Shown here: positions 1 to 64,000 of the stretch, piece by piece | How positions within the stretch are numbered: position 1 is the stretch's first letter | Layout: each line of letters starts with the position of its first letter | Notes under the pieces: generated by a model | Seen by the model: the letters and a program-made list of their open reading frames with translations, nothing else | Databases searched by the model: none | What the model was told of the DNA's origin: nothing | Program-made: the position numbers and the translations under genes | Assembly (NCBI GenBank): GCA_003676145.1 | Contig: NAUB01000026.1 | Location: 1-64,000 of the forward strand | Direction of reading: 5' to 3' | Source: a gamma proteobacterium symbiont of Stewartia floridana | Lineage (GTDB): Bacteria; Pseudomonadota; Gammaproteobacteria; Chromatiales; Chromatiaceae | DNA length: 64,000 bases

Positions 1-48
1 TGAATGTCCTGCGTGTTTTTCCCATTTTGTCACCTGTTAATCATCTAG

Positions 49-195
49 GGTGATAATATCACCTATAATCAGGTGGCCAAATTAACTATGCCACTACAGC
101 GGGCCTACGATTACGCAGCATCACAAAAAGTGGAGTCAGTAGCACGGCTATTACTGCAACACGGAGCCGACCCAGAAATCAGGGAGTACGTGTAA
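49..195 (+). pseudogene. Remnant of an ankyrin-repeat cassette ORF
   Basis: The reading frame ending in TAA at 193-195 carries an ankyrin-like helix pair (SVARLLLQHGADPEIRE). The same frame has a TAG at 46-48, so only about 48 codons remain. The only ATG that leaves any protein (88-90) gives 35 residues, too short for a stable ankyrin protein. I read it as the 3' end of a cassette gene whose upstream part is shifted out of frame or lies before the window. It is followed directly by an attC-like site, which fits a gene cassette. Confidence 0.5.
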
Positions 196-197
196 AT

Positions 198-275
198 GCC
201 TAATAAGTACATCATGTCGCCCTTCGGGCTGGGACGACTGACTTCACCAGCCGCCCAATATGTCGGGCGTTAGAG
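198..275 (+). repeat. attC-like cassette recombination site
   Basis: GCCTAAT at 198-204 and GTTAGAG at 269-275 fit the outer attC core sites. Between them are imperfect inverted arms (gtcgcccttcgggctggg near 215, tgtcgggc near 261). It lies between two short + strand ORFs, where an attC should be. The bounds rest on the core sites only. Confidence 0.6.
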
Positions 276-281
276 TTGTAA

Positions 282-569
282 ATGAGTAAATCTGATTTAA
301 CTTGGATAATCATAAGGTTCACGGGTCTTTTTCTTGCTATAAAGGCATTGGTTACTCTACCAGAAGTAATTAGTAGCTTTTGGTTTCTCTACACCGTAGG
401 CCCAGATATTGAAAATGAATTACCAGGCGTTCAATTCTCCCTGAAGGTGACACTAAAGGAAGCAACAAAAGGAATAATGCACCTATTGCTATATGGGTTT
501 GGGGCTTTCTATCTTATCTTTCGTGGTTCAGCAGTATTTAAACTTGTACGTATACCAAATAGTTATTAA
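282..569 (+). CDS. Small membrane protein in an integron cassette
   Basis: This 95-residue protein has two hydrophobic stretches (about residues 8-40 and 65-85) split by a polar loop, so it is probably an inner-membrane protein with two segments. I do not recognise a family. The start lies 7 bases after an attC core and the stop just before the next degenerate attC, as usual for a one-gene cassette with almost no leader. Expression would depend on read-through from an upstream cassette promoter. AT-rich codon use resembles the neighbouring cassettes and differs from the pst genes downstream. The function is unknown. Confidence 0.65.
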   Translation: MSKSDLTWIIIRFTGLFLAIKALVTLPEVISSFWFLYTVGPDIENELPGVQFSLKVTLKEATKGIMHLLLYGFGAFYLIFRGSAVFKLVRIPNSY

Positions 570-623
570 GAAAACTCAAGAAAATAGAACAAGATAGGGG
601 TCTCGTTAACGTAACTGTTAAGC
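563..623 (+). repeat. Degenerate attC site
   Basis: GTTAAGC at 617-623 is the right-hand core. The preceding ggggtctcgttaacgtaact is shared almost exactly with the attC sites near 2010, 3900 and 4797, so this belongs to the same attC family. The left arm is poorly conserved: no clear cgagac partner is seen. The left bound is therefore approximate. Confidence 0.55.
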
Positions 624-629
624 GCAAAA

Positions 630-1589
630 ATGTATCAAGCGATGAACATACATAGCCTACCAATTCTTCTCTTCTTTATTGCTGTTTGGTCGCCAGTATT
701 GACTGCTGATGACTATCCAGATGGTTATATTGCTCGTCAGCTTGTTTCTGCTAAAACACCAATCGAAGTTAATATTACAAACCTGAAGCCCGGCCAACTT
801 ATGGCTATTGAATATGTAGATATGCCGGTATGGATTTATAGACGCACTACAGAGGATATTGAGTATTTATCAAAAAACAATACTTCAGTTTTGGCTGATC
901 CAATGAATGAGAATCAGAAATCGTCTATTGAGGTGGCATACGGGTCATCAGCCTCATATGTCTGGGGGAGGTTGCTACTTATTGATCAACCCGAAATTGA
1001 CAAAAAACCATTTCGATCGATAAAAGAAGAAATATTTGTTGCCGGTGGCTGGAGTCCACACTCTGGTTGTGTTTTGACCTATCAACCGAAAGAAAATCGC
1101 AATAAACCCAACGCTGCTTTCTACGATCCATGTACAGGTGCTTGTTTCGATGTGGCTGGTAGGATTATTAAGGGTAAATTGAGTGGAAGTCGGGCGGGTG
1201 ATCTTGGAAAATACAATCTATATATCCCGCCATATAAGTTAAAGAATGACACAACTCTGTTAGTGGGCGTGACCGAGGAAAGCAAAATACCAGAAATCGA
1301 AGTGCATAAGAAACGGTGGTATTTAGGAATGACAGCTACAGAAAAGCTAATTACCGCCAGTAGATATAATGATTTTGAGACGGTTAAGTTGGCGCTAAAA
1401 GAAGGTGCTAATGCGAGTTATTACGAAGTAGGGAAAGGCAGTCCACTGGATGCGGCAATAATTGGAAGTTCAATCAATATTATAGAACTGCTCATAACTA
1501 ACGGTGCCAAGCCGACACCAAATTCATTGAACGCAGCAAAATTTGTAGGACGGACAGAGGTAGTTAAATTAATCATGGAAATGCAATAG
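630..1589 (+). CDS. Exported protein with C-terminal ankyrin repeats (cassette)
   Basis: The 319-residue protein begins with a signal-peptide-like segment (hydrophobic residues about 8-25, then TADD). Residues about 26-230 form a domain I do not recognise; it has paired cysteines around 144-168 (SGCVLTY, DPCTGACFD). The last 85 residues carry about two ankyrin-type helix pairs (KLALKEGANAS, ELLITNGAKP). It is a single cassette gene bounded by attC sites at about 563-623 and 1600-1652. An in-frame ATG at 642 is an equally good start. Ankyrin cassettes usually mediate protein contacts; here the target is unknown, and a periplasmic location is inferred from the signal peptide. Confidence 0.7.
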   Translation: MYQAMNIHSLPILLFFIAVWSPVLTADDYPDGYIARQLVSAKTPIEVNITNLKPGQLMAIEYVDMPVWIYRRTTEDIEYLSKNNTSVLADPMNENQKSSIEVAYGSSASYVWGRLLLIDQPEIDKKPFRSIKEEIFVAGGWSPHSGCVLTYQPKENRNKPNAAFYDPCTGACFDVAGRIIKGKLSGSRAGDLGKYNLYIPPYKLKNDTTLLVGVTEESKIPEIEVHKKRWYLGMTATEKLITASRYNDFETVKLALKEGANASYYEVGKGSPLDAAIIGSSINIIELLITNGAKPTPNSLNAAKFVGRTEVVKLIMEMQ

Positions 1590-1599
1590 TGAAAGTACC

Positions 1600-1652
1600 G
1601 CATAACAAGGTGCCAAAATCGGCTTCGCCGCCGCTCGGCTAGGTCGTTAGGC
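1600..1652 (+). repeat. attC site
   Basis: GCATAAC at 1600-1606 and GTTAGGC at 1646-1652 are complementary core sites. Between them lie inner arms around a GC-rich hairpin (ggcttcgccgccgctcggct). Length about 53 bases. This arm sequence differs from the gtctcgttaacg type, so at least two attC families are mixed in the array. Confidence 0.8.
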
Positions 1653-1657
1653 TTAAC

Positions 1658-2041
1658 ATGAAATTGCCACTCTATGTGTTTCTGGCCGGATCGGCTCTAT
1701 CACCAAGCTTCGTGAATAGCGAGAGTTTCGATACGGCCAACGAGCTATCCACTAGTATTTGTGGAATCGATAAGTACCTTTCTTGTATGGGCTTGAGCAG
1801 AGAAGCTTGCATCAGCCACTATAAAAACGCTTATAACGACTGCCCAAAGAAAAGTTACAAGGGAATGGAGTATGCTGATCCTGTTTGCACAGCAGAAACA
1901 TTTATCCGCCATACAGAAGTCGCACCGGAAACGATTGCTAAGTGTGATTCCATTCTGGAGCGTATGCTGATTAGAGAGAAGCCTGGAGCATTGCCTAAAA
2001 AATATTACCGAGACAGGGGGTCTCGTAAACGTAACTGTTAG
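1658..2041 (+). CDS. Exported cysteine-rich cassette protein
   Basis: This 127-residue protein has an N-terminal signal-like segment (MKLPLYVFLAGSALSPSFVN) and about six cysteines in the mature part (SICGID, LSCMG, EACISH, DCPKK, PVCTA, KCDSI), suggesting a disulfide-bonded periplasmic or secreted protein. I know of no matching family. The reading frame continues through the whole downstream attC: the last ten or so codons (RDRGSRKRNC) are attC sequence and the stop TAG is part of the GTTAGGC core. Joining to a different cassette would not alter the protein, because the stop lies before the exchange point or within the core. Confidence 0.65.
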   Translation: MKLPLYVFLAGSALSPSFVNSESFDTANELSTSICGIDKYLSCMGLSREACISHYKNAYNDCPKKSYKGMEYADPVCTAETFIRHTEVAPETIAKCDSILERMLIREKPGALPKKYYRDRGSRKRNC

Positions 2042-2043
2042 GC
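1993..2043 (+). repeat. attC site overlapping a CDS end
   Basis: GCCTAAA (1993-1999) and GTTAGGC (2037-2043) are outer cores; the extended ends TTGCCTAA and TTAGGCAA are exact inverses. The inner arms cgagac and gtctcg flank a short loop (aggggg). This compact 51-base site is the best-preserved copy of the array's most common attC type. Confidence 0.85.
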
Positions 2044-2050
2044 AAATGAA

Positions 2051-2503
2051 GTGAGTAGACTTGTATACTTTCTAATTTTACTTATTTTTTTCTCGCCGTT
2101 AGTCGCAGAGGATTTCTGTGATAAGGCATACTGGGATATCGCATTAGTTAAAGAAGAAGAAAAATGTCTTAACAATGCAGAGTTAGGTAACGATGAAGCG
2201 CAATTTGGTTATGGTCTTATACAGCTTGGAGGCCATGATCGAATTTCAAAACCAAATGAAGCTTTCGAATGGTTTACTAAAAGTGCTAAACAAGGAAACC
2301 ATTTAGCTCAAACGATATTCGGAAGGATGTTAAGTGATTCACGTTTTGGTGTTTCACTCGACTTGCCAAATGCCTATGCATGGTGGGCTGTATCAAATAA
2401 TAAAAACTCAGCTAATAAATTATGGTTAAGATTAACATCAGATCAACAGGACAAAGCAAAAGAGCTAGAGAAAAAATATGCGTCAGCATATGTTAGAGAA
2501 TGA
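2051..2503 (+). CDS. Exported Sel1-repeat protein (cassette)
   Basis: The 150-residue protein has a signal-like start (LVYFLILLIFFSPLVAED) and then about two Sel1-like repeats (AQFGYGLIQLGG, EAFEWFTKSAKQGNHLAQ, AYAWWAVSNN). Sel1 repeats are short helix pairs, typically adaptor surfaces in periplasmic proteins. The start is a GTG 8 bases after the attC core; no ATG fits the frame. The next attC begins 9 bases after the stop, but an insertion sequence now splits it. The molecular role is unknown. Confidence 0.7.
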   Translation: MSRLVYFLILLIFFSPLVAEDFCDKAYWDIALVKEEEKCLNNAELGNDEAQFGYGLIQLGGHDRISKPNEAFEWFTKSAKQGNHLAQTIFGRMLSDSRFGVSLDLPNAYAWWAVSNNKNSANKLWLRLTSDQQDKAKELEKKYASAYVRE

Positions 2504-2511
2504 ATTAAATT

Positions 2512-2529
2512 GCCTAAAAAATAGTAACG
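2512..2529 (+). repeat. Left half of an attC split by an IS element
   Basis: GCCTAAAAAATAGTAACG matches the left arm of the intact attC sites at 1993 and near 4775 up to base 2529, where IS sequence begins. Its partner resumes at 3893. Joining the two halves restores ..TAACG-AGACAGGGGG.., the same as the 4768-4817 site. Confidence 0.8.
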
Positions 2530-2544
2530 TATATGGACTCCTCC

Positions 2545-2789
2545 AGTTGAGCAACTGCAGTGACGCAGAAAAACAAATAGTTTAGTTAACGTATATCCGG
2601 TCTTTATTGTGGGGAGCGACCCCTGACCTGAACGGTTTAATCCACCGTAAACCAGATTCCTTATCGAGACAGTGGCGTCATGCGCCATCGTTACTACCAG
2701 GTTTTATCTGGTCTGACTATTTTGTCATTCTCCATTCACACAGTTACTCTTACCTGGCTTACAACAGTCGGCTAAGAGTGAATGCCGGG
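2545..2789 (-). ncRNA. Candidate seek/bridge RNA region of the IS1111-type element
   Basis: In IS1111-type elements the guide RNA is encoded 3' of the transposase; this is that interval. On the + strand it contains TAACGTATAT at 2587-2596, identical to the host-IS junction at 2525-2534, and CGAGACAG at 2665-2672, identical to the restored attC target. An ACCAG/CTGGT hairpin lies near 2696-2712. These are the kinds of matches expected of target and donor guide loops. GTTAACGTA around 2585 also occurs in the attC right arm, so the first assignment is not unique. The exact RNA ends are not determined. Confidence 0.5.
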
Positions 2790-3815
2790 TTACTGGGCGA
2801 CAGGCGCCCGATATGCTTCACCTGTTCTTAAGATCGACCATGCCATTCTGACGATCTTGTTAGCCAATGCGACTGCCGTATTGTTGGTATGTTTGGTGAG
2901 TTGCTGATGACGGATCCAGGCACTTAAACCATCGGTCTTATCGCCTAAACGATGAAGCGTGGAGCGTGCACCATGCACCACCAGGCAGCGAAGATAGCGA
3001 TCGCCGCGTTTTGTAATCTTACCTAACCTGTTTACTCCTCCGCTGCCCGAGTGTGCCGGTACCAATCCAAGGCTGGCACTGGCATCACGTCCGCGTCTGA
3101 ATGCACTGCCATCCCCCAGACGCGCATATAACATACTCGCCACAAGCCATCCGACACCGGGTACTTTTTCCAGACGGACACAGGCATCAATCCGTTTGGC
3201 CTGGTTAACCAAGGCCGCAGTTGCCTCTTTGATAATCTCATCAAGCAAAATGAGTTGATCAAGCAACTGTCTCAAACAAGCTCTTGCGACTACGGTTAGT
3301 TCGTTCTCTGCATCCTCCAGAGCAGCGGGGACCTGTTTACGTAGGTGCTGAATCCCTTTGGGGAACTTGACGCCGTACTCCAGAGCAAATCCCCGGATAC
3401 GGTTACCCAGCTGCGTACGCTGTTTGATATAGCCAGCGCGCAATTTATGCTGTGTGGCCAGGTCTTGCTGCTCAAGTGTTCTGATGGTGACGAAATAGAT
3501 GTTGGGATTTTTCGCAGCTTCATAGATTGCAAAGGCATCATTCTTGTCGTTTTTATTTCCATGTCGGTACCGCGCAACAATGTGTGGTGGGATTAACTTT
3601 ACCTTGTGTCCCAATTGCCTGAATTGTCGTCCTCAGTAGTGCGCCGAGGCACAGGCTTCCATATAAATGACTGCCTCGGGGTGGTTGGTGACGAATTGCC
3701 TCACCTTCTTTGGATATATAGGCTTGTTAATCAATGATTTACCGTGTTTACTAAAGACAGCCACCTGAAAGATGTCTTTGGCCAAATCAATCGTAATGGT
3801 GGTAGTATTATTCAT
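2790..3815 (-). pseudogene. IS110/IS1111 transposase interrupted by one in-frame TGA
   Basis: The N-terminal part (60 residues from 3815) has the RuvC-like DEDD start ITIDLAKDIF and the acidic VIYMEACASAHY. A TGA at 3635-3633 follows, then the same frame continues as [16 protein letters not shown] and on for about 280 residues. That part includes the second acidic pair KNDKNDA, the transposase_20 helix-hairpin region [12 protein letters not shown] and the serine motif PAHSGSGG. Total length would be 341 residues, normal for the family, and relatives usually have Trp (TGG) where the TGA is. A single G-to-A change therefore explains the break. It is probably inactive unless read through or supplied in trans. 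Confidence 0.85.
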
Positions 3816-3892
3816 GGTGTGGGCTCCTTGGGTTGTGGTGACCTTCCACTTTACCGAGCTTCCGGTTTAAAGGGGAGGAGTCCATACCATTG

Positions 3893-3925
3893 AGACAGGG
3901 GGTCTCGTTAACGTAACTGTTAGGT
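3893..3925 (+). repeat. Right half of the split attC
   Basis: agacagggggtctcgttaac and the following core GTTAGGT (3919-3925) continue the attC arm broken at 2529. GTTAGGT still fits the GTTRRRY core, so the site would be usable if the IS were removed. Confidence 0.8.
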
Positions 3926-3934
3926 GTCATAAAA

Positions 3935-4204
3935 ATGAACAAACCAGATACATCTAATAGAGAAATTGCGAAACCTGAATCACAATCAGATATTGTTCAC
4001 AGTAGAAAGGCAAGGCCACATCACGTGTTATTGGCAGCACTAATGGCACCAATCTGGTTTTATATTATTACTAGCGCACCACTCCCAGATGGTGGGTATA
4101 TTTTTGTAACTCTATACGTATTGCCAGGTATTGCTATTTTTCTTGGGTTATCGGCGCTAATTGAGTGGGTATTTGGAATAAATGGAAAGCCACCAAATAA
4201 ATAA
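3935..4204 (+). CDS. Small two-helix membrane protein (cassette)
   Basis: The 89-residue protein has a polar N-terminal third (residues 1-29) and two hydrophobic stretches (about 30-48 and 54-80), so it is a likely inner-membrane protein with its N-terminus in the cytoplasm. I recognise no family. It starts 9 bases after an attC core and ends 6 bases before the next attC, the pattern of a simple cassette. The inserted IS now separates it from upstream cassettes, so any read-through expression would have to cross or start from the IS. Confidence 0.65.
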   Translation: MNKPDTSNREIAKPESQSDIVHSRKARPHHVLLAALMAPIWFYIITSAPLPDGGYIFVTLYVLPGIAIFLGLSALIEWVFGINGKPPNK

Positions 4205-4210
4205 AGAAGC

Positions 4211-4315
4211 ACCTAACAATACGCTTCAACCGACCCATCTACGCGGCACTCGTTTTGTGCAAGTTCGCACAAAACAAGCGCAGCTACGGTGGTCGGCTGA
4301 GCTAGGTCGTTGGGG
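4211..4315 (+). repeat. Long attC site
   Basis: ACCTAAC (4211-4217) and GTTGGGG (4309-4315) are the cores. Long inner arms (tcaaccgaccc near 4225 and ggtggtcggctga near 4288) and a central gttttgtgcaagttcgcaca hairpin make a site of about 105 bases, a different attC type from its compact neighbours. Confidence 0.8.
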
Positions 4316-4323
4316 TTAGATAA

Positions 4324-4779
4324 ATGAAAAGCAAGCGTCTAGGTTTAATCGTATTTGTATTTATAGCTGGTGCTATTAGTGGGTATTTTCTTGGTGAACG
4401 TAAAACTGAGGAAAAATTCGAAAAGCTATTCTATTTGGGTGAGGCAAACCAACTCACTACTAGAGTACAGATCCTATCGGCTATACATTACGGTGATAGC
4501 AAAGAAGCTGCTAAATGGCTAGAACATTATGTAGATGGGAATTTGATAGTATTAGGCCCGTACAAAGAAATCGCCTTAAAGGAAAAAAATCCAATCATAT
4601 TATCCTCTTTAAAGCTAGCGTCTATTTATAGAGATAAGTACAGAGACCAGCGCTCAAAGGTAAAAGGAGAAAACCCAGATATTAATGCTTCTATCAGTGA
4701 AACCTTGGCATTTGGCAAACAATACGGTGAGATCACCCATAAAGATTTCGTCAGGAAATATTTAAACACTAAAAAATAA
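4324..4779 (+). CDS. Membrane-anchored helical protein (last cassette)
   Basis: The 151-residue protein has one N-terminal membrane segment (residues about 6-24, LGLIVFVFIAGAISGYFLG) and a charged, mostly helical remainder that should lie in the periplasm. There are no cysteines or recognised motifs. A start ATG lies 8 bases after the attC core. Its last codons run into the next attC. It is the last ORF of the array before the pst operon. The function is unknown. Confidence 0.65.
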   Translation: MKSKRLGLIVFVFIAGAISGYFLGERKTEEKFEKLFYLGEANQLTTRVQILSAIHYGDSKEAAKWLEHYVDGNLIVLGPYKEIALKEKNPIILSSLKLASIYRDKYRDQRSKVKGENPDINASISETLAFGKQYGEITHKDFVRKYLNTKK

Positions 4780-4817
4780 TAACGAGACAGGGGGTCTCGT
4801 TAACGTAACTGTTAATG
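4768..4817 (+). repeat. Terminal attC site of the array
   Basis: The cgagac/gtctcg inner arms and the right core GTTAATG (4811-4817) match the compact attC family; the left core has degenerated (aacacta). No cassette ORF follows: the next 240 bases are without a gene and the pst operon, read the other way, begins. This marks the distal end of the cassette array. Confidence 0.7.
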
Positions 4818-5055
4818 CCTGCTTCCCGGAAGTACTGAAATTATATCCAATGTCTGCTTCGGTCGCTCAGCGGACGTTTCAGTTTACCAAACGCAGATAA
4901 TAGCTTTCCGCATACAGTGACAGGAATAAGTCACATCCTGCGACGATTTGTCTTACTAAACTAGCTTTAAATGATTACTTCCAAATAACCTATTTGCGTT
5001 AATTAGCGTTCATTTGCGGACTTTTCATTAACAGCAGTAAATTAAAGCCAGCCCA

Positions 5056-5847
5056 CTAACCATACCGACCTTCAATATAATCGGCCGTCTCTTTCTGCTC
5101 AGGAGTAACAAACAGATCTTCCGTCGCTTGATGCTCGATCACTTTACCCATCAGCATGAAGATACACTCTTCACTGGCCCGTCTGGCCTGGGCCATGTTG
5201 TGTGTCACAATCAGGATGGTGTATTCTCCACGCAGCTCCCAGATCAACTCCTCAACCGCAGCGGTTCCCTTCGGGTCCAAAGCAGAGCAGGGCTCATCCA
5301 TCAGCAGTACGCTGGGTTTCACCGGCAGCAGCCGGGCAATGCAGAGCTTCTGCTGCTCCTCCAGGGAGAGTTCGGTGCCCTTGTCGTTCAAACGATCCTT
5401 GACCTTGTCCCACAGCAGCACCTGCTTGAGTGCTGACTCGATGATCTCATCCTGATCCGCCTTGGAGCCTTTGTTGTGCAGGCGATGGCCGAACAGAATG
5501 TTGTCGCGGATTGAGATCGGCAGTGGGTTGGGGCGCTGGAATACCATGCCGATCTGCTTTCTGACCTGTACCAGTTCGACAGCCGGATCGTAGATGTTGT
5601 TGTCCAGGACATTGATATCGCCTTCGATACGCACATAGCCAAGACGCTCGTTGATGCGGTTGACACTGCGCAGAAAGGTCGATTTACCACAGCCGGATGG
5701 GCCGATCAGCGAAGTGATCATGCCATTTCGAATACTCAGGTCCACATCGAAAAGGGCTTGAAAGGTGCCGTACCACAGATTCAGCTTCCGGGTATGAATG
5801 GCATACTCTGGGGATTGGTTGTCGTCTTGATCTATTATGGCATTCAT
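5056..5847 (-). CDS. pstB: Phosphate ABC transporter ATPase with degenerate signature motif
   Basis: Cytoplasmic ATPase of the high-affinity phosphate importer, 263 residues, normal PstB length. Walker A (GPSGCGKST, 49-57), Q-loop (Q104), Walker B (LLMDEP, 181-186) and the switch histidine (H216, VTHNM) are intact. The ABC signature, normally LSGGQ, reads LSLEE (160-164). It is the last gene of the operon, 42 bases after a second PstB-like gene that has the opposite defects, so the two probably pair as a heterodimer. This subunit would supply the ATP-hydrolysing face of the good site. The family assignment is certain; the heterodimer is inferred. Confidence 0.93.
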   Translation of the reverse strand: MNAIIDQDDNQSPEYAIHTRKLNLWYGTFQALFDVDLSIRNGMITSLIGPSGCGKSTFLRSVNRINERLGYVRIEGDINVLDNNIYDPAVELVQVRKQIGMVFQRPNPLPISIRDNILFGHRLHNKGSKADQDEIIESALKQVLLWDKVKDRLNDKGTELSLEEQQKLCIARLLPVKPSVLLMDEPCSALDPKGTAAVEELIWELRGEYTILIVTHNMAQARRASEECIFMLMGKVIEHQATEDLFVTPEQKETADYIEGRYG

Positions 5848-5889
5848 GTTGGTTTTCGTATTCGTGTTAACAGGCTCTAAGCATCGGCA

Positions 5890-6705
5890 TCAGCCGAACT
5901 TACCCTCGACGTAATCACGGGTTCTCTGGTCCTTCACCTCGCCGGTGAAGAGATCCTCCGTATTGCCTACCTCGACACATTCGTTTTCGAGGAAAAAGGC
6001 GGTTCGGTCAGCCAGACGTCTCGCCTGTTGAACCAGATTGGTGACCAGGATGATGGTCATGTCCTTTTTCAGCTCTTTGAGCACATCCTCGATGCGCATG
6101 GTGGTGACCGGATCGACGGCAATCGAGAATTCGTCCAGCATCAGCAGGTCCGGATCCTGTGAGAGCGCTCTGGCGATGGTCAGGCGCTGTTGCTGTCCAC
6201 CGGAGAGCAAGCTGCCGAGTGAGTTGAGGCGATCTTTCACCTCGTCCCAAAGGGCGGCACGGGTCAGGCAGCGTTCAACGATGACATCCAGTTCGCTCTT
6301 ACTGTTTATACCTCGTAGCCTGGGTGACAGGGCAACGTTTTCATAGATTGTCAGAGGCAGACCCACTGGCAGGGGAAACACCACACCGATGCGGCTGCGC
6401 AGGGCATAGATATTCTTCAGATCCTGAATATCCAGTCCATTGAATTTGATCTGTCCCTCAACCGACATGTTTGTGTCAAAGGTGTCCATACGGTTGATCG
6501 ATTTCAGGAACGAAGTCTTCCCCGCATTGGCCGGGCCGATGATGCCGAACACCTCATGCTCACGTATTTCCAGGTTTACCCCTTTGAGTGCGGTGTGTTG
6601 GCCATATTTAATGGTCAGGTCATTGATTTCCAGTTTGACCGGGGCCTCTTCCGCGACAGGAACCTCTTCTGCCTCGACTTTGAGATTGGTATTGGGATTT
6701 ACCAT
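5890..6705 (-). CDS. Second PstB-like ATPase lacking Q-loop and switch residues
   Basis: 271-residue PstB homologue with an extra acidic N-terminal tail (about 22 residues). Walker A is GPANAGKTS (57-65), Walker B LLMLDE (187-192) and the signature is a perfect LSGGQ (167-171). The Q-loop glutamine is replaced by proline (VVFP, 111) and the switch histidine by asparagine (VTNLV, 223). The start overlaps the end of pstA by 7 bases, so translation is coupled. In a dimer with the downstream PstB its LSGGQ would complete that subunit's nucleotide site, while its own site would be weak. Confidence 0.9.
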   Translation of the reverse strand: MVNPNTNLKVEAEEVPVAEEAPVKLEINDLTIKYGQHTALKGVNLEIREHEVFGIIGPANAGKTSFLKSINRMDTFDTNMSVEGQIKFNGLDIQDLKNIYALRSRIGVVFPLPVGLPLTIYENVALSPRLRGINSKSELDVIVERCLTRAALWDEVKDRLNSLGSLLSGGQQQRLTIARALSQDPDLLMLDEFSIAVDPVTTMRIEDVLKELKKDMTIILVTNLVQQARRLADRTAFFLENECVEVGNTEDLFTGEVKDQRTRDYVEGKFG

Positions 6706-7568
6706 TTCTTTTTACCTCGCAGATACATGCGGAAGGCGATCGAGATGCTGTTCATGATCAGCACCATGGCAATCAGTACCAGCGCCACACCAAAGGGCAG
6801 CTCTTCCGGTACGCCAGGCACCTGGGTTGCCACTACGAACAGATGCAGCGACATCGCCATGGTCTGATCGAATACGCCCTGAGGCAGGAATGGCAGGAAG
6901 AATGCCGCACCGGTAAACATGATCGGTGCGGTCTCGCCGGCGGTGCGGGAGACTTCGAGAATCACACCGGTCAATATGCCGCTGATCGCATTCGGCAGCA
7001 CAATCCGTCGAATGGTCTGCCATCGGGTCGCACCCATATTCCAACAGGCTTCACGAAACGCCTGTGGCACCGCTCTCAGTGACTCACGGGTTGATACGAT
7101 GACGATCGGCAGGGTCATGATGGCCAGAGTCAGACTGGCCGCCAGTATGCTGGTGCCAAAGCCGAAGAAGATGACAAAGGCGCCGACCCCGAAGAGTGCG
7201 TGAACAATGGACGGAACACCGGCCAGATTGATGATCGCCAACTGGATGAGGCGGGTAAACCAGTTGTCGCCGGCATACTCATTCAGATAGATGGCTGCGG
7301 CTACACCCAAGGGCACGGAGGCGAGCAGGGCAACTGCCACGATCCATACGGTACCCAGCAGGGCGGGAAAGATACCGCCGGCGGTCATCCCATCGGTGGG
7401 ATTGGTAAACAGGAAGTCGATTGAGATGACACCGCCGCCTTTGGAAACCAGGGTGAACAGAATAATCGCCACCGGCACGATCAGCAGTACGGTCATCATA
7501 AGAAAAAGCATGCGAAACAGGCCTTGTACCCGTTTGTTTCTGGCATTCAGATCGGATTCTGCAAACAT
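6699..7568 (-). CDS. pstA: Phosphate ABC transporter permease PstA
   Basis: Inner-membrane permease half of the phosphate importer, 289 residues, with a cytoplasmic N-terminus and about six membrane helices. The binding-protein-dependent permease signature (EACWNMGATRWQTIRRIVLP), which contacts the ATPase, is at about residues 173-192. It lies 5 bases after pstC and overlaps the next gene by 7 bases, consistent with one coupled operon. Confidence 0.95.
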   Translation of the reverse strand: MFAESDLNARNKRVQGLFRMLFLMMTVLLIVPVAIILFTLVSKGGGVISIDFLFTNPTDGMTAGGIFPALLGTVWIVAVALLASVPLGVAAAIYLNEYAGDNWFTRLIQLAIINLAGVPSIVHALFGVGAFVIFFGFGTSILAASLTLAIMTLPIVIVSTRESLRAVPQAFREACWNMGATRWQTIRRIVLPNAISGILTGVILEVSRTAGETAPIMFTGAAFFLPFLPQGVFDQTMAMSLHLFVVATQVPGVPEELPFGVALVLIAMVLIMNSISIAFRMYLRGKKKW

Positions 7569-7573
7569 CTGCC

Positions 7574-8506
7574 TTACCCCTTACGGATGCCACGGACAAT
7601 CAGGTCCGCAGTCAGGTTGATCAGAAAAGTAATGATGAAGAGGAAGATGCCGATGGTGAACAGCGCCTGATAGTGAGGCGAGCCCACAGCGGTTTCACCC
7701 AGTTCTGCGGCGATGGTGGCGGTCAATGCCCTTACCGGGTCGAACAGACTGCCCGGAATGTTTACTGCATGACCTGTGGCCATCAGGACTGCCATCGTCT
7801 CACCGAAACCACGGCCGACACCAAGCAGTACCGCACCCAGCAAGCCGTTTTTCGCAGCTGGCAGCACAGTTTTGAAGATCACCTGCCAGCGGGTTGCGCC
7901 GAGGGCTTCGGCGGCTTCCCGGTAACGGTCAGGAACTGCTTTCAGTGCATCCTCCGCGATCGATGTCATGATCGGTGCCGCCATCAGTCCGAGGATGACG
8001 CCGGCATTCAATACATTCAGGCCGACCGGTACATCGAACAGATCGATGATCAGCGGGTTCATGATCGACAGGCCGATGAATCCCCAGACGACAGATGGGA
8101 TGGCGGCCAACAGCTCAACCAGTACCTTGAGTGTCTCGCGGACTTTACCGGTGGCGAACTCACCGATATAGATCGCTGCACCAAGAGAGAAGGGGATGGC
8201 GACGATCATTGCCAGACCGGTGACACTGGCGGTACCGGCAATCAGTGCCAGGATACCGTACTCCGGTGCATCTTCGTCAGAGGGCTCCCAGAAAGGTGAG
8301 AGGAAAAACTCCTTGAAGGTGAAATCCTCAAACAGAAATCCAAGTCCCTCCATGGTAATGAAGACGAAGATACCGATAATAAAGATGATGGCGGAGATGC
8401 CGGCAAAAAAGACGATAAGTTGAACAACCTTATCGATGTACCAATCCAGGTCCCGACGGTCGAAGTCCGCGGTGCTGGCTAACTTCGTTGAGCTGGCTTC
8501 GGGCAT
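7574..8506 (-). CDS. pstC: Phosphate ABC transporter permease PstC
   Basis: Partner permease of PstA, about 310 residues, with about six membrane helices and the ATPase-contact loop EAAEALGATRWQVIFKTVLP. I chose the ATG at 8506, one base after the phoU stop, because GGGGAGGG lies about 9 bases before it. The ATG at 8524 would put that ribosome site inside the gene and overlap phoU by 17 bases. The periplasmic loop after helix 1 (about residues 65-80) is short. It acts in the inner membrane to form the phosphate channel. Confidence 0.94.
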   Translation of the reverse strand: MPEASSTKLASTADFDRRDLDWYIDKVVQLIVFFAGISAIIFIIGIFVFITMEGLGFLFEDFTFKEFFLSPFWEPSDEDAPEYGILALIAGTASVTGLAMIVAIPFSLGAAIYIGEFATGKVRETLKVLVELLAAIPSVVWGFIGLSIMNPLIIDLFDVPVGLNVLNAGVILGLMAAPIMTSIAEDALKAVPDRYREAAEALGATRWQVIFKTVLPAAKNGLLGAVLLGVGRGFGETMAVLMATGHAVNIPGSLFDPVRALTATIAAELGETAVGSPHYQALFTIGIFLFIITFLINLTADLIVRGIRKG

Positions 8507-8507
8507 C

Positions 8508-9581
8508 TCAGGCACCCTCCCCACGAAGCAGCTCCATCAAATCCTTAATTAATACGGCAAGCTGGTGGTAGAGATGATCAAAATCATGACTATCCTCATC
8601 ATGGGGAATTTCACCAAGCTCCCACTCCAGTGCAGAGGTGTGGAATGGAAGTTTCGGTAGATAGGTTTCAATATTGCCTTGCAGACAGACGACTACATGC
8701 TGCTCTGAGATCTCTTTTTCAGTCAACTGGTCGAGGCTGTTTATGTTGGCCTGGCTGTAGTCAATGCCTTTGCTCTGCAGAAAGGTGGCAAGATTGCTGT
8801 TGATCTCGGCAGCTGCAACACTGCCTGCGCTACGATATCTGCCCACATCCGGGTGGTTGCGACGGGCAATTGCTTCGGCCAGTTGGGAGTGGCAGCTGTT
8901 GTCCTCATCGACAAACAGGATGTTGAATACTTTCGGTTTCTTCTGCTCACCGGTGACGGCAAATATCGTATCCTCACAGAGGTTCTTTGACTGGTCAGCG
9001 ATACGTTTGAGTTGGGTAAAGACGACGAAGATCGCCAGCACTTCAGCAACCCGCTGTCGATCGTCATTGGCCATCATCTCGGTATATACGACGTCCAGAT
9101 TGTGTTCCAGTTCATCCCCCATGAGCATGGTGCTTTTTGCCAGTTCCGCATTCAACTCGGTGAATGCCTTGACCGACTGTTTCAGCATCAGCATGGTTTC
9201 ACCCGCAACCCGGTCCAGTTCTCTGCCGAGATTGCCACTGGGTGGTTCGGAGAGCTGCGCGGACTCGCGCGCGATGGTGACTGCATAGTCACCAATACGC
9301 TCCAATTCAATGTTGGCGCGGATCACCGATGAGAGCAGACGCAGATGGCCGCCGCTGGGGATATGAATCGCAAAAAATCGGTGACAGATCCGATCGATCT
9401 CCCGCATACATCGATTGATCGGGTTGTCATTCAATACCGTGGTAAAGGCAAGTTTTCGATTGCCGGTCTGTAAGGCGTAAACCGAGTTCTTAACAGCCTC
9501 CTGAACCTGGGCCCCCATTTTGGCGACTCGTTCGTGTAGATCATTGAGGTCTCGTTCTAATCGTTCTTCAAGATGGGACAT
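8508..9581 (-). CDS. phoU: PhoU fused to a degenerate LMW phosphatase/ArsC-like domain
   Basis: Residues 1-205 are the PhoU helical bundles with the metal-binding ERIGDYA and LKRIADQSKN repeats; PhoU restrains Pst and Pho signalling. Residues 217-350 look like a low-molecular-weight tyrosine phosphatase/arsenate reductase fold (FNILFVDEDNSCHSQLAEAI). The catalytic CxxNSCRS loop reads DEDNSCHS (225-232), so the nucleophilic Cys is Asp and the Arg is His. The domain is probably non-catalytic and may bind an anion or partner. At 357 residues it is about 120 longer than normal PhoU. It sits between pstS and pstC, an unusual place: in enterics phoU ends the operon. Confidence 0.9.
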   Translation of the reverse strand: MSHLEERLERDLNDLHERVAKMGAQVQEAVKNSVYALQTGNRKLAFTTVLNDNPINRCMREIDRICHRFFAIHIPSGGHLRLLSSVIRANIELERIGDYAVTIARESAQLSEPPSGNLGRELDRVAGETMLMLKQSVKAFTELNAELAKSTMLMGDELEHNLDVVYTEMMANDDRQRVAEVLAIFVVFTQLKRIADQSKNLCEDTIFAVTGEQKKPKVFNILFVDEDNSCHSQLAEAIARRNHPDVGRYRSAGSVAAAEINSNLATFLQSKGIDYSQANINSLDQLTEKEISEQHVVVCLQGNIETYLPKLPFHTSALEWELGEIPHDEDSHDFDHLYHQLAVLIKDLMELLRGEGA

Positions 9582-9632
9582 TGATGAATGCTCCGTGGTA
9601 GACCGTTTATTATCTTGTTTATGCCGTACATG

Positions 9633-9682
9633 CCGGATTGGTTGGTCTGATCGCTAGGCAATCAGGCCACCAACCAATCCGG
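9633..9682. promoter_or_regulatory. Long hairpin between pstS and phoU
   Basis: ccggattggttggt (9633-9646) and accaaccaatccgg (9669-9682) form a perfect 14-base-pair stem; ctgat/atcag (9647-9651, 9661-9665) extends it. There is no T-run after it on the transcribed (-) strand. It is more likely an RNA processing or stabilising element that lets pstS mRNA outlast the downstream message than a full terminator. Confidence 0.7.
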
Positions 9683-9706
9683 ATTTTGCTGAGTCGGATC
9701 TGAGAA

Positions 9707-10591
9707 TCAGTTACAACTCACATCTCTGGTCGGGGCGTAGCCTTTATTCTTCAGGATACACTGGCCCACATCACTCTTTACCCAGTCCATGTACTTTTTG
9801 ATTTCTCCTGCTGGTTCACCATTGGTGTACATCAGCAGGGGACGGGCAATCGGGTAGCTGCGATCGCTAGCGGTTGAAACGCTGGGATTGACACAGGCTT
9901 CACCCGCCTGCTTGGAGATACAGGCCATCTTGATATGATCCGTTGCATAGGCCAGACCGCTGTAGCCGATGGCGCATGGGGTCTTCTCTACCAGGTCGAC
10001 CACATCTTTAGAGCCGTGCATGTCGAGGGTGCCCTGGCGGAACTTGCCTTTTTTACCGAGTACAGCCTTCTTGAAATAGGCGTAGGTACCGGAGTTGTTC
10101 TGGCGACTGACAACCACAATTTCATCACTCTTACAGCCCGGTACACTCAGCCCGAGATCGGACCACTTGGTGGCCTTACCGCCACGGGCAAATACCGCTT
10201 TCAATTGGTCGTAACTGAGCTCGGTAGCCGGATTGTTGCTGTGTATGAAGACAGCCAGGGCATCGTAGCCGACCACATGCTCTACCGGCTTCTGTCCTTT
10301 CTTCTCAGCCATTTTGATCTCTTTCGATTTCATCTTTCGGCTGGCGTTGGCAATATCGACAGTGCCGTTGATCATCGCGGCAATACCGGTGCCCGATCCT
10401 CCACCGGATACGGCAATCGCCACATTGGCATCGACTTTTCCATACTCTTCAGCCCACGCCTGGGCGACATTCACGAGCGTATCTGAACCTTTGTTCTGAA
10501 CAACAGTGCGATCAGCGGCATTGACGGCTTGAGCAGAGGTCAATAAGAGAGCGGCTGCCATAGGTAGGGCAGTGGATCTTAGAATCTTCAT
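9707..10591 (-). CDS. pstS: Phosphate-binding periplasmic protein PstS
   Basis: Exported phosphate-binding protein of the Pst importer. The mature part starts with a PBP-like fold (NKGSDTLVNVAQAW) and includes the phosphate-contact segment VSGGGSGTGIAAMINGTVDI and the SRQNNSGTYAYFK loop. I set the start at the ATG 10591 (MKILRSTALPM), preceded by GAGGGGA, which gives a 294-residue precursor with a clear signal peptide cut near VNAA. The longer frame to 10660 would hide the signal peptide. First gene of the operon; two Pho boxes lie about 140-190 bases upstream. Confidence 0.94.
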   Translation of the reverse strand: MKILRSTALPMAAALLLTSAQAVNAADRTVVQNKGSDTLVNVAQAWAEEYGKVDANVAIAVSGGGSGTGIAAMINGTVDIANASRKMKSKEIKMAEKKGQKPVEHVVGYDALAVFIHSNNPATELSYDQLKAVFARGGKATKWSDLGLSVPGCKSDEIVVVSRQNNSGTYAYFKKAVLGKKGKFRQGTLDMHGSKDVVDLVEKTPCAIGYSGLAYATDHIKMACISKQAGEACVNPSVSTASDRSYPIARPLLMYTNGEPAGEIKKYMDWVKSDVGQCILKNKGYAPTRDVSCN

Positions 10592-10733
10592 GTTTCCCCT
10601 CAGACGGTTGGTTTGTTTATTCAAATACGAGCTTTTTAAGAAAGCCTCTTTGTCTTTCACTGTAACGGTTGTCTGTCAGGACAGGACCCTCTTTGAATTC
10701 CCTATAGGAGAGGGTGCGACTGTGATAACTGAT

Positions 10734-10784
10734 ATTACAGATAGATTACAATCATATGCTAGAAATATTACAGCTGTATGACAG
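10734..10784 (-). promoter_or_regulatory. Two tandem Pho boxes upstream of pstS
   Basis: On the - strand the proximal part reads CTGTCAT-ACAG-CTGTAAT (10784-10767), an excellent PhoB site with two 7-base repeats 4 apart. A second copy TTGTAAT-CTAT-CTGTAAT lies at 10751-10734. Their starts are 33 bases apart, three helical turns, so both would be on one face of the DNA. This predicts PhoB-P activation of the pst operon; phoB/phoR are not in the window. Confidence 0.85.
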
Positions 10785-10936
10785 TAGTGAAATAAATTGA
10801 GAGAAAAAGATAATGATAACAATATCAAGTGAATTATGGATAATTAATATAAATATATGATATATATTGGTAATATATAAGTTTTCTATTCTTGTATTAT
10901 CTAGTAATTTACTCTGTATTTACATTCGGAGCGACT

Positions 10937-11355
10937 ATGTCAGTAGAGCTTGTTCCATCGAGGCTCGCACAGGTTGCCAGAGAGCGAATCTGGAGCGACC
11001 TGGTTACTGAAACGATATCTACAAGATCATGAAGGCATCGATGATACGCTGCATGATGAAATATTTGGAAGTCATGGTCGGTTACAGCATTGGCAGGCGA
11101 AGCTGCACCTGCTTCAATGTTTAAGTCACTCTACAATAGCCAAGTCGAACAAGAAGAAGTTAGAGCTTTTTTTGAGAGCGTGCTTAACGAGCAGTAATAA
11201 ATTTGTCGGGGCCTGGTCCTATAACGGATTTTACGAACTGGCACTTCAGCATCCTCAATATCAGCAAGAGACCAAAGTTTTTTGAAATGACCATGCTGGA
11301 TGAAGCTCCATCAGTCAAAGCTAGAATCAGAAACATCATGAAGCGGGGCTTTTAG
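10937..11355 (+). pseudogene. Broken, N-truncated copy of the HEAT-like gene at 13118
   Basis: The translation (SGATWLLKRYLQDH.. through HPQYQQETK) is closely similar to residues 46 to about 147 of the intact protein at 13118-13624. The N-terminal 45 or so residues are missing or scrambled. Near the 3' end a frameshift in a T6 run (about 11279-11284) puts the last 25 residues (EMTMLDEAPSVKARIRNIMK) in another frame. Both breaks mark it as a decayed duplicate. About 1.8 kb of decayed sequence, including a transposase relic, lies between the two copies. Confidence 0.8.
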
Positions 11356-11523
11356 GCTTCAATAAACTGTCGTTTGATATGATTTGATCATTTAAATACT
11401 AAGGGATAATCTCGTTTCTTAGGCCATTTTCTGTGCTAAACAGACTTGAATGGTGCTTACTCAAACCTGATTCGGTGGGGCATGGTCCCACCCTACACAC
11501 GGTCACTTCATTCAATCTATCCT

Positions 11524-12054
11524 TTAATCCATCCATTGTGGAAGTTCAAGCCCCATGGTCTCCAGTATCGAACGATAGACATTAGTCCAGGCCCCTGGCT
11601 CCAGTGCGTTGACATCGATTCGGTGTAATTGACCCGACTGAATAGCCTGATCGAGGTATGTAGATACGTCCATTTGTTTCTCTTTAAGAGTAAAAACCAC
11701 GGTTTCCCTGATCTTTTCCGCAATCTGGGCTGCGATTTCCGGAGGACCAACGATAAGTACACCCTGTTTGGAGGCTTCCAGGGCTGCGTTGAAGTCCTCT
11801 TGCATGATGCCAACGATGCTGCCGCCGAATTTTGTATGAGAGAGTACCTTATTACTGGCATTAGCCAGATGAAAACTTGAAAGTGATGTGCGACGATAGT
11901 TGGCGTCCGTAATGGGTCGGCTCGTGGTGAACCAGGTCGGCCGAACAAATCCCTCTTTCACCAATAAACGACGTGGTGCGCTGCGACTACCGGTCCATAC
12001 ACTACCGGTAATACAAATGATTTTTTTAGTGTTTGGGATCTGCATACTTACCAT
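11524..12054 (-). CDS. Guanylate-kinase-like protein with a degenerate P-loop
   Basis: The 176-residue protein has the guanylate kinase layout: an N-terminal nucleotide strand, a TTSRPITDANYR segment resembling the GMP-binding TTRxPRxxExxxxxY, and a later QGVLIVGPPEIAAQIAEKI strand-helix. The P-loop, however, reads GSVWTGSRSAP rather than GxSGxGKSS: the Lys is lost. So phosphoryl transfer is doubtful. It could be a regulatory or decaying relative; the housekeeping gmk would be elsewhere. It stands alone between two decayed loci, reading opposite to both. The family call is moderate and the function unknown. Confidence 0.55.
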   Translation of the reverse strand: MVSMQIPNTKKIICITGSVWTGSRSAPRRLLVKEGFVRPTWFTTSRPITDANYRRTSLSSFHLANASNKVLSHTKFGGSIVGIMQEDFNAALEASKQGVLIVGPPEIAAQIAEKIRETVVFTLKEKQMDVSTYLDQAIQSGQLHRIDVNALEPGAWTNVYRSILETMGLELPQWMD

Positions 12055-12365
12055 TTTTTAATTTAAGTGTTTATATTGGTGTTATAGACAAACCGTCATT
12101 CTCATGTAAAGCCTGCCCTCAACAGGGTTGTTTCTGACAACACATCCATGGTCGCGAACGATCGTAAAGTTCAGATCAATCCTTTGAATGATAGTTCAGA
12201 TCGCACGTCAGTGTGATCAGATTACGTCACATCATTAAATCGAATATATAATTGAGCGGAATTCGGTTGGTTAATAGGATTTTTCCATGTTGAATCACTG
12301 CTGTCCCATTAACATAAGAATTAGGAGGCTTGGGTTTTTCGCATTTTGATACAATGAACGCGCAA
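12055..12365. other. Gene-free stretch
   Basis: I see no ORF with family resemblance, no RNA gene and no strong repeat here. It is AT-rich with many stop codons in all frames. It may contain the promoter of the guanylate-kinase-like gene. Confidence 0.5.
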
Positions 12366-12834
12366 ACAAATCATTGGCAAAACAGCATCATTTTGTCAGA
12401 GCCCTGCGTAAAAGCTCACGGTGGTCTCAGTTTGTGGCAATGATGAAGGGACAAATTTCTGGCAGAAACAGCCTTCGGGATATGATTGATAATCTGGGGG
12501 CGCAGGCGCATCGTTTTTATTAGCCTGGTAGCAGCAACCTGTCACACTCAAGTTTGTGCAGAATCAATATAGACAAGCCCTATACACTTTACGAGGCCTT
12601 GTTGGGAGAGTTAATTTTCCGTTGTCAGTACAACGCGCAAGTCATGGCTTTCGTTTCAGTAATCCACTTTATTCACTCGATGCCGGCACGATTGATTTGC
12701 GCCTGTCGGTATTTTCATGGGCGGAAGTTTGCACGACCAAGGCAGTCGTAAAACTGCATGTCGGTTTAAACCATGGCGGACATCTGCCGGCGTGTGTTGC
12801 GATCATCGAAGGCAATCAGCTGGCTTTGTTGTAA
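12366..12834 (+). pseudogene. IS4-family transposase relic
   Basis: Segments in two frames match the N-terminal half of IS4-type transposases with a DUF4372 start: FVRALRKSSRWSQFVAMM, SGRNSLRDMIDNLGAQAHRF, then a stop (TAG at 12521-12523), then SLCRINIDKPYTLYEALLGE. After a shift near 12630 comes GFRFSNPLYSLDAGTIDLRL, with the first catalytic Asp, and KAVVKLHVGLNHGGHLPA. The protein stops at 12834, before the remaining catalytic residues. No terminal inverted repeats were identified. This is a dead fragment that may have mediated the rearrangement around the HEAT-like copies. Confidence 0.85.
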
Positions 12835-13117
12835 AAGCTAACGGGACAAAAGTAAAGTAAATTATGAAATAATAGTTATATAACATTGTTATTAATAAGA
12901 AAAATACCTTCAATTGTTGATTTGAATGGCAATGGTTCTACGCTATTATTCTATTCTCCCGTTGCTTGAAACTGAAGGTTTGATAACTAAATAATTGATA
13001 GTTTGAGCTGCTATTATGAAGTTGGAAACAAGACCGGCTTCAGCTTGGCCGGCAGGTGGAGATCGATGGCAACTCAAACTGAAAAACTGAGTCCCACACT
13101 GAGTTTGATAGGACATT

Positions 13118-13624
13118 ATGAGTATCAGAAAAGCGTTGCAAGAATGGAATGGTAAATCAGTTGATGAAATCGACAGACTATATGGCCTCTATCGAACTGA
13201 TGACGCTTTTATCAGTCTCATTCTCCCATTGTTCAAACAACCGGACTGTGAAGCCGGGGCGACCTGGTTGCTGAAACGATACCTGGAAGATCATAAGTGT
13301 ATCGATGATTCGTTTATGGATGAGGTTTTTGAAAGTCTTGCCAGTTTGAATCAATGGCAATCGAAGTTACACCTGCTTCAATGCTTAAGTTATTTCAAAA
13401 TATCGAAAACTAATAAGAAAAACCTGGAGTCGTTTTTAAGAGAGTGTTTAACCAGCGATAACAAATTTGTCAGAGCCTGGGCCTATAACGGATTTTATGA
13501 ATTGGCGATTCAGCACCCACAATACATGCAAGAGACGAAAACCTTTTTTGAAATGGCCATGAGGGATGAGGCTCCATCGGTTAAAGCCAGAATCAGAAAC
13601 ATCATGAAACAAGGTGCTTTCTAA
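13118..13624 (+). CDS. HEAT-like alpha-helical repeat protein
   Basis: The 168-residue protein is almost wholly helical. It has a repeated helix pair (GATWLLKRYLEDHKCIDDSF, WQSKLHLLQCLSYFKIS, KFVRAWAYNGFYELAIQHPQ) and a tail (EAPSVKARIRNIMKQGA) typical of HEAT/PBS-lyase-like repeats. Such proteins usually bind other proteins; no catalytic motif is visible. There is no signal peptide, so it is cytoplasmic. A broken copy lies at 10937-11355. It converges on cysC with a hairpin between. The exact role is unknown. Confidence 0.7.
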   Translation: MSIRKALQEWNGKSVDEIDRLYGLYRTDDAFISLILPLFKQPDCEAGATWLLKRYLEDHKCIDDSFMDEVFESLASLNQWQSKLHLLQCLSYFKISKTNKKNLESFLRECLTSDNKFVRAWAYNGFYELAIQHPQYMQETKTFFEMAMRDEAPSVKARIRNIMKQGAF

Positions 13625-13637
13625 AAAGCCAAGTTCC

Positions 13638-13657
13638 TTGGAGCGTCCTTGCTCCAA
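13638..13657. terminator. Hairpin between convergent genes
   Basis: ttggagc (13638-13644) and gctccaa (13651-13657) form a perfect 7-base-pair stem with a 6-base loop between the convergent HEAT-like gene and cysC. A T-run follows only at some distance on the - strand (the complement of aaaaa at 13623-13627). A bidirectional terminator is plausible but weak. Confidence 0.4.
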
Positions 13658-13671
13658 TTCACTCCTAAAAT

Positions 13672-14301
13672 TTATGCTCCGATTGCGACTGGTTCGTAAC
13701 CGGCATGTAGCGCGCCGATCTCATGTAAATAGGATAGAAGCTGGTTAACCGCCTCAGCGACACTGATCTGATCGGCTTGAAGATGAACCTCAGGTTTTTC
13801 AGGGACTTCGTAAGGACTGTCGATACCGGTAAACTGCTTTATTTCACCCCGTTTGGCTTTGGCGTATAGCCCTTTGGGGTCACGTGCCTGACAAACCTCA
13901 AGATTGGCATCCACATAGACTTCAATGAACTGTCCCTCCGGAAGAATTTCCCTGACCAGCCGGCGATCATCCCTAAAGGGTGAGATGAATGCTGCGATTG
14001 TGATCAGCCCCGCATCCGCCATCAGTTTGGCTACTTCACCTACCCGGCGGATGTTCTCCTGGCGGTCGTTGTCACTGAAACCGAGATCATTGCACAGGCC
14101 ATGGCGTACATTGTCACCATCAAGCAGATAGGTGTGATAACCCTGGCCGGTCAGAATCTGCTCCAGGGCGCCGGCGATGGTCGATTTGCCGGATGCACTC
14201 AGACCGGTAAACCAGATCACCAGAGGTCGCTGGGATTTCTGATCAGATCGGGTTTGCTGGTCCACCGGGTGTGAGTGCCAGACGATGTTACTGTTGCTCA
14301 T
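13672..14301 (-). CDS. cysC: Adenylylsulfate kinase
   Basis: Phosphorylates adenylylsulfate to PAPS in assimilatory sulfate reduction. The 209-residue protein has the P-loop GLSASGKST near residue 34, the substrate motif [18 protein letters not shown], the FISPFRDDR loop and the lid segment [20 protein letters not shown], all as in CysC. Only the kinase is present, with no fused ATP sulfurylase. It reads in the same direction as cysH, cysI and cysJ, separated from cysH by about 190 bases without a gene. ATP sulfurylase (cysDN or sat) is not in the window. Confidence 0.95.
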
Positions 14302-14488
14302 TGGGTCTTCTCCATTAGTTTCTATTCATAGATTTGGAATCTCTGGTCGATCCTTCAATAGAGTCGATACCGGGTTTTACAGTTGATCTCACAGGATCCC
14401 GGCATTCACCAATTGATGCGGAACGGTTCAGAGAGTCCTTGTTTGTTAAGTTGTCCGATTGCGCTGGTGGTTTGATGGCGTTAACGAA

Positions 14489-15211
14489 TTACTCGTGAAT
14501 ACCACACTCCCGTTTCAAGCCGAAAAACCGGCTCTCTTCCTCCTGCATACCAAGCTTCATTGGCTGGCTGGTGTGGGTATCGCCGACGGAGGCGTATCCC
14601 TGTTCCCACAGGGGGTGGTATGGCAGATCATATTTCCGCAAATAGCGATGGACGTCGCGGTTATGCCAATCGATGACCGGATGGACTTTGAAGCGACCAT
14701 CCTGAATCCGTACCACCGGTAGGGAGGATCTGCTGCTCGATTGTTGGCGGCGTAATCCGGCAAACCAACTCCCAACATCCAGATTTTTCAATGCGCGTTG
14801 CAAAGGTTCCACTTTATTGATCCGGTTGTAGTGTTCGATGCCTGAAAGACCCTGTTCCCAAAGACGACCATAACGATGCTCCTGCCAGGCCGGTGAATGA
14901 ATCGGGCGGTAGATTTGCAGGTTTAACTTGAGCCGTTCTGTCAGTTGATCGATGAAGCCGTAGGTCTCCGCAAAGAGATAACCGGTATCCACCAGAACCA
15001 CTGGAATATCCGCTTGAATCTCTGTGACCATATGCAGCATCAGCGCCGACTGTATGCCGAAACTTGAGGTCAGCACATGATTGCCCGGCAGGTAATTCAA
15101 GGCCCATTCCAGGCGGCTCTCAGCGGTTCGCTTTTCGAGTTGACGGTTGAGGTGTTGCAGATATTTCTCATCAACCATTTCCGGGGCGGTAATCGAGTCA
15201 AGGTGTGTCAT
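14489..15211 (-). CDS. cysH: Phosphoadenylylsulfate (PAPS) reductase
   Basis: Reduces PAPS to sulfite using thioredoxin or glutaredoxin. The 240-residue protein has the PP-motif region [18 protein letters not shown] and the C-terminal catalytic tail KRECGIHE. The cysteine pairs (CCxxRKxxP and CxxC) that mark the 4Fe-4S APS reductases are absent, so this is the E. coli-type PAPS enzyme. That agrees with cysC beside it. The gene slightly overlaps the end of cysI (about 14 bases), so the two are probably coupled. Confidence 0.93.
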
Positions 15212-16887
15212 GGTAGTCCTCGGCAGGATTGATCACCGGTTTGACCAGGCCGTAACGGATCGTGAAGTCACCGAACCCTTCGTTGGTCAAACGCTTTTCA
15301 GAATAGAGCTTGAACAGGTTATCCAGGGTTTTCAGCAGTTCATGCTCATTGAGATTTTTACGATAGAGTCGATTCAGCCTCAATCCAGTACCGTCCCCAC
15401 CCAACTGCAGGTTGTAACGGCCAGGACCTTTGCCGATCAGACCTATCTCAGCCACATAGGGGCGAGCGCAACCATTGGGGCAGCCAGTCACACGCATCAC
15501 AATCGCGCTTTTGTCGATGCCATAGGTATCGGTGATCTGCTCAATTCGGTTCATCAGTTCTGGAAAATAGCGCTCTCCCTCAGCCATTGCCCTGGGGGCA
15601 GGTTGGCAGTGCAACACAGGCGATGCTGGCAAGTCTGGTTGGACTTCGATGGTCACTCAGCAGTCCGTGCTGGCGGGCCAGTTGCTCAATACGATCTTTT
15701 TGCGCTTTTGGTACTCTGGCAACGATCAGGTTCTGGTTCGGGGTGATGCGGAAGTCTCCCTGATGGATGCCGGCAATCTCCCTTAAGCCGCTCATCAGGG
15801 TTGCCTCCGGGGTATCGGCAATGCGCCCATTCTCGATGTAGAGGGTCAAGTGCCATTGGCCGCGATTGTCTTCCACCCAACCGTAGCGATCTCCCTGACT
15901 GGTAAAACTCACCGGTTTCGCCGTTTCGAAAAGGATGCCAGCGCGCTTCTCCACTTCCGCTTTGAAGGCAGTCACTCCCATACGCTCAATGGTGTATTTG
16001 AGTCGTGCATGACGACGGCTGATGCGATCACCGAAATCACGCTGCACGGCCACTACGGCTTCCGCTACCGCCAGGGTGTGCTCTGGTGGAATAAATCCCA
16101 GTTCATCGGCGAGACGGGGAAAGGTGGTGTTGTCCTCATGGGTTGTACCCATACCACCCCCAGCCAGGACATTGAATCCGAGCAACTGATCCGCTTCGGT
16201 AATGGCGACAAAACCAAGATCATTGGTATAGACATCCACATCGTTATGCGGCGGTATTGCAATCGCGGTTTTGAATTTGCGGGGCAGGTAGGTTTCACCA
16301 TAGAGCGGCTCGGTTTCACCGCCAGCCACAGCTTCACCATCAAGCCAGATTTCATGATAGGCGCGGGTTTTCGGCAGCAGATGTTCACTGATTCGTTTTG
16401 CCCACAGGTGGACTTCCTGATGCAAAGAGGAGTCTTCGGGGTTGGGGTTGCAGAGCACGTTACGATTCACATCGCCGCATCCACCGATGGAGTCGATCAT
16501 TACCTGATTGATCCGTTTGATCAGTGGTTTCAGATTGGCTTTCAGAATGCCGTGGTACTGAAATGTCTGGCGGGTGGTGAGGCGGATGGTGCCGTTACCC
16601 AGGTCCCGTCCAACCGTGTCGATGGTCAGCCACTGTTGGGGTGTGCAGACGCCACCGGGAAGGCGTGCCCTTAGCATGAAGCTGTAATAGGGCTCGAGGA
16701 ACTGTTGCTGTCTGGTCAAGCGCAGGTCCCGGTCATCCTGTTCATAGAAGCCGTGAAATTTACTGATTTGGGCATCATCCGCAGACAGGGCACCGCTTGC
16801 CTGGTCCGCCATGCTCTGCTTCAAAGTGCCGCGCAAGTAACGGCTGTTCGCCTTGATCAGTTCATTGGGATTGAGCTTGATATCCAT
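15198..16887 (-). pseudogene. cysI: Sulfite reductase hemoprotein, frameshifted near its 4Fe-4S site
   Basis: Residues 1-420 in one frame and the last 140 in another together make a full CysI of about 562 residues, which reduces sulfite to sulfide with siroheme. The shift is in a five-base run (ggggg, 15594-15598, + strand) directly after the first cluster-cysteine motif CVALPTC. Beyond it PRAMAEGERYFPELM and the second cluster motif GCPNGCARP follow. Removing one base restores an intact protein with all four ligands. It is either a very recent mutation, a phase-variable tract or a sequencing error; the rest of the gene shows no decay. It abuts cysJ (1-base overlap). Confidence 0.85.
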
Positions 16888-18668
16888 CAGTAGACGTCTC
16901 TCTGGTAGCGTCCCTGGATGCGCAGGGATTCGATGTATTCAGCGGCCGACGCGTCATCATGTCCGCCATGGGTTTGGGCAATCGCCAGCAGGGATTGGTA
17001 GACCCCACGTTCCATCTCAACGCCACCGCAGACATAGAGATGGGCCCCCTCCTGAAGCCAGTGGTAGAGTTCGGCCCCCTCTTCATAGAGTCGTGCCTGG
17101 ACATAGGTGCGTTCCTGGTTGTCCCGGGAGAAGGCCAGACTGATACGTTCCAACAGCCCCGATTTGCGGTAGTTGAGCCAGTCGGTCTGGTAGAGAAAAT
17201 CCCGGTGGAAGTGGCGGTTACCGAAAACCAGCCAGTTGCGTCCATGCACACCCAGGCTCTCCTGCTGCTGCAGAAATGCCCGATAGGGGGCGATGCCGGT
17301 ACCAGCGCCGACCATGATCATCGGTGTGTCGGGTGATGTGGGCAGTCTGAAACTCGGATTCTCAACAACATAGACACCGACTCGGTCTGTCTCCTCGATG
17401 CGACGAGTCAGATCCCCTGATGCACCACCCAGGTGGTTACGGTCATGACTCTGATACTGCAGCGTGGCAACAGTCAGATGTATCTCATCTTCAATGGCGT
17501 GCTGACTGGAGGCAATCGAGTAGAGTCTGGACTGCTGATGGTGCAGCAGTTTTACCAGACCTTGTGCATCCACATCTGCAGGAAAGGTGGATACCAGATC
17601 GATCAACTGTCGGTCGCTGACAAACTTTCGCAGCTGTTCAATATTTTCACTCAGGGCATGCAGACGATGGTCATCAGTCAGAGATGACCAGGCTCTTACC
17701 ACACTGGGGTGGAGCTGGGTCAACTCAAGTCGTTCACAGAGTGCCCGACTCAAGCTCATCTCATCATCGCCCAGGGTGACCTTAGCTTCGCAGGACAGGC
17801 CGGTGATTGAGAGCAGTTCGTCGATCATTGCCGGGTCATTCCGAAAGTAGAGACCCAAGGCGTCACCCGGTTGAAACTGAATCAATTGCGGGTCGATCTC
17901 AAGACTCAGATGATGGACCTCAGACAGTGCATCGTCAGTGGTGATGCGGCGGCGCTCAAGCAACTCGGCCTGGTAAGGATTGTTGCGGTCATGTCGGACC
18001 GGGGCAGAGCGTTGCAGTGGAATGACCCGTGCCTGCTCTTCCGGCTGATGTTGTTTCACCGCACTATGGATCTGTTGCTGCCAATTTTCGGCTTCAGGCT
18101 GATAGTCCACATCTGCGTCAACTCTGTCGAGCAGACGCTTGGCTCCTTGTGCATCGAGCAGCTGTTCGAGGGTTTTACCGGCCTGGCAGTATTGATCGTA
18201 ACTGGAGTCACCCAGAGCAAATATGGCGTAGCGCAGATCTGACAGTGAGGAAGTCTTTTTACCCTGCAGATAGCTGAACAGTCCATACGCACTCTCGGGC
18301 GGTTCACCTTCACCCTGGGTACTGATCACGACGATGAGTAACTTCTCTTTGCTCAGATCACGCGGACGATAGTTTTCAGCTGAGACCAATCTTGGTGCAT
18401 AGCCGGATGCCTGCAACCGGTCCGCAAGCTGTTCCGCCACACTTCGTGCATTACCACTCTGTGTGGCATACAACAATGTCAGGGCAGGTGACTCATTGGC
18501 AGCCTGTTTGAGTTTGGGTTGATAGGCAGCCAAAGCGGCCAGGTAACCGCTGGCCCAAACCAGTTGATCGCTGTTGAGGCCATCAATCGCCTGTTGCAGG
18601 CGGGTGAGCTGCAAATCATCCAGAGGATGTTGCGGAACACGTTCTCTGTTCTGAAATGCGACTTCCAT
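16887..18668 (-). CDS. cysJ: Sulfite reductase flavoprotein alpha subunit
   Basis: Passes electrons from NADPH through FAD and FMN to CysI. Domains in order over 593 residues: flavodoxin (about 63-200; TLLYATQSGNARSVAEQLAD, then ALGDSSYDQYCQAGK), connecting and FAD domain (about 230-430; RLYSIASSQ and the HLGGASGDL equivalent of GVAS), and NADP-binding domain (MIMVGAGTGIAPYRAFLQQ, ending YQRDVY). First gene of the cys run on the - strand, with a 280-base divergent region to cysB, from which CysB control is expected. Confidence 0.95.
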   Translation of the reverse strand: MEVAFQNRERVPQHPLDDLQLTRLQQAIDGLNSDQLVWASGYLAALAAYQPKLKQAANESPALTLLYATQSGNARSVAEQLADRLQASGYAPRLVSAENYRPRDLSKEKLLIVVISTQGEGEPPESAYGLFSYLQGKKTSSLSDLRYAIFALGDSSYDQYCQAGKTLEQLLDAQGAKRLLDRVDADVDYQPEAENWQQQIHSAVKQHQPEEQARVIPLQRSAPVRHDRNNPYQAELLERRRITTDDALSEVHHLSLEIDPQLIQFQPGDALGLYFRNDPAMIDELLSITGLSCEAKVTLGDDEMSLSRALCERLELTQLHPSVVRAWSSLTDDHRLHALSENIEQLRKFVSDRQLIDLVSTFPADVDAQGLVKLLHHQQSRLYSIASSQHAIEDEIHLTVATLQYQSHDRNHLGGASGDLTRRIEETDRVGVYVVENPSFRLPTSPDTPMIMVGAGTGIAPYRAFLQQQESLGVHGRNWLVFGNRHFHRDFLYQTDWLNYRKSGLLERISLAFSRDNQERTYVQARLYEEGAELYHWLQEGAHLYVCGGVEMERGVYQSLLAIAQTHGGHDDASAAEYIESLRIQGRYQRDVY

Positions 18669-18950
18669 CGGGATCTCTCCAATATCTGAATTTCGGGTCT
18701 ATTGGAAAGAAATATTGGAAGAGATATATTATCTTTGGAAGTAATAAATTTTGATTAATAATTAAAATATCAGATATATGATTGGATTCCTTTTTGCTCC
18801 AGTGATTTAGCGATGAATGCCCACACTGGGCAATTTGCTTGTCTCTGGGGTTCCTCACAGTGGATAGATGGGGATGTGGAATGGCAATATTGAGTTTCCA
18901 GTATTATCATATATACAAATAAATACTGATATTTAATCACTAATACAGAT

Positions 18951-19868
18951 ATGGAATTGAGACAACTAACCTCTCTGGTTGCCCTGGAAGAGTCGGGGTT
19001 CAACGTCACGCTGGCTGCCAAGCAGCTGTTCCTGGTGCAGTCGGCGGTCTCTCAACATCTCGCTCAGCTGGAGCAGGAGTTGGGTACCCAGCTGTTTATG
19101 CGCAAAGGCAAACGCTTGATCGGGCTTACTGCAGCAGGGGAGCAGGTTCTCAACTATGCCCGTCAGGCGCTGGCCATTCGTGAAAACATACTGGATGTCG
19201 GACGGGAACATGTGGAAGAGGGCAGTGGCCTATTACGCATCGGTACCACCCATACTCAGGCCTGTTATGTTCTGCCGGGTGTCATCCGGGCATTTCGCAA
19301 ACTGTTCCCCCGAGTCAATCTACAGATAAACCAAGGTACACCTCAACAACTGGTTGATCTGGTGATCACTGATCGGGTCGATTTCTCAATCTGCACCGAA
19401 GAGTTGGGGGAACACTCGACACTTACCTCAATTCCTTGCTATCGCTGGAATCGGAGTCTGATCGCCTTGAAGGGGCACCCTGTGTTGTCAGAAAAACCAC
19501 TCTCTCTGGAACGTATCTGTAACTATCCTTTGATTACCTACACGTTTGGCTTTACCGGTGCCAATCATATGCAGACAACTTTCGCACGGGCAGGACTGCA
19601 ACCCAATGTGGTACTGACTGCGGCGGATACCGATGTGATCAAGACCTATGTACGAGAAGGAATGGGAGTTGGGTTGATCGCCAGTATGGCCTACTCTGCT
19701 GAGCTCGATCCTGACCTGGAGACAAGGGACTTGAGCCACATGCTGCCCTGGGAGACCACCTGGGTGGCCTACCACAAAGACAAATACCTACGCCGCTACC
19801 AGAGAAAATTCATCGATCTATTGGAGCAGATGGTTTTAGATAACGGGGCCACAAAAACTGAAGACTAG
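18951..19868 (+). CDS. cysB: CysB-type LysR regulator
   Basis: 305-residue LysR-type activator. The N-terminal winged helix (LAAKQLFLVQSAVSQHLAQL) is followed by the CysB-specific effector domain with TTHTQACYVLPGVIRAF, INQGTPQQLVDL and PCYRWNRSLIALKGHP. The TTHTQAR-like and CYRWNR motifs set the Cbl/CysB branch apart from generic LysR proteins. It is divergent from cysJ and should activate the cys genes when sulfide is low, with N-acetylserine as inducer in enteric relatives. Because this lineage may also oxidise sulfide, the true effector could differ. Confidence 0.9.
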   Translation: MELRQLTSLVALEESGFNVTLAAKQLFLVQSAVSQHLAQLEQELGTQLFMRKGKRLIGLTAAGEQVLNYARQALAIRENILDVGREHVEEGSGLLRIGTTHTQACYVLPGVIRAFRKLFPRVNLQINQGTPQQLVDLVITDRVDFSICTEELGEHSTLTSIPCYRWNRSLIALKGHPVLSEKPLSLERICNYPLITYTFGFTGANHMQTTFARAGLQPNVVLTAADTDVIKTYVREGMGVGLIASMAYSAELDPDLETRDLSHMLPWETTWVAYHKDKYLRRYQRKFIDLLEQMVLDNGATKTED

Positions 19869-19948
19869 AAAAGGGATCGGACAAGCTGATATCACTCGTA
19901 GGCCACCCGGTAAGTAAGCTTATAATTGTTGGAAAACTTTTTAACAGA

Positions 19949-19996
19949 TAAAAAAAATGCCCTTCATGACTTGGGGAAAGTCATGAGGCGGGCATT
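19949..19996 (-). terminator. Intrinsic terminator of the porin gene
   Basis: aatgccc (19956-19962) pairs with gggcatt (19990-19996), and tcatgactt with aagtcatga inside it, giving a long stem with a tiny loop. On the - strand it is followed by eight or so T (complement of 19949-19957). It lies 60 bases after the porin stop: a strong Rho-independent terminator. Confidence 0.9.
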
Positions 19997-20054
19997 AAGG
20001 GTGGAGGAACTGAATGTTTACGATCTTTTCAATAGACGCTATCTGTTCGATTGC

Positions 20055-21230
20055 TTAGAAGGACATGAAAGCGCCGACATTGAACATGTTGGATTCATCT
20101 GAGCCGGCGGATAGTTCACTTTCCAGTGACGAGAACTCAGCAAGCAGAGTCAGATTGGCAGTCAAGCTATGGTACGCTCCGACAGTGAAGCGGGTATTTT
20201 CAACTTCAACCAGTTCATCACTCTCACTGAATGAGTAGTTAAGGCCCAGTTTGGTTTTATTCAATGTATAGGTGCCTTGCAGCATATAGCCCTGTGACTC
20301 TTCCGGGGTGCCGTCTGTTGCATCGAAACCTGGTAGAACCAATCCACCAAGCGCAAGCGTACTCATGCCTTCACCGCTGAAAAAGGAACCAGCCACACCG
20401 ATGTCACCGACGGAGATTTTACCGAACAGATCGAAACCGGTAATTGATTCCGATGTGCCTGCATCGGTTACGATATCCTGAGTAAGAAAGGTTGCAGAGA
20501 CGCTTCCAGGTACGGATCCTTGCCAGCCATAAGAGACCTTGCCATGGATGCCTGGGTTGCTACCGCTATTGCCACCATTGGCGTTCATTGGTTGAAAGAT
20601 ACCAATGGTACCGGTCACGCCATTAATCGATGGGGTTGTATAGTTGATCTGTGTCAGACGGTCGGCATAGACATATCCGAAGCCTAAACCGCCGAGGGTG
20701 GTATGTCCTGGCTCAGCAGGTGTGAACCCGGCACCGATACCGATCAAAGACATGTCGGCGAGAATGGCATCAATGCCAAACAGTCCGAAATCACGACCGA
20801 ACTTAAAGCTCCCCATACCCTCATTACCGAAGGTGAGAAAGACTTGACGAGCATCAACCGTTGAGAATCCCAAGGCTTCATTGCTGTTGGTGCCATAATA
20901 GACACCGACGGTTGCATTCAGATCATAACCTTCCTGATTGGTACCTGCGCTGAATACCAGTGCGGCGGGCAGCAAACCATTCTGTACAGAAGATACATCA
21001 TCGGGATTACCGTTTTCATCTGCCGCACCGGCGCATTGAAGACTCGTTAATGTAGTGCCACCACTCTGAAGATCGCCGGCATCACACGTGGTATAGACAT
21101 AATGCGCATTTACATTGCCTGCGAGACCAAGTTTCCAATCTCCAGAATCCCATGAAACTGCCTGGGCTGTGAGTGAAAAGGCTGTTAGCGCTGTACTGCT
21201 CAATATGAGTGAAATTTTCTTGCTGGTCAC
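20055..21230 (-). CDS. Outer-membrane general porin
   Basis: The 391-residue precursor has a signal peptide (SLILSSTALTAFSLTAQAVS) and a 16-strand-like Gram-negative porin body. Typical pieces are TFGNEGMGSFKFGRDFGLFG (constriction loop region), GKVSYGWQGS and a C-terminal strand ending in Phe (MFNVGAFMSF) for BAM recognition. It forms a diffusion channel; two loop cysteines (TTCDAGD, LQCAGAA) could form a disulfide. It is a monocistronic gene with its own terminator. Substrate preference cannot be read from the sequence. Confidence 0.88.
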   Translation of the reverse strand: MTSKKISLILSSTALTAFSLTAQAVSWDSGDWKLGLAGNVNAHYVYTTCDAGDLQSGGTTLTSLQCAGAADENGNPDDVSSVQNGLLPAALVFSAGTNQEGYDLNATVGVYYGTNSNEALGFSTVDARQVFLTFGNEGMGSFKFGRDFGLFGIDAILADMSLIGIGAGFTPAEPGHTTLGGLGFGYVYADRLTQINYTTPSINGVTGTIGIFQPMNANGGNSGSNPGIHGKVSYGWQGSVPGSVSATFLTQDIVTDAGTSESITGFDLFGKISVGDIGVAGSFFSGEGMSTLALGGLVLPGFDATDGTPEESQGYMLQGTYTLNKTKLGLNYSFSESDELVEVENTRFTVGAYHSLTANLTLLAEFSSLESELSAGSDESNMFNVGAFMSF

Positions 21231-21488
21231 GTTCTCTTCTCCGGAAATGTTGGTGATTTACAACGCCATATTCAGCTACATTTTTTGGCGTATTACATTC
21301 CGAAGGCAGATTATGGGCCAACATGGGATAAAAACTTCTAAGCTATTGAATATAAAGTATTAAAGCTTTTCTTCGAATTGTGAAAACTCAGCTGTTCCAA
21401 GATCTGTTGTAACTATGCTGAAAAACTGTAACAGAAATGCCACAACTGTTTTTTTTTGTCTCAATCTTTGCAAGTTTCCACCGCCTGT

Positions 21489-24230
21489 TTATCCCGCAGA
21501 AACCTGAATTGCGCAGAATTTGAACTCAGGAATTTTGGCAGATGGATCGAGAGCCTCATTGGTCAACAGATTGGCTGCTGCCTCGTGGTAACAGAAGGGT
21601 AGAAATACCTGTCCTTTCGACATGCCCTGATCTGCGCGGGCGTATACTGTCACTACGCCGCGTCTCGACCGAAGCTCAATTGGGCTGCCAGGAGCGATAG
21701 CCAGTCGGGAGAGCTCCTCGGGGTGCAGGCTGGCGACAGGAACCGGCTCGATCTTATCCAGCATCTCAGCTCGACGGGTCATTGCCCCGGTATGCCAATG
21801 CTCCAACTGCCGGCCTGTGATCAGCACCCAGGGGTATTCCTGGTCCGGTAGTTCATCGGCATTGCTAAATGGCGCGGGGCTAAAGCTCGCCTTGCCGGAT
21901 GGTGTGGGGAATGTGTCTGTAAAAATCACCGCCTGACCAGGATCGTCCTCATCGTTACAGGGATAAGTGACCGAGCCATTCTGTTGCAAGCGTTGCCAAC
22001 TGATACCGGCGATACTTGGCATCGCATTACGCATCTCATCGAACACCTGTTTTGGATGATCATAGTGCCAATCTAGCCCCATTCTGTTTGCTATCTCTTG
22101 AATGATCTGCAAATCCTGCCGAGCTTTCCCCGGCGGCTCGATGGCCTGTTGGCCGAGCTGAACCCGCCGGTCCGTATTGGTAAAGCTGCCGGTCTTCTCT
22201 GCGAAGGCGGAGGCAGGAAGAATCACATCGGCATACCAGGCCGTTTCGGTCATAAAGATATCCTGTACAACCAGATGCTGCAGCGTTGCCAGTGCTTTCC
22301 TCGCATGATTCAGGTTGGGATCCGACATGGCAGGATTTTCACCCATTATGTACATCCCCCTGATGGATTGATCGGTGATCGCATGCATTATCTCAACCAC
22401 CGTCAAACCGGGTTTTGGATTCAGGGGTGACTGCCAAAGTTTTTCGAATTTTTGTCGAACCTCAGGATTATCGACCCGCTGGTAGTCAGGAAAAACCATC
22501 GGGATCAGTCCAACATCAGAGGCGCCCTGTACATTGTTCTGACCACGCAGTGGATGGAGACCGGTACCCGGTCTGCCGATTTGGCCGGTCATCAGTGCCA
22601 AAGAGATCAGAGCACGCGCATTATCCGTTCCATGCACATGCTGTGAAACACCCATACCCCACAAGATGATCGAGGAGTTGGATGCGGCATAGAGTTTCGC
22701 GACCTGACGAATCGTCTCGGCGTCGATTCCGCAAATAGGCGCCATCGCTTCCGGGGAAAAGTCACGCAGGTGATCCGCCAACTCCGGGTAGCCTGATGTA
22801 CGCTGCTCGATAAAGGCATGATCCACCAGGTCCTCATCAATAATTGCGTGCATGATGGCATTCAATATTGCAACATCGGTATCGGGCTTGAATTGCAGAT
22901 AGTGACTGGCATGGCGGGCAATGGTGGTACGCCGGGGGTCCATCACGATCAGTGTCTTACCCGCCTTTACCTGGTTCTTGATAAACGTGGCGGCAACCGG
23001 ATGGTTTTCCGTGGTATTGGAACCGATGATCAGGATCACTTCCGCATCCTCCACATCCGCAACGGGATTTGATACAGCACCGGAACCAATCATCTCCAAC
23101 AGCGCCACAACCGATGAGGCGTGACAGAGGCGGGTACAGTGGTCGACATTATTGCTACCGAAGCCTGTACGAACCAGTTTCTGGAACAGATAAGCCTCTT
23201 CATTTGAGCCTTTTGCCGAACCAAACCCCGCTAGAGCAGAAGGACCTTGGGTATCACGGAGTTTACGTAGACCCTGTGCAGCATAGGTGAGGGCCTCCTC
23301 CCAGCTGGCCTCGCGAAAACCTGCGAAAGGATTCTCATGATCGAGTGCCAGTGTGGCTTGTTTTGGCGCATCATCGCGTCGGATTAACGGAACGGTCAGG
23401 CGATGTTGGTGGTGGATATAATCAAATCCATAACGTCCTTTGACACAGAGTCGGTTTTTATTTGCAGGACCATCGCGCCCACTAATAAAGCGTATGTGAT
23501 TATTGTCTATATGGTAGGTAAGTTGGCAGCCAACACCACAATAGGGGCAGATGGAATCAACCTGTTTTTCCGTCTCCACCTTGCCCGCATCCTTAGCGGG
23601 CATCAAGGCGCCCGTGGGGCAGGCCTGAACACATTCGCCACAGGCAACGCAGCTACTGTTGGACAATGCTTCTTCACAATCGAAGACAATGCTTGAAACA
23701 GAACCGCGCCAGGCGTAACCGATGACGTTATTAACCTGGATCTCACGACAGGCACGCAAGCATCGGGTGCACTGTATACAGGCATCAAGATTTACTGCAA
23801 TGGCTGGATGGGTGTGATCACTGGCTGGTTGTTGTCGAGCAGGAAACCGGGGATTCCCAACCTGCAGTGCATACAACCAGTGGTCGAGCTCATTGTTGGG
23901 TGTGTAGTCGCTCTCTCCAACATCTGATTTCAACAGTTCCAATACCAGTTTTTGGGCATTGCGAGGTCGCTCAGTTCGAGAGTTGATCACCATGCCCTCC
24001 GTGGGTGTTCTGCAGCATGAAGCAGCCAGGCTGCGTTCGCCTTCAATCTCAACCATACAGACACGACAATTTCCGTCGGCTCTCAAGCCATCCTTGTAAC
24101 AGAGGTGCGGTATCTCGATACCTACCCGCCGGGCCGCATTCAGAACCGTTTCGCCGGGCATGGCGTCGATGGTATTGCCGTCGAGCGTGAAGGTTACAGT
24201 GGCTGGCGCTGTACTTGGCTCACGCGCCAT
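21489..24230 (-). CDS. fdsA: NAD-dependent formate dehydrogenase, molybdenum (alpha) subunit
   Basis: Oxidises formate to CO2 at a molybdenum bis-pterin site. The 913-residue protein has an N-terminal 2Fe-2S domain (CYKDGLRADGNCRVC), two ferredoxin-type 4Fe-4S clusters (CIQCTRCLRAC, CVACGECVQACPTG), a further cluster CPYCGVGCQLTYH and the molybdopterin domain. The catalytic loop VDHCTRLCHASS holds a Cys, not Sec, as the Mo ligand. The C-terminal MoDH-binding domain includes WVLITGRQLEHWHTGAMTRR. This layout is that of cytoplasmic FdsA/FdhF-like subunits. It overlaps the diaphorase gene by 11 bases. It would take the formate made by a quinoprotein alcohol/methanol route and yield NADH. Confidence 0.93.
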   Translation of the reverse strand: MAREPSTAPATVTFTLDGNTIDAMPGETVLNAARRVGIEIPHLCYKDGLRADGNCRVCMVEIEGERSLAASCCRTPTEGMVINSRTERPRNAQKLVLELLKSDVGESDYTPNNELDHWLYALQVGNPRFPARQQPASDHTHPAIAVNLDACIQCTRCLRACREIQVNNVIGYAWRGSVSSIVFDCEEALSNSSCVACGECVQACPTGALMPAKDAGKVETEKQVDSICPYCGVGCQLTYHIDNNHIRFISGRDGPANKNRLCVKGRYGFDYIHHQHRLTVPLIRRDDAPKQATLALDHENPFAGFREASWEEALTYAAQGLRKLRDTQGPSALAGFGSAKGSNEEAYLFQKLVRTGFGSNNVDHCTRLCHASSVVALLEMIGSGAVSNPVADVEDAEVILIIGSNTTENHPVAATFIKNQVKAGKTLIVMDPRRTTIARHASHYLQFKPDTDVAILNAIMHAIIDEDLVDHAFIEQRTSGYPELADHLRDFSPEAMAPICGIDAETIRQVAKLYAASNSSIILWGMGVSQHVHGTDNARALISLALMTGQIGRPGTGLHPLRGQNNVQGASDVGLIPMVFPDYQRVDNPEVRQKFEKLWQSPLNPKPGLTVVEIMHAITDQSIRGMYIMGENPAMSDPNLNHARKALATLQHLVVQDIFMTETAWYADVILPASAFAEKTGSFTNTDRRVQLGQQAIEPPGKARQDLQIIQEIANRMGLDWHYDHPKQVFDEMRNAMPSIAGISWQRLQQNGSVTYPCNDEDDPGQAVIFTDTFPTPSGKASFSPAPFSNADELPDQEYPWVLITGRQLEHWHTGAMTRRAEMLDKIEPVPVASLHPEELSRLAIAPGSPIELRSRRGVVTVYARADQGMSKGQVFLPFCYHEAAANLLTNEALDPSAKIPEFKFCAIQVSAG

Positions 24231-25929
24231 GTTGCAACTCCTGGGGAAAATATTTCAAGACACTCAACAGCGGGTTGGGTGCGGCCTGACCAAGGCCACA
24301 AATCGAAGCGTCGATCATAACTGATGAGAGCTCTTCCAGCAGGTCGCGATCCCATGTTTTCTGTTCCATCAAGTGAACCGCTTTCTCTGTGCCAACCCGG
24401 CATGGTGTGCACTGGCCACAGGATTCGTGGGCGAAAAAACGCATCGCATTCAATGCCGCATCTCGTACACTGTCCTGTTGCGACAACACGATGATAGCGG
24501 CGGATCCGATAAAGCAGCCATGGGGTTGCAGGGTATCGAAATCGAGCGGAATGTCAGCCAGCGAAGCGGGCAGAATACCCCCCGATGCACCGCCCGGAAA
24601 ATAGGCGTAGAGTTGATGACCCTCCAGCATACCGCCACCGTACTCATCAATCAGCTGCTGCAGGGTGATGCCGGCGGGAGCCAGATAGACACCGGGATTT
24701 TTGACACGACCACTGACTGAAAAACTACGCAGACCATGTCGGCCATTTCGCCCCTGTCGGGTAAACCAGTCGGCACCTTTCTCCAACAGTTCACGCACCC
24801 AGTAGAGGGTTTCCATATTGTGTTCCAGTGTCGGTCGACCAAACAGCCCGACCTGTGCAACATAGGGAGGGCGCTGGCGGGGCATGCCACGCTTACCTTC
24901 GATCGACTCGATCATGGCCGACTCCTCCCCGCAGATGTAGGCACCTGCACCCCGGCGCAGATGAATCGCTGGTAAGGCACAGGGTGGTTTTGACTGCAGT
25001 GCGGATAACTCCCGTTCCAACATGGTACGGATGGCGGCATATTCATCCCTGAGATAGATGTAGATCTCACGGATGCCGACGACCTTCGCCGCAATCAGAG
25101 CGCCCTCCAGGAATCTATGGGGATCCTTCTCCAGGTAGAAACGGTCTTTAAATGTACCGGGCTCTCCCTCATCGATATTCACTGCCAATAACCGGGGGGC
25201 TGGCTGATCTCTGAGAATTCGCCATTTCCGCCCGGCAGGAAAACCGGCGCCACCCAGGCCTCTCAGGTTGGCACCCTCCAGTGTTGTGAGGACCTGCTCT
25301 ATGGATAACGGATCGGTTTCAGCACCGCTGATAGCGCTGCTCTGAATCTGTTGCAGAAGTTGGTAACCACCTTGAGCGCAGTAGGTCTTGTAGTCCAGGT
25401 ACCCTTCAAGCAGATCGGGTTCAGTCAGGCCCGTTTCAACCAATTGTGTGACTTTATGGATATCAGCCTGGGAAACGGGTCGCTTGCCGACGACTGCAAC
25501 CGGTGCGTTTTGACATCTTCCAACACAGGGAACCCGCTGGATTCTCAGTTTGTCACCCAGTACCTGAGTCAGCTCATGAATCAGTTTTTCCGCACCTGCA
25601 AGGTGGCATGAAATGGATTCACAAACACGGATGGTCAGTGCAGGAGGGGGGGATTGGCCATCATTGATCAGATCAAAATGGTGGTAGAAGCTGGCTACTT
25701 CATAGACTTCAGCATTTGAGAGATTCATCTCATCTGCGAGTGCACAAAGCAAATCCTTTGAGATATACCCCAGATGATCCTGTAACTTGTGAAGTGCTTC
25801 GATGAGCAGATCTGGACGGCGTGGTGTGTCCTGCAACAGTCGGCACACAGTTTGTGAGGCAGCTGGATCGATTTGGCGGCCCTTGTTTTGAGCAAAGTGC
25901 CGCTCTCGAGTTTTAACTGAAGGTCTCAA
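24220..25929 (-). CDS. Formate dehydrogenase diaphorase: FdsG-FdsB fusion
   Basis: The first 160 residues are a NuoE/FdsG-like thioredoxin fold with a 2Fe-2S site (CESISCHLAG, PCVGRC). The rest is NuoF/FdsB: FMN-binding GLGGAGFPAGRKW, NAD-binding GAGAYICGEESAMIESIEG and the 4Fe-4S motif ESCGQCTPCRVG. At 569 residues this is a natural fusion of the two small subunits, which are usually separate genes. It passes electrons from FdsA to NAD+. It is first in the two-gene operon; fdsC/fdhD and fdsD are not seen nearby. Confidence 0.92.
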   Translation of the reverse strand: MRPSVKTRERHFAQNKGRQIDPAASQTVCRLLQDTPRRPDLLIEALHKLQDHLGYISKDLLCALADEMNLSNAEVYEVASFYHHFDLINDGQSPPPALTIRVCESISCHLAGAEKLIHELTQVLGDKLRIQRVPCVGRCQNAPVAVVGKRPVSQADIHKVTQLVETGLTEPDLLEGYLDYKTYCAQGGYQLLQQIQSSAISGAETDPLSIEQVLTTLEGANLRGLGGAGFPAGRKWRILRDQPAPRLLAVNIDEGEPGTFKDRFYLEKDPHRFLEGALIAAKVVGIREIYIYLRDEYAAIRTMLERELSALQSKPPCALPAIHLRRGAGAYICGEESAMIESIEGKRGMPRQRPPYVAQVGLFGRPTLEHNMETLYWVRELLEKGADWFTRQGRNGRHGLRSFSVSGRVKNPGVYLAPAGITLQQLIDEYGGGMLEGHQLYAYFPGGASGGILPASLADIPLDFDTLQPHGCFIGSAAIIVLSQQDSVRDAALNAMRFFAHESCGQCTPCRVGTEKAVHLMEQKTWDRDLLEELSSVMIDASICGLGQAAPNPLLSVLKYFPQELQHGA

Positions 25930-26107
25930 AGGCGTTTACTCATGAGGTAATCACTGATGTTATCAATCAGTATAAGCAATACTTTTGTCATTTGAATGAT
26001 ATTTGTACTAACCAATCAGATCACTCTGGCTGAAGCTTTAACCTCTATTCACTCCAAGGTAGCTGATTCTCCATTAGGTAAATACGTGAACTGGAATTTC
26101 TATGAAA

Positions 26108-26845
26108 CTACCGATATAAGTCCTTAAATAGTGCTTTTATTTCGACATATTTCCGACTGACCTCACTCTCTTCCCGACGTTGATCCCGGGGCAACACTAC
26201 CGGCGTCTCACCGATTACTTTGGCAGGAGAAGTTGAAAGAAAAAGGATACGGTCGGCAAGCTGGGTGGCTTCATGGAGATCATGGGTGACAAAGATAACT
26301 GTTGTACGTCTGACGGTCAGGATTTCCAACAGCAATTCTCTGAGCTGGACCGCAGTAGGTCGATCGAGCGAGACAAACGGTTCATCCATAATCAATAGAG
26401 AAGGCTCGATGACAAAGGCGCGTGCCAGAGCTGCTCGCCTCTGCATACCGATGGAAAGTTGTGCCGGGTGATAAGTTGTAAATGCACTGAGGCCAGTTGC
26501 TTCAAGCAGCGAGTCAATCTCTGCCTGTTTGGCAACCGGGTTATCCAGCACCAGGGCGATGTTGTCATAGAGATTGAGCCAGGGAAGTAATCTGGGATTC
26601 TGAAAAACATATCCTAGCTTGGTCGAATGATGACTGGCACCGTTCATCCAGCTAATCTTCCCGTCGAAATCTCTATCAAGTCCTGAGATGATCTGTAGGA
26701 GTGTGCTTTTACCACAACCGGATGGACCTACCACTGCAACAAATTCTCCTTCGTTGAGCTGGATTCGTATATCAGTCAGGACTGAAAGTGTGGTCGCTGA
26801 ATCTTTTTGAGTGAAACTCTTGTTTCTGACTTGGATATCTAACAT
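26108..26845 (-). CDS. ABC importer ATPase, NitT/TauT (SsuB-like) family
   Basis: 245-residue ATPase with Walker A GPSGCGKSTLLQ, Walker B LLIMDEPF, switch VTHDLHEA and a somewhat altered signature (LSIGMQRRAALARAF instead of LSGGM). It energises import by the permease 4 bases upstream. The family serves nitrate, sulfonates, taurine, thiamine precursors and similar small organic molecules; the substrate here is unknown. It is the third gene of a three-gene operon beside formate dehydrogenase and the PQQ-linked ABC system, so an alcohol-oxidation link is possible. Confidence 0.88.
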   Translation of the reverse strand: MLDIQVRNKSFTQKDSATTLSVLTDIRIQLNEGEFVAVVGPSGCGKSTLLQIISGLDRDFDGKISWMNGASHHSTKLGYVFQNPRLLPWLNLYDNIALVLDNPVAKQAEIDSLLEATGLSAFTTYHPAQLSIGMQRRAALARAFVIEPSLLIMDEPFVSLDRPTAVQLRELLLEILTVRRTTVIFVTHDLHEATQLADRILFLSTSPAKVIGETPVVLPRDQRREESEVSRKYVEIKALFKDLYR

Positions 26846-26849
26846 AGGA

Positions 26850-27596
26850 CTATCCGCGCCAACGATTGATCTTGCGCTCTAAGGGTTGTAGTAGCGCATA
26901 TTCAATGGTTAACATGATGAGGATAAAAGAGAAGCTGTAGGCCATGATTCCAGTAACATCAAACAGCTGGAAGTAGAGATGCAGCTGAAAACCTACGCCG
27001 TTACTGCGGCCCAACAGCTCCACAACCAGTACAATTTTCCATATCAATGCAATTCCAGAACGGGCCGCAACAGCGAAAAATGGCAGTAACTGGGGAAGTG
27101 TGATGTAAAGGAGTATCTTGCGCTTGCTGAGATTGAAGCTGCGGGCCATCTGATTGTAGTCTTCATTCAAGGTGCGTGAACCTTCGCGCATGGTAACAAC
27201 AACATTGGGTATCTTATTGATTGCAATTGCAAATATTGCAGTTAGTTCCGCCAGGCCGAACCAAACATAGGCGAGGATGATGATTACCAGAGCAGGTATA
27301 TTGAGAAACACGATCAGCCAAGGGTCAAGAAACTGATCGGTAATTTTTGAACGGCCCATCAGGATGCCAATTATGCTACCGATCAGCATGGCAATAATAA
27401 ATGAGATCAGTACCCTCAATAGGGTTGCACTGAGGTGAAACCAGAGCTGACCACTGAGCATCTCCTGCCAGATCAGATGAACAACCGAGCTTGGGGACGG
27501 CAGCATACTGTTTTGCCAGAGTATGGCGGCGATATGCCAGACCAACAGCAACAGTATTATGGAAGAGAACTGTCGTATGTAACCGGTAAAATTCAA
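26850..27596 (-). CDS. ABC importer permease, NitT/TauT (SsuC-like) family
   Basis: 248-residue inner-membrane protein with about six helices and a permease loop (MREGSRTLNEDYNQMARSFN, then SKRKILLYITLPQ) for contact with the ATPase. Near-zero gaps to both neighbours (4 bases each) show a single operon. Substrate unknown. Confidence 0.88.
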   Translation of the reverse strand: MNFTGYIRQFSSIILLLLVWHIAAILWQNSMLPSPSSVVHLIWQEMLSGQLWFHLSATLLRVLISFIIAMLIGSIIGILMGRSKITDQFLDPWLIVFLNIPALVIIILAYVWFGLAELTAIFAIAINKIPNVVVTMREGSRTLNEDYNQMARSFNLSKRKILLYITLPQLLPFFAVAARSGIALIWKIVLVVELLGRSNGVGFQLHLYFQLFDVTGIMAYSFSFILIMLTIEYALLQPLERKINRWRG

Positions 27597-27600
27597 GATC

Positions 27601-28620
27601 CTACTCTACACTGTTTGGCCAGAAGGTGCCCTCAGCAAGTTGCGTGGTATTGCCAACGAGCTTTTTACCACCCAATTTGAAAAGTATATCAAACAGCTGT
27701 TTCGCATCATTCTGTTCAGCTGCCCCCCATTGACTGGGAATGCCCGCTCTGAAACCCTCGCGTAATGCAAGAAATGTGGCTTCATCCGATGCTTTCATCA
27801 AGGGTCTCAGCTGCTCCCACTCCTGATCGGAATTGAGCATGATCTGTTTTGCTTTGCTGGTTGCACGAACAAACCCCTGGATGAGCGGTTTGTTTTTCTT
27901 TGCCCATTGCTCATCAAAAACGTATCCGACAAAGGGTACCTGATTCCGGATACCCAACCCGCGGGATATATCCTGTACACTGATCAGCTGCCGCATACCG
28001 ATCGCTTCAAGCCTGGCGACATAGGGCCAGAAATTAAGAACCGCTTCGATGCGCTTCTGTTTCAATTGCTGATTAAGTAGTGGTGGGGCGGCAAACACAG
28101 GTGTTATTTCTTTGTTCAGTTCTAACCCGGATTGCTGAAAAGCCAGCGCCTGTAACAGTAGCCAGCTCTTGTCCAGAGGCCCTCCGGCAATACCCAGTCG
28201 TAACCCTTGTAGGTCCTTGATCTGTGTGATTGTCGAGTCCTGGGGGACCACAAGCGCACCGAGTGCGGTGGAGTAGGGGACGAAGGTGAATGGTTTACCC
28301 TCATTACGCTGCCTTGATACCCAGATCCAGTCGCTGACTGCGATATCGACCGATCCTGCTTGAAGTGCCACCATGGTCGCCTGTTTGCCCGCCATTTCCA
28401 ATACTTCAAGGTTGAAACCCTGCTGACGATCCAGACCGTGCCGTTTTATAACATCAAGTTCCCAGTTTACTGTTCCAAACTTTAACACTGCCATCTTTAG
28501 GTTGTCGGCAGAATATAAGCAAGAGGTATGCAGCAGGAGGAGTAAGGCGAGAATAAGTGATTTCTTCATCATAGTGATCCGGGCGCGTTTACCGCCCATT
28601 AATCTCTTATCAGGATGCAT
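27601..28620 (-). CDS. Periplasmic substrate-binding protein, SsuA/NMT1-like
   Basis: Binding component of the importer. The ATG at 28620 is preceded by GGAGGAAAAA, the best ribosome site, so the signal peptide has a long basic n-region before LILALLLLLHTSCLYSA; a start at 28572 would give a more ordinary one. The body has the NMT1/SsuA features (VAL QAGSVDIAVSDW, DLQGLRLGIAGGPLDKSW, RIEAVLNFWPY). The WP and W residues near residue 200 are common in binding proteins for small organic acids. It is first in its operon and divergent from the PQQ-linked ABC cluster across about 340 bases that I otherwise read as promoter region. Confidence 0.85.
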   Translation of the reverse strand: MHPDKRLMGGKRARITMMKKSLILALLLLLHTSCLYSADNLKMAVLKFGTVNWELDVIKRHGLDRQQGFNLEVLEMAGKQATMVALQAGSVDIAVSDWIWVSRQRNEGKPFTFVPYSTALGALVVPQDSTITQIKDLQGLRLGIAGGPLDKSWLLLQALAFQQSGLELNKEITPVFAAPPLLNQQLKQKRIEAVLNFWPYVARLEAIGMRQLISVQDISRGLGIRNQVPFVGYVFDEQWAKKNKPLIQGFVRATSKAKQIMLNSDQEWEQLRPLMKASDEATFLALREGFRAGIPSQWGAAEQNDAKQLFDILFKLGGKKLVGNTTQLAEGTFWPNSVE

Positions 28621-28962
28621 TTTTTCCTCCAACAGGTTGAATTGTTATTTTTTTGCTATCGTTGCTGGAAATGAATCAAGTTGTAATGATTTGTTAATAG
28701 CACGTTTCTTTACCTTATATAGTTTTAAGACATCGCAAATAATATGCCAATTCAATCCAGCTTGATGTTTTGACCAATAGGTTATAGACAAACAAGCCTC
28801 AGTTCTCGGGATAATATCCCTTCGTATCTCTCTAACCATTAGACTAAGATGAGACAAACGGTAATAGTTAATCGATCTGTGAGCACTGCTGATCTTTAAA
28901 CTAACCATGGTATAAAACTTGCAAAATGCACTGGCAGCGCTTTAGGAAAGTATGGAGATGTT

Positions 28963-30186
28963 TTGAGAAACCCTTTTAATAATAAGATAAATATCGAAAG
29001 CAGCTTATTGAGCATTATTTTGGCTGTTTTATTTCTGGGGATTAACTCCACGGGGACTCTTCATGCCGAAACGCTTGACATACCCATTGGTTTGATCATG
29101 CAAGAAGAGGCTCATCATATCCCTTTGTCCCTCTTGCAACCGGTAATCGAGGATATCGGTGAAGCTGGTGCATTGCAGGGTATTGATGACAACAACACAA
29201 CCGGGCGCTTCACCGGACAGTCGTTCACGCTCAAAGTGGAAAAAGTCACTCCGGAAGTGCCGGTCACCCAGCTATTCAGAAAATTGCATGGGCAGGGTAT
29301 CCGGCTTTTTTTACTCAATTTACCGGCTAACACGCTACTCAAAGTAGCCGACCTGCCAGAGGCAAAAAACAGCTTGCTATTCAACATCGGTGCTATGGAT
29401 GACTACCTCAGGTTGAAAGAGTGCCGAGCAAATCTTTTACATACCATGCCAAGCCGGGCAATGCTGACAGATGCTCTCGCCCAATACTTAGCTTGGAAAC
29501 GCTGGACAAAATGGTTTTTAGTAGTAGGTCGCCATCCTCAGGACAAAGCCTATGCTGAAGCATTGAAACGTGCTGCCAAACGATTCGGCCACAAAATCGT
29601 CGAGCAGAAACAGTGGGAATTCGAACCAGGTGCAAGACGCACAGACTCGGGCCATAACAGGGAGCAGCAAATGGTCAATGAGTTTAGCCAGGTTGGTGAC
29701 TACGATATTTTGATAGTAGCCGATGAGTCAGACGAATTTGGCGAATTTCTGATCTACCGTACCTACCGGCCCCGACCTGTTGGTGGTACACATGGCCTTT
29801 CGCCAGCTGCCTGGAGCGGGGTTCACGAACAGTGGGGAGCAACACAATTTCAGCGACGCTTCAATGAACAGCATGCTCGCTGGATGACCGATCGCGATTT
29901 CTCTGCATGGATGGCGGTACGTAGCATCGGTGAAGCCGCCACACGTACAGCCAGTAGCGAGGTGGATCGACTGCGATCGTACATTACCGGTCCCGAGTTC
30001 AATCTTGCCGCTTTCAAAGGTAGACCGGTCAGCTTTCGTGACTGGAGCAACCAGCTCAGGCAACCCCTGCTGATTACCTCAGCCAGATTAATGATTTCAG
30101 TCTCTCCTCAACAAGGATTTCTTCATCAATTTACAACTCTTGATACTTTGGGCTACGACCGTCCTGAGAGTAACTGCGCGAAATAG
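28963..30186 (+). CDS. PQQ-linked ABC system binding protein (PedA2/LutA-like)
   Basis: 407-residue exported protein of the family annotated as ABC substrate-binding protein of the PQQ-dependent alcohol dehydrogenase system. It has a signal segment at residues 10-35 (SIILAVLFLGINSTGTLHA) and a leucine-binding-protein-like fold (KWFLVVGRHPQDKAYAEALK, DYDILIVADESDEFGEF, QRRFNEQHARWMTDRDFSAW). Relatives in Pseudomonas (ped) and Methylorubrum (lut) are needed for lanthanide-dependent alcohol growth. The start is TTG at 28963 with GGAG 5 bases before; no in-frame ATG fits. First gene of a four-gene operon. Confidence 0.85.
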   Translation: MRNPFNNKINIESSLLSIILAVLFLGINSTGTLHAETLDIPIGLIMQEEAHHIPLSLLQPVIEDIGEAGALQGIDDNNTTGRFTGQSFTLKVEKVTPEVPVTQLFRKLHGQGIRLFLLNLPANTLLKVADLPEAKNSLLFNIGAMDDYLRLKECRANLLHTMPSRAMLTDALAQYLAWKRWTKWFLVVGRHPQDKAYAEALKRAAKRFGHKIVEQKQWEFEPGARRTDSGHNREQQMVNEFSQVGDYDILIVADESDEFGEFLIYRTYRPRPVGGTHGLSPAAWSGVHEQWGATQFQRRFNEQHARWMTDRDFSAWMAVRSIGEAATRTASSEVDRLRSYITGPEFNLAAFKGRPVSFRDWSNQLRQPLLITSARLMISVSPQQGFLHQFTTLDTLGYDRPESNCAK

Positions 30187-30236
30187 CCCTTGTCTGTCGG
30201 GTCTGAATTTAAAAACGATAAACCGGGAGTCATTCT

Positions 30237-31241
30237 ATGCTACCCAAGTATTCTAAAAACGGACTTTCAAATTTTCTACTTCTACAACGACTATTTATAT
30301 CGGTTCTGTTCATGCTGCTGAGCACCCCGGTGTTCGCTTACACAATCTATGTCAGCAGCGAAAAAGACAACCAAATAACGGTCATCGATGGCAAATCTTT
30401 AAAAGTTGTCAACGAGGTTTCTGTTGGTGAACGCCCACGTGGCATCGCCTTGAGCAAAGATGGCAAAACTCTCTATGTCTGTACCAGTGATGCCGATCGT
30501 ATTGAAGTGCTCGATCTGAAAACGATGAAGATCACTCACACGCTTCCATCCGGGCCAGATCCGGAACTCCTGGTGATCGGGCCGCAGGGCAAGTATCTCT
30601 ATGCGGCCAACGAAGACGATAATATGGTAACCATGGTGGATATCGAAAAGCGGGCTAAGGTCACTGAGATACAGGTTGGAGTTGAGCCTGAAGGAATGGG
30701 AATAAGCCCCGATGGCAAATGGCTGGTCAACACCTCTGAGACCACCAACATGGCTCACTTTATCAACCTGGAGAACATGAAAGTGGAAGATAATGTACTC
30801 GTGGATCAGCGACCCAGGGTGGCAGAGTTTTCAAGTGATGGCAAACAGGTTTGGGTATCATCAGAGATTGGCGGTACGGTTAGTGTGATCGATACAGAGA
30901 GCAGGAAGATTCTGAATAAAATCGCATTTGAGATTCCTGGAATTCATAAAGATCTGATCCAACCGGTTGGGATCAAAATTGCCGCAGATGGTAAGCAGGC
31001 GTTTGTTGCCTTGGGACCTGCCGCCAGGGTCGCGGTAATTGATACGGCTAATTATGAGGTTGAAAAGTATTTACTTGTTGGTCAAAGAGTATGGAATCTG
31101 GCGTTTTCTCCGGATGAGAAATTTGTCTTTACCACCAATGGTGCAAGTAACGATGTTTCGGTCATCGATGTTGAACGACTGAAGGTAAAGAAGTCGATCA
31201 CGGTGGGGCGGCTGCCCTGGGGGATCACGGTAGGCGAATGA
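30237..31241 (+). CDS. Periplasmic YVTN beta-propeller of the PQQ-ABC system
   Basis: 334-residue exported seven-bladed propeller. After a signal segment (SVLFMLLSTPVFA) repeats of the form ..VIDGKSLKVVNEVSVGERPRG, LSKDGKTLYVC.. recur about every 42 residues. This is the PQQ-dependent catabolism-associated beta-propeller always found with this ABC set. It is probably a binding or docking protein in the periplasm; the ligand is unproven. Its stop overlaps the next start (ATGA), so it is tightly coupled. Confidence 0.87.
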   Translation: MLPKYSKNGLSNFLLLQRLFISVLFMLLSTPVFAYTIYVSSEKDNQITVIDGKSLKVVNEVSVGERPRGIALSKDGKTLYVCTSDADRIEVLDLKTMKITHTLPSGPDPELLVIGPQGKYLYAANEDDNMVTMVDIEKRAKVTEIQVGVEPEGMGISPDGKWLVNTSETTNMAHFINLENMKVEDNVLVDQRPRVAEFSSDGKQVWVSSEIGGTVSVIDTESRKILNKIAFEIPGIHKDLIQPVGIKIAADGKQAFVALGPAARVAVIDTANYEVEKYLLVGQRVWNLAFSPDEKFVFTTNGASNDVSVIDVERLKVKKSITVGRLPWGITVGE

Positions 31242-31975
31242 GCGAAGCTGCACTCCGATTGTCAGACGTCAGTTTTTCCTACACCAAGCGTCAGGTGTTG
31301 GATGAAGTCAGCTTTACACTTAATCCAGGCGAGTTCTGTGTCCTTCTAGGAGTCAATGGAGCGGGCAAAACAACGCTCTTCTCCTTGATCACACGACTGT
31401 TCATCAGTCGTGGTGGCTCCATCGATATTTATGGCTATGACTTGAAGCGCCAGAGTCGCAAAGCACTCGCCCAGCTTGGGGTGGTTTTTCAACAGCCAAC
31501 CCTGGACCTGGACCTGTCGCTGATACAAAACCTTCACTACCACTGCGCGCTTCAGGGCATCAATCCCAACAAGATCACATCTCGAATAGAGATGGCAATG
31601 GAGGAAGTCGGCCTGGCAGATCGTATGGCAGATCGCGTGCGAGCCTTAAGTGGCGGGCAACGACGACGGGTTGAACTGGTAAGGGCGCTACTGCATCACC
31701 CACGTTTGTTGTTGGCTGATGAGCCGACTGTCGGACTGGATATACACAGTCGTCAGGCGATACTTCAGCAGGTTAGAGAGCGCTGTCAGCAGGATGGTAT
31801 TGGCGTTTTATGGGCGACCCATCTGGTAGACGAAGTAGAGCCGCAGGATCAGGTGGTTATACTTCACGATGGTAAAGTCCTTGCCAGTGGCAAGGCACAG
31901 CAGATTATGCAGCAAACAGAAACGGATAGTGTAAAACAGGCATTCAACCACCTTACAGGAAGTAACTCAGTATGA
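31238..31975 (+). CDS. PQQ-linked ABC system ATPase (PedA1/LutE-like)
   Basis: 245-residue ATPase: Walker A LGVNGAGKTTLF, signature LSGGQRRRVELVRAL, Walker B LLLADEPTVGLD, switch ATHLVDEV. It is closest in style to export-type (ABC-2) ATPases, which is odd for a set with a periplasmic binding protein and is a known trait of this family. It overlaps both neighbours by 4 bases. Confidence 0.9.
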   Translation: MSEAALRLSDVSFSYTKRQVLDEVSFTLNPGEFCVLLGVNGAGKTTLFSLITRLFISRGGSIDIYGYDLKRQSRKALAQLGVVFQQPTLDLDLSLIQNLHYHCALQGINPNKITSRIEMAMEEVGLADRMADRVRALSGGQRRRVELVRALLHHPRLLLADEPTVGLDIHSRQAILQQVRERCQQDGIGVLWATHLVDEVEPQDQVVILHDGKVLASGKAQQIMQQTETDSVKQAFNHLTGSNSV

Positions 31976-32778
31976 AAGTGGGCCACTATTTCCGTTGCAT
32001 GTGGGGTATTTTTCTTCGGGAAGCGTTGCGTTTTCTACATCAAAGAGAACGGTTTTTCGGGGCTTTGGTTCGACCTCTGGTCTGGTTGTTTATCTTTGCA
32101 GCAGGATTTCGCTCAATTTTGGGTGTCTCGATCATTCCCCCCTATGAGACCTACATTCTTTATGAAGAGTATATTGTTCCGGGCTTGGCCGCGATGATCC
32201 TGTTGTTCAGCGGCATGCAGAGTTCACTCTCCATGGTTTATGACAGGGAAATGGGCAGTATGCGGATGTTGATGGTCAGTCCCTTTCCCCGCTGGTATCT
32301 TCTATTCTGCAAGTTGATTGCCGGAACACTGGTTGCAATCGCTCAAGTCTATGTATTCCTCGCCATCGCCTGGTTTTGGGATGTTCAACCGCCATTGATG
32401 GGCTATCTGCTGGTATTTCCTGCTCTTCTCTTATCCGGGCTGATGTTGGGAGCCTTGGGTTTGTTACTCTCATCTGCCATAAAACAGCTGGAAAACTTTG
32501 CCGGGGTTATGAATTTTGTGATTTTCCCAATGTTTTTCGCCTCCTCAGCCCTCTATCCACTCTGGAGAATCAAAGACTCCAGTCTGGTTCTCTATGAGAT
32601 CTGTCGTTTCAATCCCTTTACCCATGCTGTCGAACTGATCAGATTCTCACTCTATGGTCAGATAGGTTGGCTTTCATTTATTGCTGTTGTCGGTTCCCTG
32701 TTACTTTTTCTTGCAGGAGCGCTCTACGGTTATGATCCAGCAAGAGGTTTGATGAGTAGAAAACAGGGAGGAGGTTAA
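31972..32778 (+). CDS. PQQ-linked ABC-2 permease (PedC/LutF-like)
   Basis: 268-residue inner-membrane protein with about six helices and the ABC-2 signature region (ALLLSGLMLGALGLLLSSAI, MFFASSALYPLW, CRFNPFTHAVELIRFSLYGQ). It matches the alcohol ABC transporter permease PedC family. Export-type topology with a binding protein leaves the direction of transport unclear; in relatives the loss of the system impairs growth at low lanthanide. Last gene of the operon. Confidence 0.9.
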   Translation: MKVGHYFRCMWGIFLREALRFLHQRERFFGALVRPLVWLFIFAAGFRSILGVSIIPPYETYILYEEYIVPGLAAMILLFSGMQSSLSMVYDREMGSMRMLMVSPFPRWYLLFCKLIAGTLVAIAQVYVFLAIAWFWDVQPPLMGYLLVFPALLLSGLMLGALGLLLSSAIKQLENFAGVMNFVIFPMFFASSALYPLWRIKDSSLVLYEICRFNPFTHAVELIRFSLYGQIGWLSFIAVVGSLLLFLAGALYGYDPARGLMSRKQGGG

Positions 32779-32897
32779 ATGCGGATTCTTATAGGCATCA
32801 GACAGCTACCTACGATGGTTATTGTTACAGCTTCATTGAATTCGCTTTCTGGTCAGTTTGCGTCACTTCTGGATATCTAGTGCCAGGCGACAACTGT

Positions 32898-33878
32898 ATG
32901 GAATCACTCTACAGCTCTTCGGAAGCCTACGCAGTTCACACGTTATTAGTAGGTCCGTATCACAAACTGTATATTGAGGAATCAGGCACAAAGCAGGGTA
33001 TACCCGTTGTGTTTCTGCACGGCGGACCTGGCTCAGGTTGTAATTCTGCACACAGAAGGTTTTTTGATCCTGATGCCTATCGGGTGATTCTCTTCGATCA
33101 ACGCGGGGCTGGAAAGTCAGAGCCACTTGGTGAGACAGCTAACAATACCACGCAGGATCTTGTTGCCGATCTTGAAACCATTCGAGAGCACCTTGGCATC
33201 AATCGATGGTTGCTGTTTGCCGGGTCCTGGGGTGCTACCTTGAGCCTGGCGTATGCCCAGAAACACCATAATCGTATCTTGGGTATGATACTCCGTGGTG
33301 TTTTTCTCGCCAGAAGGAGTGACCTGGAGTGGTTTTTTTTCGAACTCCAACAGCTTCTGCCGCAGGCTTGGAAAGAGTTTAGCAATGATGTCTATCCCTG
33401 CCGATCCGCATCCGACCTGATCAACTGGTTTCATACGGCAGTTCATGAGGGCAACAAGGAAATCGCATTGTCGGCGGCAAACAAATGGGCCGAGTGGGGG
33501 GCTAAAGTGGCGTATTGGCACCTTGCGGAGAAAAGCCACCAATCAAGCGAAGCGGCCAAGCTAAACAGCCAACAGAGTCAGCGCCTGCTGGCAAAAGTCA
33601 AAATAGAGACCCACTACGCAAAACATCATTACTTTCTGACAGATGACGAGCTTCTACAGCGTGTCTCGGAGTTGCCGCCAATGCCGGTGTCAATCGTACA
33701 CGGAGTATTGGATATCACTTGTAGACTCAATGCAGCCTGGCAACTTCATCAGGCGATTCCTGGTTCGAAACTGATCACTCTGCCGCAGACTGGACATTTG
33801 ATTGATGATCCTGAGATGGCGACTGCACTGGTTCATGAGTCGAATGGGATGCGTGAGACGTTGTCAAGATTACTATGA
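32898..33878 (+). CDS. pip: Proline iminopeptidase
   Basis: Alpha/beta hydrolase of the S33 family that removes N-terminal proline from peptides in the cytoplasm. Seen: oxyanion loop HGGPGSGC, DQRGAGKSEP, nucleophile elbow AGSWGATLSL (Ser in GSWG), and a His near the C-terminus (PQTGHLID). I chose ATG 32898 (MESLYSSSEAY), with AGGCGA before it, over a GTG at 32880; the result, 326 residues, aligns with the usual N-terminus. It lies between the PQQ-ABC operon and the convergent pqq genes; a role in trimming PqqA leader fragments is speculative. Confidence 0.9.
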   Translation: MESLYSSSEAYAVHTLLVGPYHKLYIEESGTKQGIPVVFLHGGPGSGCNSAHRRFFDPDAYRVILFDQRGAGKSEPLGETANNTTQDLVADLETIREHLGINRWLLFAGSWGATLSLAYAQKHHNRILGMILRGVFLARRSDLEWFFFELQQLLPQAWKEFSNDVYPCRSASDLINWFHTAVHEGNKEIALSAANKWAEWGAKVAYWHLAEKSHQSSEAAKLNSQQSQRLLAKVKIETHYAKHHYFLTDDELLQRVSELPPMPVSIVHGVLDITCRLNAAWQLHQAIPGSKLITLPQTGHLIDDPEMATALVHESNGMRETLSRLL

Positions 33879-33964
33879 CGCTCTTCAACCAGAAGGCCCT
33901 AAGTGGTCTTCCATTGTGTCAGATACAACAGCCGAAAACTCTTAATAAATCGTGATTTCTGGTG

Positions 33965-35122
33965 TTAGGCTTTACTGGTTGTCGGCCACTTGTGTGCCGT
34001 GAGCTTTTTTGAGTTGCGCATATTGCGAAATACCAGTGGTGCTGTATCACGCTTGGGTTCCATGTTGGCCTGGTTGACCAGCTTAACCATCTGCTCATGA
34101 TGAGGGGATTTGCTGCATACCGGATCAGCATTGGTAGCGTCCCCTGTCAACAGATAGGCCTGACAACGACAACCACCAAAATCCTTCTCCTTCTCCGAGC
34201 AATCCCGGCAGGGTTCCTTCATCCAGCCAAATCCTCTGAATTTATTGAAATCATTTGAATCATTCCAAATCCATTCAATACTGTGATCCCGCACATTTGG
34301 AAACGTCAGACCGGGAAGCTCACTGGCGGCATGGCAGGGGAGTGCAGTACCGTCTGGTGCAATCGTAAGAAACACAGCCCCCCAGCCATTCATACAGGCC
34401 TTCGGGCGTGCCTCGTGATAGTCCGGTACAACATAGAAAATCCGCATCTTACCTTTGTATTTCTCCTGATATCGATGTGCCACAGCTTCGGCCGCTTCCA
34501 CTTGAGCCTGGCTTGGAATCAGTTGTTCACGATTATGCAGAGCCCAGCCGTAGTATTGGGTGGTTGCCAATTCAACATAGTCGGCTTCAAGCGCATGGGA
34601 CATCTCGAGGATCTGCTCTACCTGATCTTCATTGTGCCGATGCAGTACGAAACAGAGGACCATCGGATAGTCGTATTTTTTCACCAATCGGGCCATTTCA
34701 AGCTTGTGCTCAAATGAGTTGTTGCCGGCAATATAGTTGTTCAGCTCTTCACTGCTGGCCTGGAAACTGACCTGAATATGATCGAGGCCGGCTTGTTTGA
34801 ATGCTCTGATACGAGCTTCATCCATACCTACGCCGGAAGTCAGCAGATTGGTATAGTAGCCAAGCTTATGGGCTTCGGCGATCAGGATCTCCAGGTCCTT
34901 GCGTACCAATGCTTCACCGCCTGAAAACCCGAGCTGAACTGCACCTAATGCACGGGCCTCCTTGAACACCCGGATCCACTCTTCTGTGGACAGCTCATCG
35001 GTGTAGCGTGCAATGTCCATCGGGTTGGAGCAGTAGGGACATTGCAACGGACATTTGTAGGTCAGTTCCGCCAGCAGCCAGAGGGGTTTAGGCGGACTTG
35101 TGTCGGATCCATTGGTTGTCAT
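33965..35122 (-). CDS. pqqE: PqqA peptide cyclase (radical SAM)
   Basis: Joins Glu and Tyr of the PqqA peptide, the first chemical step to PQQ. The radical-SAM motif CPLQCPYC follows LAELTYK near residue 20, and the C-terminal SPASM region has cysteines [25 protein letters not shown] and CSKSP. I set the start at ATG 35122 (MTTNGSDTS), which overlaps pqqD by 35 bases; the longer frame to 35167 would add a hydrophobic leader unlike the family. Last gene of pqqABCDE. Confidence 0.95.
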
Positions 35123-35372
35123 AAGCGGTATCCAGAAAATGATAAACGTCGCTATCCAGGTCGGCATCAGGATAGGCTGATTTCAAATCCTTTATTATCA
35201 GGTCGACACTGTTAATGCCGTCACAGCGTTTCAATATTTCGCTGGCGGCGGGGTTCAATTTAACCATGCCTTCAGGATAAAGAAGCACATGGCAACCCTG
35301 TGCCTCTTCCCACTGAAAACGAAAGGTGGCTGAGATCTGCGGTATATCAGCTGCTTTGAAATGGTTGCTCAT
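35088..35372 (-). CDS. pqqD: PQQ biosynthesis peptide chaperone PqqD
   Basis: 94-residue RRE-type protein that holds PqqA for PqqE. The family features are visible: a short sheet start ([36 protein letters not shown], wing and helix) and [17 protein letters not shown]. It begins 3 bases after pqqC and overlaps pqqE. Separate from PqqC and PqqE here; in some genera it is fused to one of them. Confidence 0.93.
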
Positions 35373-35375
35373 CGA

Positions 35376-36107
35376 TCAGCTTGCAATGTTGTGATAAGGC
35401 GGTTTGTTCTCGACATAGGCCATCCACATGCAATCGAGCATGGTCCAGAGTATATCGAGCTTGAACTGCAATACTTCCAACATTCTCTCCTGTTGTTCAC
35501 GGGTCTTGTAGTAATTCAGAGTGATATCCAGCCCATACTTCACGTCTCGCCTTGCTTCGGTCAATCGTTTGCGAAAATAGTGGTATCCCCGTTCATCGAT
35601 CCAGGGATAGTATTCCGGCCAATTATCGAGACGCTTCTGATGTATGGTTGGTGCAAACAACTCCGTCAACGAGGAGCTGGCGGCAATTTCCCAGGGTTGC
35701 TGACGGGCAAAATTGACATACGCATCTATGGCGAATTTGACGCCGGGTAACAGATGTTTGTGGCTCAATAGATCCTCTCTGGGAAGGCCCACGGCTTCAC
35801 CTAGCAGTAACCAGGCTTCAATTCCCCCCTCGTCCCCCTGGGTTCCGTCATGATCGATTATGCGTTGAATCCAATGTCGACGGACATCTCGATCCGGACA
35901 ATTGGCCATGATCGCTGCATCCTTTACCGGAATGATTACCTGGTAGTAGAAGCGGTTGGCAACCCATCCCTGGATGGCCGGTTTATCGAGTTTGCCGCTG
36001 TTCATCAGCAGATGAAATTCATGATTGATGTGGTAGTACTTCTCTTTTTCTCTGAGTTTTTTTTCAAACTCCTGTTTTGACCAGGGGGCATTTTTATTCG
36101 GACTCAT
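35376..36107 (-). CDS. pqqC: Pyrroloquinoline-quinone synthase
   Basis: Cofactor-free oxidase that makes the final ring closure and eight-electron oxidation to PQQ. The 243-residue protein shows the conserved helical core: [66 protein letters not shown] and [12 protein letters not shown]. Length and motifs are standard. It follows pqqB by 14 bases. Confidence 0.96.
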
Positions 36108-36121
36108 GATAGTTCTCTAAA

Positions 36122-37036
36122 TTAAAGTTCAAGTTGCATGCCGTCCGCTGATACCTCGATACCCGCTTCTGTCAATGCGAGGCGCTCTGCTGAGTCATCC
36201 ACCAGGATCGGATTGGTGTTGTTGATATGGATGAGTATCTTTCGCGGTTTTTTCAAGCTACTGAGAATTTCGATAATGCCGCCTTTACCGGACTGATCCA
36301 GGTGACCCATTTCACTGCCGAGCTTTTTGCTGATGCCGGCCTCCACCATTTCAGTGTCAGTCCAGAGTGTGCCGTCAACCAACACCACATCGGCTTGCTG
36401 CATATAGGGCAGTATGTGGGGTTCCATCGACCCTAGCCCCGGCGCGTAGAAGAGATTTTGTCCGCTTTCGGTGTTCTCTACCCGGACCCCGATGTTGTCG
36501 CCCGGGACAGTATTATGGCGATGAGGCGAGTAGGGTGGGGCTTCACTCTTCAGTGGCACAGCGGTGAAGATCAGGCCTTCGATCCCCGGAATGGTGAAAC
36601 TCGACTGATCGGTTTCAACTTCATGCCAGTTGACGCCCCTGAAATGTCCCAGGATATTAAAAATCGGAAAACCTGTGGTTAGATCCTCGTGAACTGCCTG
36701 AGTGCAGTAGACGTCCCAGGGTTCAGTATGCTCTCTGAGCAGTAGCAATCCGGTTGTGTGATCGATTTGTGCATCAACCAGGAGGATGGCGCGGATAGCC
36801 GTATCCCGGATCGAGCGGCCGGGTTGCAGAGTGGGAAAGGATTCCAGCTGAGCCCTGATGTCCGGGGAGGCATTGAAGAGCACCCAATCCTCACCATTGG
36901 CGCTGATCGCTATGGAAGATTGTGTCCTGGAAGTTGCATTGATGCTGCCTGACCTGACTCCTTGGCAGTTTGAACAGTTGCAGTTCCATTGGGGAAAGCC
37001 ACCACCAGCACCGGAACCAAGGATATGTATCAGCAT
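36122..37036 (-). CDS. pqqB: PQQ biosynthesis protein PqqB
   Basis: 304-residue metallo-beta-lactamase-fold hydroxylase acting on the Glu-Tyr-derived intermediate. N-terminus [19 protein letters not shown] holds the structural zinc cysteines. [11 protein letters not shown] stands where lactamase-fold proteins have HxHxDH, the altered motif normal in PqqB. The C-terminus has HINNTNPIL. It starts 60 bases after pqqA across a hairpin. Confidence 0.96.
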
Positions 37037-37056
37037 ATAATTTTATTGTTATATGG

Positions 37057-37083
37057 GTTACCACCTGCTGAGCAGGTGGTAAC
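37057..37083. promoter_or_regulatory. Hairpin between pqqA and pqqB
   Basis: gttaccacctgct (37057-37069) and agcaggtggtaac (37071-37083) are exact inverted repeats with a one-base centre. It has no T-run on the - strand. Placed 12 bases after the pqqA stop, it fits the partial terminator or mRNA-stabilising element known between pqqA and pqqB that keeps the PqqA substrate in excess over the enzymes. Confidence 0.8.
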
Positions 37084-37095
37084 TTCAATTACCTG

Positions 37096-37170
37096 CTAGC
37101 GATTATTGATATAGAGATTGATCTCAAAACCAAAACGCAGATCTTCGTAAGAAGGGGTAGACCATTTCAT
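37096..37170 (-). CDS. pqqA: PQQ precursor peptide PqqA
   Basis: A 24-residue peptide, KWSTPSYEDLRFGFEINLYI after the Met, ending NNR. It has the invariant Glu and Tyr spaced E-x-x-x-Y that become PQQ, the conserved FGFE and the typical length. I chose the ATG at 37170 because GAGGAG lies 8 bases before it; an ATG at 37176 would be too close. It starts the pqqABCDE operon. It is too short to be found by length-based gene calling. Confidence 0.95.
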   Translation of the reverse strand: MKWSTPSYEDLRFGFEINLYINNR

Positions 37171-37176
37171 AAACAT

Positions 37177-37883
37177 CACTCCTCGGTTGTTGTTTCATTT
37201 GCGCTTGATGCGCCTTAAGAATGCCACTGTCTCCTGCTTCAATCGGACAGTATGCATAACTAGTTAGCAACAAACGTGCCTTTAAGTGAAAATTAAGCTC
37301 AGATGGACACATTTCCGCCGTTATACAGCTCTGACAACAACTATGGATCAAATCCATTGGGATTTTTTCCCGAGTACGAGGGTAAACCATGGGTAACTGG
37401 CACAGACTGTGTGCCACATAAGGTACAGTTGACGATACAGCGGGGGCTGCGCAGAATCTTCTTCGCATTTGCCTGGAACCGAGATAATGCATCTTTCCAA
37501 TCGTGATGCTCTCGGCATACGGTGTCCCCCAAATATCCATTAAATAACCGTGTTATCAGCTCTCATGGCACACTTGGCGGCCATACCGGTGTTACCAGAA
37601 AAATCCGGATCTCGCAACCAGCCATGTTGTGAATCAGCTAACCGGTGGATCGGTGGTTGGGGGAGCCGCAGTTTCAGAGTTGGCGAACTCGCGCCATCCG
37701 GTATCAAAAAGCAGGTCATCCATCCTGAAACGCTGGTGATGCGCACCAATTATCAGTGTATAGCCATGATTGATGTAAGGTTTATGCAGTTGTGCGACGC
37801 GGGGACTGGTCAACTCGGGGATTAAGCTCGTTTCAGGACTCTCGACAAGGTGGCCACCGCAATACCCGCTTTGTGAGGTATCA
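37177..37883. other. Gene-free stretch upstream of pqqA
   Basis: This holds the pqqA leader and promoter and then about 500 bases with only short frames that I cannot match to any family. Overlapping ORFs on both strands look like chance. No repeats or RNA genes were seen. The right end merges into the decayed C1-transfer gene. Confidence 0.5.
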
Positions 37884-38793
37884 TAGGGCTCGAACTCAAA
37901 GCGGCACTGATCAGGATCAGTGCTGGGTGGATGGTTTGATGCAGGTCGCCTGTTCCGTTTGGTAGGGCCAGGAACATCTCAAGGCAAGAATTGCCAAAAA
38001 TAACTGGCAAGTTGAGAAAGGTTGGTGGTTAGAGGCAGGCGGTTAGCATGACCGGAGAACTGGTGGATCTGTTTCCTGGCCGTGCGACGGCCGTCAGTGC
38101 TTCGATCAATACCATGAATCAGCGCTTTCCGCGGATGGATTTGGCAATATATTGCGGTAGATTGGAGTTTCTCGACAGCCAACATGCCAAACAGAGGGCC
38201 TAGCAGGTCTCTTCGGCAAACAGGCATGCAACCAGTTCCTGAGCTGACAATCAGCTGCCTGAAGGGTTGTTGATCGACTTGGGCAGCGCCGCAACCGACC
38301 TGATACCATCTGTGGACAAACAGGTATTGCTTGAGGAAGTAAGCGATCATCATCGGCTGGTTGAACAGACATTGGTCAATACCGGCATCGTACATACGCC
38401 ACAGACGGCAATTGCAAAAAAGTCCCATTTGCAGGGGAGTGGGTAGATTTAATGGCCGAGGATTTCGCAACAACTGAAGAGTTCTACTGCATCACCGGAG
38501 AACAGCCGGTGGGTGCCGAACTGTTGCCGAGTACCGGCAATGGTAAGAAGAGCATGGATGGCAGCGAAAGACGTCTGGCAAGTCTGCTCCGACTGGATGC
38601 GAAAGCCAGCAACGCACCCTTGATTGGGGCAGGTTCCGGGCGATTTCTGATCCAGTGGATCTGTCTTCGATTGAAGTGCCCCTACGTGGAAATCGAGTCC
38701 CTTTCACTCTCTGATGAGAGTATCGCTTTCAAAGTGGCTGAGAGTGCCTCAGCCTTAGCATTAGCGAGCCTTGTTCTGGAAGGATCGAAATGA
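37884..38793 (+). pseudogene. Decayed H4MPT-linked C1-transfer pathway protein
   Basis: Pieces in different frames match, in order, the hydantoinase/oxoprolinase-like protein found with tetrahydromethanopterin C1 genes: GLELKAALI (37887), MQVACSVW-stop-GQEHLKARIAK (37939), AVSMTGELVDLFPGRATAV (38039), LLIDLGSAATDLIP, TGIVHTPQTAIAKK, then after a shift MAEDFATTEEFYCITGE at 38452 to the stop. The last 113 residues form an open frame but are only a third of the protein. Several stops and shifts make function very unlikely. Its stop overlaps the pabB start (ATGA), showing a former operon with pabB, whose product pABA is a methanopterin precursor. Confidence 0.75.
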
Positions 38794-40181
38794 GCATCGA
38801 GGTTATCGCCTTTCCCTATCGGCAAGATAGCGCGGAGTTGTTCGACGCAATCGCTCATCTGCCCTGGGCGGCTTTCCTTGATAGCTGTCATCCTTACACC
38901 GACCAGGGGCGTTACGACATTCTCTCGGCGGACCCACAGACTGTATTGATCACACGTGGTGAACAGACTCGGATTGTGACGAGCGGAGATTCGATGCGCC
39001 TCTCGACCGAGGATCCCTTTCAGCTACTGAGCGAATCACTGGGGCCAATCCAGCAGAGTGTGGAGGGCCTGCCTTTTTGCGGTGGTGCGATTGGCTACTT
39101 TGGCTACGATCTGGGGCGTCGTCTGGAAAGAGTGCCGTCATTGGCTGAAGATATTGAAAAGCTTCCGGAAATGGCGGTTGGTATCTATGACTGGTCACTG
39201 GTTGTGGATCACCAGCAGCAGTGCAGCTGGCTGGTTGGACAGAATCCCACCAGACTGGAGAGGTTCCGTCGCTTGCTGCTGAGTGTCGGAGAGCGTGGCT
39301 CAAAACCGGCCGTTCATACTCCATACCGGGTACTGGGCGAGGTTTGCTCGAATATGAGCCGGGATGAATACCTGACGTCTCTGGCCAGAATCAAGAGATA
39401 CATTCTGGATGGTGACTGCTATCAGGTAAACTTCGCCCAACGCTTTTCAGTTGCCGCCGAGGGAGACGCTTGGCAGGCATACAAAGGCCTAAGGCAGCTC
39501 AACGCCGCCCCCTTTGCGGCCTATTTGAATACCCCGGATTGCCAGATAATGAGTTCATCTCCAGAGCGATTTCTGGAACTTCGCAGTGGCTTGGTCGAGA
39601 GCAGACCGATCAAGGGAACAGCACCAAGGGGAGAGGATCCCATTGAGGACAAGAAACTGGCTGAGAGGTTGAAAAACAGCAGCAAGGATCAGGCTGAGAA
39701 TCTGATGATCGTCGATCTGTTGCGCAACGACCTGGGCAAGGTCTGCGCCACCGGCAGTGTGAGCGTACCGGAGTTGTTCAAACTGGAGAGCTTCGCACGG
39801 GTACACCATCTAGTGAGTAAGGTGTGTGGTGAGTTGGCGAGCGGTGAAAATGCACTCACCTTGCTACGAGCCTGTTTTCCCGGTGGCTCGATCACCGGGG
39901 CACCAAAATTACGTGCCATGGAGATTATCGAAGAGCTCGAACCTCACAGGCGGGGTATCTACTGCGGCTCTATCGGCTATGTCAGCTTTGATGGGGATAT
40001 GGATACTAATATTGCCATCAGGACCATGGTGCATGCCCAGGGTATCACCAGACTCGGGGCGGGCGGCGGGATCGTCGCTGACTCGGATGCCGAAGCAGAG
40101 TATCGGGAGACCTACCATAAAGCATCCGCTCTGCTTGATCTGCTACAGCGCATGGATCAAATGAATTCCGAATGTGGTTAG
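38790..40181 (+). CDS. pabB: Aminodeoxychorismate synthase component I
   Basis: 463-residue chorismate-utilising enzyme making aminodeoxychorismate for pABA and folate. Signature blocks: YQVNFAQRFSV, SSSPERFLEL, IKGTAPRGEDPIEDKKLAERL, IVDLLRNDLGKVC, FPGGSITGAPKLRAMEI and GAGGGIVADSDAEAEYRET. PIKGTAPR with the Lys marks PabB over anthranilate synthase, where the Lys is Ala or Thr. It overlaps the decayed C1-transfer gene; the glutaminase PabA is not here. Confidence 0.92.
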   Translation: MSIEVIAFPYRQDSAELFDAIAHLPWAAFLDSCHPYTDQGRYDILSADPQTVLITRGEQTRIVTSGDSMRLSTEDPFQLLSESLGPIQQSVEGLPFCGGAIGYFGYDLGRRLERVPSLAEDIEKLPEMAVGIYDWSLVVDHQQQCSWLVGQNPTRLERFRRLLLSVGERGSKPAVHTPYRVLGEVCSNMSRDEYLTSLARIKRYILDGDCYQVNFAQRFSVAAEGDAWQAYKGLRQLNAAPFAAYLNTPDCQIMSSSPERFLELRSGLVESRPIKGTAPRGEDPIEDKKLAERLKNSSKDQAENLMIVDLLRNDLGKVCATGSVSVPELFKLESFARVHHLVSKVCGELASGENALTLLRACFPGGSITGAPKLRAMEIIEELEPHRRGIYCGSIGYVSFDGDMDTNIAIRTMVHAQGITRLGAGGGIVADSDAEAEYRETYHKASALLDLLQRMDQMNSECG

Positions 40182-40449
40182 TCAATTCGACGCGGACCAT
40201 CTGAAAAACTGGCTGACTCTTTTCGCCAACCACTGATCCCTGATTATTGTACCTGGTAGCGCCTCATTTGCAGACCCGGTTAGACCAGCTGAGCACACAG
40301 TTCAGTAAAACCTATGTTTTCAGGTGCGATCACGACTAAACCTGGCTTCGAGCCGCTCAGTATTTGATTCGGGATTTATGCAGAATCATGAGTGAATAGC
40401 CCCAGATACTGGACAGCTCATTTGCATTTAGTGTTTCGCTCGACAGTTC

Positions 40450-42516
40450 CTAACCACCGAAGTCATAACGAAGCGTCAATCCCGCATAGATATTCCTGTC
40501 AGGCGCCGGTTCGAAGTATCGACCACCGAAAGCATTGATGCGCACATTGCCATTGTATTGTTTATCAAACAGGTTATTCACACCGATGAATGGGGAGAGT
40601 TCCCAAGGGCCGAAAAAGCGGGTGTAACCGATTCTCAGGTCTGCCAGGGCATAGGCATCGTTGGTGACCGTGTTGGCATTGTTGGCATAGATCTCATCCA
40701 CATAGAGGGCAGTCAATTGGCTGTAAATTCCATTCGGGTGGGTATAGGAGAAATCAGCACTGAACAGATTTTCCGGCACGCCGGGTATCACATTGCCACT
40801 GAAATCATTGCCGTTGTCATCGATGAATTTATCAAATTCAAAATCTGAATAGGTGTAGGCGAGGGTGGTGATCAGATAGTCGAACAACTCAAAGACAACT
40901 TGCGCCTCAAGCCCATTGCGACGGGATTCACCGGCATTTTCATAGTAGGTGATATCATCGATCTCGAACGGAACCAGTTCGTCTGTGACATCCATGGTGA
41001 AGAGTGCCAGATCATATCTGATCCTGTTATCCAATGCCCCTTTAACCCCGATTTCATAGCCAGTGGCAATCTGCGGTTCCAATTCTTGATTGAAACCGGC
41101 GCCATCAGGATCCCGTAACTCCACTGCCGTGGGAGACTCAAATGATCGGGATAGGTTGGCGTATAGGTTGACGTCCTGTCTAGGGGTATAACGAAATCCC
41201 AGCGTTGGGCTGAACTTGCTGAAGCTGCGGTCACCGGAATCATCGCCATTACTGAGGAAATCATCCTCCACTTCGAAATCGAGACGGTCATAACGGCCAC
41301 CAAGCGTCAGTTCCAAGGCCTCATTGATACTGTATTCGTTTTGCAGATAGAGTCCGATATTGTCGACCTGCTCATCCTGATCCTGGATCTTGGTACCTAG
41401 ATTCTCACCGGCAAGCAGGTAGCGTTTTCTGTCGTCTTCCTGTCTGTCCAGATCGATACCGATGGTGAATCGATTACCATGATTGTTAATCGGCGCCTTA
41501 TGGGTGTACTGGACACCACCACCATAGGCAAACCGATCCAGTACGATACCGTGGCCTGTCGCTCCGATCGGCAGGCGATTGGCGAGGTCACGCCAGACAT
41601 AGTAGTTGCGTACTCTGAGTTCCCCTTGCTCACCGAGTGGATTTTCGAAGACGAACCCCACCCTTGTCTGTTCCAGTTCCTCTCCTGAGTCGAGGGATTT
41701 GTTCCTTGTCCAGGCTGCGGTTGGATCATCCTCGACCAGCTGTTCAGTTAAACCACCCGGGTCATCCGCTTGTGGAGAATCTGTATAGTTGATTACTGTA
41801 TTGAAGCGACCGCCTCCATCCAGATCAAAACCGAACTTGCTGTTCAACGCACTCTGCTCTGTCGTACTTTGATCCCGATAGCCGTCATAACTCATGTCGG
41901 ACAGGTTGACCAGATAGTCAAAAGAATCACTCTGGCCGCCCAATTTAATCTGGTGTTTTTGAAAACCGTCAGCACCAAAGGTTGGACGAACGGAGATAAA
42001 GGGAGTTTCCGGGGGTTGTTCCGACTCAATCAAAATGGCCCCTCCGGATGCATTGCCATAGAGTGCTGAGACAGGTCCTCGGATAACCTGCATGTTGCCG
42101 ATCGAACCGATATCGATACTGTCAACATTGGCCTGTCCGTCCGGTAGCGTTTCAGGGATACCGTCAACGATTACCTTAATGCCCCGAATGCCGAATGCGG
42201 AACGGGCACCGAAACCACGGATTGAAACCCGAAGGTCTTGAGCAAAGTTGTAACGATTCTGCATGAAGATTCCGGGAATCTGGGTCAACGACTCATCCAG
42301 GCCCAACTGCGGTTCTGCAAACTGAATGGTCTGTTGTTGCACAATACCCACAGCAGCAGGCACTGTCTCGAGAGGTTTCTCCACTCGGGTTGCCGTCACA
42401 GAGATATCATCGAGGGTTGTTGTCTGTGCTGCCTCCTCAGCCACTGAATAGGTGCTGAGTGATGCTATGGCACTTGCAACAACGAAGGAGAGGGTTTGAC
42501 GGCTTAGCGGTAACAT
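40450..42516 (-). CDS. pqqU: TonB-dependent receptor, PqqU/YncD-like
   Basis: 688-residue outer-membrane receptor: signal peptide to SVAEE, TonB box-like TLDDISVTATR, a plug and a 22-strand barrel. It resembles E. coli YncD (PqqU), the PQQ receptor, through most of the plug: NYxQDL..SIRGFGARSAFGIRGIK, DGIPETLPDGQ, VIRGPVSALYGNASGG. The barrel end also matches (GVNNLFDKQYNGNV, GGRYFEPAPDRN). Its position 3 kb from pqqABCDE supports PQQ as ligand. The organism would then both make and scavenge PQQ. The symbol rests on remembered similarity, not a search. Confidence 0.8.
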   Translation of the reverse strand: MLPLSRQTLSFVVASAIASLSTYSVAEEAAQTTTLDDISVTATRVEKPLETVPAAVGIVQQQTIQFAEPQLGLDESLTQIPGIFMQNRYNFAQDLRVSIRGFGARSAFGIRGIKVIVDGIPETLPDGQANVDSIDIGSIGNMQVIRGPVSALYGNASGGAILIESEQPPETPFISVRPTFGADGFQKHQIKLGGQSDSFDYLVNLSDMSYDGYRDQSTTEQSALNSKFGFDLDGGGRFNTVINYTDSPQADDPGGLTEQLVEDDPTAAWTRNKSLDSGEELEQTRVGFVFENPLGEQGELRVRNYYVWRDLANRLPIGATGHGIVLDRFAYGGGVQYTHKAPINNHGNRFTIGIDLDRQEDDRKRYLLAGENLGTKIQDQDEQVDNIGLYLQNEYSINEALELTLGGRYDRLDFEVEDDFLSNGDDSGDRSFSKFSPTLGFRYTPRQDVNLYANLSRSFESPTAVELRDPDGAGFNQELEPQIATGYEIGVKGALDNRIRYDLALFTMDVTDELVPFEIDDITYYENAGESRRNGLEAQVVFELFDYLITTLAYTYSDFEFDKFIDDNGNDFSGNVIPGVPENLFSADFSYTHPNGIYSQLTALYVDEIYANNANTVTNDAYALADLRIGYTRFFGPWELSPFIGVNNLFDKQYNGNVRINAFGGRYFEPAPDRNIYAGLTLRYDFGG

Positions 42517-42824
42517 GATTCACTCCGGATCAGAATACGGCTTCGATAAAAATGCATTGATCAGCGACTCTGTTGATGCGTAAAGATGAGTAAAGCACAT
42601 TGATGTTTCGGGGCGATCTACATTAGCAGTCTATAGTTTGTTCAGATTGCATTAACCGGACAGAACATCTCAAAACGCACTTTCATGAGTATTGATCAGA
42701 GTAAAGATAAGCAAAAACTAATCCAGTATGCACAATGTCGCCATGGGATTTTTTCCCGAAGTGGTCTAGGGCCTGTTAACACCAATCCAATGCGCCCTGT
42801 TGTCGAGTATAGGAATAAACCCAG

Positions 42825-44153
42825 ATGACACTGACCGGTCGTTTACTGATCCTGGTACTTGCAATTGTCACCACGATGTTGATCAGTGGTGCCTATCTGG
42901 CTTTGGGTGCTGCCAGGGAAAATATCAACTACGAAGTCGAGTCGAGCGCCCGGATCACCATGCAGTTACTGACAGCAGCTCTGATCAGTGGCCATACTGA
43001 AGACCAGGTGGAGGCACAGCAGATTCTCATCACCCATCTGCAGAGCCTGGATGATACCCGCCATCTGCAGATTGCTGTGATTCGTGGGGATGGCCGGATT
43101 ATCTATCCAATCAGCGAACAGGAAACCGCAACTTCCAAAGTGGTTCCCCAGTGGTTCTATGAACTGGTCAAACCGGCGCCGGCGGAATATCGTAAACGCA
43201 TCGCCAGCCCGCTGTTCGGCAGCAGTGAGATTGTGATACTGGCTGATCCGATCGATGAGATCAAAGAGGTCTGGCAGGAAGCAAAATCGGTCTTTACCTT
43301 GATCATCACCTTTACGGTGATCTGTCTGTTCCTGATGGCCTTTACCATTCGCCGCGCCTTACGGCCTGTAAACAAGATCAGCAAGGGATTAGGGGTGATT
43401 CAATCCGGTGACTACGCCGCGCGTCTTCCCCATTTCAATCTTCCTGAGCTCAATCGTTTATCACAGCAGTTCAACCATATGGCTCAGGTTCTGGAGGCCC
43501 AACAGCAGGAGAATCGGCAACTCAACCGGCGTCTGATCTCTGTCCAGGAGTCGGAACGTCGTCATCTCTCAAGAGAGCTGCATGACGAGCTGGGACAGTC
43601 GATCAGTGCGATCAAGGCGATGGCAGTCAACCTCCGGCAGCATCCGGATAATATGCAGGATGGCACCAATGCGATCATCGGTGTCTGCAATACCATGTAC
43701 AGCGTGGTGCGGGACATGATGAATCGTCTGCGCCCGGTCGCCCTGGAGGAGCTGGGTGTCGAGACTGCGATCGAGCGACTGGTGGATGGCTGGAATGACC
43801 ATCAGGAAGAGAGTTTTTGCGGCCTGATGATCAGCGGTAATTTCGGCAGCGTGGATGATGATACTGCCATGACCCTCTATCGTATCGTTCAGGAGGCATT
43901 GACCAACGTATCCAAACACGCTTCTGCAGAGAAGGTGGAGATAACCATCAAGCGTGAATCAAATGGTATGATAGAGGTCAATATCAGGGATAACGGCAAA
44001 GGATTCGATCAAAACAGATCCCATAAAGGCATGGGGCTGCTGGGTATGCGGGAGAGGGTCGAGGCATTGAATGGGAAAATATCCCTTGTCAGTAATCAAC
44101 CACAGGGTGTAACAATTGATATTACGATTCCTTCCCAAGATGATGCTGGCTGA
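42825..44153 (+). CDS. MoxY-like sensor histidine kinase
   Basis: 442-residue NarX-class kinase: TM1 (about 7-29), periplasmic sensor (30-155), TM2 (about 155-175), HAMP (176-230), HisKA_3 with the phospho-acceptor His in SRELHDELGQSI, and HATPase (RIVQEALTNVSKHA, NGKGF, GLLGMRERV). The sensor has the LapD/MoxY periplasmic pattern (PQWFYELVKPAP, DPIDEIKEVW). MoxY in Paracoccus controls methanol oxidation genes, so a role in sensing alcohol, PQQ or lanthanide state is likely here. Six bases separate it from the response regulator. It is divergent from the PqqU-like gene across about 300 bases with nothing else seen. Confidence 0.85.
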   Translation: MTLTGRLLILVLAIVTTMLISGAYLALGAARENINYEVESSARITMQLLTAALISGHTEDQVEAQQILITHLQSLDDTRHLQIAVIRGDGRIIYPISEQETATSKVVPQWFYELVKPAPAEYRKRIASPLFGSSEIVILADPIDEIKEVWQEAKSVFTLIITFTVICLFLMAFTIRRALRPVNKISKGLGVIQSGDYAARLPHFNLPELNRLSQQFNHMAQVLEAQQQENRQLNRRLISVQESERRHLSRELHDELGQSISAIKAMAVNLRQHPDNMQDGTNAIIGVCNTMYSVVRDMMNRLRPVALEELGVETAIERLVDGWNDHQEESFCGLMISGNFGSVDDDTAMTLYRIVQEALTNVSKHASAEKVEITIKRESNGMIEVNIRDNGKGFDQNRSHKGMGLLGMRERVEALNGKISLVSNQPQGVTIDITIPSQDDAG

Positions 44154-44159
44154 TCTCTA

Positions 44160-44807
44160 ATGAGTAATATTCAGGTACTGCTGGTTGATGATCACGCGGT
44201 GGTACGGGCTGGTTACCGGACACTGCTTGATGGAACGCCCGATATTGAAGTCATCGCGGAGGCGGAACGGGGTGAAGAGGCGTGCCAGCGCTATGCGGAG
44301 CTTCAGCCCGACCTGGTGGTGATGGATCTCTCCCTGCCCGGTATCGGGGGATTGGAGGCAATCCGCCGGATTATCGCTCGGGATCACCAGGCATCTATTC
44401 TGGTGTTCAGTATGCACGATGATACGGCCTTCGTTGAAAAGGCCCTCTCGGCCGGCGCCCGAGGCTATATCACCAAGAACAGCGCAGCGGAAATCATGGT
44501 GGATGCAATTCGCACCATCGCTTCCGGTCAGGCCTATATCGATCACGAACTCGCACAGAATCTGGCTCTGCACAAGGCAGCCGGCGGCCGGGAGATATTT
44601 GCCTGCCTGACAACCCGGGAATTCCAGATCTTTAACCTGCTTGCTCATGGTATGACCCCGGCTGAAACCGCCAGTGAGTTATCATTGAGCTATAAGACGG
44701 TGGCAAACTACACCACCCAGATCAAATCCAAACTCAATGTGAAAAGCACCACTGAACTGGTCCATCTGGCGATCAGACACGGCGTGATCGATCCGATCAG
44801 CGAATAG
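44160..44807 (+). CDS. MoxX/NarL-type response regulator
   Basis: 215-residue regulator with an N-terminal receiver (acidic pair VDDH, phospho-acceptor Asp in VVMDLSLPG, Lys in ITKNSA) and a C-terminal LuxR-type helix-turn-helix (LTTREFQIFNLLAHGMTPAE, LSYKTVANYTTQIKSKLNV). It is the cognate partner of the kinase 6 bases upstream. The likely targets are nearby alcohol-oxidation genes such as the TonB receptor 190 bases downstream. Confidence 0.9.
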   Translation: MSNIQVLLVDDHAVVRAGYRTLLDGTPDIEVIAEAERGEEACQRYAELQPDLVVMDLSLPGIGGLEAIRRIIARDHQASILVFSMHDDTAFVEKALSAGARGYITKNSAAEIMVDAIRTIASGQAYIDHELAQNLALHKAAGGREIFACLTTREFQIFNLLAHGMTPAETASELSLSYKTVANYTTQIKSKLNVKSTTELVHLAIRHGVIDPISE

Positions 44808-44999
44808 TCATCTCCAAACACCCTATTTTTGTTCAATTGTCACAGGTGACACTGTGCAAAATTGTTCTATTTTGATACGGGAAAATTTCCCGGATTGGCA
44901 AGTAAAAGTTCCCCTTCAAAATGGATGTAAGTGCCGTTATAAATTCAGTTATGTAACAGAAAAACAAATGATTTCTCTGAGAAATAACGGAAAGCGACT

Positions 45000-47306
45000 A
45001 TGCCAGACATTTTTCCCGGCCGACTTAAATCCAACCGAATCCTGCTTGGCATTGCCCTGATTCCTCCAGGGATCGGCTTAAGCTCTGCAGCTGAGACATT
45101 GGCACCCATAGAGGTTATCAGTACCACACCGCTGCATGGCGTGAGTATCGAAAGAACTCGTCTACCCATGCATACCGAAGTGGCGACTGATGAGGATTTG
45201 GACAACCAACAGAGTCTTGACCTGTCCGAGTTTCTCAATCAACGTTTTGGCAGTGTCTTTCTCAATGAAGCGCAAAACAATCCTCTTCAACCGGATGTCC
45301 TCTATCGTGGCTTTGTCGCCTCGCCTCTGATTGGTTTGCCCCAGGGAATGTCAGTCTACATGGATGGCGTCAGAATCAATGAACCTTTTGGTGATACGGT
45401 CAACTGGTCAGTGATTCCGGAATCGGCAATTGCCGGCATCAATCTCATGTCTGGCTCCAATCCTCTGTTTGGTCTCAACACACTGGGCGGTGCACTCTCG
45501 GTTCAAACCAAAAACGGCTTTACTCATCCTGGTGGTGAGATTGAAATATCCGCAGGCTCATTCGAACGAGTGACAGCCCAAGCCAGTATCGGCGGCAGCG
45601 CGGATGATCTGGCCTACTTCATCACCGGTAACTATTTCGAAGAGGATGGCTGGCGCGACTATTCACCTTCAGAATCTAAACAGTTGTTTGGTAATCTGGC
45701 CTGGAAAGGGGATTTCAGCTCACTGGATGTGAGTCTGAGTGTCAGTGACAGCGATTTGATCGGAAATGGTGCGCTCCCGGAAGAGCTGCTGGAAGAGGAT
45801 CGGGAGGCGATATTTACCCGACCCGATCAGACCGAGCAGGAGGCGCAGCTGGTTCGTTTTGGGGGAGAACACTATTTTAGCGACGATATTGTTCTTGAGG
45901 GCACACTCTTTTATCGCAACAGCGAAGTGAAAACCCTGAATGGTGACGACTCCGACTTCGAAGAGTGTGAAGACGAAGAGAACGAAGGTTTTATCTGTGA
46001 GGAGGATGATGAAGAGGAAGAGGTCGTAACCGATCAGAATGGCAACCCGGTTGTAGAAGATGATGATGTAGAAGGCGGTACGATCAATCGTTCAAAGAGT
46101 GATCAGGATACTCTGGGTCTTAGCCTGCAAACCGCGTTTCTTCAGCCACTGGCCGGTAGAGACAATCAGTTGATCGTTGGTTTTGCCACCGATCGCAGTG
46201 AAGTCGATTTTTCATCGAGTACTGAACTGGGTGCATTGGATGAGACCCGACGGGCAATCGGTAGCGGTATTATGGTCGAAGAGAGCTTTACCGAAGTTGA
46301 AACCGAGACCAAGAACCTCTCTTTCTATCTCACAGACACCTGGTCGGTGACTCAGCAGCTCGCCCTGACCCTGTCCGGTCGTTGGAATAAGACTGAGATT
46401 GAGTTACGCGATCAACTGGGTACAGCCTTGAATGGTGATCACAGTTTTACCCGTTTCAATCCGGCAGCCGGCGTGGCCTATGATGTGAACGAGCAGATCA
46501 ATGTCTATACCGGTTACAGTGAATCGAATCGCGCCCCCACCGCTATGGAACTGACCTGTGCCGATCCCGATGACCCCTGTCGCTTGCCAAACGCCTTTCT
46601 CTCAGATCCTCCATTGGAGCAAGTTGTTGCCAAGAGTTGGGAAGCCGGCATCCGTGGCTCGCAACCCGGCTTCGACTGGCATTTGGGACTTTTCCATACC
46701 ATCAATGAAGATGACATTATTTTCATCAGTGCCGGTGCACTGACCAATGAGGGTTATTTCGACAATGTGGGCGATACCCGCAGGCAGGGCATTGAGATGA
46801 GTTTCAGCGGAAATGCTCTCGACGACCGACTCGATTGGTTTCTCAGCTATACCCACTTGAAGGCCACTTTTGAAGATGATCTGACCGTGGCCAGTCCGAA
46901 CAATCCATTTGCGGTTGATGGAGAGATCAACGTGAGTTCTGGCGACAGAATTCCGGGGCTGCCTGAAAACCTCTTGAAAGCCGGTGTCACCTATCGCTTT
47001 ACCAATAAGCTGGCAATTGGCTTGGATCTGCACTACAGCTCCAGCGTCGTGCTACGCGGTGACGAAGCCAATCAGGATGATGAGATCGATGGTTATACCC
47101 TGGTGCATCTGCGTGGTGAATATCGGGCAACTGACCGATTCAAGCTGTTTGCCAAAGTGGATAACCTGTTTGATGAAGAGTACGAAACCTTCGGCCTCTA
47201 TGGTGAAGCGGATGAAGTGCTTGGTGATGACTATGAAGAGAGCCGTTTTCTCTCTCCGGGATCTCCCAGGGCAATCTGGGCCGGCATTCGATATGAGTTC
47301 CTGTGA
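45000..47306 (+). CDS. TonB-dependent receptor with a highly acidic insert
   Basis: 768-residue outer-membrane receptor: signal peptide (LLGIALIPPGIGLSSAAE), TonB box-like APIEVIST, plug (LPQGMSVYMDGVRINEPFGD, GSNPLFGLNTLGGALSVQTK) and barrel ending in IRYEFL. Residues 316-341 are almost all Asp/Glu (18 of 26) and hold two cysteines, C323 and C333; the loop lies between early barrel strands and should be extracellular. Such a loop could bind hard cations. Lanthanide or lanthanophore uptake is an attractive guess in this setting, but the ligand is not shown. It lies just downstream of the MoxYX-like pair. Start ATG after GGAAAG. Confidence 0.85.
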   Translation: MPDIFPGRLKSNRILLGIALIPPGIGLSSAAETLAPIEVISTTPLHGVSIERTRLPMHTEVATDEDLDNQQSLDLSEFLNQRFGSVFLNEAQNNPLQPDVLYRGFVASPLIGLPQGMSVYMDGVRINEPFGDTVNWSVIPESAIAGINLMSGSNPLFGLNTLGGALSVQTKNGFTHPGGEIEISAGSFERVTAQASIGGSADDLAYFITGNYFEEDGWRDYSPSESKQLFGNLAWKGDFSSLDVSLSVSDSDLIGNGALPEELLEEDREAIFTRPDQTEQEAQLVRFGGEHYFSDDIVLEGTLFYRNSEVKTLNGDDSDFEECEDEENEGFICEEDDEEEEVVTDQNGNPVVEDDDVEGGTINRSKSDQDTLGLSLQTAFLQPLAGRDNQLIVGFATDRSEVDFSSSTELGALDETRRAIGSGIMVEESFTEVETETKNLSFYLTDTWSVTQQLALTLSGRWNKTEIELRDQLGTALNGDHSFTRFNPAAGVAYDVNEQINVYTGYSESNRAPTAMELTCADPDDPCRLPNAFLSDPPLEQVVAKSWEAGIRGSQPGFDWHLGLFHTINEDDIIFISAGALTNEGYFDNVGDTRRQGIEMSFSGNALDDRLDWFLSYTHLKATFEDDLTVASPNNPFAVDGEINVSSGDRIPGLPENLLKAGVTYRFTNKLAIGLDLHYSSSVVLRGDEANQDDEIDGYTLVHLRGEYRATDRFKLFAKVDNLFDEEYETFGLYGEADEVLGDDYEESRFLSPGSPRAIWAGIRYEFL

Positions 47307-47798
47307 GGGAATCTCAATCACAGCTTTGTGATGCTGCCGCATAGTCAACTGATAGCCAACAATAGATAGAGACAGGAGTGAATTGAATTAAATAGGTGGT
47401 CTAAAGATCGTGTAACCCAGGTCTGATCTGCCTCTCTGGATCAGGCCTGGTGCAAATCAGTATCCTCGTTAAGGGACGGTAGATTGGATTGGGTCGATCG
47501 GATTGTAAGACCGGTTTCAGGCAACACCTAAATCTAATCCCGGCCCTCTTTTTTTGCCTCTTTTATCTCCCTTCAAACCACATCAGACTGTGCCGGAGTT
47601 TTCAAGAATTCGTGGCCTAAGTCTCTATTAATCAAAAGCTTGTTAAATACAAGACCGATCTTTCACTGTTTCTGATCATCCGTTTGTCAATTTTAAACCT
47701 GACTGGTTTCATACTGTGCCCTGAGATCATATACAATAGAACATAAGGGATCCCAAACGAACATCGCCATTTAAAACTAAAGGACTGTGTAGAGTAGA
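47307..47798. other. Gene-free stretch
   Basis: I see no ORF or RNA gene in these 490 bases. A short T-run (ctttttttg, about 47548-47556) follows a pyrimidine-rich segment without a clear stem, so a terminator for the receptor gene is uncertain. The right part should hold the promoter of the GGDEF gene. Confidence 0.45.
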
Positions 47799-49124
47799 AT
47801 GATCAATAGAATCATGCTGGTTGATGGTTCCACCGCTTCGCGGGAGGTGCTCATTCGGCGCCTTCAGGTCGCTATGCCTGAAATCCATATAGCAAGTTGC
47901 GCTACGGCAAACGAGGCTCTGGCCCGCATCGCAGAAGAGCGCTTTTCACTGATTACGACAGCTTTGCTGCTACCTGATATGGACGGCCTCGATCTATGCC
48001 GGAAAATTCGCAGCAGTAAGCGTTATCGTTATACCCCTGTGATCGTGGTTTCCTCGGATGCAGATCAGCGTCTGCTGCATGAAGGCTACAATGCCGGTGT
48101 TACCGACTATTTTGATAAAGCCCGCGGTTTTATGGCATTTGGTCAATTTATAAAATCGCTTCTGGCACGCAATGCGGAGCTCTATGGTCGGATACTCTAT
48201 CTGGAAGACAGTAAAACAGCCATCGCCTCGACGCGACAAATGCTTGAACAGCATGGTATGGAAGTGGTTCATGCCAGCTCAGTGGAACAGGCGTTGACCC
48301 TACTGGAAAAATCCCGTCAGACCGATGAAAAGAGTTTTGATCTTGTGATTACAGATTTTCACCTACAGGGTCAAATGACCGGTGGGGATCTACTCTACTC
48401 AATCCGTGTCCGGCAACACTACTCACAACAGGAACTGCCGGTGCTGGTGACCACCGGTAACGAGGATAGCAAAACCCAGGTTGCGGTGTTCCATGCGGGC
48501 GCCAACGACTTTGTCAACAAACCCCTGGTGGAAGAGGTGGTGATGGCCCGGGTACGCGCCCTGTTACTGGTGAAATTCCAGTATGACACCTTGCGTCGAC
48601 AAGCGGCAAATCTGGAACAAATGGCCAATACAGATGCGCTGACTCAGACCCATAACCGACTCTATCTGGTCGAATCGGGGGAAACATTCCTCAACCAGCA
48701 AAACGACGGATGGGTGATCATCATAGATCTTGATCATTTCAAGAGGATCAACGATACGCAAGGTCATCTGGTTGGCGATCAGGTTCTGATCGCGATGGGA
48801 AGATTGTTGAATCAACTGTTTCAGGATGGTCTGCCAGTACGCTTTGGCGGGGAGGAATTTGTCGTCCTGGCCCATGGGGATTCGATGCCTGATCGTTGTG
48901 AAGCGATGCGCAAAGCAGTTGAGGCACTCAAACCGGGTGGTGTAGAGGTGACGGTAAGTATCGGTCTCGTCGCCGTTGAGGATCACGCTGGAAAAGATTT
49001 GAACAGCTTGCTCGGTCTGGCGGACAAAGCACTCTACGCAGCGAAAGAGGCTGGCAGAAACCGTCTCTTTATCTACGGCACGGAAGGTAATGCCATATCT
49101 TACTCGACCTTTGACTCAACTTAA
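47799..49124 (+). CDS. REC-REC-GGDEF diguanylate cyclase
   Basis: 441-residue cytoplasmic protein with two receiver domains (about 1-125 and 130-265) and a GGDEF domain (about 285-435) with intact RFGGEEF, IDLDHFKRIND and a probable active site to make c-di-GMP. In the first receiver the phospho-acceptor Asp is Ala (A55 in TTALLLPDMDG), so it is a pseudo-receiver. The second keeps Asp (VITDFHL), Thr and Lys (VNKPL). No adjacent kinase; the PleD-like layout suggests dimer control. Confidence 0.9.
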   Translation: MINRIMLVDGSTASREVLIRRLQVAMPEIHIASCATANEALARIAEERFSLITTALLLPDMDGLDLCRKIRSSKRYRYTPVIVVSSDADQRLLHEGYNAGVTDYFDKARGFMAFGQFIKSLLARNAELYGRILYLEDSKTAIASTRQMLEQHGMEVVHASSVEQALTLLEKSRQTDEKSFDLVITDFHLQGQMTGGDLLYSIRVRQHYSQQELPVLVTTGNEDSKTQVAVFHAGANDFVNKPLVEEVVMARVRALLLVKFQYDTLRRQAANLEQMANTDALTQTHNRLYLVESGETFLNQQNDGWVIIIDLDHFKRINDTQGHLVGDQVLIAMGRLLNQLFQDGLPVRFGGEEFVVLAHGDSMPDRCEAMRKAVEALKPGGVEVTVSIGLVAVEDHAGKDLNSLLGLADKALYAAKEAGRNRLFIYGTEGNAISYSTFDST

Positions 49125-49419
49125 TCGAAGCGCCTCAACTGACCCGTATGTGCAACAACTATTTGCTTTGAAATGGAGCACTAACAGCGTCAGATTTGAT
49201 ACATGTACCCCCCTTTTGCGTCACGTAAAGTGACAGTTAAGTTATTGCTGGACTTAATGAAATTGGGACACTATCCTAAGCGCGTGGTAGTCAGCAATCA
49301 GTCTTGTGCTGCCAGTTTCCTCGCTGAATACCACTCTGCATTGAGGTGTGTCCGGAGCCGTTCTGTTTCCTGACAAAAACTCAATCTCCACACGCTCAAA
49401 TTAATATCTGGAGCCACTG

Positions 49420-50730
49420 ATGTCGGAATCACCGAAAATCGTTGTTGTTGGCGGCGGCGCTGCCGGTCTCGAACTCGCAACTCATCTTGGCAGACGTTTA
49501 GGCAAGCATGACAAGGCGCAGGTAACTCTGATCGATGCGACCCGTACTCACGTATGGAAGCCGTTACTCCATCAAGTGGCTGCCGGTACCTTTGATCCAG
49601 CGCAACATGCACTTGGTTATCTGTCACATGCCCGCTGGAATCACTATCGATTCCGGCTTGGTGTGATGCAGGATCTGGATCGGGTGAAACGTGAGATTAT
49701 TCTGGCGCCGCTGCACAATGAGAAGGGTGAAGAGCTGATTCCCCGCCGTACTTTCTCCTATGACTACCTGGTTTTCGCGATCGGTAGTGTGAGTAACGAT
49801 TTTGGCATTCCCGGTGTTCAGGAGCACTGCTTGATGCTTGATACAAAATCCCAGGCAAGCAATTTTCAGCAGCAGTTACTGGAAGCACTGATCAAAGCCA
49901 ATACCCAAAAAGAAGCGTTGAAGGATGGCCAGTTGGATGTGGCCATTGTGGGCGCCGGAGCCACCGGTGTTGAACTGGCCGCTCAACTCCACCAGGTAAC
50001 CCGGCAGATCGCCCAATACGGATTCGAGACCATTGAGCCGGATCGCCATATCCATCTGCATATCCTGGATGCCGGGCCAAGAATACTGCCAGCGTTACCG
50101 GAGAAGCTCTCAAGTCAGGTACAGAAAGAGCTGGAGAGTCTGGGTATTCAGGTGCATGTCTCGCAAATGGTCACCAAAGTCACCGCGGATGCGGTTCACA
50201 CCGAATCCGGTTTGGTGATACCCGCCGCGATCAAGGTATGGGCTGCCGGTATCAAAGGCCCGGATTTTCTTGCTCAGCTCGATCTCAGCGTAAACCGTAT
50301 CAATCAACTTAAGGTTCACGCTGACCTGACCCTGGAGGATGATGAGCGAATCTATGCGATCGGAGATTGCGCTGCCTGCGTGATGAATGAACAGGGTGAT
50401 CTGGTTCCACCCAGGGCTCAGGCAGCTCATCAGCAGGCCTCATTTGTTGCTAAAGCGCTGGTGAAGAGGATAAAGGGCCAGAGCTTTGACAAGCACTACA
50501 TCTACCGTGACTACGGCTCACTGGTAACACTGGGTCGATACAGCACCGTCGGCAGTCTGATGGGTGCCATTACCGGTAGTGTACGGGTCAGTGGCTGGAT
50601 CGCCAGGTGGGTCTATCTGTCTTTGTACAAAATGCATCAGTTGACCCTGTTCGGTTGGTGGAGAACCGGTTTAACCACACTGGCCAGAATGCTTCGTCGA
50701 AGTATCGATCCTGCAATAAAACTGCATTAA
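49420..50730 (+). CDS. ndh: Type II NADH:quinone dehydrogenase
   Basis: 436-residue monotopic flavoprotein that oxidises NADH and reduces quinone without pumping protons. Two Rossmann motifs are seen: FAD VVGGGAAGLELATHLG at the N-terminus and NADH VAIVGAGATGVELAAQL near residue 170. IYAIGDCAAC and PPRAQAAHQQA follow for FAD and quinone contact. The C-terminal 60 residues are amphipathic and basic and would anchor the protein to the inner membrane. Monocistronic. Confidence 0.93.
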   Translation: MSESPKIVVVGGGAAGLELATHLGRRLGKHDKAQVTLIDATRTHVWKPLLHQVAAGTFDPAQHALGYLSHARWNHYRFRLGVMQDLDRVKREIILAPLHNEKGEELIPRRTFSYDYLVFAIGSVSNDFGIPGVQEHCLMLDTKSQASNFQQQLLEALIKANTQKEALKDGQLDVAIVGAGATGVELAAQLHQVTRQIAQYGFETIEPDRHIHLHILDAGPRILPALPEKLSSQVQKELESLGIQVHVSQMVTKVTADAVHTESGLVIPAAIKVWAAGIKGPDFLAQLDLSVNRINQLKVHADLTLEDDERIYAIGDCAACVMNEQGDLVPPRAQAAHQQASFVAKALVKRIKGQSFDKHYIYRDYGSLVTLGRYSTVGSLMGAITGSVRVSGWIARWVYLSLYKMHQLTLFGWWRTGLTTLARMLRRSIDPAIKLH

Positions 50731-50961
50731 AAACGAAAAAAACATGACAAGTTGTCAATTATGCGCCAGTTGAGTGTCTAACTGAGGAGATCAACAGCAA
50801 TTAGTAGCGTAAAAACCGTAGAGACGTGGGTGAGATTCTTGAAATATTCCCCATTTTTGGCGGTTTTTAATGGTAAATCGAACCCGGCTCACCATTTGAG
50901 TACTAACTCTCTGGAATGTTGTGATAAATTATTCGTGCAACTGAATGGAGGGGCCCTCACA

Positions 50962-51525
50962 ATGCAGACCGTCATGCCCATTCTGGCGCTGGACCAAGCC
51001 GGCAATCCAAGTCGCTGGCTTAACCAGGAAAAGGCAATACACCTGATTGCAACCGATCGGGTATTGGCTCCTTTGGGCCAGCAAACCCGGGTCGTTCGAG
51101 GTGGCATCAACGCATTGACCGGTCTGCAATCCTGCATCGAGGTCTCGTCCATTCTGCTTACCCGTTCGAAGGTACAGCCCCATCTCTGGTCGGAATCCTA
51201 CCAACCGCCTTTGACCAATCGGGCGCTGTTTGCCCGGGATGGTCATCTCTGCCTCTACTGTGGAAAACAGTTTCCGAACAGTGAACTGACAAGAGATCAT
51301 GTGATACCGAAAAGCCGGGGTGGCACCGATGTCTGGTCCAATGTGGTCAGCTGCTGCTATCGCTGTAATCACCTGAAAGGGGCCAGAACACCGGGCGAGT
51401 GGGGGGTTGAACTGCTGGCAATACCCTACGCTCCCTGCTATGCAGAACATCTCATGTTACGCGGAAAGAACATTCTGGCCGATCAGGCCGAATTCCTGCT
51501 GGCTAGAGTTCGCCGGGCGTCATAA
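50962..51525 (+). CDS. HNH endonuclease family protein
   Basis: 188 residues from the ATG at 50962, which follows GGAGG at the usual distance; the frame extends further upstream but without a ribosome site. The C-terminal half is a zinc-type HNH module: CLYCGKQFPNSELTRDHVIP, then NVVSCCYRCNHLKG, with four Cys and the catalytic His. The N-terminal part (LALDQAGNPSRWLNQEKAIH) is that of the common chromosomal HNH family often found in Gammaproteobacteria. The physiological substrate is unknown. Confidence 0.85.
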   Translation: MQTVMPILALDQAGNPSRWLNQEKAIHLIATDRVLAPLGQQTRVVRGGINALTGLQSCIEVSSILLTRSKVQPHLWSESYQPPLTNRALFARDGHLCLYCGKQFPNSELTRDHVIPKSRGGTDVWSNVVSCCYRCNHLKGARTPGEWGVELLAIPYAPCYAEHLMLRGKNILADQAEFLLARVRRAS

Positions 51526-51604
51526 AACTTATTTACGCCAATCCATTCAGATTGCCCCTGTTTCAGCTGTGAATGGGCGCATTGGATGGCGATTACCGGT
51601 AGTC

Positions 51605-52051
51605 TCACTCCTGAATTTTTTTCAAAGACAAGGCGTTGATGCAGTAGCGTAATCCGGTTGGTGGAGGCCCATCGGGAAACACATGGCCCAAATGCGCGTC
51701 ACAGGTATTGCAGAGTGTCTCGACCCGCTGCATGCCGTGGGAGTTATCCGCATGATAGGCAATGGCATTAGTCTCTGCCGGTTGTGTGAAAGAGGGCCAG
51801 CCTGTACCGGAATCGAATTTCTGTTGTGCATCAAACAACAGAGTGCCACAACAGGCGCAGGCGTAACGACCGGGTTCAAACAGGCCGCACATCTCTGAAC
51901 TGAAGGGTCTCTCCGTTCCTTTCTGACGGGTAACATGAAAGGTCTCAGGCGAGAGCAATTCCCGCCATTCTGCGTCGCTTTTGACAACCTTGCGGTCTGC
52001 TGCCGGGTTGCCCTGATTGGCGAATTCAAGAACTCTTTGCCAGGTTATCAT
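51605..52051 (-). CDS. msrB: Methionine-R-sulfoxide reductase
   Basis: 148-residue cytoplasmic repair enzyme. It has the two zinc CxxC pairs (CACCG and CNTCDAHLGH), the active-site segment FDSGTGWPSF and the catalytic Cys in RYCINALSL. Slightly long at the N-terminus (about 15 extra residues). Monocistronic. Confidence 0.95.
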   Translation of the reverse strand: MITWQRVLEFANQGNPAADRKVVKSDAEWRELLSPETFHVTRQKGTERPFSSEMCGLFEPGRYACACCGTLLFDAQQKFDSGTGWPSFTQPAETNAIAYHADNSHGMQRVETLCNTCDAHLGHVFPDGPPPTGLRYCINALSLKKIQE

Positions 52052-53300
52052 TTTTTCTTCATAACTCCGGAGTGTTTCAGAAACTTAACCAACAATGAAG
52101 TCTCGTTGTAGTCGTGGGTGTTGAGTTTCATGTGGTTTATTATATACCTACTGCAACCACTTAAAATATATGCAAAAATTATTGTTATGGTTGTATCATC
52201 TATTGCGGATACTGTTGATTGATCAGATTCACTGCCATGCTTGGCACTATTCGAATAAGTATATTCAAGAATTTAGTTTTACCAATGTGGATTTCGTGCT
52301 TGTTCTGAACGAATTGTTTGATGACCAGATTTGCAAACCGGTCTGCATCCATATTCGTTTCATTGACTCTGTGCTGGGTCATCGGTGTCTCTACAATCTC
52401 AGGGATTATCTAATGCACTTCAATACCCAGATAGCGATATTGGGCTCTTAACGATTGTACGAAACTGTGAATGCCAGTCTTCGATACGGATTAGACGGGT
52501 ACATTGTGTTTAGCTACAAATCCCAGCGCTGAACCCATGAATATCACTGCAGGATTTCTGTTTGCGTAAAGCAGGGGAGAGAGACGATGTGTGATCAGAA
52601 TTTGCACGGTACGATTTGTATTGAGTTCCTTGGCGATCTTCCGGTCAGACAAGTAGAGATCCGTCAGATCCAACAGACGCTGAAATTAACTGATTCCGGA
52701 CATCGACACCTGAGAAATGATACCGGACTGTTCAAATCGAAGCTTCTATTTTGCTGAATCCAGTTTATTTTTACAGTGACCACAAATAACAACTTGGCAT
52801 TGATTCCTTAAAAACTACTTTGCCAGTGTTAAGCCGATTCCCACAGCACCCCGGTAGCAAAAATGGTTCGACAGGTATTGTTTTCCATTGCGCACTAAGA
52901 CTTTCAGATGCTAGGGATTCAAGGAAATTATCTGTTTGTCTGGCGTCCAGATTTGCGATGACCCTATCGTGAATTTCACGACTATGTTTAGTGTTTGTAA
53001 TTTCTGTCATTTATGAGCCTAGTCTGACGTATTGCTCTATTGTGTGGTTCATGTAAAAGAAGAATAAGTCGCACAAACCCACGGTAACTTGTTGTTTATC
53101 AGCAATATATGTGCATTATCACTGTTATTTCGTCATCACTGAACATGCGAGTCTTTTGAGTACTTTTTATCGGAGTTTACCTGCATTACGATTCATATCA
53201 GTTGTCGTAACAATAAAACTATTTTGTTTTAAATTCGATTGACTTTCGTTTATACAAGTTTTTTCTTTTCTAGAAACAGTTAGAGTCCGCCACGGTAATA
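52052..53300. other. Long stretch without a confident gene
   Basis: About 1.2 kb of AT-rich DNA. Short frames exist (52170-52451 +, 52491-52673 -, 52771-53010 -), but none shows a recognised motif and only the last has a protein-like composition. No RNA gene or repeat was recognised. Confidence 0.45.
52771..53010 (-). CDS. Possible small protein, unrecognised
   Basis: The frame encodes 79 residues with a polar, helical N-terminus (EITNTKHSREIHDRVIANLD) and two adjacent cysteines (PGCCGNR). There is only a weak AGG before the ATG. No family is known to me, and the C-terminus looks random. It could be a real short gene or chance; listed because it is the best frame in the stretch. Confidence 0.25.
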   Translation of the reverse strand: MTEITNTKHSREIHDRVIANLDARQTDNFLESLASESLSAQWKTIPVEPFLLPGCCGNRLNTGKVVFKESMPSCYLWSL

Positions 53301-53486
53301 ATGATGAATATCGAAATTGAAGAAGACATTTTCGAAAGTGATGATGAAATTGAACCTGGCGGAGAAACTACCGAGGAAGCGACCGATCTCGTAATATTGG
53401 ATTTTAGACGCAGAATTGAGCGCCTTTTCGAACTCAAACAACTTCGAGAAATGTTAGATGAGCCAGATCTGGAGGATATACTTTAA
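53301..53486 (+). CDS. PA3496-like small conserved protein
   Basis: 61-residue acidic protein with an N-terminal Glu/Asp-rich half and a charged helix LDFRRRIERLFELKQLREML. It resembles the small PA3496 family, annotated as a putative envelope integrity protein, in length and in the RRRIERxxExKxLRE pattern. There is no signal peptide. It precedes an HdfR-like regulator by about 200 bases. Confidence in the family is moderate and its biochemical function is unknown. Confidence 0.6.
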   Translation: MMNIEIEEDIFESDDEIEPGGETTEEATDLVILDFRRRIERLFELKQLREMLDEPDLEDIL

Positions 53487-53689
53487 ATAGAACCCATAGG
53501 TACTGGCAAAGCACTCGATTCTTTCTATGCAATACGAACTTGGCAGTCCTACAATTACTTAGCCATTTTTTGTATTAAAATTCCATTTATAAATACAGCA
53601 TTGTGCAAAAGCATGACTAAAAGGCTTGCGGTTCAAGACATTCGACAAGCAAGACTCAAATTTGACCGTCTTGCAGGCAACTTAACTTA

Positions 53690-54550
53690 GTGGACATTAC
53701 TCTTCTTAAAACTTTTTTAGAGGTTTCCCGGAAACGTCATTTCGGTAAGGCTGCTGATACTTTGTTCATCACCCAATCAGCGGTAAGCGCCCGAATCAAG
53801 CTGCTGGAATCCAGTTTGGGCGTGGAGCTATTTATCCGACGACGAAATGACATTCAACTGACTCCCGCCGGTATGCGTCTGATCCGGCATGCCGAGACAA
53901 TCGTGACAGGCTGGGAACGGGCTCGCAACGCAGTTGCCCTGCATGAGCAGGGGGGAGACTCCATTGCCGTAGGCAGCCCATTTGACCTATGGACCACCCT
54001 ACTGCGCAACTGGGCTGCTATACTGCGCAAGAACTCGCCGAGTTTGGTGTTGCAGATAGAGTTGCAACCCTCGGATATACTCATCAATCGCTTGGTAAAC
54101 GGCCTACTCGACCTGGCAATACTGTTCGATCCTCCACAAATCTCTGATCTGGCTATACGACAAGTGGCGGATATCTCACTGGTTCTGATCTCGTCCCGCA
54201 GGGGATGCACTGTTGAGCAAGCCGTGGAGCAGGATTACTACATGGTGGACTGGGGCAATGTCTTTGCCCTGCAACACACTGAGCACTTCCCCGATATACC
54301 ACCACCGGCTGCAAGACTGGCTTCTGGCACTTTGGCTCTCTACCTGATGCTTGATGCAGGTGGTTCTGCTTACCTAGCACACCAGATGGTGCAGGAGGAA
54401 CTTGAGCGTGAAAGGCTGTTTCTGGTTGAAAAGGCTCCAGTCATCGAACGTACAGCTTTTGCGGTCTACCGTCCTGGTGATGAGCAAAAGGATTATATGC
54501 AAAACGCATTGGATGTTTTAAAGCAACTGGCATCGGATTTCACACATTGA
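53690..54550 (+). CDS. HdfR-like LysR regulator
   Basis: 286-residue LysR-type regulator; HTH at residues 18-40 (RHFGKAADTLFITQSAVSAR) and MDITLLKTFLEVSR as in HdfR. The effector domain has the shortened form of this branch (VDWGNVFALQHTEHFPD). The start is GTG at 53690. HdfR represses flhDC in E. coli, but targets here are unknown. It is convergent with the 2OG oxygenase gene. Confidence 0.82.
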   Translation: MDITLLKTFLEVSRKRHFGKAADTLFITQSAVSARIKLLESSLGVELFIRRRNDIQLTPAGMRLIRHAETIVTGWERARNAVALHEQGGDSIAVGSPFDLWTTLLRNWAAILRKNSPSLVLQIELQPSDILINRLVNGLLDLAILFDPPQISDLAIRQVADISLVLISSRRGCTVEQAVEQDYYMVDWGNVFALQHTEHFPDIPPPAARLASGTLALYLMLDAGGSAYLAHQMVQEELERERLFLVEKAPVIERTAFAVYRPGDEQKDYMQNALDVLKQLASDFTH

Positions 54551-54603
54551 TACGCTAATTCTTGACTTTACCCTGAATCTTGCAACAAGCTCTATCTCGC
54601 TGA

Positions 54604-55257
54604 TCAGCTTATCGGTGTGTAACTTTTGAACCAACCCGTTATGCTCAGACGTTCATCGTGTGCCGGCATGACAGCGTGGAGCATTCGGCTGCTAAGAAAA
54701 CACACCATACGCCCACCGATCGGCATTATCTCCTCATATTGCTGTTTATCTGAAGGATTAGTGAACAGTCTTAGTTGACCACCATCAGAGCTGCTCCAAC
54801 TGGTGTTAAGGTAGAGGACGCAGGTTACCAACCGCCGTCCATCATTCTTGATCTGATCCAGGTGTTCGCGATAGTAGGTACCGGGTGGGTATATAGCCAG
54901 ATGGGCTTCAAACTCAAAAAGGCCAAGATACAAGGTCCGGTTGATTATCTGACGCAATCCTTCCAGAGCATCCAGGTACTGCAGCTGGGCAGTTGTGCAT
55001 TGCGCCGGATTCAACCATTTTATCAGGTCAGAACGTATTCCACGCTTAACACTGAAACTTTTTCCTCTGCCCACTCCGGCCCGGTGAAATTGATTAGAAC
55101 CGTATGCCTCTCTTGCTTCATCAGCAAGTTGTTTGATTAGCGTAGCCGGGAGAAAATCCTCAGTAACAGACCAGCCCTTGTCAGCAAGTGCAAGCGCTAA
55201 ATGCCCATATTTGTCTAATGTATGTTCAGCCTGTAAGGCTATCTCTTCTGAAGACAT
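54604..55257 (-). CDS. 2OG-Fe(II) oxygenase (SM-20/prolyl hydroxylase-like)
   Basis: 217-residue cytoplasmic oxygenase. The Fe ligands HxD (YYREHLDQ) and distal His (LHAVMPAHDERLSITGWF) with a 2OG-binding Arg after it are present, as is the LYLNTSWSSSDGGQLRLF strand pair. This matches bacterial P4H-like proteins, some of which hydroxylate EF-Tu. Substrate unproven here. Confidence 0.85.
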   Translation of the reverse strand: MSSEEIALQAEHTLDKYGHLALALADKGWSVTEDFLPATLIKQLADEAREAYGSNQFHRAGVGRGKSFSVKRGIRSDLIKWLNPAQCTTAQLQYLDALEGLRQIINRTLYLGLFEFEAHLAIYPPGTYYREHLDQIKNDGRRLVTCVLYLNTSWSSSDGGQLRLFTNPSDKQQYEEIMPIGGRMVCFLSSRMLHAVMPAHDERLSITGWFKSYTPIS

Positions 55258-55436
55258 GATGTGATAAACCGGCTCCTATTTGACTATGAGTCTGAGATGA
55301 GAATAACAGTTTGTCTAATCAGGAGTTTAATCGTTACGATCAGCAACTTTCATTTTACTTACGAGCTGTGTTCGATGTACAAGATCTACCCTTGCAGCCA
55401 ACATCAGATTGGACTGCACCACGATGAGATTAAGAT

Positions 55437-55646
55437 ATGTATAAACTTCTTTTAACATCCTGTTTGATACTAATATGCATGCCTCTGATCGCTGACAAGG
55501 ATGATGCGGGTGAAGAATATCGTAGTTGGTGTACTCGCAGTGCAGAGGTTGAAAAGATTGCCCTCACTGAACGCCCAGAATTCATTCAAGAGTGTATTGA
55601 TACTTTGGTAGATGCTGATAAAAGGCAGGAAGATTCAGATAGATGA
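55437..55646 (+). CDS. Tiny exported two-cysteine protein, copy 1
   Basis: 69-residue precursor with a signal peptide (LLLTSCLILICMPLIAD); about 50 residues remain after cleavage. The mature part has two Cys spaced about 21 apart (SWCTRSAE.., IQECIDTLV) in a helix-turn-helix-like pattern. A similar gene follows 107 bases downstream. Probably a small periplasmic helical hairpin closed by a disulfide. The family is unknown to me. Confidence 0.65.
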   Translation: MYKLLLTSCLILICMPLIADKDDAGEEYRSWCTRSAEVEKIALTERPEFIQECIDTLVDADKRQEDSDR

Positions 55647-55753
55647 CGCAATACCCAGAGACACAACATTTTAAACTGAATGATTGTCTTCCTTTGCTTA
55701 AAACCCAAGTGTCTTTATAAAGAATTTAACACAATATTTAGGTAACAAACCCC

Positions 55754-55987
55754 ATGAAAAACCGATTTTCTACTGCTGTATTGGCAGCTCTTTTCTCTAT
55801 CAGTGTGCATGCTGAAATCGATGAAGCTAAAATGGCGGATTTTGAGTCAACTTGTTATAAATATGCTAAAGAAGATGGCGTAGCACAGGAAGAGATGGAA
55901 ACATATATCTCCCAGTGTGTGCAGGACCTTATTACAAGTGAATCTGAAATGAGTGGCGAGTCTGCTGAAGGGGATCCGAAAGAGTAA
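55754..55987 (+). CDS. Tiny exported two-cysteine protein, copy 2
   Basis: 77-residue precursor with a signal peptide (FSTAVLAALFSISVHAE) and two Cys spaced about as in copy 1 (ESTCYKYAKED.., ISQCVQDLI), then an acidic tail. The shared pattern C-x(20-21)-C and the tandem position suggest duplication with divergence. A clear terminator follows. Function unknown. Confidence 0.68.
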   Translation: MKNRFSTAVLAALFSISVHAEIDEAKMADFESTCYKYAKEDGVAQEEMETYISQCVQDLITSESEMSGESAEGDPKE

Positions 55988-56019
55988 ACGATCTCTAAAA
56001 AAATAACGCTAGATAGAAT

Positions 56020-56044
56020 AACGCGGCTACGGCCGCGTTTTCTA
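56020..56044 (+). terminator. Intrinsic terminator
   Basis: aacgcggc (56020-56027), loop tacg, gccgcgtt (56032-56039), then ttttct. A perfect 8-base-pair stem followed by T's, 32 bases after the second two-cysteine gene. Confidence 0.85.
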
Positions 56045-56141
56045 ATAGGCTTGTGTTTAAAGTATTTAATAGTAGGTGGTCAATCCAAGACTATGTCACA
56101 GTGGTATATATGCGATCAGGCAGGAGGCCGGCGTACATAGG

Positions 56142-57191
56142 CTAAATGATTGGTGCATCACTGTACGGTTCAGATACCGTTCCTTCCGGCGCCAACTCCT
56201 CAGTGAAGCTTTCAACACTCTCTTCCGCTGTTCGAATCCCCTGAACGCGGGCTACATGGAACAATGCGTCACCCTCATTAATTAATGGAAGGCTCGTGCG
56301 CCCAATAACAATACCACTGAAAGATGCATTGACTTCATACTCTTCATCACCAAATGGTGATGATATGACACCAAGCAATTGATCTCGTTTTACCCTTGAA
56401 CCTAAAGGCACCAGGACACGAAATATCCCACTTTCTGGTGCTCTAACCCATGAAGTATGACTTACCACAATTGGCTCATACGGCTTAACTGCTTTTCGTT
56501 TGATCGCAGGCAGCATGCCCAGTGAACGCATTACATTGATTATGCCTTTCACGCCAGCACGTATAGAAACCTCATCAAAACGCAATGCTTCGCCTGCTTC
56601 ATATAGCAGCATGGGTATACCGAATTCTGCCGCCGCTTCCCGCAGTGATCCATCACGAAGTTGAGAGTCAATAAGTAAAGGCACTCCGAAAGCGTGGGCC
56701 AATTGACTGGTTGATTCATCCTTCATATTCGCTCTGATTTGAGGCAGATTGTTTCTATGCAAAGCGCCTGTATGAAGATCGATTCCATGAGTGGCATTTG
56801 ACACAATCTCCTGCATAAACAGATTTGCCAACCGGCTTGCAAGGGAACCACGCTCATGCCCGGGAAAGTTTCGATTGAGATCACGCCTGTCAGGCAGGTA
56901 TCGTGAATGCTGTATTAGCCCGTAGATATTGACAATCGGGATGGCTATTAAAGTCCCACGCAGTCGAGATAGTGCTTTTTGGTTCATTAGCCGGCGAATG
57001 ATCTCAACACCGTTTAGTTCATCTCCATGAATGGCAGCACTAACAAAGAGCCTTGGACCATCCTTTTTTCCACGCCACACTCGAATGGGCATTGTCACCT
57101 GTGTATGGGTATGCAGCTGAGCAATGGGTAGATCGAGATTTATTTGACTACCAAGGGGTATATCGACACCACCGATTGTTAACAGTGCCAT
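56142..57191 (-). CDS. AstE/AspA-like deacylase
   Basis: 349-residue zinc hydrolase of the succinylglutamate desuccinylase/aspartoacylase family. Zinc and catalytic region AAIHGDELNGVEI, NRNFPG, the second His in GIDLHTG and later YEAGEALRF are present; the C-terminal beta domain (residues about 260-349) is complete. The family removes acyl or amino-acyl groups from amino acids or peptide ends. It is last in the six-gene operon, 2 bases after rimK, which it often accompanies. Removing glutamate-type tails added by RimK, or freeing a product, is inferred. Confidence 0.85.
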   Translation of the reverse strand: MALLTIGGVDIPLGSQINLDLPIAQLHTHTQVTMPIRVWRGKKDGPRLFVSAAIHGDELNGVEIIRRLMNQKALSRLRGTLIAIPIVNIYGLIQHSRYLPDRRDLNRNFPGHERGSLASRLANLFMQEIVSNATHGIDLHTGALHRNNLPQIRANMKDESTSQLAHAFGVPLLIDSQLRDGSLREAAAEFGIPMLLYEAGEALRFDEVSIRAGVKGIINVMRSLGMLPAIKRKAVKPYEPIVVSHTSWVRAPESGIFRVLVPLGSRVKRDQLLGVISSPFGDEEYEVNASFSGIVIGRTSLPLINEGDALFHVARVQGIRTAEESVESFTEELAPEGTVSEPYSDAPII

Positions 57192-57193
57192 AC

Positions 57194-58099
57194 TTACCCC
57201 TTACCACGAGTCCTGGTTCTGTTAGGACGTGCATTCTTTTCAAGGAATTCAATTATCAGACCGGCAACATCTTTTCCCGTGGCCGATTCAATTCCCTCCA
57301 AACCTGGAGAAGAGTTGACCTCCATGACCAGTGGTCCACGCTCTGATCTAAGAATATCGACACCAGAGACATTGAGCCCCATGACCTTCGCAGCCTTTAC
57401 TGCAGTAGCCCGCTCTTTTGGTGTAAGTTTTACAATTTCAGCCGTGCCGCCTCGGTGTAGGTTAGAACGAAATTCACCCTCAGGGGCCTGTCGCTTCATT
57501 GCCGCGACAACCTTACCGCCTATAACGAAACACCTGATGTCTGATCCTCCGGCTTCCTTGATGAATTCCTGAATCATAATATTAGCTTTCAGGCCCATGA
57601 ACGCCTCTATAACACTCTCAGCTGCTTTCTTGGTTTCAGCAAGCACGACACCGATACCTTGTGTGCCTTCGAGCAGCTTGATCACCAATGGTGCACCACC
57701 CACCATTTTGATCAAGTCTTGAATATCATCGGGAGAGTTGGCATAACCTGTTATTGGCATCCCTACACCATCACGGGATAACAATTGAAGTGAACGTAAT
57801 TTGTCGCGCGCACGAGTAATCGCAACTGACTCATTGGCTGGAAAGACACCCATCATTTCAAACTGACGAAGTACTGCTGTGCCATAAAATGTAACAGAAG
57901 CACCGATTCGTGGTATGACGGCATCATAACCCTCTAGAGCGTTACCATTGTAGTGAACCTCGGGTTTGGCTGACGTTGTGTTCATATAGCAACGTAACGT
58001 ATTTATAATTTTAACTTCATGACCACGTTGCTCACCGGCCTCAACAAGACGGCGAGTGGAATAGAGTTTTGGATTTCTTGAAAGAATAGCGATTTTCAT
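57194..58099 (-). CDS. rimK: RimK ATP-grasp glutamate ligase
   Basis: 301-residue ATP-grasp enzyme very similar to E. coli RimK, which adds glutamates to the C-terminus of ribosomal protein S6 and makes poly-alpha-glutamate. Seen: [17 protein letters not shown] start, [24 protein letters not shown] loop [12 protein letters not shown] and the metal site [12 protein letters not shown]. Coupled to the retropepsin-like gene (3-base gap) and the deacylase (2-base gap). Confidence 0.93.
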
Positions 58100-58102
58100 T
58101 TT

Positions 58103-58567
58103 TTATTGCCTCAATATTCGGCGAGCACTTTTTCGAGGTTTACCCAAGAGATACGAGGCACCGGGGTCCACTCTGAAATCGTCAGCGATTGCAGTGCGCC
58201 CCAATAACATGCGAAATTTCATGGTATCCCTGTTGGTTAAAGTGATCTCTATATCCATTTGGTGGGTACCTAACTTGACAGGGGTGCGAATCACATACCG
58301 GATTTCACGGTGACCACCAGAATCACAAACTTCTCTTTCATCAATAACCTTAGCACTACACCATTGCTCAAAATCGGTGTTCTTTTGTAATGGATGCATC
58401 CCAAACCGGACCATCTGAATCCCGTCTTCTTGATAGCTTTCGACGCTGAAAGCGTGAAGGGCAGATGTACGTGCACCCGTATCAATCTTAGCTTTGATAG
58501 CCTTGATACCAAGTTCCGGTAAGCTTAACCACTCACGCCAGCCAATGAGTTCTATATCTTTGCCCAT
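58103..58567 (-). CDS. Retropepsin-like protease (RimB/RimK-LysX-associated family)
   Basis: 154-residue single-domain aspartic-protease-like protein with DTGA (29-32, AKIDTGARTSALHA). It belongs to the family first labelled ATP-dependent zinc protease, which travels with RimK. In Pseudomonas such a protein (RimB) trims glutamate tails added by RimK. One catalytic Asp is visible, so a dimer is needed, as in retropepsins. It lies 54 bases after the N-formylglutamate hydrolase gene. Confidence 0.87.
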   Translation of the reverse strand: MGKDIELIGWREWLSLPELGIKAIKAKIDTGARTSALHAFSVESYQEDGIQMVRFGMHPLQKNTDFEQWCSAKVIDEREVCDSGGHREIRYVIRTPVKLGTHQMDIEITLTNRDTMKFRMLLGRTAIADDFRVDPGASYLLGKPRKSARRILRQ

Positions 58568-58621
58568 GTTAGTTATGTGTGTCTTGAAGACCTTGTACTC
58601 AAAAAGACTTGTGCCTAATTC

Positions 58622-59326
58622 CTATCGATTTGAAATCTTGCTAATAGCTTCTTTCAATGCAGCGTAAACCATGGAGTGTTTTTCTGTCGGCAGAGCGAAA
58701 TCGCCCCGAGAAAGTTCGAGTTGCACCCATGGCATCTCATCGCCATGATAGCGTGTAATATAGCCACCGGAGAAGGGTTGATTTATGCTTACATCGCCTG
58801 AAAAGTATAGCTGAAAAGAAGATTTCAGTATCTCCATCCATTCAACAGGACAAGTTTGGCCACCTGCATTGCCCAGACACACCTGAGGTCGCTCCACACC
58901 TGGGTCAGGGCCAACAGGAGGTCCATAAGCGCTCATGGTATGACAGTCAACGGCCAGTATCAGGTCGGAGCTTCTGGGGAGTTCGGTTAGCTGCCTGTGA
59001 TAAGGCCTGTGATATCGCTCAAGCAGATGCAGGCGCATTTTTTCATCCAGGGGACTCCGCCAGATGGGTATATCCCAACAGGTATGGGTTTTAACTACCC
59101 CATCTTTGCGTAGATCGTTTTCCTGCCGGTTCATGTCGAGTACCGCTCGGGCAATATCTGTGGTGACGAAGGCGGCCACTTTGTCTTTTAACGGTGTATA
59201 GATATCGAACGCGAATTCATCTCCATCCTCGATGATCTGTTCCCTGGACAGCAGGCAATTTGATTGGAGTAATTCCGGCACCTGCAGCCCGGCATGGGGT
59301 ATGGAGATCAGGATTGGTAGGTTCAT
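58622..59326 (-). CDS. N-formylglutamate amidohydrolase family protein
   Basis: 234-residue hydrolase with the family start (ILISIPHAGLQVPELL), the acidic DIYTPLKDKVAAFV region, VDCHTMSAYGP with likely zinc ligands, and GGYITRYHG. Family members release formate and glutamate from N-formylglutamate in histidine breakdown, but no hut genes are present here. Its 4-base overlap with the gamma-glutamyltransferase gene and the glutamate chemistry around it suggest another N-acyl-glutamate or peptide substrate. Confidence 0.85.
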   Translation of the reverse strand: MNLPILISIPHAGLQVPELLQSNCLLSREQIIEDGDEFAFDIYTPLKDKVAAFVTTDIARAVLDMNRQENDLRKDGVVKTHTCWDIPIWRSPLDEKMRLHLLERYHRPYHRQLTELPRSSDLILAVDCHTMSAYGPPVGPDPGVERPQVCLGNAGGQTCPVEWMEILKSSFQLYFSGDVSINQPFSGGYITRYHGDEMPWVQLELSRGDFALPTEKHSMVYAALKEAISKISNR

Positions 59327-60948
59327 GGTCCTTTGGCCGAGCCGTCTCGGCGGGGATCGGCAACACCAATGAATTCGCCATCTTCATGCAGTACAAGTTG
59401 TACACAGCCGAGATAGAATGAGTAGGGATCGCGTACACTGATATCAAATCCTCTGCTGCGTAACAAGCTAGGGATGTCGTCACGCATACGGGTTCCTTCC
59501 AATGACACCTTGCCCTCGATCGAGCAGTGCATACGCGGCGCCTCCACTGCGTCAAATGGGGATGCGCCTCTTTCTAGACGCAGGAGCACCTGAAGGATGG
59601 CGGAAACGATCCGTTCAGAGCCCGGTGAACCGATGGTAAGCCAGGGTTTGTTTCCACGGAATACCAGGCTTGGAGCCACTGAGGCCCAAGGTACAGCATT
59701 GGGGCGCAGGTAGTAGGGATGGCTGATGTCCTGGTACTCGAATGCACTCATGTAGTTGTTATAGAGAAAACCCAATTCGGGCGAGGCGGAAAAAGAACCA
59801 TACACTCGCTCAATGGATTGGGTCAGACCGACTGCATTGCCCTGTGCGTCCATGACCGAGATATGACTGGTGTCACCATGGGTTTTGATTCTAGACTGGA
59901 TGCGTTTTGCTACCCGCTTGGCATAATCCAGGTGTGTGATATCCTCGCCCAGCTCAAGCTCCTGGGCGAAGAGTGTAGGATCATCTGGCCTGTCAGACCG
60001 GTCCAGGTTGGCCTTGCGGATCACATGAGCCAGTAGCAGGGCTCCTTGAAGGGTTTCTGGATCCCGTTGGGATTGTGGAAACTGGTCCAGCAGATTCAGT
60101 GCCTCGATCAGGGTGCGTCCGGCCCCTGGCGGACCGAAGGTAAAAACCCGCTGGTTGCTGAAATGAGTTGCCAAGGGCCGCCTTTCCACCGGCCATGGGA
60201 TCTGCGCCAGGTCATCGTCGCGGACAAATCCATCGTTGGTGACCATGTCGTCATGGATCTGGCGTGCGATCTCTCCCTGATAGAAGTCTTCTATCCCAAC
60301 CTCCGCCAGACGCCGAAGCGTTCCAGCCAAAGCCGGTTGTCGAAAGACAGAGCCGATGGGATAAGTGGTTCTGCCATTCTTAAGGAATAGGTGGGCACCG
60401 GAATGTGCCCTTAGATGAACAAGTTCCCGTTTCGTCAGGTAGTGCTGCAAAGGCGAAATGCGGTAGCCCTCTTCGGCATATCGGATAGCCGGTTGCAGGA
60501 TTTCCTCTAGTGATTTGGTGCCGTAATGCTGAAGGGCCCAGGCCAATACCGCCGGGGTGGAAGGTACGGTGGTAGCTTTGTGGCCCCGGAGCTGTTCAGC
60601 CCTTTCCAGTTCACCTGGAGGTGTCCGATGGGGCGCACGGGTACCACCATCGAGACAGAATTTGCGACCGCTTTCGGCAAGATGAATCAGCATCATGGTC
60701 TGCCCGCCCAAGCCGGACGCCGCGGGTTCAACCACACCGAGAGCAAAGGCGGCGGCCACTGCGGCATCCACCGCATTTCCTCCAGAGTTAAGCATCTCTG
60801 CGCCGGCTTCGGTGGCGAGATAGTGTTGGGTGGAGACCATTCCCTTGGCTGATACGCCAACCCTTTGTGGTTGCACCACTCGGTGATCGCTGGGTTCAAG
60901 CAGATCCATGTCGAGAGGTTTTCTCGTCTTACGGGTTGCGTTCACCAT
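59323..60948 (-). CDS. Gamma-glutamyltransferase family protein
   Basis: 541-residue Ntn hydrolase. The catalytic Thr at the autoprocessing point is seen in KTHGDTSHISVMD, and the glutamate-binding region around IGSPGSERIVSAILQV. There is no signal peptide, unlike periplasmic Ggt, so it should work in the cytoplasm on an internal gamma-glutamyl compound. The large-subunit N-terminal region (GNAVDAAVAAAFALGVVEP) is normal. It overlaps the upstream fusion gene by 7 bases and the downstream hydrolase by 4. Confidence 0.87.
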   Translation of the reverse strand: MVNATRKTRKPLDMDLLEPSDHRVVQPQRVGVSAKGMVSTQHYLATEAGAEMLNSGGNAVDAAVAAAFALGVVEPAASGLGGQTMMLIHLAESGRKFCLDGGTRAPHRTPPGELERAEQLRGHKATTVPSTPAVLAWALQHYGTKSLEEILQPAIRYAEEGYRISPLQHYLTKRELVHLRAHSGAHLFLKNGRTTYPIGSVFRQPALAGTLRRLAEVGIEDFYQGEIARQIHDDMVTNDGFVRDDDLAQIPWPVERRPLATHFSNQRVFTFGPPGAGRTLIEALNLLDQFPQSQRDPETLQGALLLAHVIRKANLDRSDRPDDPTLFAQELELGEDITHLDYAKRVAKRIQSRIKTHGDTSHISVMDAQGNAVGLTQSIERVYGSFSASPELGFLYNNYMSAFEYQDISHPYYLRPNAVPWASVAPSLVFRGNKPWLTIGSPGSERIVSAILQVLLRLERGASPFDAVEAPRMHCSIEGKVSLEGTRMRDDIPSLLRSRGFDISVRDPYSFYLGCVQLVLHEDGEFIGVADPRRDGSAKGP

Positions 60949-63089
60949 TTTCCACCGTTCAACAGGTACTCGGCCAGGAGAAGGGTCCGCTGCACGATGC
61001 TGATACGAGACACCGCTTCCTGTCCTGTGTAAAGCGCACGGGCCTCAGGCCCCATGCCGCAGATGACCGGGACCTTTGGTGGCACCAATCCAGCCACCGA
61101 GGGCCATAGGCTGGTTTCCGTATTCAGCGGGATTTCCCACCGCTTGGCCGTTTCCCGCAGACTTTTAAGCAAGTCATTGTTGATTCGTCGGCTCGGCATT
61201 GCCAGACGATCAGAGAGCAGTGCGAGCTCAGCTTGATGTTCAGCGAGAATGTTTCGAATTCGTTCCTCCAACTGCTCTGCCGCTCGGGTGTTGGGAAAGG
61301 AAGCCTGTAGGGTCGCATCAACTCGATGTGGCAGGAGACGGGGATAGGCATGAGTGTGCATATTAACAGTGGATACCGCAAGTCTGGCTTTGCGATCATT
61401 CAGCTGGGCGATGTCTTCCAGGGCGCTCAAGGCTCTCAACATCACTTCAGGATGCTTCGCTGCCTGTCCTAATTTACGTGGTTGGCCACGGAATACAGCC
61501 CGGTAGCGACGCTGACCGCGTCGACCGACAACCAGACTGTTGTTCGTGTTGGCAGGTCGCAGCACCAACACTGCTTTCGCCTCCCCGGCGGCTTTTTCGA
61601 TAAACTCGGCGCTCTCCTCGCAATCTCGTCCCTCATCAGCGTAAATCATAACACCGAAAGGTATATCTTTGATCTTGCGGGCTCGATGTAGGGCTCTGAG
61701 CGCATATTCAAGTTGCACCAGTGCCCCCCGGGATGCGCCGATACCTTCCCCATAGAGCCATTCTGGATCAAGGTGGAAATGTTCTCCGCCCATGGCGGAG
61801 TTGAAGGGAACATCTATGTGACTGAGCAGTAGCGTACCGTTTTTAAGTCCCCTCGGACTTTCCCAAGCCCATACATGAGGGGGGTCACTGTAACGACTTA
61901 CTAGATTCAGGCCCACCTCAATCATGACCTTGGATATCTCGTCGGCTGCGTGACGTATGCCTACTGGATCGTTACTGTGGCTGGAGATGTTCACCCATTG
62001 CTCGATGCGCTTCTCGAGTTGATCGCGGCGTTCAGTCAAATAGGCAAAAACCTTTTCGCTTTCTGTCTTGCGGGTGCGGACAAGCTCAGGAGGATTCGGG
62101 GTACCAAAGTAGCGCGCAGATGCCACCTCGACCAATCGATTCACCAGGGCGGAAAAATCGAGTCCCATCGCCTCTGCCGCAGCCACATAGGAGCCGTGTT
62201 CGCCCAGGCTGGGTAGACTATTGACTTCTAGAACATAAAGCTTGCCGTCGGAATCCATGCGCATATCCACACGCGCGCAGTCATAGCAGCCGAGAACGGT
62301 AAAGGCCTTGCGGGCAATTGCCTGGGCCTCAGCGGTGATTTCTTTATCTAGTGATGCGGGACAGGTGACACCGATTTCACGGCCGGATACGCGTCGTTTA
62401 TCATCCTCGGTATAGATATTCGGTCCACCTTCACCAAAGAGCAGTTCGGCGGGATGAAAAGTCTCGAGTGTCGAACCATTTCCAAGCAGTCCGACGTTGA
62501 TTTCTCGCCCCTCGATATACTGCTCCGTGAGCACGGGTTGTTCGAATTCTTTGAAAATGATGTCCGCGGCTTCCCGCAGCTCCTTCTCGTTTTTGACGAT
62601 GCGGATGCCGAATGAAACCGCCTCATTTTTCGGTTTGACGATGAGGGGAAAATTAAGCTCCGGTAATTCAAAACCCGGCGCATCGAGTACTGTAAAGGCC
62701 GGGGTGGGGACGCCATTTTGTACAAACAGCATCTTTGCCACCACCTTGTCCAGGGCGAGAGAATGGGCAAGCGGGCCTGAACCAACATAGGGTACCCCCA
62801 CCATCTCCAGGATGCTGGGAACATGGGTGTATCGCGCCTGGCCCTGAATGCCGTAACTCAAATTGAAGGCCATACCGGGGCGCTCACCAACCAGGGTGCG
62901 GGGCATGAACTCCTCAAGACTGTCAATCAGGTCCTTGTCACCCTCAAATGCCTTAACTTGATGACCGCCTTTTTTGAGCGAGGTGGTGATACGGCGAATA
63001 GCTGCCAAGCCGTATTTCTCTCGGTTCGGTTGACCAAAAAGATTGATTACTTTCTGTGATTCACGGTTATAAATAACGGCAACTTTCAT
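60942..63089 (-). CDS. ATP-grasp (Ddl-like) ligase fused to a degenerate M20 peptidase domain
   Basis: 715 residues from ATG 63089 (the frame also opens at a TTG, 63101). Residues 1-330 are a D-Ala-D-Ala-ligase-like ATP-grasp with IVKPKNEAVSFGI, EQYIEGREINVGLL and the metal site LEVNSLPSLG (288-290). Residues about 345-715 resemble M20 metallopeptidases. HxD is kept (SHIDVPF, H424, D426), but the bridging Asp in the GRGASDMKGG-type motif is lost (GEGIGASRGA, 447-456) and the second metal-binding Glu of the EE pair is Gly (ADEG). So the first half should form an amide bond, while the second half is probably non-catalytic or altered. First gene of the operon. Confidence 0.85.
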   Translation of the reverse strand: MKVAVIYNRESQKVINLFGQPNREKYGLAAIRRITTSLKKGGHQVKAFEGDKDLIDSLEEFMPRTLVGERPGMAFNLSYGIQGQARYTHVPSILEMVGVPYVGSGPLAHSLALDKVVAKMLFVQNGVPTPAFTVLDAPGFELPELNFPLIVKPKNEAVSFGIRIVKNEKELREAADIIFKEFEQPVLTEQYIEGREINVGLLGNGSTLETFHPAELLFGEGGPNIYTEDDKRRVSGREIGVTCPASLDKEITAEAQAIARKAFTVLGCYDCARVDMRMDSDGKLYVLEVNSLPSLGEHGSYVAAAEAMGLDFSALVNRLVEVASARYFGTPNPPELVRTRKTESEKVFAYLTERRDQLEKRIEQWVNISSHSNDPVGIRHAADEISKVMIEVGLNLVSRYSDPPHVWAWESPRGLKNGTLLLSHIDVPFNSAMGGEHFHLDPEWLYGEGIGASRGALVQLEYALRALHRARKIKDIPFGVMIYADEGRDCEESAEFIEKAAGEAKAVLVLRPANTNNSLVVGRRGQRRYRAVFRGQPRKLGQAAKHPEVMLRALSALEDIAQLNDRKARLAVSTVNMHTHAYPRLLPHRVDATLQASFPNTRAAEQLEERIRNILAEHQAELALLSDRLAMPSRRINNDLLKSLRETAKRWEIPLNTETSLWPSVAGLVPPKVPVICGMGPEARALYTGQEAVSRISIVQRTLLLAEYLLNGGKW

Positions 63090-63101
63090 TGAACGCCCCA
63101 A

Positions 63102-63733
63102 AACATTTACTCTGATAACAGAAGTGGCTTTTTTTAAGTGGCCTTCTGACCTTTACCTACATAATTAGACTCTACAAGCAGCATGTTAATACACGGCTAT
63201 TCTCTGATCTATTGAAATATTGAATTGATGTGCAGAAGTGATGTTCGACTGTTATGGAGATATAGGTTTTTAGGCTACATGCCACTGAGGTTGACCATGG
63301 AAGCCGGAAACCCACGGTAGCCCGAAGGGCAATGTTGGACTCCCCAGTGTGTGCAACACCAGAGTTGACCCACTGATCATTCGGGTGCCTCCACCAGAAC
63401 CTGCATAAAGCCTGAATGCCGTGTAGCGTGGCACTGATAGGTAGGTTCTCGTTTATGCAGAACGAGGATTTTCACAATTTTACAGGCCACACCTCAAGAC
63501 TGATGCACAATGAGACTTTTCAGGTTTTGCGATCACTTTTGTCGACCTGCCGGCTGATGTTATCACCGAGGGATATCAGATGATGAATATGGCTCTCAAA
63601 GAGAGAGTTGAAGCAGGCATGTGACCGCAACTCAGCCAGCAGCTTTGGTGTTGGCAAGTTCCGATTCAGCGAAAGATTCTCTGGGACTTCTTCGCCCAAG
63701 CTCAGTAATCAGGTAAAAAAACGATATAGTCAA
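63102..63733. other. Gene-free stretch
   Basis: About 630 bases with no convincing ORF. The left end should carry the operon's promoter. No repeats or RNA genes were recognised. Confidence 0.45.
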
Positions 63734-64000
63734 TCAAGGCAGCAGTTCAGGTCGATTCCTTGAGGAAGAGAAATCAGTCGGGCTGCTGTTCTCCTGAAAA
63801 CTGATCCCGCTTTGAGGGCAATGGCATCGGCCTCTGTTGCTGAAGCTTCGCAGATTGAGCTGCGCACATTCCGAGGGGTTACCCACCGCGGGGATCACCA
63901 GGGGTTGCTTGCTGAACTTGTTGTAGTCTGCAGGAGTATGCAGGTGGCAGGTAACCTCCTTGGCCTGAAGCGGACTGCAGAAAAGCACGCTGCACAGGCT
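63734..64000 (-). CDS. Exported small cysteine protein, 5' end outside the window
   Basis: The - strand frame enters from beyond 64000 with a signal-peptide end (SVLFCSPLQAKEVTC) and encodes CHLHTPADYNK.., PSECAQLN and GRCHCPQSG, so at least four Cys in a short mature protein. The Met-like codon at 63988 (GTG) is probably not the true start because the hydrophobic segment continues upstream. Unrecognised; partial. Confidence 0.5.
   Translation of the reverse strand, partial: SLCSVLFCSPLQAKEVTCHLHTPADYNKFSKQPLVIPAVGNPSECAQLNLRSFSNRGRCHCPQSGISFQENSSPTDFSSSRNRPELLP

What the first reader, a model, noticed from the sequence alone, without database searches (positions are those of the whole stretch)
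2512..3925. IS1111-type element placed exactly inside an attC, with guide-like matches in its non-coding end
Removing 2530-3892 rebuilds a full attC with no target duplication. The 245 bases 3' of the transposase contain TAACGTATAT (2587-2596), identical to the junction at 2525-2534, and CGAGACAG (2665-2672), identical to the rebuilt target. This is what an RNA-guided IS110/IS1111 element aimed at attC sites would show: host cassette mobility parasitised through an RNA copy of its recombination site.
Basis: partly seen in the sequence, partly recalled or inferred. Interest (0 to 1): 0.85.

Follow-up and report, generated by a model that had tools for sequence, protein, structure and literature searches.

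The report
RNA-guided jumping gene inside integron site
In a bacterium of a clam-symbiont genus, a small jumping gene of a known, RNA-guided kind sits exactly inside the recombination site of an integron gene cassette, and its relatives suggest that swapping the guide RNA, not the enzyme, changes which version of that site is hit.

Summary
An IS1111-type IS (1363 bp, 2530-3892, minus strand; one-base ambiguity) splits a short attC without target duplication. Its non-coding end is predicted to fold like a seekRNA/bridge RNA.

Tests: both guides together occur in 2 of 20,000 shuffles; 9 of 11 full genus copies have a perfect 8-nt right guide (2 do not); model loop positions predict flanks in 17 of 21 diverse elements against 16 of 420 swapped. 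In one single-contig genome two copies with 339/341 identical transposases carry different non-coding ends and sit in different attC subtypes, each matching its own right guide.

IS1111 elements that target attC, with seekRNAs, are published (ISKpn4, ISPst6), so this is a new member of a known kind. Apparently new: a transposase clade apart from those, and guide-linked switching between attC subtypes within one genome. No RNA data. This copy's transposase has an in-frame stop, so it is probably not autonomous.

The parts
2530..3892 (-). IS1111-type insertion sequence, 1363 bp (equally 2529-3891; one-base junction ambiguity)
   Evidence: 13-bp subterminal inverted repeats; single copy in the own genome; the left-end pattern occurs in 8 of 22 genus genomes, in G002 only as a decayed remnant
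2790..3815 (-). DEDD transposase gene, interrupted by in-frame TGA at codon 61 (3633-3635)
   Evidence: Pfam PF02371 2.9e-16 and PF01548 6.4e-08 on the downstream open part, no family on the 60 residues before the stop. Intact relatives exist
2545..2789 (-). non-coding region 3' of the transposase
2584..2725 (-). predicted seekRNA/bridge-RNA-like region
   Evidence: covariance model R1 built from 11 genus copies; matches 20 of 32 non-genus elements at E<=0.05; own fold z -2.28 for 2580-2730 and -1.48 for 2620-2720
2689..2696 (-). right target guide TAGTAACG: complementary to core plus right flank CGTTACTA
   Evidence: (I18)
2673..2688 (-). hairpin between the two target guides
   Evidence: minimum-energy and RNAalifold consensus folds
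2665..2672 (-). left target guide CTGTCTCG: identical to left flank plus core
   Evidence: (D8)
   Evidence: changes with the element's own right end in relatives, e.g. ATATACG, ATACACG, ATATATG, ATCTATG; own match >=7 nt in 21 of 34, swapped 220 of 1122
2631..2636 (-). weak candidate donor guide ACCGTT for the IS left end AATGGT (needs one G.T wobble)
   Evidence: by eye; little statistical support over relatives: own >=7 nt in 8 of 34, swapped 114 of 1122
2512..2529 (+). 5' arm of the split attC, R'' GCCTAAA then AAATAGTAACG
   Evidence: intact equivalents
3893..3925 (+). 3' arm of the split attC, ending in R' GTTAGGT
2051..2503 (+). ORF of the gene cassette whose attC is split
   Evidence: 92% identical cassette without the IS at G000 contig 9

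Best explanation
This is an IS1111-family insertion sequence whose non-coding 3' end makes a short guide RNA (seekRNA/bridge RNA). One internal loop carries two short guides around a hairpin: the 5' one pairs with the top strand of the right half of the target, the 3' one with the bottom strand of the left half, overlapping at a CG core. Together they spell TAGTAACGAGACAG, the 5' arm of one attC subtype, so the transposase-RNA complex inserts the IS there in one orientation, right end towards the upstream cassette. A downstream segment pairs with the IS's own right end. Recombination between copies exchanges the non-coding module and so redirects the element to another attC subtype. Shown by sequence: the insertion, the guide-target concordance and covariation, the mosaic copies. 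Predicted: the fold. Inferred: that the RNA is made and bound, that pairing drives insertion, that recombination made the mosaics, and that the split attC no longer recombines. This copy has a stop in its transposase, so the insertion probably predates that change.
For: Exact insertion without duplication, and identical uninterrupted arms elsewhere. Guide pair in 2 of 20,000 shuffles. 9 of 11 full genus copies with a perfect 8-nt right guide; permutation p 0.0006 for perfect matches, 0.0003 for matched bases. G009: 7 of 7 full copies perfect on the right guide; L022 and L028 transposases 339/341 identical, non-coding ends differ, targets CGTTATAC and CGTTACTA; L034 shares most of its transposase gene with L016 but has the other right guide and the other target. 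L018 (66% identical transposase) has guide TGGGAACG and sits at CGTTCCCA beside a palindrome that is not an attC. Loop positions of the model predict flanks: summed match >=10 nt in 17 of 21 against 16 of 420 with swapped flanks, p<=5e-5. Own genome: no other site matches the 14 bases exactly. Guide-hairpin-guide layout seen by eye in ISPa25-, ISKpn4- and ISPa62-annotated copies in attC. In the literature seekRNAs with target matches co-purify with the ISKpn4 and ISPst6 transposases, and need for the RNA and reprogramming are shown for ISEc11 and ISEc21 (PMC11187229).
Against: No RNA data. L015 and L017 have 2 and 3 mismatches in the right guide at their sites. Left-guide matches are short in the second subtype (6 nt in L022, L025, L034; 4 in L035) and in L018 (5). 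The model missed 12 of 32 non-genus elements at E<=0.05, ISKpn4 among them, and four of the 21 elements scored below 10 nt (L069, L073, L077, L079). With a stricter rule and no model, 16 of 33 elements gave no guide pair. The left-end donor guide is weakly supported. Only 4 of 31 consensus pairs have changes on both sides; the shorter fold is not unusual (z -1.48). Related copies are not independent, so the permutation p is a guide only. In one search the backward control gave more two-mismatch matches (43) than the pattern (24), so only the near matches in attC sites mean anything. The window copy's transposase is interrupted and no other close copy was found in the own genome.
Confidence: 0.9

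Rival explanations
1. The transposase itself recognises attC (its sequence or its folded hairpin), without RNA guidance.
For: 10 of 11 full genus copies lie in attC or attC-like sites, in one orientation; an uninterrupted site folds as single-stranded DNA (z -6.04, z -2.95).
Against: Transposases 339/341 identical sit in different attC subtypes that match their non-coding ends; L018 sits in a non-attC site matched by its changed right guide; IS1111 relatives are shown to use an RNA (PMC11187229).
Confidence: 0.04
2. The IS came here as part of a cassette by integrase action rather than by its own insertion.
For: It lies in a cassette array.
Against: The IS has its own ends and splits the attC arm at a fixed point, not at the G/TT crossover (rule recalled); the flanks printed for the 11 copies (45-60 bases) differ outside the attC.
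Confidence: 0.03
3. The guide-like matches are chance, and the attC insertion is coincidental.
For: Single 8-mers do occur in shuffles (67 and 118 of 20,000).
Against: The pair, its order, its place in the predicted loop, covariation in 11 copies and prediction in diverse elements.
Confidence: 0.01

Closest known systems
IS1111-attC elements such as ISKpn4, ISPst6, ISPa25, ISPa21 (Tetu and Holmes 2008; Post and Hall 2009; neither paper held, known through citing passages)
   Same: IS1111 family; insertion in the 5' arm of attC with the right end towards the upstream cassette, and guide-hairpin-guide layout, as judged by eye in fetched copies
   Different: Transposase part 40% identical to the ISPa25 copy and 34% to the ISKpn4 and ISPa62 copies, in a separate clade; another attC arm sequence (TAGTAACGAGACAG instead of TTCAAGC-type arms beside GAATTGTTAG)
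seekRNA of ISEc11 and ISXne4 (Siddiquee et al. 2024, PMC11187229)
   Same: Top-strand guide 5' of bottom-strand guide, matches overlapping in the target, natural redirection by changed guides
   Different: There the two transposases are 72% identical; here copies with 339/341 identical transposases in one genome differ in non-coding end and target
Bridge RNA of IS621 (Durrant et al. 2024, PMC11208160)
   Same: RNA with guides for target and donor around a core
   Different: IS110 group, RNA in the left end; here the RNA is 3' of the transposase and the donor guides are less certain

Membership tests
IS1111 family | DEDD N-terminal domain plus Transposase_20 C-terminal domain | tested here: met
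   PF01548 (33 bits, cut-off 29) and PF02371 (60.1 bits, cut-off 21.3) on the open part; the gene is interrupted at codon 61
IS1111 family | Subterminal inverted repeats with a longer left than right extension, no target duplication | tested here: met
   13-bp repeats; 5 bases outside at the left end, 3 at the right; no duplication
IS1111 family | Long non-coding region downstream of tnp | tested here: met
   2545-2789
IS1111 family | seekRNA with two target guides, top-strand match 5' of bottom-strand match | tested here: met
   (sequence and predicted fold only)
IS1111 family | RNA co-purifies with the transposase and is needed for movement | not testable with these tools
   no RNA or assay data
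IS1111-attC group | Insertion in attC at fixed position and orientation | tested here: met
   the window and 9 of the other 10 full genus copies; L018 is not in attC
IS1111-attC group | Common descent with ISKpn4/ISPa25 | tested here: not met
   the attC label needs three changes, also counting starred branches only; the window clade groups with L041 and L067, not judged to be in attC. Labels by eye; flanks of the other rows were not screened for attC, so one origin with losses is not excluded

The most novel reading that the evidence does not exclude
IS1111 elements evolved attC targeting at least twice, and in Thiodiazotropha they follow the diversification of attC subtypes by recombination that exchanges only the seekRNA module or just the right guide while keeping the transposase: a natural, within-genome reprogramming system tied to integron evolution.
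Probability: 0.55. Interest if true: 0.65.

Novelty: new member of a known kind. Interest (0 to 1): 0.5.

Why it matters
The mechanism is known, but this genus offers a natural experiment: near-identical transposases with exchanged non-coding ends sit in different attC subtypes. That ties the RNA, not the protein, to target choice outside the laboratory, shows how guides change in nature, and gives a test bed for the guide rules of IS1111 elements. In genome G009, 8 of the 17 sites of this attC kind that the patterns found carry the IS or a remnant of it (8 left ends; 9 uninterrupted sites at up to 2 mismatches), so the effect on cassette arrays could be large.

Tried and rejected
Rfam gave no match at E<=1 in 1-6000, so a model was built from the genus copies. 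A first look for ends and guides in distant relatives and a first tree used minus-strand loci unturned (14 of the 46 tree rows); both were redone with strands corrected, and only those are used. Own guide pairs of summed length >=13: 13 of 33 against 9 of 1056 swapped; 16 of 33 had no pair. The left-end donor guide could not be established. The ISPa21-annotated copy L077 is not in an attC by its flanks. In one search the G001 relative of the cassette was not found by the script and was not compared. No structure prediction was run.

The number of transposase identities with known attC elements was measured only on a late check.

Full report
What is there. The window is the first 64,000 bases of a 140,154-base contig of genome G000. 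Its genus holds G014, whose contig 5 has the length and IS of a Candidatus Thiodiazotropha MAG record (L002), so the window is very probably of that genus (lucinid-clam symbionts, recalled). Bases 1-4815 are an integron cassette array: ORFs on the plus strand separated by attC sites of several kinds, one kind being a short site with the palindrome TAACGAGAC-AGGGG-GTCTCGTTA. An IS on the minus strand, 2530-3892, splits one of these. Its 13-bp subterminal inverted repeats are perfect, and joining the flanks gives the arm TAGTAACGAGACAG that occurs uninterrupted in G006, G014 and G021. There is no target duplication; the junction is ambiguous by one base.

Is the target an attC? The cassette that carries the IS begins with TTAGGCAA (2038-2045) and ends with TTGCCTAA (2510-2517), the complementarity expected of cassette ends (the rule is recalled). 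A 92% identical cassette in the same genome has a different, uninterrupted attC. The integron-integrase model TIGR02249 matches 21 of 22 genus genomes, 19 of 22 above its cut-off; in the own genome only two fragments at contig starts. The uninterrupted site at 4764-4816 folds as single-stranded DNA with z -6.04, the one at 1995-2043 with z -2.95.

The guides. A third match, CGTTACTA (2689-2696), is an 8-base inverted repeat of the left junction (I18). Read as RNA from the minus strand, the order is TAGTAACG (complementary to core plus right flank), a hairpin, CTGTCTCG (identical to left flank plus core). That is the order reported for IS1111 seekRNAs: top-strand match 5' of bottom-strand match, overlapping in the target (PMC11187229, section 9). 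The predicted fold puts the two guides opposite each other beside the hairpin, partly and weakly paired with one another; its z is -2.28 for 2580-2730 and -1.48 for 2620-2720. In 20,000 dinucleotide shuffles TAGTAACG appears in 118, CTGTCTCG in 67, both in 2, ATATACGTTA in 3; a relaxed ordered-pair test gave 5 of 20,000. It is most likely a donor guide; the longer match to the flank is peculiar to this copy.

Specificity in the own genome. The 14-base arm TAGTAACGAGACAG has no other exact match; one site (C4:4777, an uninterrupted attC) has 1 mismatch, and 22 further places have 2, among them six attC sites on contig 9. The backward control gave 43 matches at that setting against 24, so two-mismatch matches outside attC sites are background.

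Copies in the genus. Eleven full copies were compared; L002 and L003 are the named-record versions of L015 and L017. Right guide TAGTAACG meets CGTTACTA in L001 (window), L016, L028 and L031; GTATAACG meets CGTTATAC in L022, L025, L034 and L035; TGGGAACG meets CGTTCCCA in L018, which sits beside a palindrome that is not an attC. Nine of 11 are perfect over 8 nt; L015 and L017 have 2 and 3 mismatches. Permuting guides over sites gave p 0.0006 for perfect matches and 0.0003 for matched bases; the copies are related, so these are guides only. Left-guide matches run from 8 nt down to 4.

Mosaic copies. In G009, a single-contig genome with seven full copies, L028 is 99-100% identical to L022 over the first 1000 alignment columns and 100% (rounded) to L031 over the rest. 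The transposases of L022 and L028 agree at 339 of 341 residues, yet L022 has guide GTATAACG and sits at CGTTATAC, and L028 has TAGTAACG and sits at CGTTACTA. L034 is 96-100% identical to L016 per 100 columns up to column 900 but carries the other right guide, as a tract of changes at columns 1207-1216 within a backbone like L028/L031, and sits in the other attC subtype. All seven are perfect on the right guide. Target choice here follows the non-coding end and not the transposase.

Beyond the genus. A covariance model from the 11 copies matched 21 of 42 other loci at E<=0.02, and 20 of the 32 further elements given to at E<=0.05. Taking only the two loop positions of the model, the summed match to the element's own flanks was >=10 nt in 17 of 21 (20 elements plus the window) against 16 of 420 with swapped flanks; permutation p<=5e-5. 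Below 10 nt were L069, L073, L077 and L079. Two extra matches in L068 were left out. A search without the model gave 13 of 33 against 9 of 1056 at >=13 nt, with no pair in 16 of 33.

Relation to what is known. IS1111 elements that insert in attC are known since 2008-2009 (Tetu and Holmes; Post and Hall; neither held, seen only through citing passages). In 2024 seekRNAs carrying target matches were found with the transposases of ISKpn4 and ISPst6, a matching one was predicted for ISPa25, and need for the RNA and reprogramming were shown for ISEc11 and ISEc21 (PMC11187229: abstract, sections 6, 9, 10, 13 and passages; PMC11208160: passages). I fetched copies annotated ISPa25, ISKpn4, ISPa21 and ISPa62, one unnamed Stutzerimonas element and an Arenimonas element (L006). 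By eye, five of these six sit in attC with the right end towards the cassette, and all six show the guide-hairpin-guide layout; the ISPa21-annotated copy is not in attC. Exact right-flank matches there are 6-9 nt in the five. The window's transposase part is 40% identical to the ISPa25 copy, 34% to ISKpn4 and ISPa62, and 58% to a Pseudoalteromonas plasmid element, L067, that sits in a tandem repeat. In a tree of 46 transposases the Thiodiazotropha elements form a clade with L041 and L067, apart from the ISKpn4/ISPa25 clade; the attC label needs three changes, one of them due to L077. Two origins are the simplest reading; labels were given by eye, other rows were not screened for attC, and some rows have long branches.

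In print. In the held library Thiodiazotropha plus integron gave one unrelated paper, and bridge RNA plus IS110 plus attC only Durrant et al.. A wider search was seen as a listing of 20 of 30. I found no report of the guide-linked switch, within these searches.

State of this copy. The transposase frame has a TGA at codon 61, and no other close copy was found in the own genome. Intact relatives exist. The copy is probably not autonomous now; a sequencing error in the assembly cannot be excluded.

Verdict. A real, well-explained feature: a new member of a known kind, with an unusually clean natural case of guide-linked retargeting in its relatives.

Noticed in passing
L026, L146, L123, L168, L113, L110, L028: A conserved block ending TATAGAGGTCTTGCTATAA recurs directly before short attC-like arms; in G003 (contigs 3 and 21) and G006 it lies about 140 bases from an integron-integrase match, so it may be the attI of this genus, with an attC-like arm that the IS also hits (L026).
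   Followed up: partly
L018/L041 (G006:C1:4308348 onwards): A relative with a 66% identical transposase sits beside a palindrome GTTCCCACGCTCCAGCGTGGGAA that looks like a REP (recalled), with a matching right guide TGGGAACG.
   Followed up: partly
L034 (G009:C1:465841-467204): The copy with the switched right guide has a stop in its transposase at codon 135, so it moved before that change or was served in trans.
   Followed up: no
G000 contig 9, 61-5042: Six attC sites with a third arm type AAATAACGAGACAG, two mismatches from the window's guide pair, none of them occupied.
   Followed up: partly
L128 (G002:C9:3511): A decayed left end of this IS kind at a site without a visible attC palindrome.
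   Followed up: no
L067 (Pseudoalteromonas donghaensis plasmid): The closest element found outside the genus (58%) sits in a short tandem repeat (CACTTCGTAACTCG-like), not in an attC.
   Followed up: no
5056-8524: Minus-strand genes that look like a phosphate ABC transporter (by eye, recalled), with two PstB-like ATPases in a row, follow the array.
   Followed up: no
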